Below are positions 1-50,590 of a stretch of DNA of 50,590 nucleotides, piece by piece. Location of the stretch: positions 1 through 50,590 of the forward strand of contig NZ_CBRF02000012.1 of NCBI RefSeq assembly GCF_000470315.2, in the 5' to 3' direction. Position 1 is the stretch's first letter. Every line of letters starts with the position of its first letter. Origin of the DNA: Psychromonas sp. SP041 (GTDB lineage: Bacteria > Pseudomonadota > Gammaproteobacteria > Enterobacterales > Psychromonadaceae). The translations under genes and the position numbers were made by a program. Under the pieces are notes generated by a model. That model was not told where the DNA came from and made no database searches. It was given only the letters and a program-made list of their open reading frames with translations.

Positions 1-2
1 TA

Positions 3-120
3 TGCTTGGCGATAATAGCGCTGTGGTACCACCTGATCCCATGCCGAACTCAGAAGTGAAACGCAGCTGCGCCGATGATAGTGTGAGGTCTCCTCATGTG
101 AAAGTAGGTCATTGCCAAGC
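3..120 (+). rRNA. rrf: 5S ribosomal RNA
   Basis: The 118-nt stretch has the canonical 5S core, including CCATGCCGAACTCAGAAGTG near its middle. Its ends pair as the terminal helix (TGCTTGGC at the 5' end with GCCAAGC at the 3' end). It is a component of the large ribosomal subunit. It sits at the left edge of the window, so the 16S and 23S genes of the operon should lie just outside. A strong terminator follows 14 nt later, marking the end of the rRNA operon. Ends are placed by comparison with E. coli 5S from memory. Confidence 0.97.
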
Positions 121-133
121 GCCTAATTAAACG

Positions 134-167
134 AACCCAGTAAGTCTTTTCTTACTGGGTTTTTTTA
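134..167 (+). terminator. Rho-independent terminator of the rRNA operon
   Basis: A perfect 11-bp stem (AACCCAGTAAG at 134-144 with CTTACTGGGTT at 151-161) and a 6-nt loop run into a T tract. It lies directly after the 5S gene. Confidence 0.92.
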
Positions 168-255
168 ATTCTGTTGATTTATGAACTACGTAGAAAGTAG
201 GGCGAGTATTACGACAGCAATGTGTAACGAGCGGTAGAGCTCTGCGATACCTTTC

Positions 256-273
256 CATTGCCAAGCGCCTAAT
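256..273 (+). pseudogene. remnant of a second 5S rRNA 3' end
   Basis: Eighteen bases are identical to 110-127, which span the 5S 3' terminus and its first flanking bases. The rest of a 5S gene is not recognisable upstream (168-255). A second strong terminator follows, as after the intact gene. I infer the residue of a duplicated, mostly deleted 5S copy. A recombination scar within the rRNA operon tail is an alternative. Confidence 0.6.
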
Positions 274-278
274 ACGAT

Positions 279-312
279 AATCCCTGTTGACTGACGTCAG
301 CAGGGATTTTTT
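279..312 (+). terminator. second Rho-independent terminator after the 5S remnant
   Basis: A 13-bp stem with one G-T pair (279-291 with 296-308; AATCCCTG against CAGGGATT at the base) and a 4-nt loop is followed by TTTTT. It would end any read-through from the rRNA operon. Confidence 0.88.
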
Positions 313-376
313 CGTTTTAGTGGTTAAATGATTCGAGAGTAGAAAAATATCTCTGCAAAAGAGATTGGACCAATCT

Positions 377-535
377 GATACCAATGGAATTAAATAAGTG
401 ATCAGAAATTGCGCAGGAAAAATTAACACTAATAAGGCGTGAGTTGTAGAAGATAGTTGTTCTCACTTCAAAACTCAGTTAGGGGGGATTTTAACCAGCA
501 AGAATGATCACCTTATTAATTTTTTTGGTATTATC
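377..535. repeat. MITE-like element with imperfect terminal inverted repeats
   Basis: The left end (377-404, starting GATACCAATGGAATTAAATAA and ending GTGATCA) matches the reverse complement of the right end (505-535) with a few mismatches and small gaps. The enclosed ~100 bp has no coding potential and holds a further inverted pair (GTGAG ... CTCAC, about 438-468). Size and structure resemble a non-autonomous miniature element. No transposase is present. The remainder of 320-652 holds only a small hairpin (ATCTCT/AGAGAT near 349-365) and no gene. Confidence 0.45.
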
Positions 536-652
536 TACTTTTACAAGACCCTTCATTTATAGAATGGGATTGAAGTAGTCACGTTCTAAATTTAGGTTAA
601 GATATCTTTTGTAATATTTATTCGACTCAGTTCCATATGTGACAATTTCATT

Positions 653-1576
653 TTAAACTCTATAAAAATAATGTTGTTCTTGTTGGAGTTCTGCCTCAGC
701 TTCGAATAAATCTTGCAAGAAAAACTGTATCTTTGTGCCAGGAGTCGCTTGTGCAAGTAAGTTGAGATCTCTGTTACATACACAGCCTATTTTCGGGTAG
801 CCACCTATGGTTTGCCTATCTCGCATTAATACGATTGGTTGACCGTTCGCTGGGATTTGAATAGAGCCCGGCACAATGCCTTCAGAAATGAAATGTTGTT
901 GGGGGAAATTAATCGTCGCACCTTCAAGTCGATAACCCATTCTATCAATTAAGGGCGTAACGGTATAAACCTGACTAAAAAATGTATTTATCGCTTTCTC
1001 ATCAAACTGATCAAATTGATAAGTTGGTAGCACACCAATTTTAATGGTCCCAGCATAATCAGGGATAAATTGTTTTAGTACACCACGACAATATGAAGAT
1101 ACGTTTGGTTGATAAGGCAGTGCATCGCCATCACGTAACTTATCGCCTTGTTGCGTTATCCCGCCAAAGTGGTCTCTAACAACGGTACTAGTACTTCCAA
1201 GCATTTTAGGTACATCAAAACCGCCTGCAACGGCAAGATAAGTACGTAGACCTGTTTTAGGGAAACTTAGGGTTAATACGTCACCTGATTTTGCTACCCA
1301 TGAATACCAGTTACTAATTATTTGGTTATTTAATTTTGCAACAACCTCGGCACCACAAAGCGAGAAAGTGGTAGATTGTTCAAACACAGCAACAAAAGGG
1401 CCCATGGTTATTTCAATTTGAGAAGCATTAGGGGGATTATCCAATAATCGATTCGTCCAATAAAATGCATGATTATCCATTGGACCACCAGATGTAACGC
1501 CTACATCTTGAAAACCAAAGCGTCCTAGGTCTTGTATTAAACTTAATGCACCAGCTTGCTTAATTCGTAATGTCAT
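653..1576 (-). CDS. pxpC: 5-oxoprolinase subunit C (biotin-dependent carboxylase-like, KipA family)
   Basis: Product of about 307 aa in the PxpC/KipA family, related to allophanate hydrolase subunit 2. With PxpA and PxpB it forms the bacterial ATP-dependent 5-oxoprolinase, which opens pyroglutamate to glutamate in the cytoplasm. Family signatures visible are SLIQDLGRFGFQDVGVTSGGPMD near the N-terminus and IVLMRDRQTIGGYPKIG near residue 255. I chose the ATG at 1576, 17 nt past the pxpB stop. A GTG at 1606 is also in frame and would overlap pxpB by 14 nt, but lacks a good ribosome site. It is the last gene of the operon; no clear terminator follows. Confidence 0.9.
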   Translation of the reverse strand: MTLRIKQAGALSLIQDLGRFGFQDVGVTSGGPMDNHAFYWTNRLLDNPPNASQIEITMGPFVAVFEQSTTFSLCGAEVVAKLNNQIISNWYSWVAKSGDVLTLSFPKTGLRTYLAVAGGFDVPKMLGSTSTVVRDHFGGITQQGDKLRDGDALPYQPNVSSYCRGVLKQFIPDYAGTIKIGVLPTYQFDQFDEKAINTFFSQVYTVTPLIDRMGYRLEGATINFPQQHFISEGIVPGSIQIPANGQPIVLMRDRQTIGGYPKIGCVCNRDLNLLAQATPGTKIQFFLQDLFEAEAELQQEQHYFYRV

Positions 1577-1592
1577 TGATTGCTTATCACCT

Positions 1593-2276
1593 TTAAAGTA
1601 CGCCACCCATGGCTAGAAATGTTTGTTTATCTATTGCTTTAAATCTAACTTGGTCACCCATTGAAAACTTACTGAGATTATTTTCTGTAATATCCAGTAA
1701 ATTAATTGGCGTACGCCCTATAATCTGCCAACCACCGGGAGACTGGTTAGGATAAACAGCGGTTTGCCTGTCTGCAATAGCAACACTGCCTTTTGGTACC
1801 TTTGTTCTTGGGCTCTTCTTACGCGGCATTGCTATCTCGGTTGGTACATTGCCTAAAAAAGCAAAACCTGGTGCAAAACCAATGGCGAAAACACGGTAAC
1901 ATTCACTAGTATGCAGTTTAATTATTTCTGAGAATGCTAATCCGGTATGTTGCGATATATCTTCATGATCTAAAGCAACTTCTTCCCCATAATAAACAGG
2001 CATTTCAATTTGCTTAGGCTTAAAGTCAGCAATATTGTTTGGATCTAAATTATTTAATACTGTATTAACGAGCCTTAAAAATGCTTGCAATCCTATTTTC
2101 CGTGAATTACAACTTATTAAAATAGAAGCATAAGAAGGGATAATACTTTCAATGACTTCAGCCAGATCTTCATTTAATCGCAGGTAGGCATAGTTAATAA
2201 AATCAGCCGTTTCTATACTGACTGATTCTGCAAAATAGATAATAAGGCTATTCTCATTAACTAGCTTTACTTGCAT
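1593..2276 (-). CDS. pxpB: 5-oxoprolinase subunit B (KipI family)
   Basis: 227-aa cytoplasmic protein with the PxpB/KipI signatures GFAPGFAFLG, PRKKSPRTKVPKGSVAIAD and the downstream YPNQSPGGWQIIGRTP. It is the partner of PxpC in the 5-oxoprolinase complex. In Bacillus the homologous KipI was first described as a kinase inhibitor, but linkage to pxpA and pxpC argues for the oxoprolinase role here. The start overlaps the end of pxpA by 10 bp, suggesting translational coupling. Length is normal for the family. Confidence 0.93.
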   Translation of the reverse strand: MQVKLVNENSLIIYFAESVSIETADFINYAYLRLNEDLAEVIESIIPSYASILISCNSRKIGLQAFLRLVNTVLNNLDPNNIADFKPKQIEMPVYYGEEVALDHEDISQHTGLAFSEIIKLHTSECYRVFAIGFAPGFAFLGNVPTEIAMPRKKSPRTKVPKGSVAIADRQTAVYPNQSPGGWQIIGRTPINLLDITENNLSKFSMGDQVRFKAIDKQTFLAMGGVL

Positions 2277-3022
2277 ATTATTGACTCTGTGTATTCAATG
2301 ATTCGTAATCTTAAGGTTTTTGCAATATCAGCGGCAAGTTTTCCATCACCATGAATACATAACGTATCTGCTTTAATGTTAACTTCTTCACCGTCGATAC
2401 TGGTTATCGAATGATCTGTAATGAGCTTCATCGCTTGCGCACAGATAACTTCTAAATCGTCATGGCAGGCGCCGGGTAGGCTTCTCGGAGTTAATCGTCC
2501 ATTTGCAAGATAGGTACGGTCAACAAAGGCTTCGAATATTAATTCAACGCCATACCGCTCAGCTAAAGTGGTGTAATGAAGGTGATCAGGCACCGCCATT
2601 ATCATTAAAGGCAACTTAATGTCATAACTCGCAATGGCTTCCAGTAACGCAATGTAAATGTCATCTTTTTTCATCATAGCGTTATAAAGCGCACCATGTG
2701 GTTTCACATAACTAATAGCCACATCTTCACTTTGACAGATGCCATTTAAAGCGCCCAATTGATAAATAACATAAGCTTTTAGTTCTTCAGCAGGCATTTC
2801 TATAAAGCGTCGTCCAAAACCCTGTAAATCTGGGTAACCAGGATGAGCGCCTATTCTGACTCCGTGCTCTTTCGCATATCGCACTGTGGTTAACATTACA
2901 CTGGGATCAGATGCGTGCATACCGCAAGCAATGTTCGCCATGTCAATAAAAGGCATTATCGTTTTATCTTGACCCATTTCCCAAATGCCATAACTTTCAC
3001 CCATATCACAATTAATTAGCAT
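2267..3022 (-). CDS. pxpA: 5-oxoprolinase subunit A (LamB/YcsF family)
   Basis: 251-aa LamB/YcsF family protein. The N-terminal INCDMGES, the central IACGMHASDP and GAHPGYPDLQGFGRR, then YVKPHGALYN and CIHGDG are the conserved metal and active-site blocks of the family. It supplies the hydrolytic half of 5-oxoprolinase. The start codon is followed by MLINCDMGESYG, which is the usual family start. It is cotranscribed with the regulator gene 18 nt upstream and overlaps pxpB downstream. Confidence 0.95.
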   Translation of the reverse strand: MLINCDMGESYGIWEMGQDKTIMPFIDMANIACGMHASDPSVMLTTVRYAKEHGVRIGAHPGYPDLQGFGRRFIEMPAEELKAYVIYQLGALNGICQSEDVAISYVKPHGALYNAMMKKDDIYIALLEAIASYDIKLPLMIMAVPDHLHYTTLAERYGVELIFEAFVDRTYLANGRLTPRSLPGACHDDLEVICAQAMKLITDHSITSIDGEEVNIKADTLCIHGDGKLAADIAKTLRLRIIEYTESIICK

Positions 3023-3040
3023 TGAATTTTCCTTATTTTG

Positions 3041-3589
3041 TTATAGTGAACTTGCTGCACGAGAAGCTTGCGCATACACACCTGAAAGAGTGCGCAATAA
3101 TTTTGCCACCTCACTCAGTGAGCTATCCACAGACAGATGATCAAGTGCTTGAATCAAACATTTTTCACGAATTTTTGCATACTCTAAGCAATATTTTTTA
3201 CCAGAAGGTGTGACGCTGTAATACGTCTCTTTCCCACGTTTTTCATGTTGCAACATATTACTTTTAACTAACTTTCTCACAGAGTAAGAAACGTTATGGC
3301 TGTCGTCTAAATTTAATGTAAAAGTGACATCAGTGATCCGTTTTGCACGATCACGATGATAAATATTATGAATAACGAGGTTATCTAAAGTACTCAAATT
3401 ATGTTGTTCACAAGCTGTGCTACATGACTGCATCCAACGTTGAAATGCATTATTAACCATGACTAAACCATATTCGAATTCACTTAATGCTTGTGCATTT
3501 TCGCCAGCTAAATGTGAAGATAACAAAATAGGGACATAGTCATTTTTATCTTTATTGGTTTCGGTATTAGTATTGGTTTCTTTGACCAT
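3041..3589 (-). CDS. winged-helix (MarR-like) transcriptional regulator
   Basis: 182-aa cytoplasmic protein, a likely winged-helix DNA-binding regulator. The middle (TLDNLVIHNIYHRDRAKR, then VTFTLNLDDSHNVSYSVRKLVKSNML, then YYSVTPSGKKYCLEYA) reads as helix-turn-helix plus wing in the MarR style. I use the ATG at 3589, which has GAGG 8-9 nt upstream and begins 4 nt after the dctM stop; a longer frame to 3631 would overlap dctM. Because it sits inside the TRAP-oxoprolinase operon, it probably controls that operon in response to the imported substrate, perhaps at the palindrome near 6518. The ligand is unknown. Function is inferred from fold and context only. Confidence 0.8.
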   Translation of the reverse strand: MVKETNTNTETNKDKNDYVPILLSSHLAGENAQALSEFEYGLVMVNNAFQRWMQSCSTACEQHNLSTLDNLVIHNIYHRDRAKRITDVTFTLNLDDSHNVSYSVRKLVKSNMLQHEKRGKETYYSVTPSGKKYCLEYAKIREKCLIQALDHLSVDSSLSEVAKLLRTLSGVYAQASRAASSL

Positions 3590-3593
3590 GTTG

Positions 3594-4898
3594 TTAACCT
3601 CTAGACATTGTGTGTGGTAGCCAAGTGACAATTTGTGGGAAAATCGTAACGATTAAAACAGCGGAAAGTAACAAAAAGAAAAAAGGTAAGGCTGCTTTGG
3701 CGACAAAAAGTATATCTCGTCCAGTTAGACTTTGAATCACGAATAAATTAAAACCAACTGGCGGGGTTATTTGGGACATTTCTACTACAAGTACAATATA
3801 AATACCGAACCAAAGTGGGTCGATTCCCGCTTCAAGCACCATAGGCAATACAATCGAGGTGGTTAATACCACAACAGAAATACCATCTAAAAAACAGCCC
3901 AGTATAATAAACATAATGGTTAGTATGAAAAGCAGCATATAAGGTGATAACTCTAGCAATGCTATATTTTCTGCCAGCATGCGCGGTATGCCAATAAAGC
4001 CCATTGCCATGGTTAAGAAAGCGGCACCTACCAGTATAAAGATAATCATACATGAGGTTTTAACTGCGCCCATTAAACTATCAATAAACGTCTTCATCGA
4101 TAATGAAAGACTGGTCGCCGCTAAAATGAGTGAACCGACAACACCAAAGGCTGCGGCTTCAGTTGGGGTTGTTAATCCTGCATAGATTGAACCGATGATA
4201 AAAAATATCAGCGTGCCAATAGGAATCAAACGTAACAATGATGAAAATTTTTCAGTCCACGTATATTTTCTTTCTGTTTGTGGCGATTTATCAGGGTTTC
4301 TGTAAGACCAAAAAGCCGTATACCCCATGAATAAAATAACCAGCATGATGCCGGGTAATGCGCCAGCCATAAATAAACGACCAATTGACACTTCAGCGGC
4401 AACGCCGTAAACAATTAAAATGATAGAAGGCGGTATGAGCAAACCTAACGTGCCAGATCCAGCTAACGTTGCGATGGCCATTTTATCGTCGTAACCCTGA
4501 CGTTTAAGTTCAGGTAATGTCATTTTACCTATTGTTGCAGCTGTTGCAGCAGATGAACCTGATACCGCTGCAAAAATACCGCAACTCAAAATGTTAACGT
4601 GTAATAGCTTGCCGGGTACACCAGTCAACCAAGGTGTTAAGCCTTTGAATAAATCTTTTGATAGATTCGATCTGAACAGTATTTCGCCCATCCAAATAAA
4701 TAAAGGTAAAGCCGCTAAAGACCAGTCGGACACTGATGCCCAAGTTGAAGTTCCAAATAATAAACCGAAGTTATCATTGCCAATCAAGACCATTCCCGCA
4801 ATCGAGACGGCTATCAGTGTAAAGGCAACCCAAAAGCCACTGGCTAATAAAGCAAATAAAACACACAGTAAAATAAATCCAATCATCATCTCATTCAT
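3594..4898 (-). CDS. dctM: TRAP transporter large permease (DctM family)
   Basis: 434-aa inner-membrane protein with about 12 hydrophobic segments, typical of DctM, the subunit that carries out sodium-coupled substrate translocation. Family blocks seen are SDWSLAALPLFIWMGEILFRS, AAVSGSSAATAATIGKMTLPELKRQGYD, GTLGLLIPPSIILIVYG and EMSQITPPVGFNLFVIQ. Its start touches the dctQ stop (shared base 4898), and the regulator gene follows after 4 nt. Substrate cannot be read from the permease; the neighbours suggest 5-oxoproline. Confidence 0.94.
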   Translation of the reverse strand: MNEMMIGFILLCVLFALLASGFWVAFTLIAVSIAGMVLIGNDNFGLLFGTSTWASVSDWSLAALPLFIWMGEILFRSNLSKDLFKGLTPWLTGVPGKLLHVNILSCGIFAAVSGSSAATAATIGKMTLPELKRQGYDDKMAIATLAGSGTLGLLIPPSIILIVYGVAAEVSIGRLFMAGALPGIMLVILFMGYTAFWSYRNPDKSPQTERKYTWTEKFSSLLRLIPIGTLIFFIIGSIYAGLTTPTEAAAFGVVGSLILAATSLSLSMKTFIDSLMGAVKTSCMIIFILVGAAFLTMAMGFIGIPRMLAENIALLELSPYMLLFILTIMFIILGCFLDGISVVVLTTSIVLPMVLEAGIDPLWFGIYIVLVVEMSQITPPVGFNLFVIQSLTGRDILFVAKAALPFFFLLLSAVLIVTIFPQIVTWLPHTMSRG

Positions 4899-5458
4899 TA
4901 TTGACGCTCCGTGTTCAATGAGTCTGTGGTAGTAATATCGATTTGTTCGCTATCAGCTAATGCTTCTTCCTCTGATTTTGGAAGCATTTGACCTAAAAAT
5001 AAATGGCAAAAGGTTTGGTCAATAATCGCAATACTGAAGGTAACCATACCTAACGCTAACGGTAATTGAACAATCCAAAGGGGCACAGGAATATAGCCAG
5101 ATGAGAGGTCATTATATTCATGTGATTCTAATACCATGAATACCAGTTGCCAGGTGAGGTAAATAATCAGTATTGAACCGAGTATTAAAATAAACCTTTC
5201 TATCCAACGGTTTAAAGAGATTGGTAACCTAGAGATAAATAAATTAACTCTGATATGGTCACCACCACGGAAGGTATAAGCCAATCCTAAAAAGCTGGCT
5301 GCTGCTAATAAAAAACCAGCAAAATCATCACTAGATGGGATTTCAATACTAAACCATCTACCGACAACCCGCGCTAAAATGACGGCACAAATGGCGACAA
5401 TGCAAAGTCCTGATAATGCACCAGAAAAAAAATAGAGTTTATCTAACACTGTTCTCAT
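4898..5458 (-). CDS. dctQ: TRAP transporter small permease (DctQ family)
   Basis: 186-aa integral membrane protein with four predicted hydrophobic helices (about residues 10-30, 45-65, 85-110, 125-150), the pattern of DctQ. It pairs with DctM. The block LAYTFRGGDHIRVNLFISRLP is characteristic of the family. The C-terminal 35 residues are hydrophilic and acidic. It lies 42 nt after dctP in the same operon. Confidence 0.92.
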   Translation of the reverse strand: MRTVLDKLYFFSGALSGLCIVAICAVILARVVGRWFSIEIPSSDDFAGFLLAAASFLGLAYTFRGGDHIRVNLFISRLPISLNRWIERFILILGSILIIYLTWQLVFMVLESHEYNDLSSGYIPVPLWIVQLPLALGMVTFSIAIIDQTFCHLFLGQMLPKSEEEALADSEQIDITTTDSLNTERQ

Positions 5459-5500
5459 TATCAGGCTCTCCTTAAAGGATTATTAGTAAAGGTAAATGTG

Positions 5501-6466
5501 CTACTTGTATTCTTTTAACAAAGCGACACCTTTACTTCCGGCTTCTTCTGCCCATTCTGCTGTCATATCTTCACCTATCTTTTTAAGTTCAGTCATCAAT
5601 ACTTCACTCGGTTCGCTTACTGTCATTCCGTGTGCAGCTAATTCAGCCGTTTTCTCTTTGGTTTCTCGTATGGTCATTTCCCAACCACGCGCTTCAGCTT
5701 TTTCTGCAGCAGCTAAAAGCGCTGTTTGTAATGGCTTATCTAAACGTCTAAAAGCACGTTTATTAACAATAACCATATTTTTTGGGATCCATGCCTGAAC
5801 ATCGGTGTAATTATTGACGTAATCCCAAGACTGGCTACTGACACCTGTCGTTGGTGATGTGATCATCATATTCACAATGCCAGTTGAGAATGCCTGAGGA
5901 ATTTCAACCGTCTGTACCGTTGTTGGAGAGGCTTCCAATAAGATTGCTAAGCGAGAAAGGGTGGAGCTATAAGATCGTAATTTTGCTCCTTTAAAGTCTT
6001 CGATTTTATTGACGGGTTTTTGGCTGTAAATACCTTGTGGTGGCCAAGGCACTGAATACAATAACATCAAACCATCTTCATCTAATTTAGCTTCAAGCGC
6101 TGCTTTAGATACTGCGTATAGTTTTTTGGCTTGATCAAAGTCAGTCGCTAAAAAAGGAATATTATCTAATTTATAAATAGGAGCATCATTACCCATTATC
6201 CCAATAAAAACTTCGCCGATAGGGACTTGCTGGCTACGGACTGCTTTAGGGATTTCTTTATGCTTAATTAACGAAGCACCTGAATGGATGATAATTTCTA
6301 ATTCTCCATTCGTTGCGGTTTTAACATCATCAGCAAATTGAATGTTATTTTGAGTATGATGTGTTGCATCCACATAAGGCGTTGCCATATCCCAACGTGT
6401 TGCTGCGGAGATGCTTGTTGAACTGATTACTGCAAACGTGAGTGCTGCCAATTTGAACATTTTCAT
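5501..6466 (-). CDS. dctP: TRAP transporter periplasmic substrate-binding protein (DctP family)
   Basis: 321 aa with a cleavable signal peptide (MKMFKLAALTFAVISS, predicted cut after TSISA). The mature part has the DctP fold markers HHTQNNIQFADDVKTATNGELEI, then GEVFIGIMGNDAPIYKLDNIPFL, and the family block FKGAKLRSYSS containing the conserved arginine that salt-bridges the substrate carboxylate (R168 by my count). It captures the substrate in the periplasm and delivers it to DctQM. AAGGGA lies 6-8 nt before the ATG. As first gene of the operon it follows the putative operator region. A carboxylate ligand is expected from the family; 5-oxoproline is inferred from pxpABC. Confidence 0.92.
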   Translation of the reverse strand: MKMFKLAALTFAVISSTSISAATRWDMATPYVDATHHTQNNIQFADDVKTATNGELEIIIHSGASLIKHKEIPKAVRSQQVPIGEVFIGIMGNDAPIYKLDNIPFLATDFDQAKKLYAVSKAALEAKLDEDGLMLLYSVPWPPQGIYSQKPVNKIEDFKGAKLRSYSSTLSRLAILLEASPTTVQTVEIPQAFSTGIVNMMITSPTTGVSSQSWDYVNNYTDVQAWIPKNMVIVNKRAFRRLDKPLQTALLAAAEKAEARGWEMTIRETKEKTAELAAHGMTVSEPSEVLMTELKKIGEDMTAEWAEEAGSKGVALLKEYK

Positions 6467-6506
6467 AGATTATCCCTTATCAATTATAAAAAAAATAACA
6501 ATCCAA

Positions 6507-6567
6507 TTACATATTGCATGTAAATTACATTCAATTTACATCCTATTTACATCATTGCACATTACAT
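6507..6567 (-). promoter_or_regulatory. candidate operator array upstream of the dctP operon
   Basis: A perfect palindrome ATGTAA-A-TTACAT (6518-6530) lies among further TTACAT half-sites at 6507, 6536, 6547 and 6562. Three copies (6525, 6536, 6547) are exactly 11 bp apart, so they fall on one face of the helix. The array ends about 40 bp before the dctP start and is the only such cluster I saw. It is a natural binding site for the operon's own regulator. I could not place -35 and -10 hexamers with confidence. Confidence 0.55.
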
Positions 6568-6599
6568 ACCAAATGAAGCGACATAGAGCACATTCCTAA

Positions 6600-7112
6600 A
6601 TGTTAGGTGATTATTGTTACTAGTAATACACTCAAGGTATTGATTTATATTGTTATATTTTTTATGGTTTTTCATCTAATACATTAAACATAGGGAAGGA
6701 TAAGTTTAGCTTATTCAGCCTAAGGTGAGATCAGCACACTTCTTTGGGGCGATAGACACCAAATGAGTGCAATTTTAGACATTATTTATCCAAACCATTC
6801 GTTAAATATTGTGCAATTATTTTTTAATAAATTCATAATAACGTTAACCATTACGAGGATGGTTTTTGTCGCTGATTATCAAAGTTAGTTTTATGGATTT
6901 TTTGTGTGGCGGCTAATTAGCGGTGATAACAAGGGGGGATGAATTGCTAAGCCTTGGTTTTATTGGGGATAGCTTATATCGCAGGTGTTGGGGCGACTTT
7001 CCCTACCTTTTACTTTTTATAAATAGAAATACTTTTAAATCTTGAAAAAGAAAAGTTTACAATTAACTGCAGTTTTTATGTGTATTTTGTGTTTTTAACT
7101 TGTTATTTTTAA
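6600..7112. other. 513-bp non-coding stretch
   Basis: No convincing open reading frame is present on either strand. One hairpin with a following T tract (AACCAT at 6846-6851 with ATGGTT at 6859-6864, then TTT) reads as a weak terminator for a rightward transcript that has no visible gene, so a small RNA is possible but unproven. The bases TTGGGGCGA occur twice (near 6743 and 6979). The last ~60 bp is AT-rich and lies after the 3' end of the tRNA gene. Confidence 0.3.
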
Positions 7113-7188
7113 TGGTCTCTCCACAGGGACTCGAACCCCGATCATCCGCTTAGGAGGCGGGTGCTCTATCCTGTTGAGCTATAGAGAG
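7113..7188 (-). tRNA. tRNA-Arg (anticodon CCU)
   Basis: The 76-nt gene folds as a full cloverleaf: acceptor CTCTCTA paired with TGGAGAG, D-stem GCTC/GAGC, anticodon loop CTCCTAA (CCU, + strand bases 7152-7154), T-loop TTCGAGT, discriminator A and an encoded CCA. It reads the rare AGG arginine codon. The anticodon stem has a C-A mismatch at its outermost pair (27-43) and the T-stem one G-T pair. Confidence 0.94.
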
Positions 7189-7191
7189 ATT

Positions 7192-7221
7192 ACAACTCAT
7201 CTATAATATAAAATGAGTTGT
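7192..7221. repeat. inverted repeat between flgT and tRNA-Arg
   Basis: ACAACTCAT (7192-7200) and ATGAGTTGT (7213-7221) form a perfect 9-bp stem with a 12-nt AT-rich loop. On the minus strand it follows the flgT stop and precedes the tRNA, so it could end flgT transcription, though no T tract follows. The loop contains TATATTAT, which could act as a -10 element for the tRNA. Confidence 0.4.
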
Positions 7222-7253
7222 CGTATAATTAATACAGGATATATTATACATAA

Positions 7254-8411
7254 TTACTGTATTGATTTAATAGTCGCAATATCATTGATTTGAATATTAC
7301 TTAAAGGGTAATCATCTAAAGTCGTTAATTCTGCACTATTTTCATATACTTCTATTATTTGCATTGCTTGTTTAGCAATAGTTGAAGATTGTCTTTGTAT
7401 ACCAAATTGATCTTTAAAGTTACTTGAATAAGAAAGCTCAACTAGCATATCTTTTTGTAAACCATTTTTCTTACCAAGATTTATTCTTATATTATTACTT
7501 TCGACCGTTACGATACGAGCTCGTGGGACAATACACTGTATGTGTTGAGAAATATCTATATTGGCCTGACCTAAAGTGTTTAATATAGCTTGGCCATAGC
7601 TGTATTCCCAAAAGAGTTTGCTATTTAAATCTACCCGTTCCTCTTTTCCATATTCCCAAGTTATCTTTTGACGGTATTGCTTACTAAATATAAGTTTTCC
7701 TTGTAGTGCATCGTATAAATAAATAGTTATATAGAAATGACGATCTGGATTTGTAATCCAATAATTCAATGATGTTTTGCTTTCAAACTTAACTGATAAA
7801 TCATTAATTTCGCCAAATACCAAAAACTGACTATCTGTTTGAATTGATATGCTATTTAAAGTATCCGTTAGATTTCTATTATTGTATTTTTCACCGACCT
7901 TTAAAGGTTTATCAATATAACCACGTATATTGAATAAGTTAGGACTTAGCGATAGCTGGTTAAATAAAGTGTTACTTACTTTCTTATGTAAGTCATAAAT
8001 TTGTCCATCGACGGCTTGCTGGGGGACATTCATGGCAAAACGGCTAATGACGAGTGATTTAGGAAATTGCCCACCAAAACACTGCTCTGATTGTGGAATA
8101 ATATTAACTTTTAAGTTTACTGTTAACACATTATCTTTTTGATTTTCTTCTATGATATTTAAGGCTTTAATCTCCCCACCTGAATTGAGTATCAATTTAT
8201 TTTCAACTAATACACCTTGATTTACTTGTTGCAAACTAGATATTGCACCTCCTGAGAATAAAAGTGCATCTTTAACTGCTTTTTTAATCGCTTGTTCTCG
8301 AGCTTGCTCAATATCTTTATTTATAATGACCGCGTTTGCACTAGCTTGGAACCATTGTGCATTGGTATTAGTTGATAATAAAAGTAATGCAACAAATATC
8401 ATTTTTTTCAT
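7254..8411 (-). CDS. flgT: flagellar assembly protein T (H-ring component)
   Basis: 385-aa secreted protein: signal peptide MKKMIFVALLLLSTNTNA, cut before QWFQASA. FlgT builds the H ring around the LP ring of the Vibrio polar flagellar basal body and helps anchor the sodium-driven stator. The N-terminal region (AREQAIKKAVKDALLFSGGAI) matches the family, the middle resembles TolB-N-like folds, and the C-terminal part is a small beta domain (VESNNIRINLGKKNGLQKDMLVELS). I use ATG 8411; an upstream in-frame ATG at 8423 has no better ribosome site. It is divergent from flgO, as in Vibrio. Confidence 0.88.
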   Translation of the reverse strand: MKKMIFVALLLLSTNTNAQWFQASANAVIINKDIEQAREQAIKKAVKDALLFSGGAISSLQQVNQGVLVENKLILNSGGEIKALNIIEENQKDNVLTVNLKVNIIPQSEQCFGGQFPKSLVISRFAMNVPQQAVDGQIYDLHKKVSNTLFNQLSLSPNLFNIRGYIDKPLKVGEKYNNRNLTDTLNSISIQTDSQFLVFGEINDLSVKFESKTSLNYWITNPDRHFYITIYLYDALQGKLIFSKQYRQKITWEYGKEERVDLNSKLFWEYSYGQAILNTLGQANIDISQHIQCIVPRARIVTVESNNIRINLGKKNGLQKDMLVELSYSSNFKDQFGIQRQSSTIAKQAMQIIEVYENSAELTTLDDYPLSNIQINDIATIKSIQ

Positions 8412-8495
8412 TGGAAATCTCATAGGCTTAATCGTTTTTAAAGGCGATGAATTAAAATATTATTATTATTTACAATTGCTGTTGTGATAAGAATA

Positions 8496-8513
8496 AAGCA
8501 AAATTTAAACCAA
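8496..8513 (-). promoter_or_regulatory. weak sigma-54-like site for flgT
   Basis: On the minus strand TTGGTTTAAATTTTGCT keeps GG-N10-GC with a good TTGC -12 element, but the -24 element lacks CAC. It lies about 85 bp before the flgT start. Low confidence. Confidence 0.25.
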
Positions 8514-8556
8514 CTTTATAATTAGTTATTTTATTACCTCTTTATGATTAATTGTC

Positions 8557-8583
8557 TAAAGTTTTGAATGTTATTGCCGATAA
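8557..8583 (+). promoter_or_regulatory. sigma-28 (FliA) promoter for flgO
   Basis: TAAAGTTT at 8557-8564, an 11-nt spacer, and GCCGATAA at 8576-8583 match the FliA consensus perfectly. It stands 38 bp before the flgO start. Confidence 0.92.
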
Positions 8584-8620
8584 TATTTTAGGATGAAATT
8601 TATTATCAAGGCGGATTTTA

Positions 8621-9379
8621 ATGAAAAAATTATTAGTTATCTCTACATTAGTTGTGATGTTACAAGGCTGTACATCACCTGATTCTCCATTGAATCAAGA
8701 GTCTGCCGCTATTGTGACGATAGAGGAAGCAAGGGCGAATGATAATTACCTTTATTATTATGTCGCTCATTCTTTCAGTAATGGTGGTATTAATAATGAA
8801 GGTAGCGACCAAGCAGATGTCCAGACAGACTCTAGTGGATATGGTCACCTTTATACATTCAATGGTAAAAAGTCACTTATATTGTCAGAGGTTGTCAGTA
8901 AAATGGCAGATCAATTGCTTTTTAATTATGAGGTTCCTTTTGGCCGTGAATCTATTGCGTTAACGTCCTTGGTTGATTTAAATGATCATAATAATACGAG
9001 TTGGTTAGGGCAGACTATTTCAGAACAATTTTTTCATGAGTTGCACATTAGAAAGTTACGTGTAATTGATTATAAATTAATGGGGAATATTAAAGTCACT
9101 AATGATGGTGAGTTTGGTATGACAAGAAATTGGAAAAACCTTAAAAAAAATGTAGATGTAAGTCGAATATTAACGGGGACTTTATCTCGTAATGAGGAAG
9201 GCGTCATTGTGAATGTGCGTATCGTCAATGCTATTAATAATGTAGTTGAATCAACAAGTAGTGCTTTTATTCCACATAAGATCTTTGTTGACGGGCGTTA
9301 TGATTATACTCCTAAACGTTATATATCACGTAATAGTGAACGTGATGGCAATCAATCACTGGTTCGATTAGTTGAGTAA
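8621..9379 (+). CDS. flgO: flagellar outer-membrane lipoprotein FlgO
   Basis: 252-aa FlgO-family protein. A lipoprotein signal with lipobox LQGC places the mature N-terminus at Cys17. The body contains the FlgO-domain features: a TolB-like N-terminal fold (IALTSLVDLNDHNNTSWLGQTISEQF) and the block ILTGTLSRNEEGVIVNVRIVNA. FlgO is an outer-membrane protein needed for stability of the sheathed polar flagellum in Vibrio. RBS AAGGCGG lies upstream. It is expressed from a sigma-28 promoter and followed by its own terminator, so it appears monocistronic here. Confidence 0.88.
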   Translation: MKKLLVISTLVVMLQGCTSPDSPLNQESAAIVTIEEARANDNYLYYYVAHSFSNGGINNEGSDQADVQTDSSGYGHLYTFNGKKSLILSEVVSKMADQLLFNYEVPFGRESIALTSLVDLNDHNNTSWLGQTISEQFFHELHIRKLRVIDYKLMGNIKVTNDGEFGMTRNWKNLKKNVDVSRILTGTLSRNEEGVIVNVRIVNAINNVVESTSSAFIPHKIFVDGRYDYTPKRYISRNSERDGNQSLVRLVE

Positions 9380-9405
9380 TAATTAATATAAACCTTATTC
9401 TAATT

Positions 9406-9428
9406 AAACAGGCATCGACCTGTTTTCT
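9406..9428 (+). terminator. terminator after flgO
   Basis: A 7-bp stem AAACAGG/CCTGTTT with loop CATCGA, followed by TTTTC, lies 27 nt after the flgO stop. It separates flgO from flgP, with a 230-nt gap that holds no gene. Confidence 0.65.
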
Positions 9429-9609
9429 ATTATTAACCTTTTATTTTATAGGCATATATTAAATACTTTATACATTGTATTAATATCGTTATATTTCTTT
9501 AATTCTATTTTATGACTTTAAATTTAGGTATGTTTATTGCTTTCTTTTATTTCTATAAATATTTATTAATAGGCAATTCTTGCCACTTTAAAACTATCAG
9601 GAGCTAGCG

Positions 9610-10083
9610 ATGCTTAGATTAAATCAATATGGTCATAGATCATTGAACATATTGTTTGGTGCTCTGTTGACGCTATCAGGTTGTGTTGCCCATAATGAAC
9701 CTGTTGAAAAAGTTGATGAATACGAGTTTGTCTCGGTAGGTTATGCAACTATGTCTGCTCAAAATGGCTCAACTGACGATATTAAAATGTTAAATGCAAT
9801 TAAAGCTTCCAAACTAGAAGCTTATAAAGAATTAGCAGAGCAGGTTTATGGTGTGATGCTAACTTCAGAGAGTAGTGTGAAAGATTATCAATTACAAAGC
9901 GGTAAACTCAAAACAAAAGTAAAAGGCCTTGTCAGGGGAGCTAAAGTATTACGAACTTATCATGAGAGTGATTTATATATTACTGAATTGGGATTAAACA
10001 TGACGACATTACCATTTTTAAAAGACGCAGCATTTGCAGATTCTGATGACGTTATAAAAGTACAAAGCCAAGTTTATTATTAA
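9610..10083 (+). CDS. flgP: flagellar assembly lipoprotein FlgP
   Basis: 157-aa LPP20-family lipoprotein. Signal sequence with lipobox LSGC; mature N-terminus at about Cys26. The segment FVSVGYATMSAQNG followed by AIKASKLEAYKELAEQVYGVML is the family core. FlgP forms a basal disk at the outer membrane of polar flagella in Vibrio and Campylobacter, supporting high torque. RBS AGGAG lies 7 nt before the ATG. I did not find a clear flagellar promoter in the AT-rich 9430-9609 stretch. Confidence 0.87.
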   Translation: MLRLNQYGHRSLNILFGALLTLSGCVAHNEPVEKVDEYEFVSVGYATMSAQNGSTDDIKMLNAIKASKLEAYKELAEQVYGVMLTSESSVKDYQLQSGKLKTKVKGLVRGAKVLRTYHESDLYITELGLNMTTLPFLKDAAFADSDDVIKVQSQVYY

Positions 10084-10223
10084 ACTATTTTATTATTTAA
10101 GTAGGCTTTATTAACTTTTTGATTTTAATCTGAGTGTAATTTGTTCGAGGTAATGAAATAAAATCTAAAATACGAGTTAAGTGGCTCACATTTTTTATGT
10201 TTGAATATATAAATAGATAATGG

Positions 10224-10643
10224 TTAAGCTTCGATATTATTACCTAACAAACTTCCACTATTTAATAAGCCTTTTTGGTCATAGGTAATGCTATTTTTCC
10301 CTTTGGCTTGGGTAAGTAATTGCATCAAATGCTTATTACTTTTCATACTTAATTCAACTAAGCGTCCATTTATCTCGTTATTTTTTTGACACTCTGTTAA
10401 TCGCTTTACAATTTCTTGTTTTAAACTGGATAAGGCTGGATCTTGTTCTATAACGATTAAGTTATCTTTTGTGCTGATAGCTTGGTTACTACTATTAATT
10501 TTTTGTAATAATTTTTTTTTGTTAAAAAGAAGTGTATTGAGATTTTCAAAGGATTTTTCTTTTAAGCACAATTTCTCTTCTTCAAGTAGGTTTTGTAATA
10601 CTTGAATGGATTCTAATAGTTGTGAAAGTTGTTCTGTCAGCAT
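10224..10643 (-). CDS. flgN: flagellar export chaperone FlgN
   Basis: 139-aa, largely alpha-helical cytoplasmic protein with the long coiled-coil layout of FlgN (LLESIQVLQNLLEEEKLCLKEKSFENLNTLLFNKKKLLQKI). FlgN chaperones the hook-filament junction proteins FlgK and FlgL to the export gate. Sequence conservation in this family is weak, so the call rests on size, helix pattern and position directly after flgM, 24 nt apart, which is the usual order. Confidence 0.85.
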   Translation of the reverse strand: MLTEQLSQLLESIQVLQNLLEEEKLCLKEKSFENLNTLLFNKKKLLQKINSSNQAISTKDNLIVIEQDPALSSLKQEIVKRLTECQKNNEINGRLVELSMKSNKHLMQLLTQAKGKNSITYDQKGLLNSGSLLGNNIEA

Positions 10644-10667
10644 TTTATATTCTTTTAAGTTATGGCA

Positions 10668-10988
10668 TTAACTTGAATATGCCTTATTAAAGTCTGTTTC
10701 AAACTTACCAATATTTTTGGCTAATTGCTCTGAATTAATTTTATAATCGCCATTTAATATTGCCGCTTTGAGCGTTTCAACACGTTTCATGTCTACTTGT
10801 GATTCACTAGACGTTTGCTTTTGCATGTTATTTAAACTCACTGCTTGTGATGTTAATTGCACAGAGTCTTTATTCGAATTTACTTTATTTGTATTGTCTG
10901 GTGCATTCGCATTACCTTGCTTTTGAGCTTTATTTTGCTCTATATTAAGGTTACTTTGAGGTGCTTGACGGTTGATATTTATACTCAT
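10668..10988 (-). CDS. flgM: anti-sigma-28 factor FlgM
   Basis: 106-aa protein with a disordered, Asn/Gln-rich N-terminal half and the conserved C-terminal FlgM region (DSVQLTSQAVSLNNMQ, then MKRVETLKAAILNGDYKINSEQLAKNI). It binds FliA until the hook is finished and is then exported, releasing late-gene expression. It has its own near-consensus sigma-28 promoter and so sits in a feedback loop with the factor it inhibits. flgN follows in the same transcript. Confidence 0.93.
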   Translation of the reverse strand: MSININRQAPQSNLNIEQNKAQKQGNANAPDNTNKVNSNKDSVQLTSQAVSLNNMQKQTSSESQVDMKRVETLKAAILNGDYKINSEQLAKNIGKFETDFNKAYSS

Positions 10989-11019
10989 AGTCGAATTCCA
11001 ATTAGTCTACATAATTAAT

Positions 11020-11046
11020 GTATCGGCAGAAATATTAATAACTTTA
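11020..11046 (-). promoter_or_regulatory. sigma-28 (FliA) promoter for flgMN
   Basis: Read on the minus strand: TAAAGTTA, an 11-nt spacer, then GCCGATAC. This is one mismatch from consensus in each element, at the standard spacing. It lies between flgA and flgM, 31 bp from the flgM start. Confidence 0.88.
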
Positions 11047-11062
11047 GTTAAAAAAAGTATTT

Positions 11063-11752
11063 TTAAAAAGTTACTTGTACTTCTTTTAGAGCGTAAACGG
11101 TACCAACGACAATACGTTGTGTTCGTGAGTTTTCAACTCTTACAGTGCTACCTATATTACCATCGCTTAATGCAATCCCCGAGGCTTTTATTATTAACCC
11201 CGACTTGTTAGCGGTAATAGTCACTTTATCTCCTTCGCACACATAACAGATATCTCTATGATGAATGCTTTTCTTAGAAGATACATTTCTTTTTAAACGA
11301 ACTCCTCTCAAGGCTTGAGCATTGGTAAAGGTGCTACCCCTAACACGTGATTTATCCTTATAAATAAGTTCTATATTTTTATTGCTTAGTACTTCACCTT
11401 TACTAATGGGCCGGCTACTAACAATTAAAGGGATTAACGTTTGCGCTTTTACTCGAATGTATAAATCCCAGGGGGTTACATCGTTACAAGATACTTTAAC
11501 TGCTGTTTTACTTTTTATTTTATCGCCTACGATATGTCCTTGTAGAGGAACTAGGCATTTAGAGAATGTCAGACGATCCGTGATAGATATTGCCTTTATA
11601 TACAGTTTTTGCTCTCCTGTTATTTCAAATGTTTCTTGATATTTGTCAAAAACGAGTGCTTCAGCAAATTTTTCTATCTCTTTAGAGTAGTTATTATCTG
11701 CTAGACTGTAAGAAGAGGTCAAACTTAGTACCATTAAAATAAATCGAAACAA
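11063..11752 (-). CDS. flgA: flagellar P-ring assembly chaperone FlgA
   Basis: 229-aa periplasmic protein with signal peptide MFRFILMVLSLTSSYSLA. The C-terminal SAF-domain region (SRPISKGEVLSNKNIELI, then RGSTFTNAQALRGVRLKRNV and the terminal VRVENSRTQRIVVGTVYALKEVQV) is typical of FlgA, the chaperone that helps FlgI polymerise into the P ring. Length matches the family. It heads the flgA-flgM-flgN block on the minus strand, divergent from cheV. No clear sigma-54 or sigma-28 promoter was seen in 11753-11850. Confidence 0.93.
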   Translation of the reverse strand: MFRFILMVLSLTSSYSLADNNYSKEIEKFAEALVFDKYQETFEITGEQKLYIKAISITDRLTFSKCLVPLQGHIVGDKIKSKTAVKVSCNDVTPWDLYIRVKAQTLIPLIVSSRPISKGEVLSNKNIELIYKDKSRVRGSTFTNAQALRGVRLKRNVSSKKSIHHRDICYVCEGDKVTITANKSGLIIKASGIALSDGNIGSTVRVENSRTQRIVVGTVYALKEVQVTF

Positions 11753-11850
11753 TTTAGTAACCTTATTTAAATTAATTTTTATGCAAATTAATGCAATAAA
11801 AATTATAAAACTATTTTTTCAAAAATAACCATAACAAAAAGGAATGGAAT

Positions 11851-12765
11851 ATGGCAGGAGTTTTAGACTCAGTTAATCAACGAACTCAGTTGGTAGGGCA
11901 AAACAGGCTTGAACTATTGCTTTTCAAGTTAGGAGGAATCCAGCGTTACGGTATTAACGTATTTAAAGTAAGAGAGGTTTTACAGTGTCCTCCTCTCACT
12001 GTCTTACCTAAATTAAATGGTGCAATTCGTGGTGTTGCTTATGTTCGTGGACAAGCCATTTCAATTATTGATTTAAATTTAGCAACAGGAGGGCGAGCAA
12101 TAGACGATATTGAAAATCGTTTTATTATTGTCACTGAATATAATCGATCTGTTCAAGGCTTTTTAGTGGGGTCGGTTGAACGTATTATTAATATTAACTG
12201 GGAGGATATTTTACCGCCTCCAACAGGCAGTAGTCGATACAGTTATTTAACGGCAGTGACTGAAGTTGATAATCGTTTAGTGGAAGTGTTAGATGTTGAA
12301 AAAGTACTTGATGAAATTGCACCTGTTAACACAGAAGTAACAACAGAAGTCACTATCAAAAATATAAAAAATAAACGTATTTTAGTTGCAGATGATTCTT
12401 CTGTTGCTCGTAAGCAAATTCAACGTACACTCACCGCTCTTGGTCTCGAATGTGATTTGGTTAAAAACGGTAAAGAGGCGCTTCAAGCATTAAATGAAGT
12501 CGCTAAAACTCAGCCAGTATTTGAAAAGTATGCATTAATGATTTCAGATGTAGAGATGCCTGAAATGGATGGGTATACGTTAACATCAGAAATAAAATCG
12601 CACCCTGATATGAAAGATTTGTATATTATTTTACATACTTCTTTGAGTGGTATTTTTAATCAAGCTATGGTTGAAAAAGTAGGTGCAAATGATTTTATTG
12701 CAAAATTCAATCCAGATGAACTAGCCATTGCAGTCCAGAAAGTGATTAATTTAGATGTCGAATAA
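11851..12765 (+). CDS. cheV: chemotaxis scaffold/receiver protein CheV
   Basis: 304-aa fusion of a CheW-like coupling domain (about 18-160; GIQRYGINVFKVREVL and IRGVAYVRGQAISIIDL) and a response-regulator receiver domain (about 175-300). The acidic pair D181-D182 and the phosphoacceptor D233 in MISDVEMPEMDGY are intact. CheV couples chemoreceptors to CheA and probably tunes adaptation. AAAAAGGA lies upstream of the ATG. The placement before cheR and flgB is the usual Vibrio-type order. Confidence 0.95.
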   Translation: MAGVLDSVNQRTQLVGQNRLELLLFKLGGIQRYGINVFKVREVLQCPPLTVLPKLNGAIRGVAYVRGQAISIIDLNLATGGRAIDDIENRFIIVTEYNRSVQGFLVGSVERIININWEDILPPPTGSSRYSYLTAVTEVDNRLVEVLDVEKVLDEIAPVNTEVTTEVTIKNIKNKRILVADDSSVARKQIQRTLTALGLECDLVKNGKEALQALNEVAKTQPVFEKYALMISDVEMPEMDGYTLTSEIKSHPDMKDLYIILHTSLSGIFNQAMVEKVGANDFIAKFNPDELAIAVQKVINLDVE

Positions 12766-12888
12766 AGGTTGATATGTAACCAATTATAACGGGTGACATT
12801 GTCACCAATTTTCCATTTTATCTTGTTTTTTTTGATAAAGTGAAGTTTGTCTATTTAAAGAGTAACAATGAAATATGGGTAATATTTA

Positions 12889-13722
12889 GTGAGAATTTTT
12901 TCTGATGATCTTTATAAGCAATTTGCTCATTTTTTAGAGAAGCAGTGCGGCATCGTATTAGGTGAAAATAAACAATACCTTGTAAAAAGTCGTTTAACGC
13001 CATTAGTGGCTCAATTTAATTTCCCGAGTTTATCGGATTTAGTTGAAAAGGTAATTACTGGTCACAATCATCAGTTACGCAATTCTGTTGTCGATGCAAT
13101 GACGACTAATGAAACGTTATGGTTTCGTGATGTTTATCCTTTTGAATTGTTAACCACTAAGTTATTTCCTGAATTTCTTAAAACGAAAAGAAATTTAAAG
13201 GTGTGGTCAGCGGCTAGCTCATCAGGGCAAGAAGCCTATTCAATTGCTATGTCTGCAATTGAATATGACAGAATAAAACCAATGAATAATTTAAATATAA
13301 AAATCATTGGGACAGATATATCGGATTCAATGCTCAATCAATGTAATCTAGGGCAGTATGATTCATTGGCTTTATCTCGAGGTCTATCGGTAGATCGAAA
13401 GCGTCAGTTTTTTATCTCGGTTGATGGTTTTATAAATAAAATGCAGATTAAGCCAGAGGTCAAAAAATTGACTTCTTTTAAGCGTTTGAATTTATTAGAG
13501 AGTTATGCAGTGCTTGGTAAGTTTGATTTGATTTTTTGTCGTAATGTACTCATTTATTTTTCAAATGATGTTAAGTCTCGAATACTAAATCAATTTGCTA
13601 GTGCTTTGAATCCTGACGGTTACCTTATACTTGGTGCTTCAGAGTCATTAAACGGATTAACCGATAAATTTGAGATGGTACGCTGTAATCCAGGTATTAT
13701 TTATAGATTAAAAGCTAAATAA
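12889..13722 (+). CDS. cheR: chemoreceptor glutamate methyltransferase CheR
   Basis: 277-aa cytoplasmic enzyme that transfers methyl groups from S-adenosylmethionine to glutamates of methyl-accepting chemoreceptors. The N-terminal all-helical domain (FAHFLEKQCGIVLGENKQYLVKSRL) and the SAM-binding domain (LKVWSAASSSGQEAYSIAM, then IIGTDISDSML, then FDLIFCRNVLIYF) are clear. The start must be the GTG at 12889: an in-frame TAA lies 9 nt upstream, and GGGT 10 nt before it is a modest ribosome site. Two terminators follow. Confidence 0.94.
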   Translation: MRIFSDDLYKQFAHFLEKQCGIVLGENKQYLVKSRLTPLVAQFNFPSLSDLVEKVITGHNHQLRNSVVDAMTTNETLWFRDVYPFELLTTKLFPEFLKTKRNLKVWSAASSSGQEAYSIAMSAIEYDRIKPMNNLNIKIIGTDISDSMLNQCNLGQYDSLALSRGLSVDRKRQFFISVDGFINKMQIKPEVKKLTSFKRLNLLESYAVLGKFDLIFCRNVLIYFSNDVKSRILNQFASALNPDGYLILGASESLNGLTDKFEMVRCNPGIIYRLKAK

Positions 13723-13749
13723 AGACTTAGATTTAATAAGTCTTTTTGA
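13721..13749 (+). terminator. terminator overlapping the cheR stop
   Basis: A 9-bp stem AAAGACTTA (13721-13729) with TAAGTCTTT (13737-13745) runs into TTTTTG. It begins in the cheR stop codon. Confidence 0.75.
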
Positions 13750-13753
13750 TTGA

Positions 13754-13792
13754 GAAGAAATAAAGAGGCAATTATTGCCTCTTTATTTCTTC
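13754..13792. terminator. long perfect hairpin, second terminator after cheR
   Basis: An uninterrupted 18-bp stem (13754-13771 with 13775-13792) closes a 3-nt loop TTA. Its core, AAAGAGGCAA/TTGCCTCTTT, is the same as in the terminator after flgL (26997-27026). The stretch from here to flgB (13793-13967) holds no gene. Confidence 0.75.
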
Positions 13793-13968
13793 CATTTAAT
13801 ATTGAATAGATTAAAATCTATTCTTCTCCTCCATTTCGACTAATATCTTTATCTTCCTAGGCTCCGCTGCTATTTTTTTATCCTTTTTGAATTCTAATAT
13901 TGAAAAATAACCTTTTTAAAAGCCCATATTGCCATTTTTTATTGTAATCCTTACTTACTGCTTTTCTT

Positions 13969-13986
13969 TTGGCACATCGTTTGCAT
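13969..13986 (+). promoter_or_regulatory. sigma-54 promoter for flgBCDE
   Basis: TTGGCAC, a 5-nt spacer (ATCGT), then TTGCA keeps GG-N10-GC exactly. It lies about 25 bp before the flgB start, so it drives the flgB operon in the RpoN/FlrC class. Confidence 0.92.
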
Positions 13987-14009
13987 TTACATAAACAAAG
14001 GAGAAACTT

Positions 14010-14411
14010 ATGGCAATTAACTTTGATAAAGCATTAGGCATTTACCAGTATTCATTGGGAGTAAGAGCTCGACGTACTGAAATTTTAGCCTCTAATATCT
14101 CAAATGCCGATACACCTAATTACAAGGCTAAAGATATTAACTTTAAAGATGCCTTGAATGCAGCAAAGTCAGGTACGGGTATGTCTCTAAGTCGTACTAA
14201 TAGTTCCCATAATGCAGGTTTCTCAAGTTCAATGGCACAAAGTGGTTTGTTATATCGTACTTCGAATCAACCAGATACTGGTGATGGTAACTCTGTCGAT
14301 TTGGAAGTTGAACGTAATTTATTTATGAAAAATAGCTTAGAGTACCAAGCTACTTTAGATTTTTTAAACGGCAGTATATCAGGGCTTCGCAAAGCGATAA
14401 AAGGCCAATAA
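14010..14411 (+). CDS. flgB: flagellar proximal rod protein FlgB
   Basis: 133-aa rod protein. The N-terminal heptad region with ILASNISNADTPNYKAKDINF is the flagellar rod/hook signature, and a matching amphipathic helix closes the C-terminus (LEYQATLDFLNGSISGLRKAI). FlgB is the first rod subunit above the MS ring. GGAG lies before the ATG. It opens the flgB-C-D-E operon behind a sigma-54 promoter. Confidence 0.96.
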   Translation: MAINFDKALGIYQYSLGVRARRTEILASNISNADTPNYKAKDINFKDALNAAKSGTGMSLSRTNSSHNAGFSSSMAQSGLLYRTSNQPDTGDGNSVDLEVERNLFMKNSLEYQATLDFLNGSISGLRKAIKGQ

Positions 14412-14432
14412 TAGCGTGTCAGGAGAATTATT

Positions 14433-14852
14433 ATGAGTTTATTGAAAGTATTAGATGTAGCAGGAAGTGGTATGAGTGCGCAATCTGTGCGTTTAAATAC
14501 GACTGCCAGTAATTTGGCTAATGCAAACAGTGTTAGTAGCAATATTGATGAAACCTATAAAGCTCGACACCCTGTATTTGCTGCAGAGCTAAACCGTGCG
14601 ATGGGTGGGTTAGATAGTAGTGTTGGTGTAAAAGTACAAGGTATTGTTGAAAGTACTGCAGAATTAAACCAAGAATACTCACCTAATCACCCTAAAGCTG
14701 ATGAAAATGGCTTTATTTACCATTCTAATGTGAATGTAATGGAAGAAATGGCGAATATGATCAGTGCTTCCCGCTCATATCAAACAAACGTACAAATTGC
14801 TGATGCGGCGAAACAAATGTTAAGCAGCACCTTACAGCTTGGTAAAGGATAA
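14433..14852 (+). CDS. flgC: flagellar proximal rod protein FlgC
   Basis: 139 aa. The motif LNTTASNLANANSVSSN near residue 21 is the rod-protein N-terminal signature; the C-terminal MEEMANMISASRSYQTNVQIADAAKQM is the matching helix. It continues the proximal rod with FlgB and FlgF. It begins 21 nt after flgB with AGGAG at the right distance. Confidence 0.96.
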   Translation: MSLLKVLDVAGSGMSAQSVRLNTTASNLANANSVSSNIDETYKARHPVFAAELNRAMGGLDSSVGVKVQGIVESTAELNQEYSPNHPKADENGFIYHSNVNVMEEMANMISASRSYQTNVQIADAAKQMLSSTLQLGKG

Positions 14853-14862
14853 GGATAATTAG

Positions 14863-15558
14863 ATGCCGACTATAACTTCGTCAGGAATAAGCTTAACTGC
14901 ACCGTTAACTGAGGCTCAAGCTACAGCTAATGCTGAAATAGATTCAGATCAACAACTAGACCAAGAGGATTTTTTCTCTTTGCTATCTCAACAGCTTGCT
15001 TACCAAGACCCATTTTCACCAGTAGAAAATGCAGAAATGATATCTCAAATGTCTTCGTTTACTACTGCGGAAGGTATTGCAACGTTAGGAACTGAATTTG
15101 CAGGTATTAAAGAAGTATTGAATTCGAGTCAAGCTTTAGAAGCATCATCTTTAGTGGGCAAAAAAGTATTGATTCCAAGTAATGAAACTTATTTATCGGA
15201 AGGTGGAACAGCTTCTGGTTCATTAACAACCACAACAGGTGCCTACAGTACTTTAGTTTCAGTTGAAGATAGTACGGGTAGTGTCATTCGAACGATTGAT
15301 ATTGGTGATGTTGGTGCTGGTAATCAACGTTTTGATTGGGATGGTTTAGATTCACAAGGTCAGCCTGCTCCAGAAGGCAAGTATACTTTTAATGCTTATG
15401 GTTCAGTAAATGGTAATGGCGAAGAATTGACAACAGCAAGTTATGCACATGTTGAAAGTGTCAGTCTTGGTGGCGGTTCAGCTAGCGTCTATTTAAACCT
15501 CAAAGGTTTAGGCGGAATTGAACTTTCTGATGCAATTGAAGTTGCAGAAAATATATAA
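14863..15558 (+). CDS. flgD: flagellar hook scaffold protein FlgD
   Basis: 231 aa. FlgD caps the growing hook and directs FlgE assembly. The N-terminal part holds the family block QEDFFSLLSQQLAYQDPFSPVENAEMISQMSSFTTAEG. The C-terminal half is the Ig-like FlgD/FLN region (RFDWDGLDSQGQPAPEGKYTF). It sits 10 nt after flgC and 15 nt before flgE, all in one operon. Confidence 0.95.
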   Translation: MPTITSSGISLTAPLTEAQATANAEIDSDQQLDQEDFFSLLSQQLAYQDPFSPVENAEMISQMSSFTTAEGIATLGTEFAGIKEVLNSSQALEASSLVGKKVLIPSNETYLSEGGTASGSLTTTTGAYSTLVSVEDSTGSVIRTIDIGDVGAGNQRFDWDGLDSQGQPAPEGKYTFNAYGSVNGNGEELTTASYAHVESVSLGGGSASVYLNLKGLGGIELSDAIEVAENI

Positions 15559-15573
15559 TTAGAGGGAATAACT

Positions 15574-16944
15574 ATGTCATTTAATATTGCACTAAGCGGA
15601 ATTTCAGCTGCACAGACAGATCTAGATACAACGTCAAATAACATTGCAAATGTAGCGACGGTTGGTTTTAAAGAGTCTCGAGCGGAGTTTGATAGCGTTT
15701 ATGCGAACTCTTTGTTTTCTAATAGTAAAACGAAAGTTGGCGATGGTGCATCGGTTTCAGCGGTTGCTCAACAGTTCCATCAAGGTAGCTTAAAGTTCAC
15801 TGATAACCCTCTGGATTTAGCTATCACAGGTAGTGGATTTTTTGCCACCTCACCAGGTGTTGATGACAATAACTTAAGTTATACCCGATCTGGTACTTTT
15901 AAGTTAAATGCAGATAACTATATTGTTGATAATAGCGGTAATTATTTACAAGCATTTCCAGTGAATCTAGATGGTAGCTCTTCATCGTTAAGCTTAGCAA
16001 CGACTGAACCAATTAAACTTCCAGAAACGGCTGGAACACCAGTGAAGACTGAATTAGTTAATATTAGCCTTAATCTACCTGCTGGAGATGAATCAAAAGT
16101 ACTTGCTGATTTTGATCCTGATAATCCAGATACTTATAATAATGCCACGTCAGTAACTATTTATGATTCATTAGGCGAAGCGCATATTTTAAATACCTAT
16201 TATGTGAAACCTGAAAATACATCTGCTGAAGGAACCAACCAATGGGTTTCTTTTGTTACTGTTGACGGTAAACCGGTTGAAAGTACGACGCCTGTCAACT
16301 ATTTAGTCGATACAAATGAAGATGGTTCTTTTGATGATGCGACGGGTGTTTCTGCAAGTTATACAGCAGACGGGGAAGAGCATTATGGCATTGTTCTTAA
16401 TTTTGATGAAAATGGTGCCTATGAAGGTAGTAATCCAGCACAGCTTGCTTTTGAAGCATTAGGTGTTGGTGGCGCTAATGTGCTTTCAGCTGGTGCTGAT
16501 GGAACGCAAGCCATTACTATTAATTATCAGGATCCTACTCAATTCTCTGCTGCATTTGAGGTGACTGCATTAGATCAAGATGGGTTAACTGTCGGGCGTT
16601 TAACAGGGATTGAAATTGGTAGTGACGGATTGATTGAAGCGACTTACAGTAATGGTACGTCAGATCCTCTCGCTCGAGTGGCAATGGTTCGTTTTAGAAA
16701 TGAGCAAGGTTTGGCACAAAATGGTTCAAATTGGAATGAATCACAAAACTCAGGTGAGCCGCTTGCTGGTGAAGCTGGAGCGGGTTCATTTGGTAGTATT
16801 AGTTCAGGAGCATTAGAGCAATCTAATGTTGATTTAACCACTGAATTAGTTGATTTGATTACTGCACAACGTAATTTCCAAGCGAACTCTCGTTCATTAG
16901 AAATTAGCTCTTCATTACAAGAAACGATTTTACAAATTCGTTAA
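15574..16944 (+). CDS. flgE: flagellar hook protein FlgE
   Basis: 456 aa, somewhat longer than the ~400 aa of enteric FlgE but normal for Vibrio relatives. The N-terminus (ALSGISAAQTDLDTTSNNIANVATVGFKES) and the C-terminus (ELVDLITAQRNFQANSRSLEISSSLQETILQI) are the paired D0 helices; LDLAITGSGFFAT opens the D1 domain. It polymerises into the universal-joint hook. A terminator lies 27 nt after the stop and ends the first operon. Confidence 0.97.
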   Translation: MSFNIALSGISAAQTDLDTTSNNIANVATVGFKESRAEFDSVYANSLFSNSKTKVGDGASVSAVAQQFHQGSLKFTDNPLDLAITGSGFFATSPGVDDNNLSYTRSGTFKLNADNYIVDNSGNYLQAFPVNLDGSSSSLSLATTEPIKLPETAGTPVKTELVNISLNLPAGDESKVLADFDPDNPDTYNNATSVTIYDSLGEAHILNTYYVKPENTSAEGTNQWVSFVTVDGKPVESTTPVNYLVDTNEDGSFDDATGVSASYTADGEEHYGIVLNFDENGAYEGSNPAQLAFEALGVGGANVLSAGADGTQAITINYQDPTQFSAAFEVTALDQDGLTVGRLTGIEIGSDGLIEATYSNGTSDPLARVAMVRFRNEQGLAQNGSNWNESQNSGEPLAGEAGAGSFGSISSGALEQSNVDLTTELVDLITAQRNFQANSRSLEISSSLQETILQIR

Positions 16945-16970
16945 TTCATTAACTTTTATATTTCATTTTT

Positions 16971-16998
16971 AAATGCACCTTTTTAGGTGCATTTTTTA
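16971..16998 (+). terminator. terminator after flgE
   Basis: A perfect 10-bp stem AAATGCACCT/AGGTGCATTT with a TTTT loop is followed by a T tract. It closes the flgB-C-D-E transcript before the next sigma-54 promoter. Confidence 0.93.
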
Positions 16999-17078
16999 TT
17001 TCTGCTTTTTACTTTATAACCTCTTTATTTCAATTATCTTTCCACCTATTTCAATGAAGAACTCCTTGCCTTTGTTTG

Positions 17079-17096
17079 TTGGCACAAGCATTGCAT
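17079..17096 (+). promoter_or_regulatory. sigma-54 promoter for flgFGHI
   Basis: TTGGCAC, spacer AAGCA, TTGCA: the GG-N10-GC spacing is exact. It lies about 75 bp before the flgF start. Confidence 0.92.
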
Positions 17097-17172
17097 TTAT
17101 CTGTTTATAGAATAAACGACAAATAATATTTGCCACTGTTATTAACCAACAGTTAATAGTTAAGGAATTAAA

Positions 17173-17919
17173 ATGGATAATTTTCTTTATGTATCAATGT
17201 CTGGCGCTAAAGAGACCATGAATGCGTTAGCTATTCACAGTAATAACTTGGCAAATGCCAGTAAAACAGGTTTTAAAGCTAGCTTTGAGCAAGCTCGTAG
17301 TATGCAAGTACATGGTGAGGGGTTACCTACTCGTGTTTTTGCATTAGCAGAGTCACCAGGACAAAATTTTGACAGCGGTATTGTACATACTACAGGACGT
17401 GAACTTGATGTTGCGATTGAAGGGCAAGGTTGGTTTGTTGTTAAATCTGATACTGGTGATGAAGGTTTAACTCGTAGTGGCGATTTTAATATAACAGCAG
17501 ATGGCTTTTTAATTGATGCGAGCGGCAATGAAGTTTTGGATAACACTGGCAATAATATATTTATTCCTGGGCCGATTGAAAAATTTAATATTCGTAAAGA
17601 TGGTGTGATTGAAGTTCGTCCTGAAGGTGCTCCACCTGATGGATTTGAAGATATCGCTCAATTAAAATTAGTTAATCCTAACATTCAAGATTTAATGCGT
17701 AGTTCAGATGGACTATTTCGTCGCATCGATGGGCAACAGACAGCGTTCTCTAATCAGGTCGTTGTAACTAACGGTGCTTTGGAAGCCTCAAATGTTAACT
17801 TAAGCAGTGAATTAACCAGTCTAATTAACTTACAACGCAGCTTTGAAATGCAAATAAAAATGATGAAAAAAGCGGAAGAGATAGATGAAAGTTCAGAGTC
17901 TCTATTAAAAGTTGTTTAA
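17173..17919 (+). CDS. flgF: flagellar proximal rod protein FlgF
   Basis: 248 aa. The N-terminal LAIHSNNLANASKTGFKASFEQARS and the C-terminal LTSLINLQRSFEMQIKMMKKAEE are the paired rod helices; LDVAIEGQGWFVVKSD is the D1 motif. The N-terminal ISMSGAKETMNALA-like stretch and the length separate it from FlgG. First gene of the flgF-G-H-I operon. Confidence 0.95.
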   Translation: MDNFLYVSMSGAKETMNALAIHSNNLANASKTGFKASFEQARSMQVHGEGLPTRVFALAESPGQNFDSGIVHTTGRELDVAIEGQGWFVVKSDTGDEGLTRSGDFNITADGFLIDASGNEVLDNTGNNIFIPGPIEKFNIRKDGVIEVRPEGAPPDGFEDIAQLKLVNPNIQDLMRSSDGLFRRIDGQQTAFSNQVVVTNGALEASNVNLSSELTSLINLQRSFEMQIKMMKKAEEIDESSESLLKVV

Positions 17920-17957
17920 GTTATTTAGTTAGATGAGTCAAAATTAAGGAGAAGGTT

Positions 17958-18746
17958 ATGCATTCCGCTTTATGGATCAGCAAAACAGGGTTAGATGCAC
18001 AGCAAACTAACGTTGCAACAATTTCAAATAATTTAGCCAATGCTAGTACTGTTGGTTTTAAAAAGAGCCGAGCTATTTTTGAAGATTTATTATATCAAAA
18101 TGTTAATCAACCAGGTGCCAATGCAACGCAAGATACCAAGCTACCTTCAGGTTTAATGATTGGTTCCGGTGCAAAAGTGGTCGCTGTTCAGAAAAATTTT
18201 GAACAAGGTAATGCATTAACTACTAATAATTCATTAGATTTAATGATCGATGGTCGTGGTTTCTTTGAAATAGAAATGCCTGATGGAAGTTCTGCATTTA
18301 CTCGAAATGGAGAGTTTATGCTTAATGAAGAAGGTACTCTTGTAACACCTGGTTCAGGCTATCCCTTGGTACCTCAAATACAAATCCCAGATAATGCACA
18401 ATCAATCAGTATTGGTTCAGAGGGGGAAGTGTCGGTCAATGTTGCAGGTCAAGCTGAGAATCAAGTAGTAGGACAAATAAATGTCAGTGCCTTTATTAAT
18501 GCATCTGGTCTACAACCATTAGGTGAGAACTTATATTCTGAAACCGGTGCTTCAGGTGCTCCAATCGAAGGTGTTCCTGGTGGAGATGGTTTAGGTTTTA
18601 TACGCCAAGGTATGCTTGAAACATCAAACGTAAACGTAACTGAAGAGTTAGTTAATTTGATTGAAAGCCAGCGAGTTTATGAAATGAACTCAAAAGTGAT
18701 TTCGGCTGTAGATGAAATGTTATCTTACATTAGCCAACAATTATAA
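17958..18746 (+). CDS. flgG: flagellar distal rod protein FlgG
   Basis: 262 aa, exactly in the family range. It starts MHSALWISKTGLDAQQTNVATISNNLANASTVGFKKSRA, a nearly invariant FlgG opening, and has LDLMIDGRGFFEIEMPDG. FlgG forms the drive shaft that passes through the LP ring. AAGGAGA lies 8 nt before the ATG. Confidence 0.97.
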   Translation: MHSALWISKTGLDAQQTNVATISNNLANASTVGFKKSRAIFEDLLYQNVNQPGANATQDTKLPSGLMIGSGAKVVAVQKNFEQGNALTTNNSLDLMIDGRGFFEIEMPDGSSAFTRNGEFMLNEEGTLVTPGSGYPLVPQIQIPDNAQSISIGSEGEVSVNVAGQAENQVVGQINVSAFINASGLQPLGENLYSETGASGAPIEGVPGGDGLGFIRQGMLETSNVNVTEELVNLIESQRVYEMNSKVISAVDEMLSYISQQL

Positions 18747-18759
18747 ATAGGTGATTACT

Positions 18760-19437
18760 ATGAAAAACATTCTTATTTTATTCTCAATGTTGAGCGTAGT
18801 AGGTTGTACTTCATTACCTAATGAACAAGTAAAAAATGATCCTGAGTATACGCCAGTCGAACCTGTAGAAGCCGATTTAAATGTAGTCCCTACAGGATCT
18901 TTATTCCAACATAGTTATGCGAATAACTTATATTCAGATATTAAAGCGCATCGTATTGGCGATATTATTACTGTTTATTTAGAAGAGTCGACATCTGCTA
19001 AGAAAAAAGTAGGCACAAGCTTAGACAAAAGTAACAGCTATAATGTCAATATAGATACTGTTGCTTTACCAGGAGGGAATTCAATTCCGGCATTTGGCCT
19101 AGGAGGTGGTATTACTCAAGACAGTGCTTTCTCTGGTGACTCCGATACTGATCAAAGTAATAGTTTACAGGGCAGCATTACCGTTAACGTTACACGTGTT
19201 TTAAGTAATGGCAATTTAGAAATTCGTGGCGAAAAATGGTTAATGTTAAACAACGGTGAAGAGTTTGTTCGTATTAAAGGGGTTATTCGTTCTGAAGATG
19301 TAAGTTCAGATAATTCTGTTTCGTCGACCCATGTTGCTAATGCTCGTATTCAATATGGCGGTACAGGTGACTTCGCAAATACCCAACGACAAGGATGGTT
19401 AACGTCATTCTTTAATGGTCCTTATTGGCCATTCTAA
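18760..19437 (+). CDS. flgH: flagellar L-ring lipoprotein FlgH
   Basis: 225-aa lipoprotein with lipobox VVGC (Cys16). Family blocks: [31 protein letters not shown], then [39 protein letters not shown], and the C-terminal [17 protein letters not shown]. It builds the outer-membrane bushing around the rod. I choose the ATG at 18760 with AGGTG upstream; an in-frame GTG at 18751 is less likely. Confidence 0.96.
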
Positions 19438-19481
19438 ACGCTTTATCGTACCAGTTACTCGCGTATAAGCAGGAGAGCAAT

Positions 19482-20606
19482 ATGCAATTATCATTAAGTA
19501 AGATAGTACAATTCTTTTTCACTACATGCCTTGTTTTAGCATTTGTTTTATTTGTTAATGTCGCTGATGCTGCACGTATTAAAGACATTGCGAGTGTACA
19601 GGGCGTTCGCAGTAACCAATTAGTAGGTTATGGTTTAGTAGTGGGGTTACCTGGTACAGGTGAAAAAAGCAGTAAATTTACTGAACAAGCATTTGCAACC
19701 ATGTTAAGAAATTTTGGTATCAATATTCCACAGGGGCAAAGTTTAAATATTAAAAATGTAGCGCCTGTCGCTATTACTGCAGAGTTAAAAGCCTTTACAA
19801 AACGAGGTCAGAAAATTGACATTACTGTGTCAGCCATTGGGGAAGCTAAAAGTTTACGAGGTGGTGAATTATTACAAACTTTCTTAAAAGGAGTTGATGG
19901 TAAAGTTTATGCCTTAGCACAAGGTAGCCTAGTAGTTGGAGGGTTAGGTGCAGAAGGGGCCGATGGTTCTAAAGTTGTTATTAATACCCCAACAGTAGGG
20001 CGTATATCTAATGGAGCAATTGTTGAACGTGAGGTTATTTCTCCATTCTCACAAGGTGATACGATTACTTTTAACTTACATGAGGCTGACTTTACTACTG
20101 CAAAAATAATGGCAGATACGATTAATAATTTAGTCGGACCAAATACGGCAAGTTTATTGGATGCCGCTTCTGTTAGTGTATTAGCTCCTCGCAATGTATC
20201 GCAACGAGTATCATATTTATCAACATTAGAAAATTTAGAGTTTGAACCAGCAAGAGCAAGTGCAAAAATTATTGTTAATTCTCGTACTGGTACGATAGTC
20301 ATCGGTCAGGATGTCCGTTTATTACCAACAGCGATAACTCATGGTGGCATTAGTGTCACTATCAGTGAAAATAAAACGGTCTCTCAACCTAATGCATTTG
20401 CTAATGGTAATACAGAGGTAGTTGATAACAGCACCATCAATATTACTCAAGAAGACAGTCGCATGTTTCAATTTGATCCTGGTATTAACTTAAATGATCT
20501 AGTGAGAGCTGTTAATGAAGTTGGTTTAGCACCTGGAGATTTAATGGCTATTCTAGAAGCGCTAAAACAAGCAGGTGCATTACAAGGCGAATTAATTATT
20601 ATTTAA
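19482..20606 (+). CDS. flgI: flagellar P-ring protein FlgI
   Basis: 374 aa with a signal peptide ([21 protein letters not shown]..., cut near VADA). The mature protein begins [21 protein letters not shown] and carries [12 protein letters not shown], the strongest FlgI signature; it ends [22 protein letters not shown]. It forms the periplasmic P ring around the rod with help from FlgA. The ATG at 19482 follows AGGAG; the in-frame start at 19425 would overlap flgH. Confidence 0.97.
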
Positions 20607-20614
20607 TGTAAGTT

Positions 20615-20654
20615 ATTGTTTAATTGTTTAATTGTTTAATTGTTTAATTGTTTT
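20615..20654. repeat. octanucleotide tandem repeat
   Basis: Four exact copies of ATTGTTTA and a fifth with one change lie in a row, beginning 9 nt after the flgI stop. The unit length allows copy-number change by slippage, but it is outside any gene. Confidence 0.9.
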
Positions 20655-20715
20655 ATTTTAATAGAACATTTATTGCAGTTTTTAATATAATTAAAGTAAT
20701 TAAATTGATAAATGT

Positions 20716-20748
20716 AAAAAGGGAAGGCCAATGGCTTTCCCTTTTTTT
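20716..20748 (+). terminator. terminator after flgI
   Basis: Stem AAAAAGGGAAGGCC with GGCTTTCCCTTTTT (one G-T pair) and loop AAT, then T residues. It could act in both directions, since the antiporter gene ends on the other strand 72 nt further. Confidence 0.85.
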
Positions 20749-20819
20749 CGCGCTAATAGATCATCCTGCAATTTGTTTATGTCCTTTTGATGCAATACGG
20801 ACATAAACATTAATCTAAT

Positions 20820-22145
20820 TTATAACGACATAGCGGCTATCCAACCAAATGCAATTAATGGAAGGTTGTAATGTAAAAAAGTAGGGATAACGGTATCTCT
20901 AATATGATCGTGCTGACCATCTGCATTAAGTCCAGATGTCGGACCTAGTGTTGAATCTGATGCGGGTGAACCTGCATCGCCTAATGCGGCAGCTGTACCC
21001 ACTAAGGCAATAATTGCCATAGGCGAGAAACCAAAGGCGATAGCAAGTGGTACATAAATAGTCGCAATGATTGGAATAGTTGAAAAAGATGAGCCAATAC
21101 CCATTGTTACCAATAAACCAATAATTAACATTAATAAAGCCGCTAACGATTTATTCTCACCGATACCTGAAGACAACGCTTGTACTAATGTATCAACGCT
21201 ACCTGTAGCTTTCATTACTGCTGCAAACCCTGCCGCTGCAATCATAATAAAACCAATCATAGCCATCATGTGTACACCTTTAGTGAATACATCATGTGTC
21301 TCTTTCCACGCAATAACACCACCTAACGTAAAGACAATAAAGCCAGCTAATGCGCCAACAATCATTGAGCCTGTCATTAATTGAACTGTTAACGTTGCCA
21401 CAATTGAAATTAACGCGACGATTATATGACGCATATTTAAGGTTTTAAATTTAACTGCGGCTACATTCTCTTTTTTTTCTTGATAAATACGGGGTTTACG
21501 GTAACTAATAAGTACGGCTATTAATAACCCAACAACCATCCCCATTGCAGGTAAAATCATTGCACTTGCTACTTGGTTTCCTGTTACGTCTAAACCGTTG
21601 TCATGTAAGTTCTTTAATAAAATATTATTTAAGAAAATACCACCGAATCCAATCGGCAAAACCATATAAGGGGTTACTAAGCCAAAGGTTAAAATACAAG
21701 CTGTTAAGCGTCTATCAACACGCAACTTATTAAATACACCTAATAGAGGCGGAATTAAGATAGGAATAAAAGCGATATGAACGGGGATAATGTTTTGTGA
21801 TGAAATAGTCATTAATAAAATAACCGTGAAAACAATATATTTTATAACCGTTGATGTTTGCTGTGTTTGTTTGCCATTTAAACGTTTAATGATGGCTTGT
21901 GATAATAAATCTGTAATACCAGATTTAGAAATAGCGACGGCAAAAGCCCCTAACATAGCATAACTTAAAGCAATTGTTGCACCGCCACCTAACCCACTTT
22001 CAAAAGCTGAAATTGTCTCGGCTAATGATAAATTTGCTGTCAAACCGCCTACTAGTGCACTTAGTGTTAGCGCAATTACTACGTTTATTCGCATCATTGA
22101 CAGTATTAGCATTAGACATACCGCCAGTAAAACAGGGTTAAGCAT
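20820..22145 (-). CDS. Na+/H+ antiporter-family transporter (YuiF-like)
   Basis: 441-aa inner-membrane protein with about 11-12 hydrophobic segments. The opening ([18 protein letters not shown], then [47 protein letters not shown]) and the block [25 protein letters not shown] are typical of the YuiF branch of the ion transporter superfamily. Members are annotated as sodium/proton antiporters, but some move amino acids, so the substrate is uncertain. It sits alone on the minus strand between flgI and flgJ and interrupts an otherwise continuous flagellar gene order. It has no link to flagella that I know of. Confidence 0.8.
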
Positions 22146-22293
22146 ATTAATTCCTTATAATTTTATAAATAGGTGAAGGGTACCGAGGAAAAATCGCAGG
22201 CATTCTACTTGATACGTTGAGGTTTTACTGCAAAAACTGCTGCTACTTTATTATTAATCAGGAAATGGTTGCTTATTGGTCTTTAGTTAACTT

Positions 22294-22311
22294 TTGGCAC
22301 TTATTTTGCTT
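22294..22311 (+). promoter_or_regulatory. sigma-54 promoter for flgJKL
   Basis: TTGGCAC, spacer TTATT, TTGCT: the GG-N10-GC spacing is exact. It lies about 35 bp before the flgJ start. Confidence 0.92.
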
Positions 22312-22343
22312 TATCTATGTAATGATGATAATAGGGGTTGTTA

Positions 22344-23363
22344 ATGAGCAATCAAACAGTAACGCAGGCAAGTAACTACTTTGATCTACAAGGGTTGGAG
22401 CAGTTACGTCAAAAAACTAAGACAAATGACAAAGAAACAATTCGAGAAGTTGCGAATCAGTTTGAGTCAATGTTTGCGAGCATGTTGATTAAGTCTATGC
22501 GACAAGCTAATGAAGCCTTTGAAACAGAAAGCCCTTTTAATAATCAACAAACAAAATTTTATACCGATATGCAAGACAAGCAATTAGCTGTCGATATTAG
22601 TCGTCATGGTACGTTAGGGTTGGCAGACGCATTAGTTAGGCAGTTAGATCCGGCTTCAATGGTTCGTCCTAAATCTGTCGATCAAGAGCAATTAACCATG
22701 CCGAATCATGAAGATAAACAAATGTTAAGTTTACAGCCTGAAGTTATTAATAATAACTTTAAAGCGCCTGATCAAGTGCAAAGCTCACCGCAAACTCAAT
22801 TAAATCAAAGTACAGTTAAAGCTACAGTCGACAATCCTGTTATAAATATTACCGCAGAAAATCAAAAAATCGACTTTAGTTCTCCCTCTTCATTTATTCA
22901 AACGTTATTACCTTATGCTAAAAAAGCCGCTAAGGCATTAGGTGTATCACCAGAAGTACTCGTCGCTCAATCTGCTTTAGAAACAGGTTGGGGACAAAAA
23001 ATTCTCCAAACACCAGGACAAGAAAGCAGCTTCAACCTTTTTAATATTAAATCACATGGTGGTTGGAAAGGTGAAAGTGTTAATAAAAACAGTTTAGAAG
23101 TTGAAGATGGGGTGGGTGTTCAACGTCGTTCAAACTTTCGTGTTTACCAAGGGCTGCAAGAAAGCTTTAAAGATTACACCGATTTCATTAGTAATAATAA
23201 ACGTTATGAGCAGGCTTTACAGCAAGGCGATAACGCGGAACGTTATGTTGAGGAATTACAGCAGGCAGGTTATGCAACGGATCCTAAATATGCGGAAAAA
23301 ATTAAACAAATTATGAATAGTAACAACTTCCAATCAGTTGTTGCGGGAGATGATAATGGCTGA
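22344..23363 (+). CDS. flgJ: flagellar rod-binding protein / peptidoglycan hydrolase FlgJ
   Basis: 339 aa with two domains: an N-terminal rod-binding domain (QFESMFASMLIKSMRQANEAFETESPFNNQQTKFYTDMQDKQLAVDIS, about 30-90), a Gln-rich linker, and a C-terminal beta-N-acetylglucosaminidase domain (LPYAKKAAKALGVSPEVLVAQSALETGWGQKIL, about 190-330, with the catalytic Glu in ALETGWG). It caps the rod and clears peptidoglycan for it. ATG 22344 follows AGGGG. The gene overlaps flgK by 8 bp. Confidence 0.96.
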   Translation: MSNQTVTQASNYFDLQGLEQLRQKTKTNDKETIREVANQFESMFASMLIKSMRQANEAFETESPFNNQQTKFYTDMQDKQLAVDISRHGTLGLADALVRQLDPASMVRPKSVDQEQLTMPNHEDKQMLSLQPEVINNNFKAPDQVQSSPQTQLNQSTVKATVDNPVINITAENQKIDFSSPSSFIQTLLPYAKKAAKALGVSPEVLVAQSALETGWGQKILQTPGQESSFNLFNIKSHGGWKGESVNKNSLEVEDGVGVQRRSNFRVYQGLQESFKDYTDFISNNKRYEQALQQGDNAERYVEELQQAGYATDPKYAEKIKQIMNSNNFQSVVAGDDNG

Positions 23364-25365
23364 TCTATTACAAATTGGACTTTCGGGGATTTATAGCTCA
23401 CAAGCAAGTCTCACTACAACCAGTCATAACATTAGTAATGTAAGTACAGAAGGTTACTCTCGTCAAACCGTTGATACTTCTGCGGCAGGTGCACAACGAT
23501 TAAGCACAAACTTTATTGGAAGTGGTTCTGTAGTAAGCAGTATTGACCGTGCTTATGATCAGTTTGCTTTTACTGAAAATGTAATCAATACATCAAGTTA
23601 TGCTTATTATGAGCAAACCTATACACAAGCTAACCAAATGGATTTATTATTATCAAGTGATAATACATCAGCAACAACATCCGTTTTAAATATGTTTTCG
23701 TCTTTAAGTAGCATAGCGGATAACCCAAGCTTACTAGAGGCTAGAAATGTATTCCTACAAGATGCTTCTAGTATGGTGAGTCAATACAATACACTTTATA
23801 GTCATTTAGAAACACAATACGAAAGTATTAACGCTGAAATTGATAATTCATCTGATGTGATTACAGAGTTAGCACAAAGTATTGCTAGCTTAAATTCTCA
23901 AATATCGATTGTGACAGGCTCTGCAAGTGGCGGTGTTGCTAATGACTTATTGGATAAACGCAACCTCGCTATTACTGAATTAAGTGAATATGTAAATACC
24001 TCAGTCGTTGAAGCTGATAATAACATGGTCAATATTTATATTGGTAGTGGACAAGGGTTAGTCATGGGGACAGTGTCCCAATCGGTGATTGCTGTCGATG
24101 GCGACCCAGATCCTACGCGTAAAGAATTAGCTTTAAATTTTAATGGTCAAGCTACCACGATTAATGGCAATAAATTAGGTGGTGGAGTCGCTGCTTTATT
24201 TAATAGCCGAGATAATGATCTCGAAGTAGCAATGAATCAATTAGGGCAAAGTGTCATTGGTTTGACTCATGCTATTAATGAACAGCAAAAAGAAGGTCAA
24301 ACTTTAAATGGAGAAGTCGGTGCTGATATTTTTAATGATATTAACAGTACTGAATCAATGCAAAACCGCGTATTAAGTCACGATGATGGGTTAGGAAAAG
24401 CGGTCTTAAGTGTCCGTATTGACGACTTAAGTGAGTTGTCTGCTGATGAGTTTACATTAAAAGTAAGTGAATATACTGCAGGCAGCACACTTTCATTTAT
24501 TGTAACTAATAATACAACGGGAACTTCTCAAGAGGTGTCTGTTGCTGATTTATCTACGGAAGCTCGTGTTTCTATTCCTGGTGCTGGAATTAGCGTTGGC
24601 ATTGACTCAATCATCCAGCCTTTAGAAGAAGGAAAAGAGTTTACATTACGTCCAACTCGCCATGGTGCGATGGAAGCAACGGTTCTAGAAAATGACGCAG
24701 AAAAAATAGCTGCGGCAGACGCTGAAATTAAAGCTTCTTTAAATTCTGATAATACGGGGACGGCTGAGTTTCGTGTTAGCGCGATCAGTAATAGATCCGA
24801 TAGCCATTATATGGATGAAGATAATCCACTTACTATTAGAATATCAGCGAATACTACAGATAGTGAAATCGCTTATAATTTATTTGATAAAGACGGTATT
24901 CAAGTTAATACCGCGGAATTGACTACTCCTGTTGATCCGCTCACTGGTAAAGCCACATTTATTGCTGGTGGTGTTGAAGTGGAAATGAAATCTGGATCCC
25001 CCGCTGCTAATGACGAAATTATTTTAAGCTTTAATGAAACAGGAGATGGTGATAACCGCAATATGTTAGCCATTACTGATTTGCAAAGCGCTAAAATAAT
25101 GAACGGTAACAAATCAAGCTTTCAAGATGTTTATAACAATATGTTATCTGAGATTGGAGCGAAAACAGCTAATGCAGATGTTGCTATGCAATCAGCATCC
25201 ATTTTAAAAGATCAATCTTTTGAACGAATTCAGAGCCTCAGCGGTGTCAATATGGATGAAGAAGCAGCTAATTTATTAATGTATCAACAATATTACAGTG
25301 CTGCTGCGCGAGTTATTACGGTAGCAAATGAAATTTTTGACAGCTTATTACAAGCCTCACGTTAA
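23356..25365 (+). CDS. flgK: hook-filament junction protein FlgK (HAP1)
   Basis: 669 aa, longer than enteric FlgK (about 550) but like Vibrio relatives. N-terminus MADLLQIGLSGIYSSQASLTTTSHNISNVSTEGYSRQ and C-terminus LSGVNMDEEAANLLMYQQYYSAAARVITVANEIFDSLL are the paired helices of this family. It joins hook to filament and is a FlgN client. ATG 23356 follows GGAG and lies within the flgJ end, so translation is probably coupled. Confidence 0.97.
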   Translation: MADLLQIGLSGIYSSQASLTTTSHNISNVSTEGYSRQTVDTSAAGAQRLSTNFIGSGSVVSSIDRAYDQFAFTENVINTSSYAYYEQTYTQANQMDLLLSSDNTSATTSVLNMFSSLSSIADNPSLLEARNVFLQDASSMVSQYNTLYSHLETQYESINAEIDNSSDVITELAQSIASLNSQISIVTGSASGGVANDLLDKRNLAITELSEYVNTSVVEADNNMVNIYIGSGQGLVMGTVSQSVIAVDGDPDPTRKELALNFNGQATTINGNKLGGGVAALFNSRDNDLEVAMNQLGQSVIGLTHAINEQQKEGQTLNGEVGADIFNDINSTESMQNRVLSHDDGLGKAVLSVRIDDLSELSADEFTLKVSEYTAGSTLSFIVTNNTTGTSQEVSVADLSTEARVSIPGAGISVGIDSIIQPLEEGKEFTLRPTRHGAMEATVLENDAEKIAAADAEIKASLNSDNTGTAEFRVSAISNRSDSHYMDEDNPLTIRISANTTDSEIAYNLFDKDGIQVNTAELTTPVDPLTGKATFIAGGVEVEMKSGSPAANDEIILSFNETGDGDNRNMLAITDLQSAKIMNGNKSSFQDVYNNMLSEIGAKTANADVAMQSASILKDQSFERIQSLSGVNMDEEAANLLMYQQYYSAAARVITVANEIFDSLLQASR

Positions 25366-25458
25366 CCCTTTAAGTTTTATTGGCGATTATTTATTGGTGT
25401 GATTCTTGCTTTTGTAAGCATAGAGGGGCGTAAGCTCAAAAGAAATAAGAGAGACAGC

Positions 25459-26946
25459 ATGCGAATTTCATCACAAACGTTTTTTATGCGTAATACTAGC
25501 TCAATGATGGAGCAACAAGCCTCATTGAGTGAAAAAAATCTTCATCTATCAAGTACTAAACGTGTGATGAATGGTAGTGATGATCCCGTTGCTATTGCAA
25601 CTATTCAACGTTTAAAACAAGACTTGTCGATTGGCGAACAATATATAAGTAATGGTGAAACAGCCCAATCAGCCAATGAACTGTCTGACACTGCATTAAC
25701 TCAAAGCACTTATATTTTGCAACGTGTACGAGAGTTAATGGTCAGTGGTAGTAACGGTACCTTAAATGAATCAGATCGTAATGCCGTCGCTATTGAGCTA
25801 GAAAGTTTACGTGATGAATTGATGGGAGTTGCGAATACCAAAGATGGTAATAATCAATTTATTTATGCGGGTTATGAAGTTGATACACAACCGTTTCAAA
25901 AAAATGAATTTGGAGAGATAGAGTATCATGGTGATAGTGGTGAGAATGATTATCGAATTGGTGCTGGCGTTTTAGTTCAAGCAAATGACTCTGGATCTAA
26001 AATCTTTATGGAAGTTGCTGAAGGTAATGGGATTTTTGTTTCTGAACTTAATGCTAATAACACCGGTGCGGGTGTTATTAGTTCAGGTAATATTATTGAC
26101 GAAAATGCAGCACGTGATTTTCTTGATCAGGATTATACTATTGCCATTAATGATACGGGAACGGGTCCTGAATATTCTGTTTATGGTTTAAAAGAAACGA
26201 CAGTATCAGGGAGTGCCAATATTAGTATTAGTAGTGTCGATTTAGATGCTGCTGATATAAATAGTGTTGACCCAGCTATAAATGGGCCTGTTACCATTAA
26301 TTTTATAGAGACAGGAACAAGCACTAACCAATTTCAAATTGAAGTAAATGGGCAGCTATCATCTTCAATTTACGATGGAAACAATGCAGAAGCTCAAACA
26401 CTCAATATTAATGGTATTGCCATTGAAGTTGATGGCTTGCCAAAAAATGGTGATAGCTTTCAATTCACACAATTTGTAGCACCAACACCTTATGAAGAAG
26501 ATCAAGCTATCTCATTTAATGGTATTAAAACGCAAGTGAAAGGTGAAGTTGAGGATGGGGATACTTTCACGTTACGCCAGAGTGAAGAAAAAGATATCTT
26601 TGCTACTATTCAAAGTGCTATTGAAGCATTACGTATTCCCGGAACCGATCAAACGGCAGAAGCACAAAGAAATACAGCCTTTAGCATGTCCTTATTACAA
26701 ATTGATGGTGCATTAGATAATGTTACAGGTACACAAAGCTCGGTAGGCGCACGTTTAAGAACCATTGATAATCAGTATGAATCAACCTTGGATTTTAATT
26801 TAACTATTCAAAGAACGCTGTCTAATTTGGAAGATTTAGATATGGCTGCCGCAATCAGTGAATACCAACAGGAATACAGCATGTTGGAAGTGTCACAGCA
26901 AACCTTCGTTCAATTACAGCAATTAAGTTTATTTAATTTAATTTAA
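25459..26946 (+). CDS. flgL: hook-filament junction protein FlgL (HAP3)
   Basis: 495 aa, clearly longer than enteric FlgL (about 317), with the extra length in the surface-exposed middle. The flagellin-like N-terminus is MRISSQTFFMRNTSSMMEQQASLSEKNLHLSSTKRVMNGSDDPVAIA and the C-terminal helix ends AAISEYQQEYSMLEVSQQTFVQLQQLSLFNLI. It is the last adaptor before the filament. ATG 25459 has GAGAG upstream; the longer frame from 25399 adds residues not found in the family. flgL ends the flgJ-K-L operon at a terminator. Confidence 0.95.
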   Translation: MRISSQTFFMRNTSSMMEQQASLSEKNLHLSSTKRVMNGSDDPVAIATIQRLKQDLSIGEQYISNGETAQSANELSDTALTQSTYILQRVRELMVSGSNGTLNESDRNAVAIELESLRDELMGVANTKDGNNQFIYAGYEVDTQPFQKNEFGEIEYHGDSGENDYRIGAGVLVQANDSGSKIFMEVAEGNGIFVSELNANNTGAGVISSGNIIDENAARDFLDQDYTIAINDTGTGPEYSVYGLKETTVSGSANISISSVDLDAADINSVDPAINGPVTINFIETGTSTNQFQIEVNGQLSSSIYDGNNAEAQTLNINGIAIEVDGLPKNGDSFQFTQFVAPTPYEEDQAISFNGIKTQVKGEVEDGDTFTLRQSEEKDIFATIQSAIEALRIPGTDQTAEAQRNTAFSMSLLQIDGALDNVTGTQSSVGARLRTIDNQYESTLDFNLTIQRTLSNLEDLDMAAAISEYQQEYSMLEVSQQTFVQLQQLSLFNLI

Positions 26947-26996
26947 GCTTATTTCTACTTACCGTTATAACTTACTAATCTATTAAATCAATTATT

Positions 26997-27026
26997 AAAA
27001 GAGGCAATTTATTGCCTCTTTTTTTG
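26997..27026 (+). terminator. terminator after flgL
   Basis: Stem AAAAGAGGCAA/TTGCCTCTTTT with a 4-nt loop, followed by a long T tract. Confidence 0.93.
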
Positions 27027-27129
27027 TGCTTATAAAAGCTAACCTTAAAAAAAATAAAGAGAGACATTTTTATGACTATTTATTTTAATTTAAGCAGTTG
27101 ATTTTTAACATGTAAATTTCACATCAAAG

Positions 27130-27147
27130 TTGGCACATTAATCGCAT
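27130..27147 (+). promoter_or_regulatory. sigma-54 promoter for the flagellin gene
   Basis: TTGGCAC, spacer ATTAA, TCGCA: exact GG-N10-GC spacing, with a T-to-C change in the -12 element. It lies about 100 bp before the flagellin start. Sigma-54 control of one flagellin, as for flaA in Vibrio, fits. Confidence 0.85.
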
Positions 27148-27247
27148 TGTTATTATCGAGAGTAAAAATTGACGGCAATAAATAACTGTTTAGTTCAATT
27201 GCCACATTTTCCTAACTAGGATTACCAAGAGATAAAAGGAACACATC

Positions 27248-28909
27248 ATGGCTCAAGTTATTAATACAAATATAATGTCGTTGAATGCACAGCGTCAGCT
27301 TAATAAATCGCAATCAATGCAAAATGAGGCAATGGAACGTTTATCATCGGGTCTTCGTATTAACAGTGCGAAAGATGATGCAGCAGGCCTTGCTATTTCA
27401 ACTTCAATGCAATCACAAATTACAGGTTTAACCCAAGCAGTACGTAATTCAAATGACGGAATTTCAATGGCGCAAACAGCTGAAGGCGCGATGGATGAAA
27501 TGACTAATATCTTACAACGTATGCGTGAACTATCTGTGCAATCAGCAAATGATACAAACTCTTCTGAAAATAGAATCGCGATTCAAGAAGAAGTCGACCA
27601 ATTACATAGCGAACTCGATCGTATCGCAGAAACAACTGAATTTAATGGTAAAAAATTATTAGATGGGTCATCAGGGTCAACAACACTGCAAATTGGTGCT
27701 AATTCAGGTCAAACACTAACATTTGAAATTGCTTCTGTAACGGCAAATGACCTGGGTTTGAACGGAGGTTTAAATAAAACGGATTTAAATGGGGGGCGTA
27801 TTGATACGACGGCCTCGCTGACTGGTGATTCGATTACTGCTGCTGCAATTAATGGTGTCGCGATTCCTAAACCTGCGGATGATACCGCTCCTGAAATTGC
27901 TAAGGCAATCAATTTAACATCAGCTGAAACTGGCGTGACAGCAAGTGCATATAACGTTATACAAGGAGATCACGAAAGTACTAGTGTGACTGGTATTACA
28001 ACGGGTCTAATGACTGTGCAAGTAGGTGATAGTGGTCCTGTATCCTTACCCGCGACCTCTTCTATGGATAATCTTGTTGAGACGATTAACCGTGATGTCG
28101 AAGGCGTTATTGCGTCTAAAGGAGATGATGGTGAACTCATCATGACCAATGATACTGGTCAAACAATTACTATCGGCGGAACGACAGGTGAGTCAGGTAT
28201 AGCTACAGGTATTTATGGTGGTTACCTTGCTTTAGATAGTGAAGATAATAGCCCTATCGCAGTTACTGGGACCGAAATTGCGACGATGGGATTTGTCGCT
28301 GCTAATGGTGCCGATTCTGTTGTAGCAAATGCAGCTCCTGCTGCTTTTGCCGAAGGATCTGCTATGTCGATTAATGGCGTTGATATCCCAACTCCTCCTC
28401 CAGCAGCAGTTTTTGAAGATTATATCAACTCTTACTCTGATCAAACAGGCGTAAAACTAACAGGCACTACTTACTCAGCAGAGCCAGGAAGAGGCGTTGA
28501 AATTTCGTCTAATGCAGGCACTCAACTCGAGCGTGAGACTGCAATGACTGCAATGGGGTTCACTGCTGGATTAGAAATGGGCGGTAAAGTGATTGATTCA
28601 TTAGGTACTAATGTCTCAACGTTTGAGAGTGCATCAAATACTATTAATAAAGTTGATGCGGCCTTAGATACCATCTCGGCATCACGTGCTAATTTAGGTG
28701 CGATTCAAAACCGTTTAGATTCAACCATTTCTAATTTAGAAAATGTATCGCAAAATTTATCTGCTTCAAACTCTCGTATTCAAGATGCTGATTTTGCAGC
28801 TGAAACATCGAATATGAGTAAAGCGCAGATATTACAGCAGGCTGGAACATCAATATTGTCTCAAGCAAACGCAAGTACTCAAAACGTACTGTCGCTGTTA
28901 CAACAATAA
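27248..28909 (+). CDS. flagellin (polar filament subunit)
   Basis: 553-aa filament protein, longer than the ~375-380 aa Vibrio flagellins. The N-terminal D0/D1 region (MAQVINTNIMSLNAQRQLNKSQ, then RLSSGLRINSAKDDAAGLAIS, about 1-170) and the C-terminal D1/D0 region (about 455-553, ending QQAGTSILSQANASTQNVLSLLQQ) are fully conserved. The middle contains flagellin IN-type repeats (NGVAIPKPADDTAPEIAKAIN and a related NGVDIPTPPPAAVFEDYIN), so it has a larger exposed D2/D3. AAAAGGA lies before the ATG. Only one flagellin gene is in the window; others may follow elsewhere. Confidence 0.96.
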   Translation: MAQVINTNIMSLNAQRQLNKSQSMQNEAMERLSSGLRINSAKDDAAGLAISTSMQSQITGLTQAVRNSNDGISMAQTAEGAMDEMTNILQRMRELSVQSANDTNSSENRIAIQEEVDQLHSELDRIAETTEFNGKKLLDGSSGSTTLQIGANSGQTLTFEIASVTANDLGLNGGLNKTDLNGGRIDTTASLTGDSITAAAINGVAIPKPADDTAPEIAKAINLTSAETGVTASAYNVIQGDHESTSVTGITTGLMTVQVGDSGPVSLPATSSMDNLVETINRDVEGVIASKGDDGELIMTNDTGQTITIGGTTGESGIATGIYGGYLALDSEDNSPIAVTGTEIATMGFVAANGADSVVANAAPAAFAEGSAMSINGVDIPTPPPAAVFEDYINSYSDQTGVKLTGTTYSAEPGRGVEISSNAGTQLERETAMTAMGFTAGLEMGGKVIDSLGTNVSTFESASNTINKVDAALDTISASRANLGAIQNRLDSTISNLENVSQNLSASNSRIQDADFAAETSNMSKAQILQQAGTSILSQANASTQNVLSLLQQ

Positions 28910-29003
28910 TTTAGTATTAACGATTTATTAGGTTTTTATTGAATGAGTTAGATGGCTGAGTATTCTTGGTTTTTACTCTCATGATCTCCTTGTTCGGCCA
29001 TTT

Positions 29004-29028
29004 AAAGGTAGCTTCGGCTGCCTTTTTT
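29004..29028 (+). terminator. terminator after the flagellin gene
   Basis: Stem AAAGGTAGC/GCTGCCTTT with one G-T pair and a stable TTCG tetraloop, followed by TTT. Confidence 0.92.
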
Positions 29029-29085
29029 GTTTTTAGTCGCTATTGATAACTTCGGTTCAGATTACGAGTCAAAGCTTAACTCAGT

Positions 29086-29688
29086 TTATTTATTCGTTAT
29101 GTTATTTTTTACTACATACTTAACTTTACTAACATGCCAAATCTGAGCACATAAAAAATAAACTACTCCAGCAATAGCACCGTATAAATGCGCATTAATT
29201 AAGACTGTTGCACCAATTAACGATTCAGTACTCGCAGATGGCCCATTAAATTGCTCAAAAGCTATTTTTGCGATAAACCCAACACCTAGAATAATGCCCC
29301 ATTTATCCTTCTTTCTCAGTTCATCGCACACGCCGAATGCAAATAAGCCATGTAATACACCAGAGAGACCAACGTAACCCTGTGTTGTTGGCTCAATAAA
29401 AAATAAGCACAAGCTAATAAACAGCGCGCTGAATAATAAGAGAGGTAACAAACGTTGTTTTTTGTAGGTGTCAAAAAATAACGAAACAACCACAACTAAC
29501 CCTATACCGTTAAGTAACAGGTGGTAACCGTTAGTATGGCAAAAGTGAGCAGTGACTAATCGCCACAATTGGCCCTTTTCAATTGCGCTGTGATAATATG
29601 CAAACCATTGATGACTGTCTGGTTGGAAAATAAACAGCAGTGTACTGAGCGTCAAAATAATAACAGTATGGGTTAATACAGCACGCAT
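29086..29688 (-). CDS. rrtA: rhombosortase (rhomboid-family GlyGly-CTERM protease)
   Basis: 200-aa inner-membrane serine protease with about six hydrophobic segments. The rhomboid dyad is visible: Ser109 in GLSGVLHG and His167 in NAHLYGAIAG. The block GQLWRLVTAHFCHTNGYHLLLN (40-60) with the short length fits the rhombosortase group rather than GlpG. Rhombosortase cleaves the C-terminal GlyGly-CTERM tag of secreted enzymes. No tagged substrate is in the window. Its start lies only 32 bp from that of the divergent DTW gene, so their promoters must overlap or lie inside the genes. Confidence 0.82.
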   Translation of the reverse strand: MRAVLTHTVIILTLSTLLFIFQPDSHQWFAYYHSAIEKGQLWRLVTAHFCHTNGYHLLLNGIGLVVVVSLFFDTYKKQRLLPLLLFSALFISLCLFFIEPTTQGYVGLSGVLHGLFAFGVCDELRKKDKWGIILGVGFIAKIAFEQFNGPSASTESLIGATVLINAHLYGAIAGVVYFLCAQIWHVSKVKYVVKNNITNK

Positions 29689-29720
29689 TTAGAAAACCTT
29701 AAAAGAAGTAGAAACAAGTC

Positions 29721-30338
29721 ATGAGTAAAAGAGCATTTTGTCATCAGTGTAGCAAAGCATTATCTGCGTGTATTTGTGCATCGATTTGTCCGCTTGATAA
29801 TCAACACTTTTTGCATATTTTGCAAGATCCGAGTGAACAAAACAAAGCGATTGGCACAGCGCGTATTCTCGATTTGTCCTTATCTAAGGTAAAGTTGACT
29901 ATTGGACATTCTTTTGACGCTTCTGTGTTTGATTTAAATAATACGTTCTTAGTCTTTCCTGATGAGCAAGCGACTTCAATTAGTGCGTTACACCAAACTC
30001 AACAAATTAATAAAGATTCACAGTTCATTTTACTCGATGGTAGCTGGAAAAAAGCGTACAAATTGTTAATGACCAATCCTTTTTTACAGCGTTTACCTAA
30101 GGTCATGATTAACATTGAAAATAAAAGTAATTATCGACTTCGTAAATCACCAAGAGAAGATGGTTTATCGACCGTTGAAGCCGGGTATTATTTACTATCT
30201 GAACTCTCTAATGACACAGAAAAATATATTCCATTATTAGCCGTGTTCAATAAGATGATTGATTTCCAAATTTCAAATATGCCAGCAGATATCTATCAAA
30301 AACATTACCTAGATCCGCTCAAGGAGAATAAGTCTTAA
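29721..30338 (+). CDS. DTW-domain tRNA-uridine aminocarboxypropyltransferase
   Basis: 205-aa cytoplasmic protein. The N-terminus has a Cys cluster (CHQCSKALSACIC) as in E. coli TapT/YfiP, followed by the DTW region: ILQDPSEQNKAIGTARI, then FILLDGSWKKAYKLL and YRLRKSPREDGLSTVEAGYYLL. DTW enzymes add an aminocarboxypropyl group from SAM to uridine in tRNA (acp3U). The core motif reads DGSW rather than the usual DGTW, a conservative change. It overlaps the arfB start by one base and is likely coupled to it. The exact tRNA site is inferred only from E. coli. Confidence 0.85.
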   Translation: MSKRAFCHQCSKALSACICASICPLDNQHFLHILQDPSEQNKAIGTARILDLSLSKVKLTIGHSFDASVFDLNNTFLVFPDEQATSISALHQTQQINKDSQFILLDGSWKKAYKLLMTNPFLQRLPKVMINIENKSNYRLRKSPREDGLSTVEAGYYLLSELSNDTEKYIPLLAVFNKMIDFQISNMPADIYQKHYLDPLKENKS

Positions 30339-30754
30339 TGCCATTACAAATATCTGCAGGGGTAATTATTGCCGATTGGCAGTTACAATTAACCGCTATT
30401 CGCGCTCAAGGTGCTGGTGGACAGAACGTTAATAAAGTTAATTCAGCGATACATTTACGTTTTGACGTTAAAAGCTCCACATTACCTGAGTTTTATAAAC
30501 AACGTTTGTTAGCTTTATCTGATCATCGTATTACTGAAGATGGCGTGATCGTACTTAAAGCACAAGTACACCGTACTCAAGAAAAAAATCGCGATGAAGC
30601 ATTAAGTCGATTAAAAGAACTCATTTTAAGTGCTGTTAAAATACAAAAATCACGAAAAGCAACACAACCTTCTCGTAATGCTAAGAAGCGCCGTGTGGAT
30701 GACAAAAAGCGTAATGGTAATAATAAAGCATTAAGAGGTAAGGTAGTCGATTAA
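30338..30754 (+). CDS. arfB: alternative ribosome-rescue factor / peptidyl-tRNA hydrolase ArfB
   Basis: 138 aa, the length of E. coli YaeJ/ArfB. The catalytic GGQ is at residues 27-29 (RAQGAGGQNVNKVNSAI). The basic C-terminal tail (KSRKATQPSRNAKKRRVDDKKR) inserts into the empty mRNA channel of stalled ribosomes. It hydrolyses peptidyl-tRNA on non-stop complexes independently of tmRNA. It forms a two-gene unit with the DTW gene. Confidence 0.95.
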   Translation: MPLQISAGVIIADWQLQLTAIRAQGAGGQNVNKVNSAIHLRFDVKSSTLPEFYKQRLLALSDHRITEDGVIVLKAQVHRTQEKNRDEALSRLKELILSAVKIQKSRKATQPSRNAKKRRVDDKKRNGNNKALRGKVVD

Positions 30755-31029
30755 GCTGTTAATGTTAATAAATTGATAGCCTTTTAAAATTTAGTTTGTA
30801 TTATCCATTCATTTTTTGACAGAATAAATTGCCTAACATATTTTAATGCAATACCGTTTACGTTTTAGCCTGTTGCTGCTTTGTCAAATAAGCAGACAGT
30901 CACGTTTATGGTGTAGGCTTTTGTATAGGGTAAATTATTGTGTAAGGTGCGTCGTTGAATGATGTCATTAAGTTGTCGTCAGACACTAATCGTTTATTTT
31001 TAAATGTTTTTGATAAGGAAGAGTTAGTT

Positions 31030-31329
31030 ATGGCATTAATGGGTTTTTATGCAATTCGCAATGAAGATACTGAAGAAGAATTTACATTAGATGCGGATGA
31101 TTTCATTTGGGAAGATGCAAATCAATCAGGTGAGCAGTATCGTTTCATTCATGTTGAAACTGATGAGATGCCTGAAGTGGTCGCTACATTCGATGTTGAT
31201 GCTGATGAATTTGTTATGCAGATGCCAGCGGGCTTTGAAGAGCTAGAAGATGGCTTATATATTAATGCTGATAAAGACGAGTATGACTCAGATAGTGGAT
31301 ATGGTTACGATGATGGTTATGACGATTAA
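31030..31329 (+). CDS. small acidic conserved-type hypothetical protein
   Basis: I do not recognise this gene. The ATG at 31030 gives 99 aa (MALMGFYAIRNEDTEEEFTL...) with AGGAAGAG 8-14 nt upstream. A TTG at 30955 would add 25 residues and is less likely. The protein is very acidic and has a Tyr/Asp/Gly-rich tail (SDSGYGYDDGYDD). No signal peptide or membrane segment is visible. Codon use resembles the neighbours, so it is probably a real gene. It stands alone, with a hairpin after it. Confidence 0.7.
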   Translation: MALMGFYAIRNEDTEEEFTLDADDFIWEDANQSGEQYRFIHVETDEMPEVVATFDVDADEFVMQMPAGFEELEDGLYINADKDEYDSDSGYGYDDGYDD

Positions 31330-31365
31330 GTTTTTTTTAACCTATTCATTTGATGACGATTAAAT

Positions 31366-31396
31366 GTGTAAAGAGTAGCGACTCTACTCTTTACAC
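31366..31396. terminator. bidirectional hairpin between convergent genes
   Basis: A perfect 13-bp stem (GTGTAAAGAGTAG with CTACTCTTTACAC) and a 5-nt loop lie between the convergent ends of the acidic-protein gene and can. There is no strong T tract on either side. Confidence 0.6.
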
Positions 31397-31412
31397 AAGT
31401 TGCAAAGTTAAT

Positions 31413-32048
31413 TTAGCTAATTTTAAAAAAACGACCTGTTTTTTCTTCTAGTGCACATAATTCTGAGCTAGAAAGGTCATAACGCCAACCGTGAAGTTTT
31501 AGTTCACCTGCATCAACACGCTCTTTGATCCAAGGGAAAGTCATTAGATTTTCTAGTGATTGTTGAATACCTTTCTTTTCACAGCAATCATAGCGTTCAT
31601 GATTATTTTTCACTTCTGTATCTGCAATAATGTCATCACGTACATTTTCAAGCTGCATCATCCATTTTGATATGAAGCTTTTATCTACTTTTTGACCCGC
31701 ACCATCCATCAATGCTTTTATGCCACCACATTGTGTATGACCTAGTACAATAATGCTTTCAACTTCTAAGCTGGTTACAGCGAATTCTAATGCGGCACTG
31801 GTACCATGATAATTATCGTCATCTTCACAAGGAGGCACTAAATTTGCCACGTTACGAATAACAAATAAATCACCTGGTTCACAATCTAATATTAGCGTTG
31901 GCTCTACACGTGAATCTGAACAACTCACTATCGCTATTTTAGGGAATTGACCTTCTTCTGATAACCTAGATAATTTCTCTTGGTGATCTTTATAGTATCC
32001 TTCACGAAAGCGTTGGTAGCCTGCAATTAATTTATCAGTAGCTAACAT
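31413..32048 (-). CDS. can: beta-class carbonic anhydrase
   Basis: 211-aa cytoplasmic zinc enzyme interconverting CO2 and bicarbonate. The zinc ligands are visible: Cys43, with Asp45 and Arg47, in VSCSDSRVEP, and His104 and Cys107 in HTQCGGI. Length and layout match E. coli Can. RBS AAGGAAAA lies before the ATG. It is divergent from a LysR regulator gene with a 106-bp intergenic region. Confidence 0.96.
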   Translation of the reverse strand: MLATDKLIAGYQRFREGYYKDHQEKLSRLSEEGQFPKIAIVSCSDSRVEPTLILDCEPGDLFVIRNVANLVPPCEDDDNYHGTSAALEFAVTSLEVESIIVLGHTQCGGIKALMDGAGQKVDKSFISKWMMQLENVRDDIIADTEVKNNHERYDCCEKKGIQQSLENLMTFPWIKERVDAGELKLHGWRYDLSSSELCALEEKTGRFFKIS

Positions 32049-32058
32049 TGAATTTTCC

Positions 32059-32085
32059 TTATTATTGACATGTTGCAGATAATAA
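32059..32085. promoter_or_regulatory. inverted repeat in the can/lysR intergenic region
   Basis: TTATTAT and ATAATAA are a perfect inverted pair with a 13-nt spacer, 10 bp from the can start. LysR regulators often bind dyads in such positions, but the AT-rich arms could arise by chance. Confidence 0.35.
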
Positions 32086-32154
32086 AGGATAAACTACATT
32101 AACAAAAATTAATATATTTTATTTTTACCATAAATAAAGGTTAATGATAGGTTT

Positions 32155-33096
32155 ATGCGCGCTACTCTTCACCAGTTAAAAGTTTTCCGCCAAGTTGCTA
32201 TTTCAATGAATTATACCAAAGCAGCAGACAAGCTAGGTTTATCCCAACCAGCGGTCAGTATTCAATTAAAACAATTAGAAAATAATTTAGATATTTTCTT
32301 ATTTGAAAAGATTGGTAAAAACTTATACCTCACGCCTGCAGGTAAAGAACTAAAGCTATTTTGTGACGAACTGTTTGTCAGCTTTGATAATATTGATATG
32401 ACGTTAAGCAGTTTAAAAGGGGAGTTAGCAGGTGATTTTCGTTTATCGGCGGTAACCAGTGCTAAATATTTCACGCCACATTTATTGGGGGCTTTCCATA
32501 AACGACACCCTAAGGTTAATTTTCATCTTGATATTGTTAATCGAGAACAAATTATTAAACGTTTACAGGATAATAAAGACGATTTAGTGATCATGGGGTT
32601 AGTACCTGAAACAATGGCTCTTGCAAAACATTCATTCGTAGATAACCCGATTATAGTCATTGCTAATCCACAACATCCTTTAGCAAAACAAAAAAATACT
32701 CCCTTAGCAGAATTAGCTAACCATGCTTTTATTCATAGAGAGCAAGGCTCAGGTACGCGTAAAGCCTTCGAACAAGTGCTTAAAGCCAATGATATACAGC
32801 TGAAAGTAAATATGACGCTAGGTAATAGTGAAACCATTAAACAAGCAGTAATGGCAGATTTAGGCATATCAGTCGTTTCACGTCATAGTGTGACATTAGA
32901 GTTAGCGACAGGTGTATTGGTTGAGTTAAATATCGAAAACTTCCCATTACAAAGAAGCTGGTCTTTAGTGCATCATGAAAGCAAACACTTATCGCCTATT
33001 GCTCAAGCATTTGTTGATTTTGTGTTATCACCAGAAGAAAATGTGCCTGCATTATGTAATCGATTTTTAGCGCATCATTTTGTTAAAAAAGATTAA
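32155..33096 (+). CDS. LysR-family transcriptional regulator
   Basis: 313 aa. N-terminal winged helix (about 1-60; ATLHQLKVFRQVAISMNYTKAADKLGLSQPAVSIQLKQLE) and a C-terminal periplasmic-binding-type effector domain. The opening resembles the CbbR/CmpR group, some of which respond to carbon status. Being divergent from can, it probably regulates that gene, but the effector is not predictable from sequence. No close overlap with ruvC downstream; a terminator-like hairpin lies between. Confidence 0.88.
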   Translation: MRATLHQLKVFRQVAISMNYTKAADKLGLSQPAVSIQLKQLENNLDIFLFEKIGKNLYLTPAGKELKLFCDELFVSFDNIDMTLSSLKGELAGDFRLSAVTSAKYFTPHLLGAFHKRHPKVNFHLDIVNREQIIKRLQDNKDDLVIMGLVPETMALAKHSFVDNPIIVIANPQHPLAKQKNTPLAELANHAFIHREQGSGTRKAFEQVLKANDIQLKVNMTLGNSETIKQAVMADLGISVVSRHSVTLELATGVLVELNIENFPLQRSWSLVHHESKHLSPIAQAFVDFVLSPEENVPALCNRFLAHHFVKKD

Positions 33097-33132
33097 TCTT
33101 ATCCTTTAATTTTGTCTGCTTTGTTTATTTTT

Positions 33133-33169
33133 AGCCACTTTTTGATTGCGTATCTAAGGTGGCTTTTTT
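33133..33169 (+). terminator. terminator-like hairpin after the LysR gene
   Basis: AGCCAC (33133-33138) pairs with GTGGCT (33159-33164) around a 20-nt loop, followed by TTTTT. Confidence 0.5.
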
Positions 33170-33304
33170 AGTCTTGTTGAGTCACTATATTGTCTTCATT
33201 TTTATATTTTTATTATCTTTAAATACAGCGTAATAATATGTGCTTACTAATTGATGATTAAGAAGATAATTATTATAGTTTGTTTTAAATAGGTTGGATT
33301 TTTA

Positions 33305-33826
33305 TTGAGTATTATTTTAGGAATTGATCCCGGATCTCGAATCACTGGGTATGGTGTTATTGAACAGAAAGGCAGTAAATGTATTTACATTGCAAGTGGC
33401 TGTATCCGCACTAAGGGTGACACTCTCGCGCCTAAGCTTAATATGATCTTTAATGGTATAGCTGAAATTATCCAACAATATAATCCTTCTGAATTTGCTA
33501 TTGAACAAGTGTTTATGGCTAAAAACCCAGATTCGGCCTTAAAGCTTGGTCAGGCTAGGGGAGCGGCTATGGTTGCTGCAACGCAATCTGATTTATACGT
33601 ATGTGAATATTCAGCGCGACAAATTAAACAAGCCGTTGTTGGAACGGGAGCGGCAAGTAAAGAGCAAGTGCAATCAATGGTCATGCAAATATTAAACTTA
33701 TCTGGCCGACCACAAGCAGATGCTGCTGATGGGTTAGCAGTGGCAATATGTCACGCTCATACGGCACAGTCATTAGTGGCGATGGCAGGGCAAGTTAAAA
33801 AAACGGTACGTGGACGTTTCCGTTAA
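33305..33826 (+). CDS. ruvC: Holliday junction endonuclease RuvC
   Basis: 173 aa. Four catalytic carboxylates are in place: Asp8 (GIDPGSR), Glu67 ([11 protein letters not shown]), Asp139 and Asp142 ([10 protein letters not shown]). It resolves Holliday junctions in recombination with RuvAB. The start is TTG at 33305, since [11 protein letters not shown] aligns with the E. coli N-terminus; no ATG fits. A GGAT lies upstream. The usual upstream partner yebC is not here. Confidence 0.96.
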
Positions 33827-33955
33827 TTCATAACTATTTTAAATAGTGGGTTAACCTTTATCTTCATTTTTAATTTAGAGCCTCAACTTATAACCTTAAC
33901 TTAATACCTTTATCTCATTATGGATGAGTCGTATTCCGTTGTTTATCGAGAAACC

Positions 33956-34843
33956 ATGAACAAATTATCTGAATCACAATTAGGCATTTTTTACGCATTA
34001 GGTGCTTATCTAATGTGGGGCATTGCACCGCTTTATTTTAAGCATTTAGGTTTTATTCCTGTTTATGAAATTCTCGCTCATCGTGTTATTTGGTCGGTCG
34101 TTGTGACTGCTTTATTAGTTTCGTATTTAAAAGACTGGCCGAATGTCATTTCTGTTTGTCGTTCTTATAAAAGCTTGTTCATGTTAACCATGACCTCGTT
34201 ATTAATAAGCTGTAATTGGCTTGTTTTTATTTGGGCAATTAATAATGGGAAAATGCTAGAGGCAAGTTTAGGCTATTTTATTAATCCTATCGTAAACGTC
34301 ATGTTAGGGCTTATTTTCCTGAGCGAACGTTTGTCTCGTTTAAAATGGTTTGCAGTATTTTTGGCCTTTATTGGTGTGGCTGCACAAGCTTGGCAATTGG
34401 GTGAACTGCCTTGGGTCTCTTTAGTATTGCCATTTAGTTTTGCACTTTATGGGTTATTACGTAAAAAAGTAAAAGTGAAAGCAATCACAGGATTGTTTTT
34501 AGAAACAATGGTGGTGTTACCGATTGCCGCTTTCTATTTAATGGTAATAACACATAGCGATACGTCTAACTTATTTAATAATGATTGGTCACTTAATGTG
34601 TGGTTAATGTTAGCGGGTGTTGTAACGGCGATGCCTTTAATTTTCTTTGGTCAAGCGGCATTACGGTTACCTTTATCTACGTTAGGATTTTTCCAGTATT
34701 TAGCACCTTCGTTATTATTTTTATTTGCCGTACTACTTTATGATGAACCCATTTCATTCATTAAAATGTTTACCTTCGCCTGCATTTGGTCTGGCATATT
34801 ACTTTTTCTTTTTGAGAATAAACTGATTAAGTGGTTTAAATAA
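33956..34843 (+). CDS. rarD: RarD/EamA-family permease
   Basis: 295-aa inner-membrane protein with 10 hydrophobic segments and two EamA halves. Matches E. coli RarD along its length, including LGYFINPIVNVMLGLIFLSERLSRLKW and STLGFFQYLAPSLLFLFAVLLYDEPIS. RarD is annotated as a chloramphenicol-sensitivity protein of unclear physiological substrate. I use the ATG at 33956; 33920 is an in-frame alternative, and neither has a strong ribosome site. It sits between ruvC and ruvA. Confidence 0.88.
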   Translation: MNKLSESQLGIFYALGAYLMWGIAPLYFKHLGFIPVYEILAHRVIWSVVVTALLVSYLKDWPNVISVCRSYKSLFMLTMTSLLISCNWLVFIWAINNGKMLEASLGYFINPIVNVMLGLIFLSERLSRLKWFAVFLAFIGVAAQAWQLGELPWVSLVLPFSFALYGLLRKKVKVKAITGLFLETMVVLPIAAFYLMVITHSDTSNLFNNDWSLNVWLMLAGVVTAMPLIFFGQAALRLPLSTLGFFQYLAPSLLFLFAVLLYDEPISFIKMFTFACIWSGILLFLFENKLIKWFK

Positions 34844-34976
34844 AACAAACTAGGTGCTTTAAATTAGCTAACTTAGCATAAAACACTGGATATTTAGTCA
34901 GTTGTTTTTTATGCTTATGAATATTCGTCTTTAGCTTATATAGATTTTGTTCATTAATGACAAAGCAGGGAACAGT

Positions 34977-35600
34977 ATGATTGGATTATTACGTGGTATT
35001 TTACTAGAAAAGCAGCCTCCAGAGATTTTACTCGATGTGGCTGGCGTTGGTTATGAGATTCAATTACCAATGAGTTCTTTTTATCCATTACCTGCAGTGG
35101 GTGAAGAAGCGACTGTTTATACGCATTTTGTTGTTCGAGAAGATGCACAACTGCTTTATGGCTTTGCTGATAAACATGAGCGTGCGATGTTTCGCGAGTT
35201 AATTAAAGTAAATGGTGTTGGCCCTAAACTCGCATTAGCTATTTTATCTGGTATGTCGGCGAATCAATTTGTTCAGTGTATTAATAACGATGCGGTGACA
35301 ACCTTAGTTAAGCTACCTGGGGTCGGTAAAAAAACGGCTGAGCGTTTAGTGGTTGAGATGAAAGATCGCCTGAAAAACTGGGGTGGAAGTGATTTATTAA
35401 CACCAGAATCAGATAGATTGTCATTAACTAATGATTTCGAAAATACCTTTGTAAGCGGCAATGCAAAAGACGAAGCAATTAGTGCTTTGATTGCTTTAGG
35501 ATATAAACCTGCAGTAGCGGAAAAAACCATACAGCAAATTTATAAAGAAGGGATGGATTGTGAAGCCCTTATCCGTAGTTCATTAAAGAATATGATGTAG
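34977..35600 (+). CDS. ruvA: Holliday junction branch-migration protein RuvA
   Basis: 207 aa. OB-fold N-terminus ([33 protein letters not shown]), tandem helix-hairpin-helix motifs ([20 protein letters not shown] and [23 protein letters not shown]) and the C-terminal RuvB-contact domain ([21 protein letters not shown]). ATG 34977 follows AGGGA; an in-frame ATG 30 nt upstream is less likely. It binds four-way junctions and recruits RuvB. Confidence 0.97.
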
Positions 35601-35706
35601 ACTGTCTCACGATATAACATCACTATAAATTTCTGTTTTAAATGTGAGCTTACTGTCACCATTTTTGTTTTAGTAAATGCTTATTTTTAAACTAATAGAG
35701 TAATAC

Positions 35707-36717
35707 ATGATTGAAGAAGACCGCCTTATTTCAGGTACTCAAAAAACCGATGATAATTTAATAGACAGGGCTATTCGTCCTAAGCTATTAGCTGATTATG
35801 AAGGGCAGCCGCAAGTAAACGCACAAATGGAAATTTTCATTGAAGCGGCACGCCAGCGTAATGAAGCCTTAGATCATCTGCTTATTTTTGGACCGCCTGG
35901 TTTAGGTAAAACGACGTTATCGCATATCGTAGCGAATGAATTAGAAGTTAATATTAAAACGACATCTGGACCCATTTTAGAAAAAGCAGGGGACTTAGCG
36001 GCACTGTTAACTAACCTTGAAGAAAATGATGTGCTTTTTATTGATGAGATTCATCGTTTAAGCCCGATTGTTGAAGAAATATTATATCCAGCGATGGAAG
36101 ATTATCAGCTCGATATTATGATTGGCGAAGGCCCAGCAGCACGCTCTATTAAGTTAGATTTACCCCCTTTTACATTAATCGGGGCAACGACAAGAGCGGG
36201 TTCATTAACATCACCATTACGTGACCGTTTTGGTATTGTGCAACGATTAGAATATTACGATTTAAAATCACTCACTAAAATTGTAATGCGTAGTGCCTTG
36301 CATTTAGAGTTGATCATGGATCAGACTGGCGCGGTTGAAGTTGCTCGCCGTTCTCGTGGCACACCGCGTATTGCTAATCGTTTATTACGACGAGTGCGTG
36401 ATTATGCTCAAGTTAAGAAAGCTGCTGTGATTAACGCTGATATCGCTCAACAAGCATTAGATATGCTAGAAGTCGATAAAGAAGGCTTTGATTACATGGA
36501 TCGTAAGCTATTAATGTCTATTTTAGATACTTTCCAAGGTGGACCGGTTGGCTTAGATAATTTAGCCGCTGCTATCGGTGAAGAAAAAGAAACAATTGAA
36601 GATGTATTAGAGCCTTATTTGATTCAACAAGGTTTTTTACAACGTACTCCACGTGGTCGAATTGCGACTAACCGTACTTATTTACACTTTGGGTTCGATA
36701 AACCTGCTGTATCGTAG
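35707..36717 (+). CDS. ruvB: Holliday junction helicase subunit RuvB
   Basis: 336-aa AAA+ ATPase. Walker [10 protein letters not shown] (62-70), Walker B with DEIH (113-116), sensor motif [19 protein letters not shown], and the C-terminal winged helix ([28 protein letters not shown]). It drives branch migration with RuvA. It begins 106 nt after ruvA, further than in most ruvAB pairs. Confidence 0.98.
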
Positions 36718-36740
36718 TCATCTCATCGTTATTTATTCTT

Positions 36741-36818
36741 GTAATAAATAGCTGTAATAAATAGCTGTGATAAGTGGCTTTCATAAGTAGCTACGGCAAG
36801 TAGCTGTGATAAATAATC
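36741..36818. repeat. six degenerate tandem copies of a 13-bp unit
   Basis: Units start at 36741, 36754, 36767, 36780, 36793 and 36806. The first two are identical (GTAATAAATAGCT); the others keep most of the AA(G/A)TAGCT part. The array begins 24 nt after the ruvB stop. No gene is seen in 36718-37066 and no clean terminator. Confidence 0.85.
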
Positions 36819-37066
36819 GTCACTTACTTGCTTAATGGTTCGCTTAAAAACAGTTTTATTCTCAGCATGCCAACAGTGTTAATTTGAATGCTTTGTTATC
36901 ATTTTTTATAAAGCATTCTTTTAAAATAATTGTCCCACTTTAAGCTTTAATTTCTCTCTTACTCACTTCTAACATTAGGCTATCAAATAGTCTCTTCTGA
37001 TTTTTATTTTTAGTGTTTTTATCTTGGTTTTAAATCTTTATTTAATTTTTAAGTTTATGTTTTAGG

Positions 37067-37080
37067 TTGATCAAGATCAA
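37067..37080 (+). promoter_or_regulatory. FNR-type binding site upstream of cydABX
   Basis: TTGAT-CAAG-ATCAA is a perfect match to the FNR consensus TTGAT-N4-ATCAA. It lies 518 bp before cydA. Oxygen-responsive control of cytochrome bd by FNR is well established in E. coli. I could not place a matching -10 hexamer with confidence. Confidence 0.75.
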
Positions 37081-37597
37081 CATTAGCAGTATAAATAACT
37101 AACATTTGGTCATTTATTGAAGATGTTAAAACCGAGTTAAACGCCTGTGTTAAAGGCGTTAATGGGTGAAAGGATTTACCTTATATTGCAACATAAAGTT
37201 AACAAAATAATCTTAAAAAACTGTTTTGCTAATTGTAGATTTTATAGGTAGTCAAAAATGTTAAAAAAACTTTTGCCTCAAAACATAATTTTTTCTCTTT
37301 CTTTGGTTCGAGAATTAACCTCTGTGTTAATCACCAAAGTGATAGCAATTTTTACTCTTATACATTTCTATTTTTCTGCCCCCGTCGCCTTTGACCCACG
37401 CTATTTTTTGGGTGAAGTTCAAAGCAGCACCTTGATAACATATTAATCAGAATCCGATTAAATCAAACCGAAGAACACGTTAGATTCTAATAACAATAAA
37501 CAATAAACAATGTGCAATTACTGATAAAAATGAGTAATAAAGTAGTCTTTTATTAGCCGTTTTACCTATTATCAATTTATAAGTTTAGGAGAATACA
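37081..37597 (+). other. 517-bp leader region of cydA
   Basis: No clear gene. A 6-bp hairpin AACGCC/GGCGTT lies at 37140-37160. A 62-codon frame (37258-37446, MLKKLLPQNIIFSLSL...) with a fair AGGT upstream could encode a hydrophobic leader peptide, but it resembles no family I know and may be chance. A second set of complementary segments (CTTTGA and TCAAAG, CCCA and TGGG) lies at about 37390-37425. A long leader of this kind could carry regulation, but none is shown. Confidence 0.3.
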
Positions 37598-39163
37598 ATG
37601 GACGATCTAGTTGATCTATCCCGGTTCCAATTTGCAATGACCGCGATGTATCACTTTTTATTTGTGCCTTTAACCCTTGGTTTATCATGGATCTTGTTGA
37701 TCATGGAGTCACTTTATGTGATGACCAAGAAAGAAATTTATAAGGACATGACAAAATTCTGGGGGAAGTTATTTGCTATTAACTTTGCGTTGGGAGTGGC
37801 AACAGGTTTAACCATGGAGTTTCAATTTGGTACTAACTGGGCATATTACTCTCACTACGTAGGTGATGTATTCGGTGCACCACTAGCAATTGAAGGTTTA
37901 ATGGCATTCTTTTTAGAATCAACCTTTGTTGGTTTGTTCTTCTTCGGTTGGGATAGGCTTTCTAAATTACAACATCTTACTGCAACCTTCTTTGTTGCTT
38001 TTGGGTCGAGTATGTCTGCATTGTGGATCTTAGTGGCTAACGCTTGGATGCAAAATCCGGTGGGTGCTGAGTTCAATTATGAAACGATGCGAATGGAAAT
38101 GACTAGTTTTGCTGAGGTTGTATTCAATCCCGTTGCACAAGTTAAATTTGTACATACAGTGGCGTCTGGTTATGTTGCTGGTGCGATGTTTGTGTTAGCA
38201 ATCAGTTCATATTATTTATTAAAAGGTCGTGACTTACCCTTTGCTAAACGTTCTTTTGCGATTGCTGCGGCATTCGGTACTGCAGGTATCTTATGTACGA
38301 TTATCCTAGGTGATGAAAGTGGCTATGAAGTGGGTGATGTACAAAAAGTGAAATTAGCTGCAATCGAATCTGAGTGGGGTACTCACCCTGCACCAGCGGC
38401 ATTTACTCTGATAGGTTTACCAAACCAAGAAGAGCAACGTACTGATTATGCGGTTAAAATTCCTTATGCTTTAGGCATTATTGCAACACGTTCTCTTGAT
38501 GGAGAAGTGAAAGGCTTAATAGAATTAATGGCTGAGCATGATGTGCGAATTCGTAATGGTATGGTCGCTTATGGGTTACTTGAAAAATTACGTGCGGGTG
38601 ATAACACACCAGAAAATATTAAGGCTTTTGAACAGACTAAGGTCGACCTAGGGTATGGTTTACTGGTTAAACGTTATGCTCCAAATGTAGTTGATGCGAC
38701 AGAAGCGCAAATAAAAATGGCGGTTGATGACAGTATTCCAGGCGTTGCTCCTATGTTCTTTGCATTCCGAATAATGGTGGGAGCGGGCATTGCGATGTTA
38801 GGTATCTTCTTGTTTGCATTGTATCAGTCGGCTAGAAATCGTATTGGTCAAAATAAACTGTTTAATCGAATTTGTTTATACGGTCTTCCATTACCTTGGA
38901 TTGCGATTGAAGCGGGTTGGTTTGTGGCTGAGTTTGGTCGTCAACCATGGGCAATAGCAGAAGTACTACCAACTCATATGGCTACGTCGTCTTTATCCGT
39001 AGAACAGGTTTGGTTTAGTATCATTTCAATTATAGGTTTCTATACAGTGTTACTGATTGTTGAAGTCTTTTTAATGGTTCGTTTTGCACGTCTTGGTCCA
39101 AGCAGTTTAAAAACAGGAAAGTATCATTTTGAGCAGCTTGAAAATCAACAGGAGTTAAAATAA
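37598..39163 (+). CDS. cydA: cytochrome bd ubiquinol oxidase subunit I
   Basis: 521-aa inner-membrane protein, close to E. coli CydA (522 aa), with 9 helices. Haem ligands and proton-path residues match: His19, Glu99, Glu107 and His186 fall at the E. coli positions. The long Q-loop (about 250-330) marks the long-loop subtype. GRQPW is also present. It oxidises ubiquinol and reduces oxygen with high affinity under low oxygen. AGGAG lies upstream; cydB begins on the last base of its stop. Confidence 0.97.
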
Positions 39164-40302
39164 TGTTTGATTACGAAACGTTAAGATTAATTTGGTGGGT
39201 GTTGATTAGCGTATTGCTAATTGGTTTTGTGGTTACCGATGGTTTTGATATGGGGGTTGGTACACTTTTACTTGTTATCGGTAAAAGTGATGATGAACGC
39301 CGAATGATGATCAATAGTATTGCACCGCACTGGGAAGGTAATCAGGTTTGGTTAGTGTTAGCTGCAGGGGCTATTTTTGCCGCTTGGCCTGCCGTTTATG
39401 CAACTGCCTTTTCTGGTTTCTATGTTGCTATGATGCTCACCTTATTTGCTTTGTTTTTCAGACCGGTTGGTTTTGATTATCGAGGTAAAATCGCTGACCC
39501 TCGTTGGAAAACGAGTTGGGATTGGGGGATTTTCGTTGGTAGTACGGTTCCTCCTATTATTTTTGGTGTGGCTTTTGGTAATCTTTTACAAGGTGTTCCT
39601 TTTGTCTTCGATGAATTTTTACGTGCTAATTATGAAGGTGGTTTCTTTGCTTTATTGAACCCATTTGCATTGTTAGTTGGCGTGCTCACCTTGTGTTTAT
39701 TTGTTCTTCAAGGATCTACTTGGTTACAAATGAAAACAGAAGGTGCGTTGTATGAACGTGCCCGTAAAGTGACATTGATTATTGCACCAACAGTGACGGT
39801 ATTATTTGCTATTGCAGGTGTTTGGGTAGCGAAAGGACTTGATGGTTTTGTGATTACTTCTGCTATTAATTTTGATGGTGTTTCTAACCCGTTAGTCAAA
39901 GTGGTAGAAATGCAGCCTGGTGGATGGTTACAAAACTACAGTGATTACCCACTAACAATGATTGCACCACTTGTTGGTTTGTCCTTTCCGTTGATTGCTT
40001 TTGTAATGAGTTTCTTTAAACGAAGTGGCTTTGCATTCTTTGCAACGAGTATTACGCAATTTGGCGTGTTATTAACATGTGCAGTTAGCATGTTCCCATT
40101 TATTATGCCTTCGAGTTTAAATCCAAGTCATAGCCTTACTGTTTGGGATGCAACATCAAGTGAAATTACGTTAGGTATAATGACTATAGCAGCGGCAATA
40201 TTTTTGCCTATTATTTTACTATATACGAGTTTTGGTTATATCAAAATGTTTGGACGTGTAGGTAAAGAGTTTTTAACTAAATATAAACATTCAGCATATT
40301 AA
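39163..40302 (+). CDS. cydB: cytochrome bd ubiquinol oxidase subunit II
   Basis: 379 aa with 8-9 helices. Family signatures are VVTDGFDMGVGTLLL and MMINSIAPHWEGNQVWLVLAAGAIFAAWPAVYATAFSGFY near the N-terminus. It pairs with CydA to form the oxidase core. It shares one base with the cydA stop codon, so expression is coupled. Confidence 0.97.
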   Translation: MFDYETLRLIWWVLISVLLIGFVVTDGFDMGVGTLLLVIGKSDDERRMMINSIAPHWEGNQVWLVLAAGAIFAAWPAVYATAFSGFYVAMMLTLFALFFRPVGFDYRGKIADPRWKTSWDWGIFVGSTVPPIIFGVAFGNLLQGVPFVFDEFLRANYEGGFFALLNPFALLVGVLTLCLFVLQGSTWLQMKTEGALYERARKVTLIIAPTVTVLFAIAGVWVAKGLDGFVITSAINFDGVSNPLVKVVEMQPGGWLQNYSDYPLTMIAPLVGLSFPLIAFVMSFFKRSGFAFFATSITQFGVLLTCAVSMFPFIMPSSLNPSHSLTVWDATSSEITLGIMTIAAAIFLPIILLYTSFGYIKMFGRVGKEFLTKYKHSAY

Positions 40303-40316
40303 TTGAGGGTTATATC

Positions 40317-40433
40317 ATGTGGTATTTTGCATGGATTTTAGGTGTGTTACTGGCTTGTTCATTAGGTATTATTAATGGATTATGGTACGAACAAACTGAA
40401 GCTAATGAAAAAGAAGAGCAAGAAAAAGAGTAA
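40317..40433 (+). CDS. cydX: cytochrome bd oxidase small subunit CydX
   Basis: 38-aa single-pass membrane peptide: MWYFAWILGVLLACSLGII is the transmembrane part and an acidic tail (TEANEKEEQEKE) follows, both as in E. coli CydX (37 aa). The conserved WYFAW-LG start and the position 14 nt after cydB support the call. CydX stabilises the haems of the oxidase. It is followed by two terminators; no ybgE-like gene was seen. Confidence 0.93.
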   Translation: MWYFAWILGVLLACSLGIINGLWYEQTEANEKEEQEKE

Positions 40434-40437
40434 TATG

Positions 40438-40473
40438 AACATTGACTCGATGTCTCTATTTCGAGTCAATGTT
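40438..40473 (+). terminator. first hairpin after cydX
   Basis: A perfect 13-bp stem (AACATTGACTCGA with TCGAGTCAATGTT) and a 10-nt loop begin 4 nt after the cydX stop. It has no T tract, so it may act as mRNA end protection. Confidence 0.6.
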
Positions 40474-40483
40474 AGTTAAGAAA

Positions 40484-40519
40484 GTGCGGTTGTTTTTAAT
40501 GGGACAACCGCATTTTTTA
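40484..40519 (+). terminator. terminator of the cydABX operon
   Basis: Stem TGCGGTTGT/ACAACCGCA followed by TTTTTT. It is the likely true end of the cydABX transcript. Confidence 0.88.
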
Positions 40520-40967
40520 TTTAAGTAATTCGTTATTGAAATACAAGTTTAAATCTCAATCAAACAAGTCGTTAGGCGACTTTATCTTGTTAATCAATCC
40601 TTAGTTATTCCATATACCGTACAAAATAAATAACTATTCTTACTCGTTAATTCCTCATTAGCTTTTTAATTTAAACCGCTATTTATCCTAATAACATTAA
40701 CTAATTAACCTAAATTCTGGTTAATGGAAGCAGAGTTTCATTTAAAACCAGAAGGTTACATTTAAAATCATAAGGTACTATTTTTTACTAGTCAGTGCCG
40801 TTAGTTTTGCGTGGTTCAAGCGAATTATTGAAGCAATAACGGGTTATTGATAGATAATTTAACGCAGAAATCCGATAAAATAGCGGTGTTATATCGCTTT
40901 TCTTATCCATAACTGAAGTTATTTACTCTGCTTAATGAGTGACAGCTTCGTACACAATAAAACTAAC
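40520..40967. other. 448-bp intergenic region between convergent cydX and cydC
   Basis: No open reading frame is convincing. It contains a 16-bp palindrome CAATAAC-GG-GTTATTG (40834-40849) and a short hairpin AAGTCG/CGACTT near 40566-40582. No transcription signal could be assigned with confidence. It lies after the ends of both flanking operons, so a regulatory role is not expected. Confidence 0.3.
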
Positions 40968-42770
40968 TTAACGGATTAACTGGTTATGTAAACTTGCATA
41001 ATAATCATCTGTTTGTATGAGTTCGTTATGCGAGCCACTATTACGTATCGTGCCATCTTCCATTAAGTAAATTTTATCCATTTTATTCATTGCTGTTAAA
41101 CGATGACTGATCATGAGAAGTGTTTTATCTTGAGCGAATTCAAATAATAGTTTTAATATATCGCGTTCAGTGCGTTTATCTAATCCTTCAGTGGGTTCAT
41201 CGAGCAACAATATCGGTGCATCGTGTAACAGTGCCCGTGCGACACCAATACGTCTTTGTTCACCGCCAGATAACTGTCTACCGCCTTCACCTAGCCAAGT
41301 CTCAAAAGGTTGATCTCCTTCTGTTAAATTACTAAGACCTACAGTGTTAAGTATTGAGTGTAGTTTTTTATCATTAATATCTCGTGCTATTTTTTGCTCT
41401 GCAGCATTTTTAAATATTTGCTGTTCTGTTTCTGGTTGGGCAAGTATTAAGTTTTCTCGTAAGGTGCCTGAAAATATATAAACTCGTTGGCTTACGACAG
41501 AAATACCCGAGGTTAATGCTATTTGAGAGTATTGTTCGGTGACTAGATGATCAATTTCTATTGTGCCAGTGTTAGGTAACCACTCTCTTGTGATGAGTGA
41601 TAATAAAGTGGATTTTCCGCAACCTGTTCGTCCTAATAAAGCGACTTTCTCTCCTGCTTTAATTGATAGATTTATATTGTGTAATACCCTTGATGTTGCG
41701 CTGTTGTTCGTTTCATCTGTGTAATTAAAGTTAATATTGCTAAGGTTAATATTACCTTGCCTGATCTGATGTGTACTTTGTTCATTAAAAACAATATCAG
41801 GTGTTTGTTCTAATAAATCATTCACTCTTGTTGCCGCATTAATACAAGAAGATAAGTGTTGGAAAGCGCCTGCAATAGGCAATAATATTTCAATACTCGC
41901 TAATGCCATAAAACCAATCATAGCGAGCATCGCTCCTGGTGGTTGATATTCACCAAAACCTGATGATGCTATGTATAAAATAATAAGTACGATAAAACCA
42001 TGACATAAAACTAATAGCGCTTGGCTAAATGCCATGACATTAGCAACCATTTGCTGATTAGCTAATAATTTTTGCTCGGACTGTGTTAATTGTTTACGAA
42101 AGCGATCTGTGGCAGCAAATAAAGATATTTCTGAAAAGCCTTGTATAAATGCTAATAATTGCACTCGGTATTGGCGCTTACTTTCTAATTGAAGTATCCC
42201 TGGTCGGCGTCCTAAAAAGTAGAAAAGTACCGGTAATACTAACCAGAGTCCTAATAAACTAATACATAATATCAATGCCATTTGAATGTCGAACCAAGCA
42301 ACAAACAGAAACATGGCAATCAATACAAAAAAAGCACTAAATAAGGGGGTGAGTAAACGTAAATATAAATGATCTAATGCATCTATGTCAGAGACTAGTC
42401 GATTTAGTATCTCGCCTTGTCTTTTACCTTGCATGTTTGACGCGCTAAGTGGTAATAACTTACTCCATGCCCATACCCGCAGTTGAGTCAGCAGTTTAAA
42501 CGTGGCTTGGTGTGTTGATAAACGTTCACCGTAACGACTCACTGTTCGTAGTATCGATAGAAAGCGTACACCGCCAGCAGGAGTGAAGTAATTAAAGCTT
42601 TGTGTAGCCAGTAATGTTAACCCTGCAATAGCTGAAGCAGACAAAAACCACCCTGATAAAGACAATAAACCGATACCTGCTAGTAACGTTAGAATACTTA
42701 ACACTAAGCCAACAGACATCATTAACCATTGTTTTCTGAAAAGCAGAATAAAAGGAAGTAGCACTTTCAT
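40968..42770 (-). CDS. cydC: heterodimeric ABC exporter subunit CydC
   Basis: 600 aa: six-helix membrane domain (about 10-310) and an ATPase domain with Walker A LGRTGCGKSTL and signature LSGGEQRR, then LLLDEPTEGLDKRTE. With CydD it exports cysteine and glutathione to the periplasm, which is required for assembly of cytochrome bd. Start ATG at 42770 coincides with the last base of cydD. The pair lies convergent to cydABX, so both parts of the bd system are together here. Confidence 0.95.
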   Translation of the reverse strand: MKVLLPFILLFRKQWLMMSVGLVLSILTLLAGIGLLSLSGWFLSASAIAGLTLLATQSFNYFTPAGGVRFLSILRTVSRYGERLSTHQATFKLLTQLRVWAWSKLLPLSASNMQGKRQGEILNRLVSDIDALDHLYLRLLTPLFSAFFVLIAMFLFVAWFDIQMALILCISLLGLWLVLPVLFYFLGRRPGILQLESKRQYRVQLLAFIQGFSEISLFAATDRFRKQLTQSEQKLLANQQMVANVMAFSQALLVLCHGFIVLIILYIASSGFGEYQPPGAMLAMIGFMALASIEILLPIAGAFQHLSSCINAATRVNDLLEQTPDIVFNEQSTHQIRQGNINLSNINFNYTDETNNSATSRVLHNINLSIKAGEKVALLGRTGCGKSTLLSLITREWLPNTGTIEIDHLVTEQYSQIALTSGISVVSQRVYIFSGTLRENLILAQPETEQQIFKNAAEQKIARDINDKKLHSILNTVGLSNLTEGDQPFETWLGEGGRQLSGGEQRRIGVARALLHDAPILLLDEPTEGLDKRTERDILKLLFEFAQDKTLLMISHRLTAMNKMDKIYLMEDGTIRNSGSHNELIQTDDYYASLHNQLIR

Positions 42771-44581
42771 TATATTGCTCCCTTTGTTTTGATTGAAGTA
42801 AGGGAGTTAATATCTGTTATATCTAGTTGCATTTTTTTAAATAAACCTTCCGTTTTATTGAGGGTTTCAAAGTTTCCTTGTTGTACTATCTTTCCTTTAT
42901 CCAATACGATTATTTTTGAGATGTTTTGTAATTGGTCGAGACGATGGCTTATCATTATACTGCTCATATTTTGTGTCGCTTTAGCAATAGTATTAAAGAT
43001 GACTTGCTCACTATGTTGATCTAAACTTGCTGTCGGTTCGTCTAATAAAAATAGTTGAACATTTTTAGTTAAAGCTCGCGCTAATGCAATACGTTGAGCT
43101 TGGCCAACTGAAAGACCCGCCATTTGCTCACCGATGAGGTAATCTAGGCTTAATTCTTTTTCATTAATAAAGTCCCATATACCTACTTTTTCTAACGACT
43201 CTTGTATTGTTGCATCTGATAAAGAGGTGTCACCCATCGAGATGTTTTCTCTAATACTGCCATAAAAAAGTTGTGGGTCTTGACCTAACCAAGCTAAATT
43301 TTTTCGCCATTGTGCTTTATCAATTGTATTCAGTTCAACACCATTAATCAGCAAAGATCCCTGATAAGGAAGAAAGCCTAACAGAGCGTTCATTAAACTA
43401 GTTTTACCTGAGCCACTGGGGCCAACAAATGCAATATTTTCACCTTGTTGTAAGGAAAAGCTTATTGGACCAACAAGTTGAGTACCGTCAAAGCTATAAA
43501 CACAGAGTTGATTTGCTTGCAATGTAAGTGGATCATTAAGATTAATTTGGTTTTGTATCTTACTGATGTTTTGTTGCGGTACTGGTATCTCGTATTCAAT
43601 CAATTCTTTGAGGGCTTCGGCGGCACCAATCGCTTGTGCTTTTGCATGGTAATGAGCGCCCATATCGCGTAACGGTTGGTAAAACTCTGGCGCTAGCATC
43701 AATATAAAAATGCCAGTGAAAAGCGTGATGCTTTCACCGTAATGTCCGAAATTTAGGTCTCCTAAAAAACTGAATCCGAAATAGACGGCCAGTACTGCAA
43801 TAGAAATTGCTGCAAAAAACTCTAATACTGCCGAACTTAAAAATGCTAAACGTAAGACTGACATGGTGCCTGCTCTAAATGACTCTGATGCAGATTCAAT
43901 GTTTTTTAATTCGACCGTACCTTGGTTAAATAATTTAAGTGTTTTTAAACCTTTCAAGCGATCCATAAAATGTCCGCTTAATTGTGTTAACACTTTGAAG
44001 TTTTTACGGTTTGCATCAGCAGCACCTTTACCTACTAAGATCATAAAGATAGGAATAAGTGGCGCGGTCGCTAATAAAATTAACCCAGCAGCCCAATTGA
44101 GAGGGAAAACGGCAATTAATATCGTTAAGGGGATGAAGCCTACTAACAACATTTGTGGTAAATAACGGGCATAAAAGTCTTGTAGGTCTTCTATCTGCTC
44201 TAATACAATAGTTGCCCAACTTCCTGCTGGTTTGCCTTTAATGTATGCGGGACCCAATTCACAGAGTTTATCTAATACCAGTTTACGAACTTGTAAGCGA
44301 AGACGTTTTCCCGCTTCGAAACTAGTGCGTTCACGCGCGAACACTAAAATAGCTCTGATTGGAATTAAACATAATAACATTATAAACTCATCGCTGAATG
44401 CTATCTTAGGTTGTTCTAATATAACCATTCCATGAATGATAGTGGCAATAAGGTAAGCTTGTAATATAAGAGAAAAGCCAGTTAATACACCTACAAAAAT
44501 AGTTAAATTGAGAAAAAAACCGCAAGATTTTTTTTGTTCTTTTAACCATTTTGTAAGTTTTTTTTCTAAGGTGATATCCAT
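42770..44581 (-). CDS. cydD: heterodimeric ABC exporter subunit CydD
   Basis: 603 aa: membrane domain with six helices and an ATPase domain with Walker A VGPSGSGKTSL, signature LSVGQAQR and LLDEPTASLDQHSE. Membrane-domain blocks (RPAGSWATIVLEQIEDLQDFYARYLPQM-type, KGKPAGSW) match CydD. It is the first gene of the cydDC pair and works with CydC. Promoter not resolved in the AT-rich upstream region. Confidence 0.95.
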   Translation of the reverse strand: MDITLEKKLTKWLKEQKKSCGFFLNLTIFVGVLTGFSLILQAYLIATIIHGMVILEQPKIAFSDEFIMLLCLIPIRAILVFARERTSFEAGKRLRLQVRKLVLDKLCELGPAYIKGKPAGSWATIVLEQIEDLQDFYARYLPQMLLVGFIPLTILIAVFPLNWAAGLILLATAPLIPIFMILVGKGAADANRKNFKVLTQLSGHFMDRLKGLKTLKLFNQGTVELKNIESASESFRAGTMSVLRLAFLSSAVLEFFAAISIAVLAVYFGFSFLGDLNFGHYGESITLFTGIFILMLAPEFYQPLRDMGAHYHAKAQAIGAAEALKELIEYEIPVPQQNISKIQNQINLNDPLTLQANQLCVYSFDGTQLVGPISFSLQQGENIAFVGPSGSGKTSLMNALLGFLPYQGSLLINGVELNTIDKAQWRKNLAWLGQDPQLFYGSIRENISMGDTSLSDATIQESLEKVGIWDFINEKELSLDYLIGEQMAGLSVGQAQRIALARALTKNVQLFLLDEPTASLDQHSEQVIFNTIAKATQNMSSIMISHRLDQLQNISKIIVLDKGKIVQQGNFETLNKTEGLFKKMQLDITDINSLTSIKTKGAI

Positions 44582-44909
44582 TTATATAGCTCGTTATAGT
44601 GTTATAATTATTGTCACATATAATGTTATGTTTTAGACCCGTTATTTATCCAGATACAATACTCAGTGCACCTATTAAATTCAACTTGAATTAGTTTACA
44701 GTGAAGAGGTTCTTTTAGGTGAAATATCGGCTTTTATAAATATTATAATTAATGACTGTTAAGTTATTCTATCGACCTTATTTCTGAGTAGTTAGATAAG
44801 TTAACACAGGGATAAAAAGTACTTGTTATATCAGTGTTTGATATGATTTTTAATTTAAGAAAAAATAACCTATTATTTACTTCAATTCATACTAACAAAT
44901 GGGAAAAAT
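44582..44909. other. 328-bp intergenic region between divergent cydD and ybgC
   Basis: AT-rich with no gene. It must hold the promoters of both the cydDC and the ybgC-tol-pal operons, but no hexamer pair stood out clearly. A small dyad TATCA/TGATA lies at about 44828-44842. Confidence 0.35.
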
Positions 44910-45314
44910 GTGTTAACTTCAAAATTACCAGTTCGAATTTATTATGAAGATACAGATGCAGGCGGTGTTGTTTACTATGCAAATTACTTAAAGTTTTTTG
45001 AGAGAGGCCGAACCGAATTCTTGCGTGAATTTGATATCCAACAAGATACACTTTTAGAACAAAATATTGCGTTTATGGTTAAGAAAGTTGATATGGATTG
45101 TATTAAGTCTGCTCGCTTTAACCAACTTTTAAGCGTTGAGACAGAGGTTCTATCTCATCGCAAGGCGAGTTTAATGTTTCAGCAAAAAGTTTTTAATGAA
45201 AACAGGGAACTTCTTTGTCAAGCAGATACTCTAATCGCTTGCGTAAATTTGCAAAAAATGAAACCAACCGCTATTCCAACAGAAATAATTGAGGTAATTA
45301 CCCGTGCACGCTGA
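44910..45314 (+). CDS. ybgC: acyl-CoA thioesterase YbgC (Tol-Pal associated)
   Basis: 134-aa hot-dog thioesterase. The N-terminal [32 protein letters not shown] is the family signature, with the catalytic Asp in YEDTDAGG. It acts on acyl-CoA or acyl-carrier substrates in the cytoplasm. The start is GTG at 44910 with GGGA upstream; the overlapping ATG would meet a stop after one codon. The 3' end overlaps tolQ by 11 bp. Confidence 0.94.
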
Positions 45315-45987
45315 TATGTCATTTTTAGGTTTATTCTTACAAGCAAGTTTGCTTGTAAAGTCGGTAATGTTATTGCTATTAGGCATGTCTATTTATTCGT
45401 GGACGTTGATTTTTTCTCGTTCAAGAATGCTTAAAGCAGCCCAAAATACACTCAAACATTTCGAAGAACGTTTTTGGTCTGGTCATGACTTAAGCCGTTT
45501 ATACAAAGAAACTGCCGCTCGTAGTGAACGAGTTAATGGTGGTGAAAAAATATTTTACATGGGCTTTAAAGAATTTTCTCGTCTACATCGCATGCCTGGT
45601 CGTAATGTTGATGGTGTTATTGAAGGTGCTCATCGTTCAATGCGAGTGACATTGTCTCGTGAAATGGATGAATTAGAAGCGGGTTTACCTGCGCTTGCAA
45701 CCATCGGTTCTATTAGTCCTTATATTGGTTTATTTGGTACCGTATGGGGTATTATGAATTCATTTATCGCATTAGGTGAAGTTCAACAAGCGACTCTATC
45801 TATGGTAGCACCTGGTATTGCTGAAGCATTGATTGCAACAGCAATGGGGCTATTTGCCGCTATTCCTGCTGTAATGGCGTACAACAAATTTTCAACACAA
45901 GTCGGACAGTTGGAAGCTTCTTACGTTAATTTAATGGAAGAGTTTACTTCTATTTTACAACGTCAAGCTATGACTGAAGGTGAGTAA
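45304..45987 (+). CDS. tolQ: Tol-Pal system motor protein TolQ
   Basis: 227-aa inner-membrane protein with three helices, homologous to ExbB and MotA. Blocks: [24 protein letters not shown] (TM1), [22 protein letters not shown] (TM2) and [28 protein letters not shown] (TM3). With TolR it uses the proton gradient to energise TolA. I keep the GTG at 45304 because [11 protein letters not shown] aligns with related TolQ N-termini; ATG 45316 is an alternative. Confidence 0.96.
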
Positions 45988-45992
45988 GCATT

Positions 45993-46424
45993 ATGCGACA
46001 TTCTTATCGTTCACCTAGGCGTAAACGGGTTATAGCTGAAATAAACGTAGTGCCATATATCGATGTTATGTTGGTATTACTGATTATCTTTATGGTTACA
46101 GCACCTTTAGTGACCCAAGGTGTCAAAGTGGATCTTCCACAAGCAGTTTCTGAAGCATTACCAGAAGAAACGACACCACCGATAATTGCTTCTATAGACA
46201 AACAAGGTCGATATTATTTGAGTGCAGGTGAAAATGCAGACACACCGCTAGATAATAATGAAATGACTCGATTAGTTGAAGAACAGTTATTAGTTGATCC
46301 TAGAACTCAATTTATTGTTAAAGGTGACGGTGATGTTGATTATAAAACCGTTGTTAACTTGATGGTATTGTTACAGCAAGCTGGTGTGCCATCATTGGGT
46401 TTAATGACAGAGCCTGACGAATAG
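45993..46424 (+). CDS. tolR: Tol-Pal system protein TolR
   Basis: 143 aa with one N-terminal transmembrane helix (VVPYIDVMLVLLIIFMVTAPLV, with the proton-path Asp in YIDVM) and a periplasmic domain ending in NLMVLLQQAGVPSLGLMTEP. It is the ExbD/MotB-like stator partner of TolQ. Its stop codon directly abuts the tolA start. Confidence 0.96.
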   Translation: MRHSYRSPRRKRVIAEINVVPYIDVMLVLLIIFMVTAPLVTQGVKVDLPQAVSEALPEETTPPIIASIDKQGRYYLSAGENADTPLDNNEMTRLVEEQLLVDPRTQFIVKGDGDVDYKTVVNLMVLLQQAGVPSLGLMTEPDE

Positions 46425-47585
46425 ATGAAAAACAGTACAAATATTATTGCATTCATTACCGCATTTTCTTTGCACCTTATTATTGGTGGCATATTGCTAA
46501 TGAGTGTTGAATTTTCTTTGCCAAAAGACAAGCCTAAAGAAGTTGTCTCGATTATTGATGCAACTATTATTAATCAGCAGATGCTTGATGACCTAGCAAA
46601 GAATGCAGATCAACAAAAACGTGCTAAGCAACAAAAAACTGATGACCAACGTAAGTTAAAAGAAAAAGAATTAGTCGAAGAAAAGCGCCAAGAAGCATTA
46701 ATTCAACAAAAGAAAGACGATCAAATAAAAGCAGAAAAAGAAGCCGTAGAGCGTAAACAACAAGAAGTATTACGCAAAGAGCAAGAAACTAAACGCATTG
46801 AAACAGAAAAAGCTGCGGCAGCTGAAGCATTGCAAGAGAAAAAGCAAGCAGAAGAAGCGGCAAAAGTCTTAGCAGAAAAAAAGAAAGTGGAAGACGCAGC
46901 AAAGCAAAAACAAGAAGCCGAGAAAAAAGCATTAGCGACTAAAAAAGAAGCTGAGCGAGTCGAAGCTGAAAAATTAAACGCTGAGAAACTTGCAGCAGAA
47001 AAAGCTGTCAAAGAAAAAGCAGAAAACGAAAAAGCTGCAAAAGAAAAAGCAGAAAACGAAAAAGTTGCAAAAGAGAAGGCTGAAAAAGAAAAATTAGCAA
47101 AAGAAAAAGCAGCGAAGGAAAAGGCTAAAAAAGAGAAAGCAGCTAAAGAAAAAGCGGCAAAAGATGCAAAGGTTAAAGCAGAAAAAGACGCTAAGCGTAA
47201 AGCTGCAGCGGCTGCTGCTAAAAAAGAGCGACTAAGACAAGAAGAATTAGATAGACAAATGGAAGCGGAATTTTCAGATGACTTTTCAAGTGCAAGAAGC
47301 GCTCAGCAAACATCAGAAATAGCGAAATACCAAGCGTTGATTCGTTCTAAAATAAGCCGAAACTGGAAGGTTGACTCTAGTATGAAAGGCAGTACTTGTA
47401 CTTTAGCGATTAAATTAGCACCAGACGGCTTAGTACTTAGCGCAAGAATGAGTAAAGGCGACAAGAGATTGTGTGATTCAGCTCGCCGAGCAACATTACA
47501 AGCTAAGACCTTACCTATTCCTAAAGACCCTGAAATTAGTTCACAATTTCGGGATTTTGATATTACATTAGAGCCAGAACTATAA
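46425..47585 (+). CDS. tolA: Tol-Pal system protein TolA
   Basis: 386 aa: N-terminal membrane anchor (IIAFITAFSLHLIIGGILLMS), a long Lys/Glu/Ala-rich helical domain (about 50-285) made of imperfect KEKAAKEKAEN-type repeats, and a globular C-terminal domain (about 290-386) with SRNWKVDSSMKGSTCTLAIKLAPDGLVLSARMSKGD. It spans the periplasm and contacts TolB and Pal. The repeat-rich part is visible in the DNA as tandem near-copies around 47000-47170. Confidence 0.94.
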   Translation: MKNSTNIIAFITAFSLHLIIGGILLMSVEFSLPKDKPKEVVSIIDATIINQQMLDDLAKNADQQKRAKQQKTDDQRKLKEKELVEEKRQEALIQQKKDDQIKAEKEAVERKQQEVLRKEQETKRIETEKAAAAEALQEKKQAEEAAKVLAEKKKVEDAAKQKQEAEKKALATKKEAERVEAEKLNAEKLAAEKAVKEKAENEKAAKEKAENEKVAKEKAEKEKLAKEKAAKEKAKKEKAAKEKAAKDAKVKAEKDAKRKAAAAAAKKERLRQEELDRQMEAEFSDDFSSARSAQQTSEIAKYQALIRSKISRNWKVDSSMKGSTCTLAIKLAPDGLVLSARMSKGDKRLCDSARRATLQAKTLPIPKDPEISSQFRDFDITLEPEL

Positions 47586-47594
47586 GGAATGACC

Positions 47595-48911
47595 ATGCTT
47601 GCTCGTTTTATGATGACATTAATACTGGTAGCGGTTTCTTTTAACGCATCAGCTCGATTAGAAATTTTAATTACAGAAGGTGTTAACAGTGCGCGTCCGA
47701 TCGCTGTTGTCCCTTTTAAATGGTTAGGCAAAGGTAAAAAGCCTCAAAACTTCTCTGAAATTATTGCTGCAGATTTGCAACGTAGTGGTAAATTTAGTCC
47801 TTTATCTATTGAGAAAATGCCTAAAACACCATCAAGCAGCAAAGATGTTGATTATGCTGCTTGGACACAACTCGGTATAGAAGCGATTGTGATGGGGGAA
47901 GTTAAACCAGATGAAACGACTTCTGGTAAATATGTTGTTACCTTTGAGTTATTAGATATATTGACTGGCAATGTTAATATGCCTGATTTTGATCCTATTA
48001 TGGATAAACGTCGTAATACAGTAACAACAACACAACTTCGTCAATACGCACACCGTATTAGTGACATTGTTTACGAAAAATTAACGGGTGAAAGAGGGGC
48101 CTTTCTAACGCGCATCGCTTATGTTGCAATTGATAGAAGTAGCTCTCATCCTTATCAATTACGTATATCGGATTACGATGGAGAAGGTGAAAAATTAGTT
48201 TTACGTTCAAAGCAACCAATTATGTCACCATCTTGGTCACCAGATGGACGTAAGCTAGCTTATGTTAGCTTTGAAAAGCGTCGTTCTCAAATTTATGTAC
48301 AAGATCTGTATACGCAAAAACGTGAGTTAATGACTTCTTTCCCTAAAATTAATGGTTCACCATCTTGGTCTCCTGATGGAACTAAATTAGCTTTAGTATT
48401 GTCGAAAGACGGGCAGCCAGAAATTTATACATTTGATATAAAAACAAAAGCATTGAAACGATTAACAAATAATCGTGTCATAGATACGGAGCCTAATTGG
48501 ACACCAGATGGAAATTCTATTATATTTTCTTCTGAACGTGGGGGAAGAGCACAGATTTATCAAGTGTCGCTCACAACAGGTGAAACAAAACGTCTTACTT
48601 GGCAGGGAGATATTAATTTAGGTGGTACAGTTACCCCTGATGGTGATAATCTTGTAATGGTTAGTCGTCATAATGGAAATTATATGATTGCCGTGCAAGA
48701 CCTTGAATCTGGTGAGTTAAGAACTTTAACTAAAACACAGTTAGATGAGTCTCCAAGTATTGCCCCAAATGGCAGTATGATTATTTACAGCACTGTTTAT
48801 AAAAATAAGCAGGGCTTAGCATTAGTTTCGATGGATGGTCGATTTAAAGCGAATATCCCAGCGAATAATGGTGAAGTTAAATCACCAGCATGGTCGCCAT
48901 TTTTACAATAA
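47595..48911 (+). CDS. tolB: Tol-Pal system periplasmic protein TolB
   Basis: 438 aa with a signal peptide ([20 protein letters not shown], cut before RLEI), an N-terminal alpha/beta domain and a beta-propeller with repeats such as [25 protein letters not shown] and [24 protein letters not shown]. It binds Pal and TolA. ATG 47595 has AAGGA 7 nt upstream; the in-frame ATG at 47589 would abut the ribosome site and is less likely. Confidence 0.95.
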
Positions 48912-48939
48912 TTTAATATAAACGTACTAAGGAAATAAA

Positions 48940-49497
48940 ATGAATCGTTCTATGATCACAAAAGGCTTATTGATTGCTTTACCAATGTTAGCTATCAGTG
49001 CTTGTTCTTCAACTTCAGATGCTGATGCAGAAGCTCAACGCATTGCTGATCAAGCAGCAGCAAATGCAGCAGCGGCACAACAAGCAGCTCAAGATGCTGT
49101 ACAAACTGATACTATTCAAGCAATTGCACTAACTGCTGAAGAGAAATTAGTTGAAATGTACACAAGTGCAATCTTAGAAACTACAATCAACTTTGAGTTC
49201 GATCAATCTGTGATCTCTCCTAAGTACGCGTTAATCTTAGATGCACATGCAAAATACTTAGTAAACAACACTGACAAATCAATTACGGTTGAAGGTCATG
49301 CTGATGAATTAGGTACACCTGAATACAATATCGCACTAGGCGAACGTCGTGGTTTAGCTGTTTCAACTTACCTAGAAAACATGGGTGTTGCAGCAAGTCA
49401 AATTACAGTTGTAAGCTACGGTGAAGAGAAACCAGTTAATCTTGGACATAATGAGATGGCTCGTTCTGAAAACCGTCGTGCAGAATTAGTTTACTAA
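48940..49497 (+). CDS. pal: peptidoglycan-associated lipoprotein Pal
   Basis: 185 aa. Lipoprotein signal with lipobox ISAC (Cys22), an Ala/Gln-rich linker, and an OmpA-like domain (INFEFDQSVISPKYALILDAHAKYL, then TVEGHADELGTPEYNIALGERRGLAVSTYL, then YGEEKP) that binds the peptidoglycan stem peptide. It anchors the outer membrane during constriction. AAGGA lies before the ATG. Confidence 0.97.
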   Translation: MNRSMITKGLLIALPMLAISACSSTSDADAEAQRIADQAAANAAAAQQAAQDAVQTDTIQAIALTAEEKLVEMYTSAILETTINFEFDQSVISPKYALILDAHAKYLVNNTDKSITVEGHADELGTPEYNIALGERRGLAVSTYLENMGVAASQITVVSYGEEKPVNLGHNEMARSENRRAELVY

Positions 49498-49503
49498 TTT
49501 TAT

Positions 49504-50247
49504 ATGAAAAAACGTAATACTACAGCGGCCATTCTTTTGGCCGCTTTTTTCTCTACGTCCATCTATGCTGCAGCACCTATTTCTGATGCAACTGTTAGCA
49601 CAGCAAGTAATGCTGAGTTACTCAAACGCATGGATGAATTGACCCGTGTGATGACAATTCGCAATAAAATGCAAATTCGTTTTCAAACTCAAATTGATCA
49701 GCTTGGACAAGAAGTTAATCAAATCAAAGGTTCGATTGAAGTATTTAATAATCAATTAGAGCAAATAGAAGACCGCCAACGTAATCTCTATCAAATGTTA
49801 GATGAACGTCAGCAAGGCTCTTCAACCAATCAATCTAATTCTGTACCAGACTCTAACTTATCTTCTGGTGATGGAACTGATAAAAGCGCATACCAATCAG
49901 CTGTAAATTTAGTACTTAATGACAAACAATATCAACAAGCTATTACTGCTTTTGAAGCCTTTGTTATTGATCATCCTAAATCAAGCTATGTACCTAATGC
50001 ACAATATTGGTTAGGACAGCTTTTATATAAAGAGAAAAAGCGTAAAGAAGCTAAAACTGCTTTTTTAGTCGTGACAGAGCAATATCCTGAATCGAATAAA
50101 CGCGCTGATGCTTTGCTTAAAATTGGTATTATTGATGAATATTCAGGGGCAATTGACTCTGCTAAATCATATTATCAAAAAACGATTACTGAATACCCAA
50201 GTTCTTCTGCTGCGAGCTTAGCGGATAAACGTCTTAAAGCGCTTTAA
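49504..50247 (+). CDS. cpoB: Tol-Pal associated periplasmic protein CpoB
   Basis: 247 aa with signal peptide (MKKRNTTAAILLAAFFSTSIYAA), an N-terminal coiled coil (NAELLKRMDELTRVMTIRN... to QLEQIEDRQRNLYQMLDE) that forms trimers, and a C-terminal TPR region with repeats (YQSAVNLVLNDKQYQQAITAFEAFV, then PNAQYWLGQLLYKEKKRKEAK, then SAKSYYQKTITEYPSSSAASLADKRLKAL). It links the Tol machine with PBP1B in cell division. No strong ribosome site is seen; translation may be coupled to pal. Confidence 0.93.
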   Translation: MKKRNTTAAILLAAFFSTSIYAAAPISDATVSTASNAELLKRMDELTRVMTIRNKMQIRFQTQIDQLGQEVNQIKGSIEVFNNQLEQIEDRQRNLYQMLDERQQGSSTNQSNSVPDSNLSSGDGTDKSAYQSAVNLVLNDKQYQQAITAFEAFVIDHPKSSYVPNAQYWLGQLLYKEKKRKEAKTAFLVVTEQYPESNKRADALLKIGIIDEYSGAIDSAKSYYQKTITEYPSSSAASLADKRLKAL

Positions 50248-50255
50248 TTTTATTC

Positions 50256-50288
50256 ATATAATTCTATTTTATAGTGTGAGAATTATAT
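50256..50288 (+). terminator. hairpin after cpoB
   Basis: ATATAATTCT and AGAATTATAT form a perfect 10-bp stem with a 13-nt loop, 8 nt after the cpoB stop. The T tract after it is weak, so termination is possible but not certain. Confidence 0.5.
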
Positions 50289-50330
50289 ATTGTTTAATTT
50301 CTCGGCAGATGAATTAAAAGTCGCAATTTT

Positions 50331-50361
50331 TTGTTGCGCTATTAAAAAATTTCTATATTAT
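50331..50361 (+). promoter_or_regulatory. sigma-70 promoter of the tRNA-like array
   Basis: TTGTTG (50331-50336), 17 nt, then TATATT (50354-50359); TTGCGC with TATTAT (spacing 16) is an overlapping reading. ACGCCGC follows the -10, a GC-rich discriminator as in growth-rate-controlled tRNA and rRNA promoters. Confidence 0.65.
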
Positions 50362-50376
50362 ACGCCGCAGTTGAGA

Positions 50377-50416
50377 GGGACATGTGACTTAGTTCATGTT
50401 GTAACTTTTAATGAAA
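50377..50416 (+). pseudogene. degenerate tRNA-Lys-like fragment A
   Basis: GGGAC near the start, TTAGTTCA, and TAACTTTTAATGAA follow the order of tRNA-Lys acceptor 5' strand, D-arm and anticodon loop (CTTTTAAT), with much of the sequence between lost. It runs into fragment B. Weak on its own; credible because it heads the array. Confidence 0.35.
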
Positions 50417-50476
50417 AGCTCAGTTGGTAGAGCTATTTATCTATTTAATTTTCAAATAGATCTTAAATTAAAACCA
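50409..50476 (+). ncRNA. tRNA-Lys-like unit B (D-arm kept, no T-arm)
   Basis: The D-arm AGCTCAGTTGGTAGAGCT is intact (50417-50434). A long hairpin follows (ATTT, ATCTATTT, 7-nt loop, AAATAGAT, 3-nt bulge, AAAT; 50435-50468). The unit ends in ATTAAAACCA (50467-50476). No T-loop motif is visible, so it is not a standard tRNA. Confidence 0.5.
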
Positions 50477-50495
50477 AACCGTATATCTTGTATAT

Positions 50496-50564
50496 CGGTG
50501 TTTAGTTCAGTTGGTAGAGCTGCTAAGGCACTTTTAATTTAAAGTGAATTAGAAATTAAAACCA
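50496..50564 (+). ncRNA. tRNA-Lys-like unit C (D-arm kept, no T-arm)
   Basis: It starts CGGTGTTTAGTTCAGTTGGT at the place of a tRNA 5' end. The D-arm is AGTTC/GAGCT. The second hairpin is CTAA, GG, CACTTT, loop TAATTT, AAAGTG, AA, TTAG. It ends in ATTAAAACCA (50555-50564). Spacing to unit B is 87-88 bp. Stem sequences differ from B but remain paired. Confidence 0.5.
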
Positions 50565-50583
50565 AGCCATATAGTTTATATAT

Positions 50584-50590
50584 GGGCCGT
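50584..50590 (+). tRNA. possible start of a further tRNA-Lys or tRNA-like unit, cut by the window end
   Basis: GGGCCGT sits exactly 88 bp after the start of unit C and resembles the acceptor 5' strand of tRNA-Lys. Only seven bases are visible. Confidence 0.3.

Follow-up and report, generated by a model that had tools for sequence, protein, structure and literature searches.

tRNA pseudogenes and the spacers of tRNA operons are usually taken as inert. In Photobacterium phosphoreum, tRNA pseudogenes reportedly lie within a repetitive tRNA cluster, that of tRNA-Pro/His; the E. coli rtT RNA and tyrT repeats carry the 3' end of a tRNA and are found downstream in a tRNA operon; and T-armless mitochondrial tRNAs are built of a D-arm plus one more arm, with a CCA end. 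Published work describes tRNA arrays in mycobacteria (PMC5966550) and indicates that a tRNA-precursor spacer can be excised as a stable regulatory RNA, as in the case of the leuZ 3'ETS, an sRNA sponge (PMC5222698). The passages retrieved from the P. ingrahamii genome paper report 86 tRNA genes and mention no units of the kind discussed here (PMC2405808), and our literature search, run largely outside subscription journals, retrieved no apparent description of them.

The units in question lie at the end of a 50,590-nucleotide stretch of DNA from the marine bacterium Psychromonas sp. SP041 (the window), which corresponds to bases 1-50590 of contig 12 in genome G000. Like the pseudogenes reported for P. 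phosphoreum, they are decayed tRNA copies among the intact genes of one operon; unlike them, they have a single remodelled architecture in common, have been multiplied as units, and have kept their hairpin pairing through sequence change. As with the rtT/tyrT repeats, a piece of tRNA is repeated inside a tRNA operon, but here the piece is the 5' half and its position is upstream. With the T-armless mitochondrial tRNAs the units share a D-arm and a single further arm, the absence of a T-arm and a terminal CCA in the unit sequence, whereas they have no conserved acceptor stem, hold the anticodon-loop sequence of type-A units in a helix, and have normal tRNA-Lys genes alongside. The leuZ 3'ETS, too, is part of a polycistronic tRNA transcript without being tRNA itself, but it sits downstream of its tRNA (PMC5222698), while the units reported here are upstream of or between tRNAs, with none counted beyond the last Psychromonas tRNA-Lys.

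Two T-armless tRNA-Lys-derived units, B and C, were found at the window's end, 3' of pal and cpoB, in the following order:

48940..49497, + strand: pal (peptidoglycan-associated lipoprotein), the upstream neighbour; TIGR02802, 130.8 bits (cut-off 125.35)
49504..50247, + strand: cpoB/ybgF, the final protein gene ahead of the tRNA operon; TIGR02795, 129.5 bits (cut-off 90.1)
50334..50369, + strand: conserved promoter block, with TTGCGC at 50334-50339, 16 nt, TATTAT at 50356-50361 and the GC-rich ACGCCGCA; kept in 22/23 loci
50414..50476, + strand: unit B (leader unit), with D-arm at 50417-50434, second hairpin at 50439-50461 and terminal ATTAAAACCA; model R1 match at L005 215-277, 48.7 bits
50479..50498, + strand: spacer hairpin CCGTATAT..ATATCGG in the interval between units B and C; from sequence reading
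50501..50564, + strand: unit C, with D-arm at 50504-50521, second hairpin at 50523-50552 and terminal ATTAAAACCA; model R1 match at L005 302-365, 74.9 bits
50567..50585, + strand: spacer hairpin CCATATA..TATATGG, whose final two G double as bases 1-2 of the tRNA-Lys that follows; from sequence reading
50584..50590, + strand: GGGCCGT, 5' acceptor strand of a normal tRNA-Lys that a 100-N gap interrupts; the complete tRNA-Lys genes at L005 719, 864 and 1046 begin with these 7 bases

In unit B the second hairpin pairs ATCTATTT (50439-50446) with AAATAGAT (50454-50461); in unit C, CTAA (50523-50526) and CACTTT (50529-50534) pair with AAAGTG (50541-50546) and TTAG (50549-50552). The terminal ATTAAAACCA stands at 50467-50476 and 50555-50564, respectively. 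Both D-arms are those of tRNA-Lys and are spaced 87 apart, and a 55-nt repeat of 73% identity recurs at a spacing of 88. Folded alone, the two units form the D-arm and the second hairpin, with z-scores of -2.29 and -2.37, and 7 and 3 of 200 dinucleotide shuffles, respectively, folded as well. Reading, repeat and fold analysis therefore bear out the 87-88 bp repeat, the tRNA-Lys D-arm and the second hairpins noticed in the initial annotation, and the matches to pal and cpoB agree with the position downstream of tol-pal that it gave. The spacer hairpins it had described as a third hairpin are also present, but the last right arm, GGGC, turned out to be the 5' end of the normal tRNA-Lys.

The tandem array proposed there amounts to just two units within the window, but it continues past the window's end, which is the start of a 100-N assembly gap (L005 392-491). 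Extending the sequence rightward, as had been suggested, revealed four tRNA-Lys(UUU) genes, three complete and one truncated by the gap, which alternate with more units, up to nadA, and a search of the same genome with the window's end returned four matches, all within this cpoB-nadA tRNA-Lys cluster. Assemblies break inside such units, as shown by the gap here and by runs of N in G003, G009 and G015. With regard to the stable-RNA promoter also proposed, the block TTGCG(C/A)..TAT..ATACGCCGCAGTT is conserved at 22 of the 23 Psychromonas loci, G017 being divergent, with -10 letters that vary in G004, G006, G010, G020 and G021; a consensus promoter scan, however, finds 0 promoters at the locus (shuffles, mean 1.9). 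Between promoter and first unit lies a leader palindrome, ACATGTGACTTAGTTCATGT (window 50378-50399), and a TGTGA..TCAT motif resembling it is seen again in most leaders across the 23 loci.

Carrying the 5' half and D-arm of tRNA-Lys in tandem with intact copies, the units point to an origin in tRNA-gene duplication, and tRNA finders and Rfam miss them. Neither ARAGORN nor Rfam at the gathering threshold, a check the initial annotation had asked for, called a tRNA in the window units, and the hits of a permissive Rfam search of the window were all far under gathering scores; across L005 the same programs called the normal tRNA-Lys genes alone, and no other Rfam family reached its gathering score. 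The D-arm is present, with 98.4% of D-stem cells paired in the alignment described below (A1), and the T-arm is absent in all units read. An exposed seven-base anticodon loop is also absent, as CTTTT or CTGTTAA is paired inside the second hairpin in most Psychromonas folds. Such placement of the anticodon bases fits most Lys and Asn folds of this genus; as a general rule, anticodon sequestration was rejected, for the anticodon bases are partly unpaired in folds of a second genus (g6, see below). A 7-bp acceptor stem is possible in unit B alone. ATTAAAA is indeed complementary to TTTTAAT, as the annotation had stated, and allows unit B to close an acceptor-like stem of 7 bp with CCA at its end; this stem was nevertheless discarded as a defining feature, since, although it folds in unit B of G000 (the longer piece having a z-score of only -1.44), two close relatives, G019 and G020, have by eye not kept the matching bases, so it carries little weight. 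In tRNA, G18 and G19 contact the T-loop. Those D-loop positions vary in the Lys units, being G in 50/56 and 49/56, while variation in the D-stem is mainly C-to-U at one position and preserves pairing. The D-arm alone could be maintained by gene conversion from live tRNA genes.

The unit pattern was seen in seven stretches, six from Psychromonas (P. marina among them) and one from an uncultured Enterobacterales MAG. cpoB was found in 23 of 24 Psychromonas genomes, always followed by at least one tRNA-Lys (23/23), and units occur at 13 of these 23 loci. Twelve carry units with a second hairpin (G000, G002, G003, G007, G008, G009, G011, G013, G014, G018, G019 and G020), and the thirteenth, G016, has a short unit alone, made of a D-arm and AAAACCA. 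By eye, G005, G006, G021, G022 and G023 carry tRNA-Lys copies that have decayed in other ways and retain traces of the T-arm, no units separate the tRNAs of G001, G004, G010 and G017, and a decayed copy lies 3' of the last tRNA in G010 and G006; the G015 locus is largely N. With four loci devoid of units between tRNAs and five bearing other decayed copies, the units are therefore dispensable for a working tRNA-Lys operon. At L080 (G004) and L084 (G017), the last tRNA-Lys of the cluster has the anticodon CTT, one base off the neighbouring TTT genes. On a CpoB tree the 13 unit-bearing genomes fall into two groups, requiring two changes on the best tree and one in 12% of bootstrap trees. Units are more alike within a genome than between genomes (identity of 0.871 vs 0.777), and in G019 they have grown in tandem to 5.2 copies with an 89-bp period.

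Among 394 genomes drawn from the order, a Lys/Asn signature allowing up to 2 mismatches was present in 14, of which 13 are among the 24 Psychromonas and one is G154, where contig 52 (1-264; L100 / L159) holds a Psychromonas-like tRNA-Lys and unit array. We did not retain G154 as a genuine carrier: the junction between this array and the CpoB region native to the genome, itself divergent (36% identity), falls exactly on the 5' edge of a tRNA-Lys that has one mismatched acceptor pair, so that a chimeric MAG contig is probable, the alternative being recombination at the tRNA.

Psychromonas also has a sister family of units in its tRNA-Asn operons. These show a D-arm, nine bases rather than five before the anticodon-loop sequence, and then a hairpin in which the region around CTGTTAAT pairs with its downstream complement; again there is no T-arm. 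They were read in eight genomes, the window's own included; 27 units in all fit the pattern, and an extra match was found on contig 28 of G020. Because a Lys unit of G007, GAGCGATTGATACACTTTTAAT, agrees with GAGCGATAGAGACACTGTTAAT, the common Asn unit, in all but 3 of 22 positions, one of which is in the anticodon, the sequences suggest that Lys and Asn units likely have a common origin via copying between clusters. Seventeen further tRNA stretches of the window's genome comprised one Asn operon, one stretch with Asn copies of enlarged anticodon arm, and 15 in which no units of this kind were seen but only isolated decayed copies of tRNA-Pro, tRNA-fMet and tRNA-Gly (in L145, L154 and L148), the Pro and fMet copies having extra anticodon-arm bases. 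The Asn copies whose anticodon arm is enlarged, GGACTGTCCTCTTTTGAAGGTATAGCGTG, keep their T-arm and lie mostly 3' of the tRNA-Asn terminator; they were seen at L140 2228-2662 (G019, three copies 173 bp apart), L155 (G000 contig 25), L137 1739-1827 (G003) and L139 (G007), some being labelled tRNA-Gly(tcc) by ARAGORN, and may represent a further case of hairpin remodelling or the scar of an insertion.

Similar remodelling, with the 5' half kept, the T-arm lost, a new hairpin and AAAACCA, was encountered at the same locus in a second genus, g6 of family f6 (one genome of that family belonging to g28). There, tRNA-Lys follows cpoB in 29 of 30 loci, and in 20 loci one or more spacers match TTAGCTCAGT at up to 2 mismatches, a pattern short enough for chance matches. 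In nine loci (L177, L199, L201-L205, L209 and L210) the unit consists of GGGTCGTTAGCTCAG.. AGTTGGCTTT.. TCC, a hairpin and mostly AAAACCA (24 of 34 g6 units); other f6 spacers retain T-arm remnants. In g6 folds the 5' half of the tRNA pairs with itself and the new hairpin replaces the 3' half. The likeness between g6 and Psychromonas units may reflect shared ancestry or convergence. Another 26 loci came from other genomes in the order and covered 21 families, f6 among them; 16 of the loci had tRNA-Lys, and a spacer with a tRNA 5' half was flagged in five, of which we accepted G028 (f6) and G037 (f15). G038 proved to be a real tRNA broken by N, the G032 match looks like chance, and G099 has tRNA 3'-half remnants instead. 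The latter lie in a tRNA-Lys cluster spacer (L187), and in the spacer of G037 (L179) the 5' half is followed by a long GC-rich insert.

To what extent the second hairpin is constrained was approached through alignment, folding and arm exchange. Alignment A1 comprised 32 of 43 distinct type-A sequences, the truncated unit G011_1237 being left out; 93.9% of its cells are paired, and its covariation score of 0.190 exceeds that of shuffled (0.144 +/- 0.011; 0/500) and slid (0.096 or less) versions. Its 3 pairs with two-sided change were reached by 57/500 shuffles, its 10 pair types by 463/500. Because MAFFT displaces the 3' arm by one base in some rows, and RNAalifold on A1 predicts the D-arm alone, we chose an alignment-free test in which the 3' arms of hairpins are exchanged between genomes and refolded, independent drift predicting that native and swapped hairpins fold equally well. 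In the Psychromonas Lys units (39 units from 11 genomes, without the truncated G011_1237; tree not modelled), native hairpins averaged -6.46 kcal/mol and swapped ones -5.30, with 31 of 20000 permutations as low. In g6 (26 distinct hairpins from 34 units and 8 genomes, without the G123 units and L214; tree not modelled), the values were -5.88 and -2.18, with 1 of 50000, superseding a smaller set of 15 hairpins from 6 genomes (2/720). The Psychromonas Asn units, whose 5' arm is nearly invariant, gave -7.98 vs -7.39, which is not significant (2032/20000; 24 units, 8 genomes). These values support the claim that pairing in the second hairpin persists as its bases change: they argue against simple decay of the Lys-derived units, whose second hairpin has kept pairing through sequence change, more clearly in g6, where several hairpins differ by single steps via G-U pairs. 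Most single hairpins also beat their own dinucleotide shuffles, G007_1787 and G008_1434 being among the exceptions; the mean z-score of -3.48 includes a truncated 20-nt row at -25.6, and the other 44 average about -3.0. These folds were run without N-containing rows and without the T-arm-bearing copies of G005, G006 and G022, and the G000 units at L005 582-699 stood outside the initial unit collection and are among the matches of model R1.

Of the 44 normal tRNA-Lys at the 13 Psychromonas Lys loci, 38 are preceded by a unit no more than 125 nt away; 68 units precede the last tRNA, with none counted in the 250 nt after it. The eight Asn loci have a unit upstream of 22 of 27 tRNAs, with 35 units before the last tRNA and none after (enlarged-anticodon copies 3' of the terminator are not counted as units), and the seven g6 loci covered by this count have one upstream of 28 of 41, with 31 before and 2 after. 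Being tRNA-Lys-derived and standing before or between normal tRNA-Lys genes, the units are therefore spacers of the tRNA cluster. The initial annotation had set simple spacers against its own proposal; the units are spacers in fact, but their second hairpin stayed paired through change. The decaying cluster and the structured RNA family it had offered as options merge into one, in that the units are derived from tRNA-Lys and apparently constrained in their hairpin, which simple decay would not describe.

The reading we favor, with a probability of roughly 0.48, is that old tRNA duplicates have been retained as structured spacers within a polycistronic tRNA precursor, that recombination has spread them, and that they probably act in cis on RNA processing. 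Duplicated tRNA-Lys genes of the cpoB - tRNA-Lys - nadA operon would be the ancestors, and by shedding the T-arm and 3' acceptor strand they would have become self-contained strings of hairpins with short A/U-rich linkers. Recombination between repeats would spread and homogenise the units of each genome, while selection would retain the hairpins as folded, cis-acting spacers of a long untranslated precursor, whose single-stranded A/U-rich linkers would be offered to RNase E and other processing nucleases beside each normal tRNA. E. coli RNase E gains entry to tRNA precursors via unpaired segments next to those it cleaves, and preliminary evidence indicates that folded tRNA helps to align them (PMC3985628). 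Mean pairing in our units is 0.71 in the D-stem and 0.69 in the hairpin region, and the linker is 0.73 unpaired. Compact folds with unpaired linkers could set the site of RNase E entry, a role that is put forward as a hypothesis because just 28 of 53 linkers contain the core motif RNWUU.

A neutral origin would account for part of the same data: tRNA repeats duplicate and decay, gene conversion from the live tRNA-Lys refreshes the D-arm, and the hairpins stay paired through template switching at quasi-palindromes, with no function at all. Other decayed tRNA-Lys copies are common at the locus (five further Psychromonas loci, and T-arm-bearing g6 copies), so duplication and decay appear to be ongoing, and both the concerted evolution within genomes and the non-significant Asn arm exchange are in keeping with such an account. 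We consider it rather unlikely, however, as native hairpins outfold cross-genome swaps in two genera, and single-step changes through G-U pairs suit stepwise change better than templated copying in one step. If the units acted in trans instead, 55-75-nt CCA-ended RNAs would be cut from the precursor and serve as sponge or decoy for other RNAs or proteins, much as the leuZ 3'ETS illustrates that precursor spacers can turn into stable regulatory RNAs (PMC5222698). The compact fold and the AAAACCA end of most g6 units would suit this role, but the sequence of the second hairpin is replaced wholesale between species and therefore offers no conserved pairing seed, which makes a trans-acting role doubtful. 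Hardly more credible is the broader proposal of a recurrent new class, in which tRNA-Lys and -Asn copies of several gammaproteobacterial lineages were remodelled into AAAACCA-ended T-armless hairpin modules and freed as sRNAs tuning tRNA supply or processing in trans. As for folding insulators, which would prevent mispairing among neighbouring identical tRNAs, the presence of many identical tRNAs per transcript makes mispairing likely on reasoning alone, and yet the cloverleaf cost was 0.92 kcal/mol with native spacers against 0.61 with dinucleotide-shuffled ones, native being better in 13 of 38 tRNAs from 10 genomes, and we regard this role as highly improbable.

Taken as structured spacers, the units represent a lineage-specific, partly recurrent remodelling of tRNA copies within operons, whose origin, gene duplication, is ordinary and whose constraint is unusual. 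Related remodelling affects a second tRNA family, that of tRNA-Asn, in one of the two genera, and our results raise a testable question for these bacteria, namely whether selected structure in bacterial tRNA-operon spacers may control tRNA maturation.
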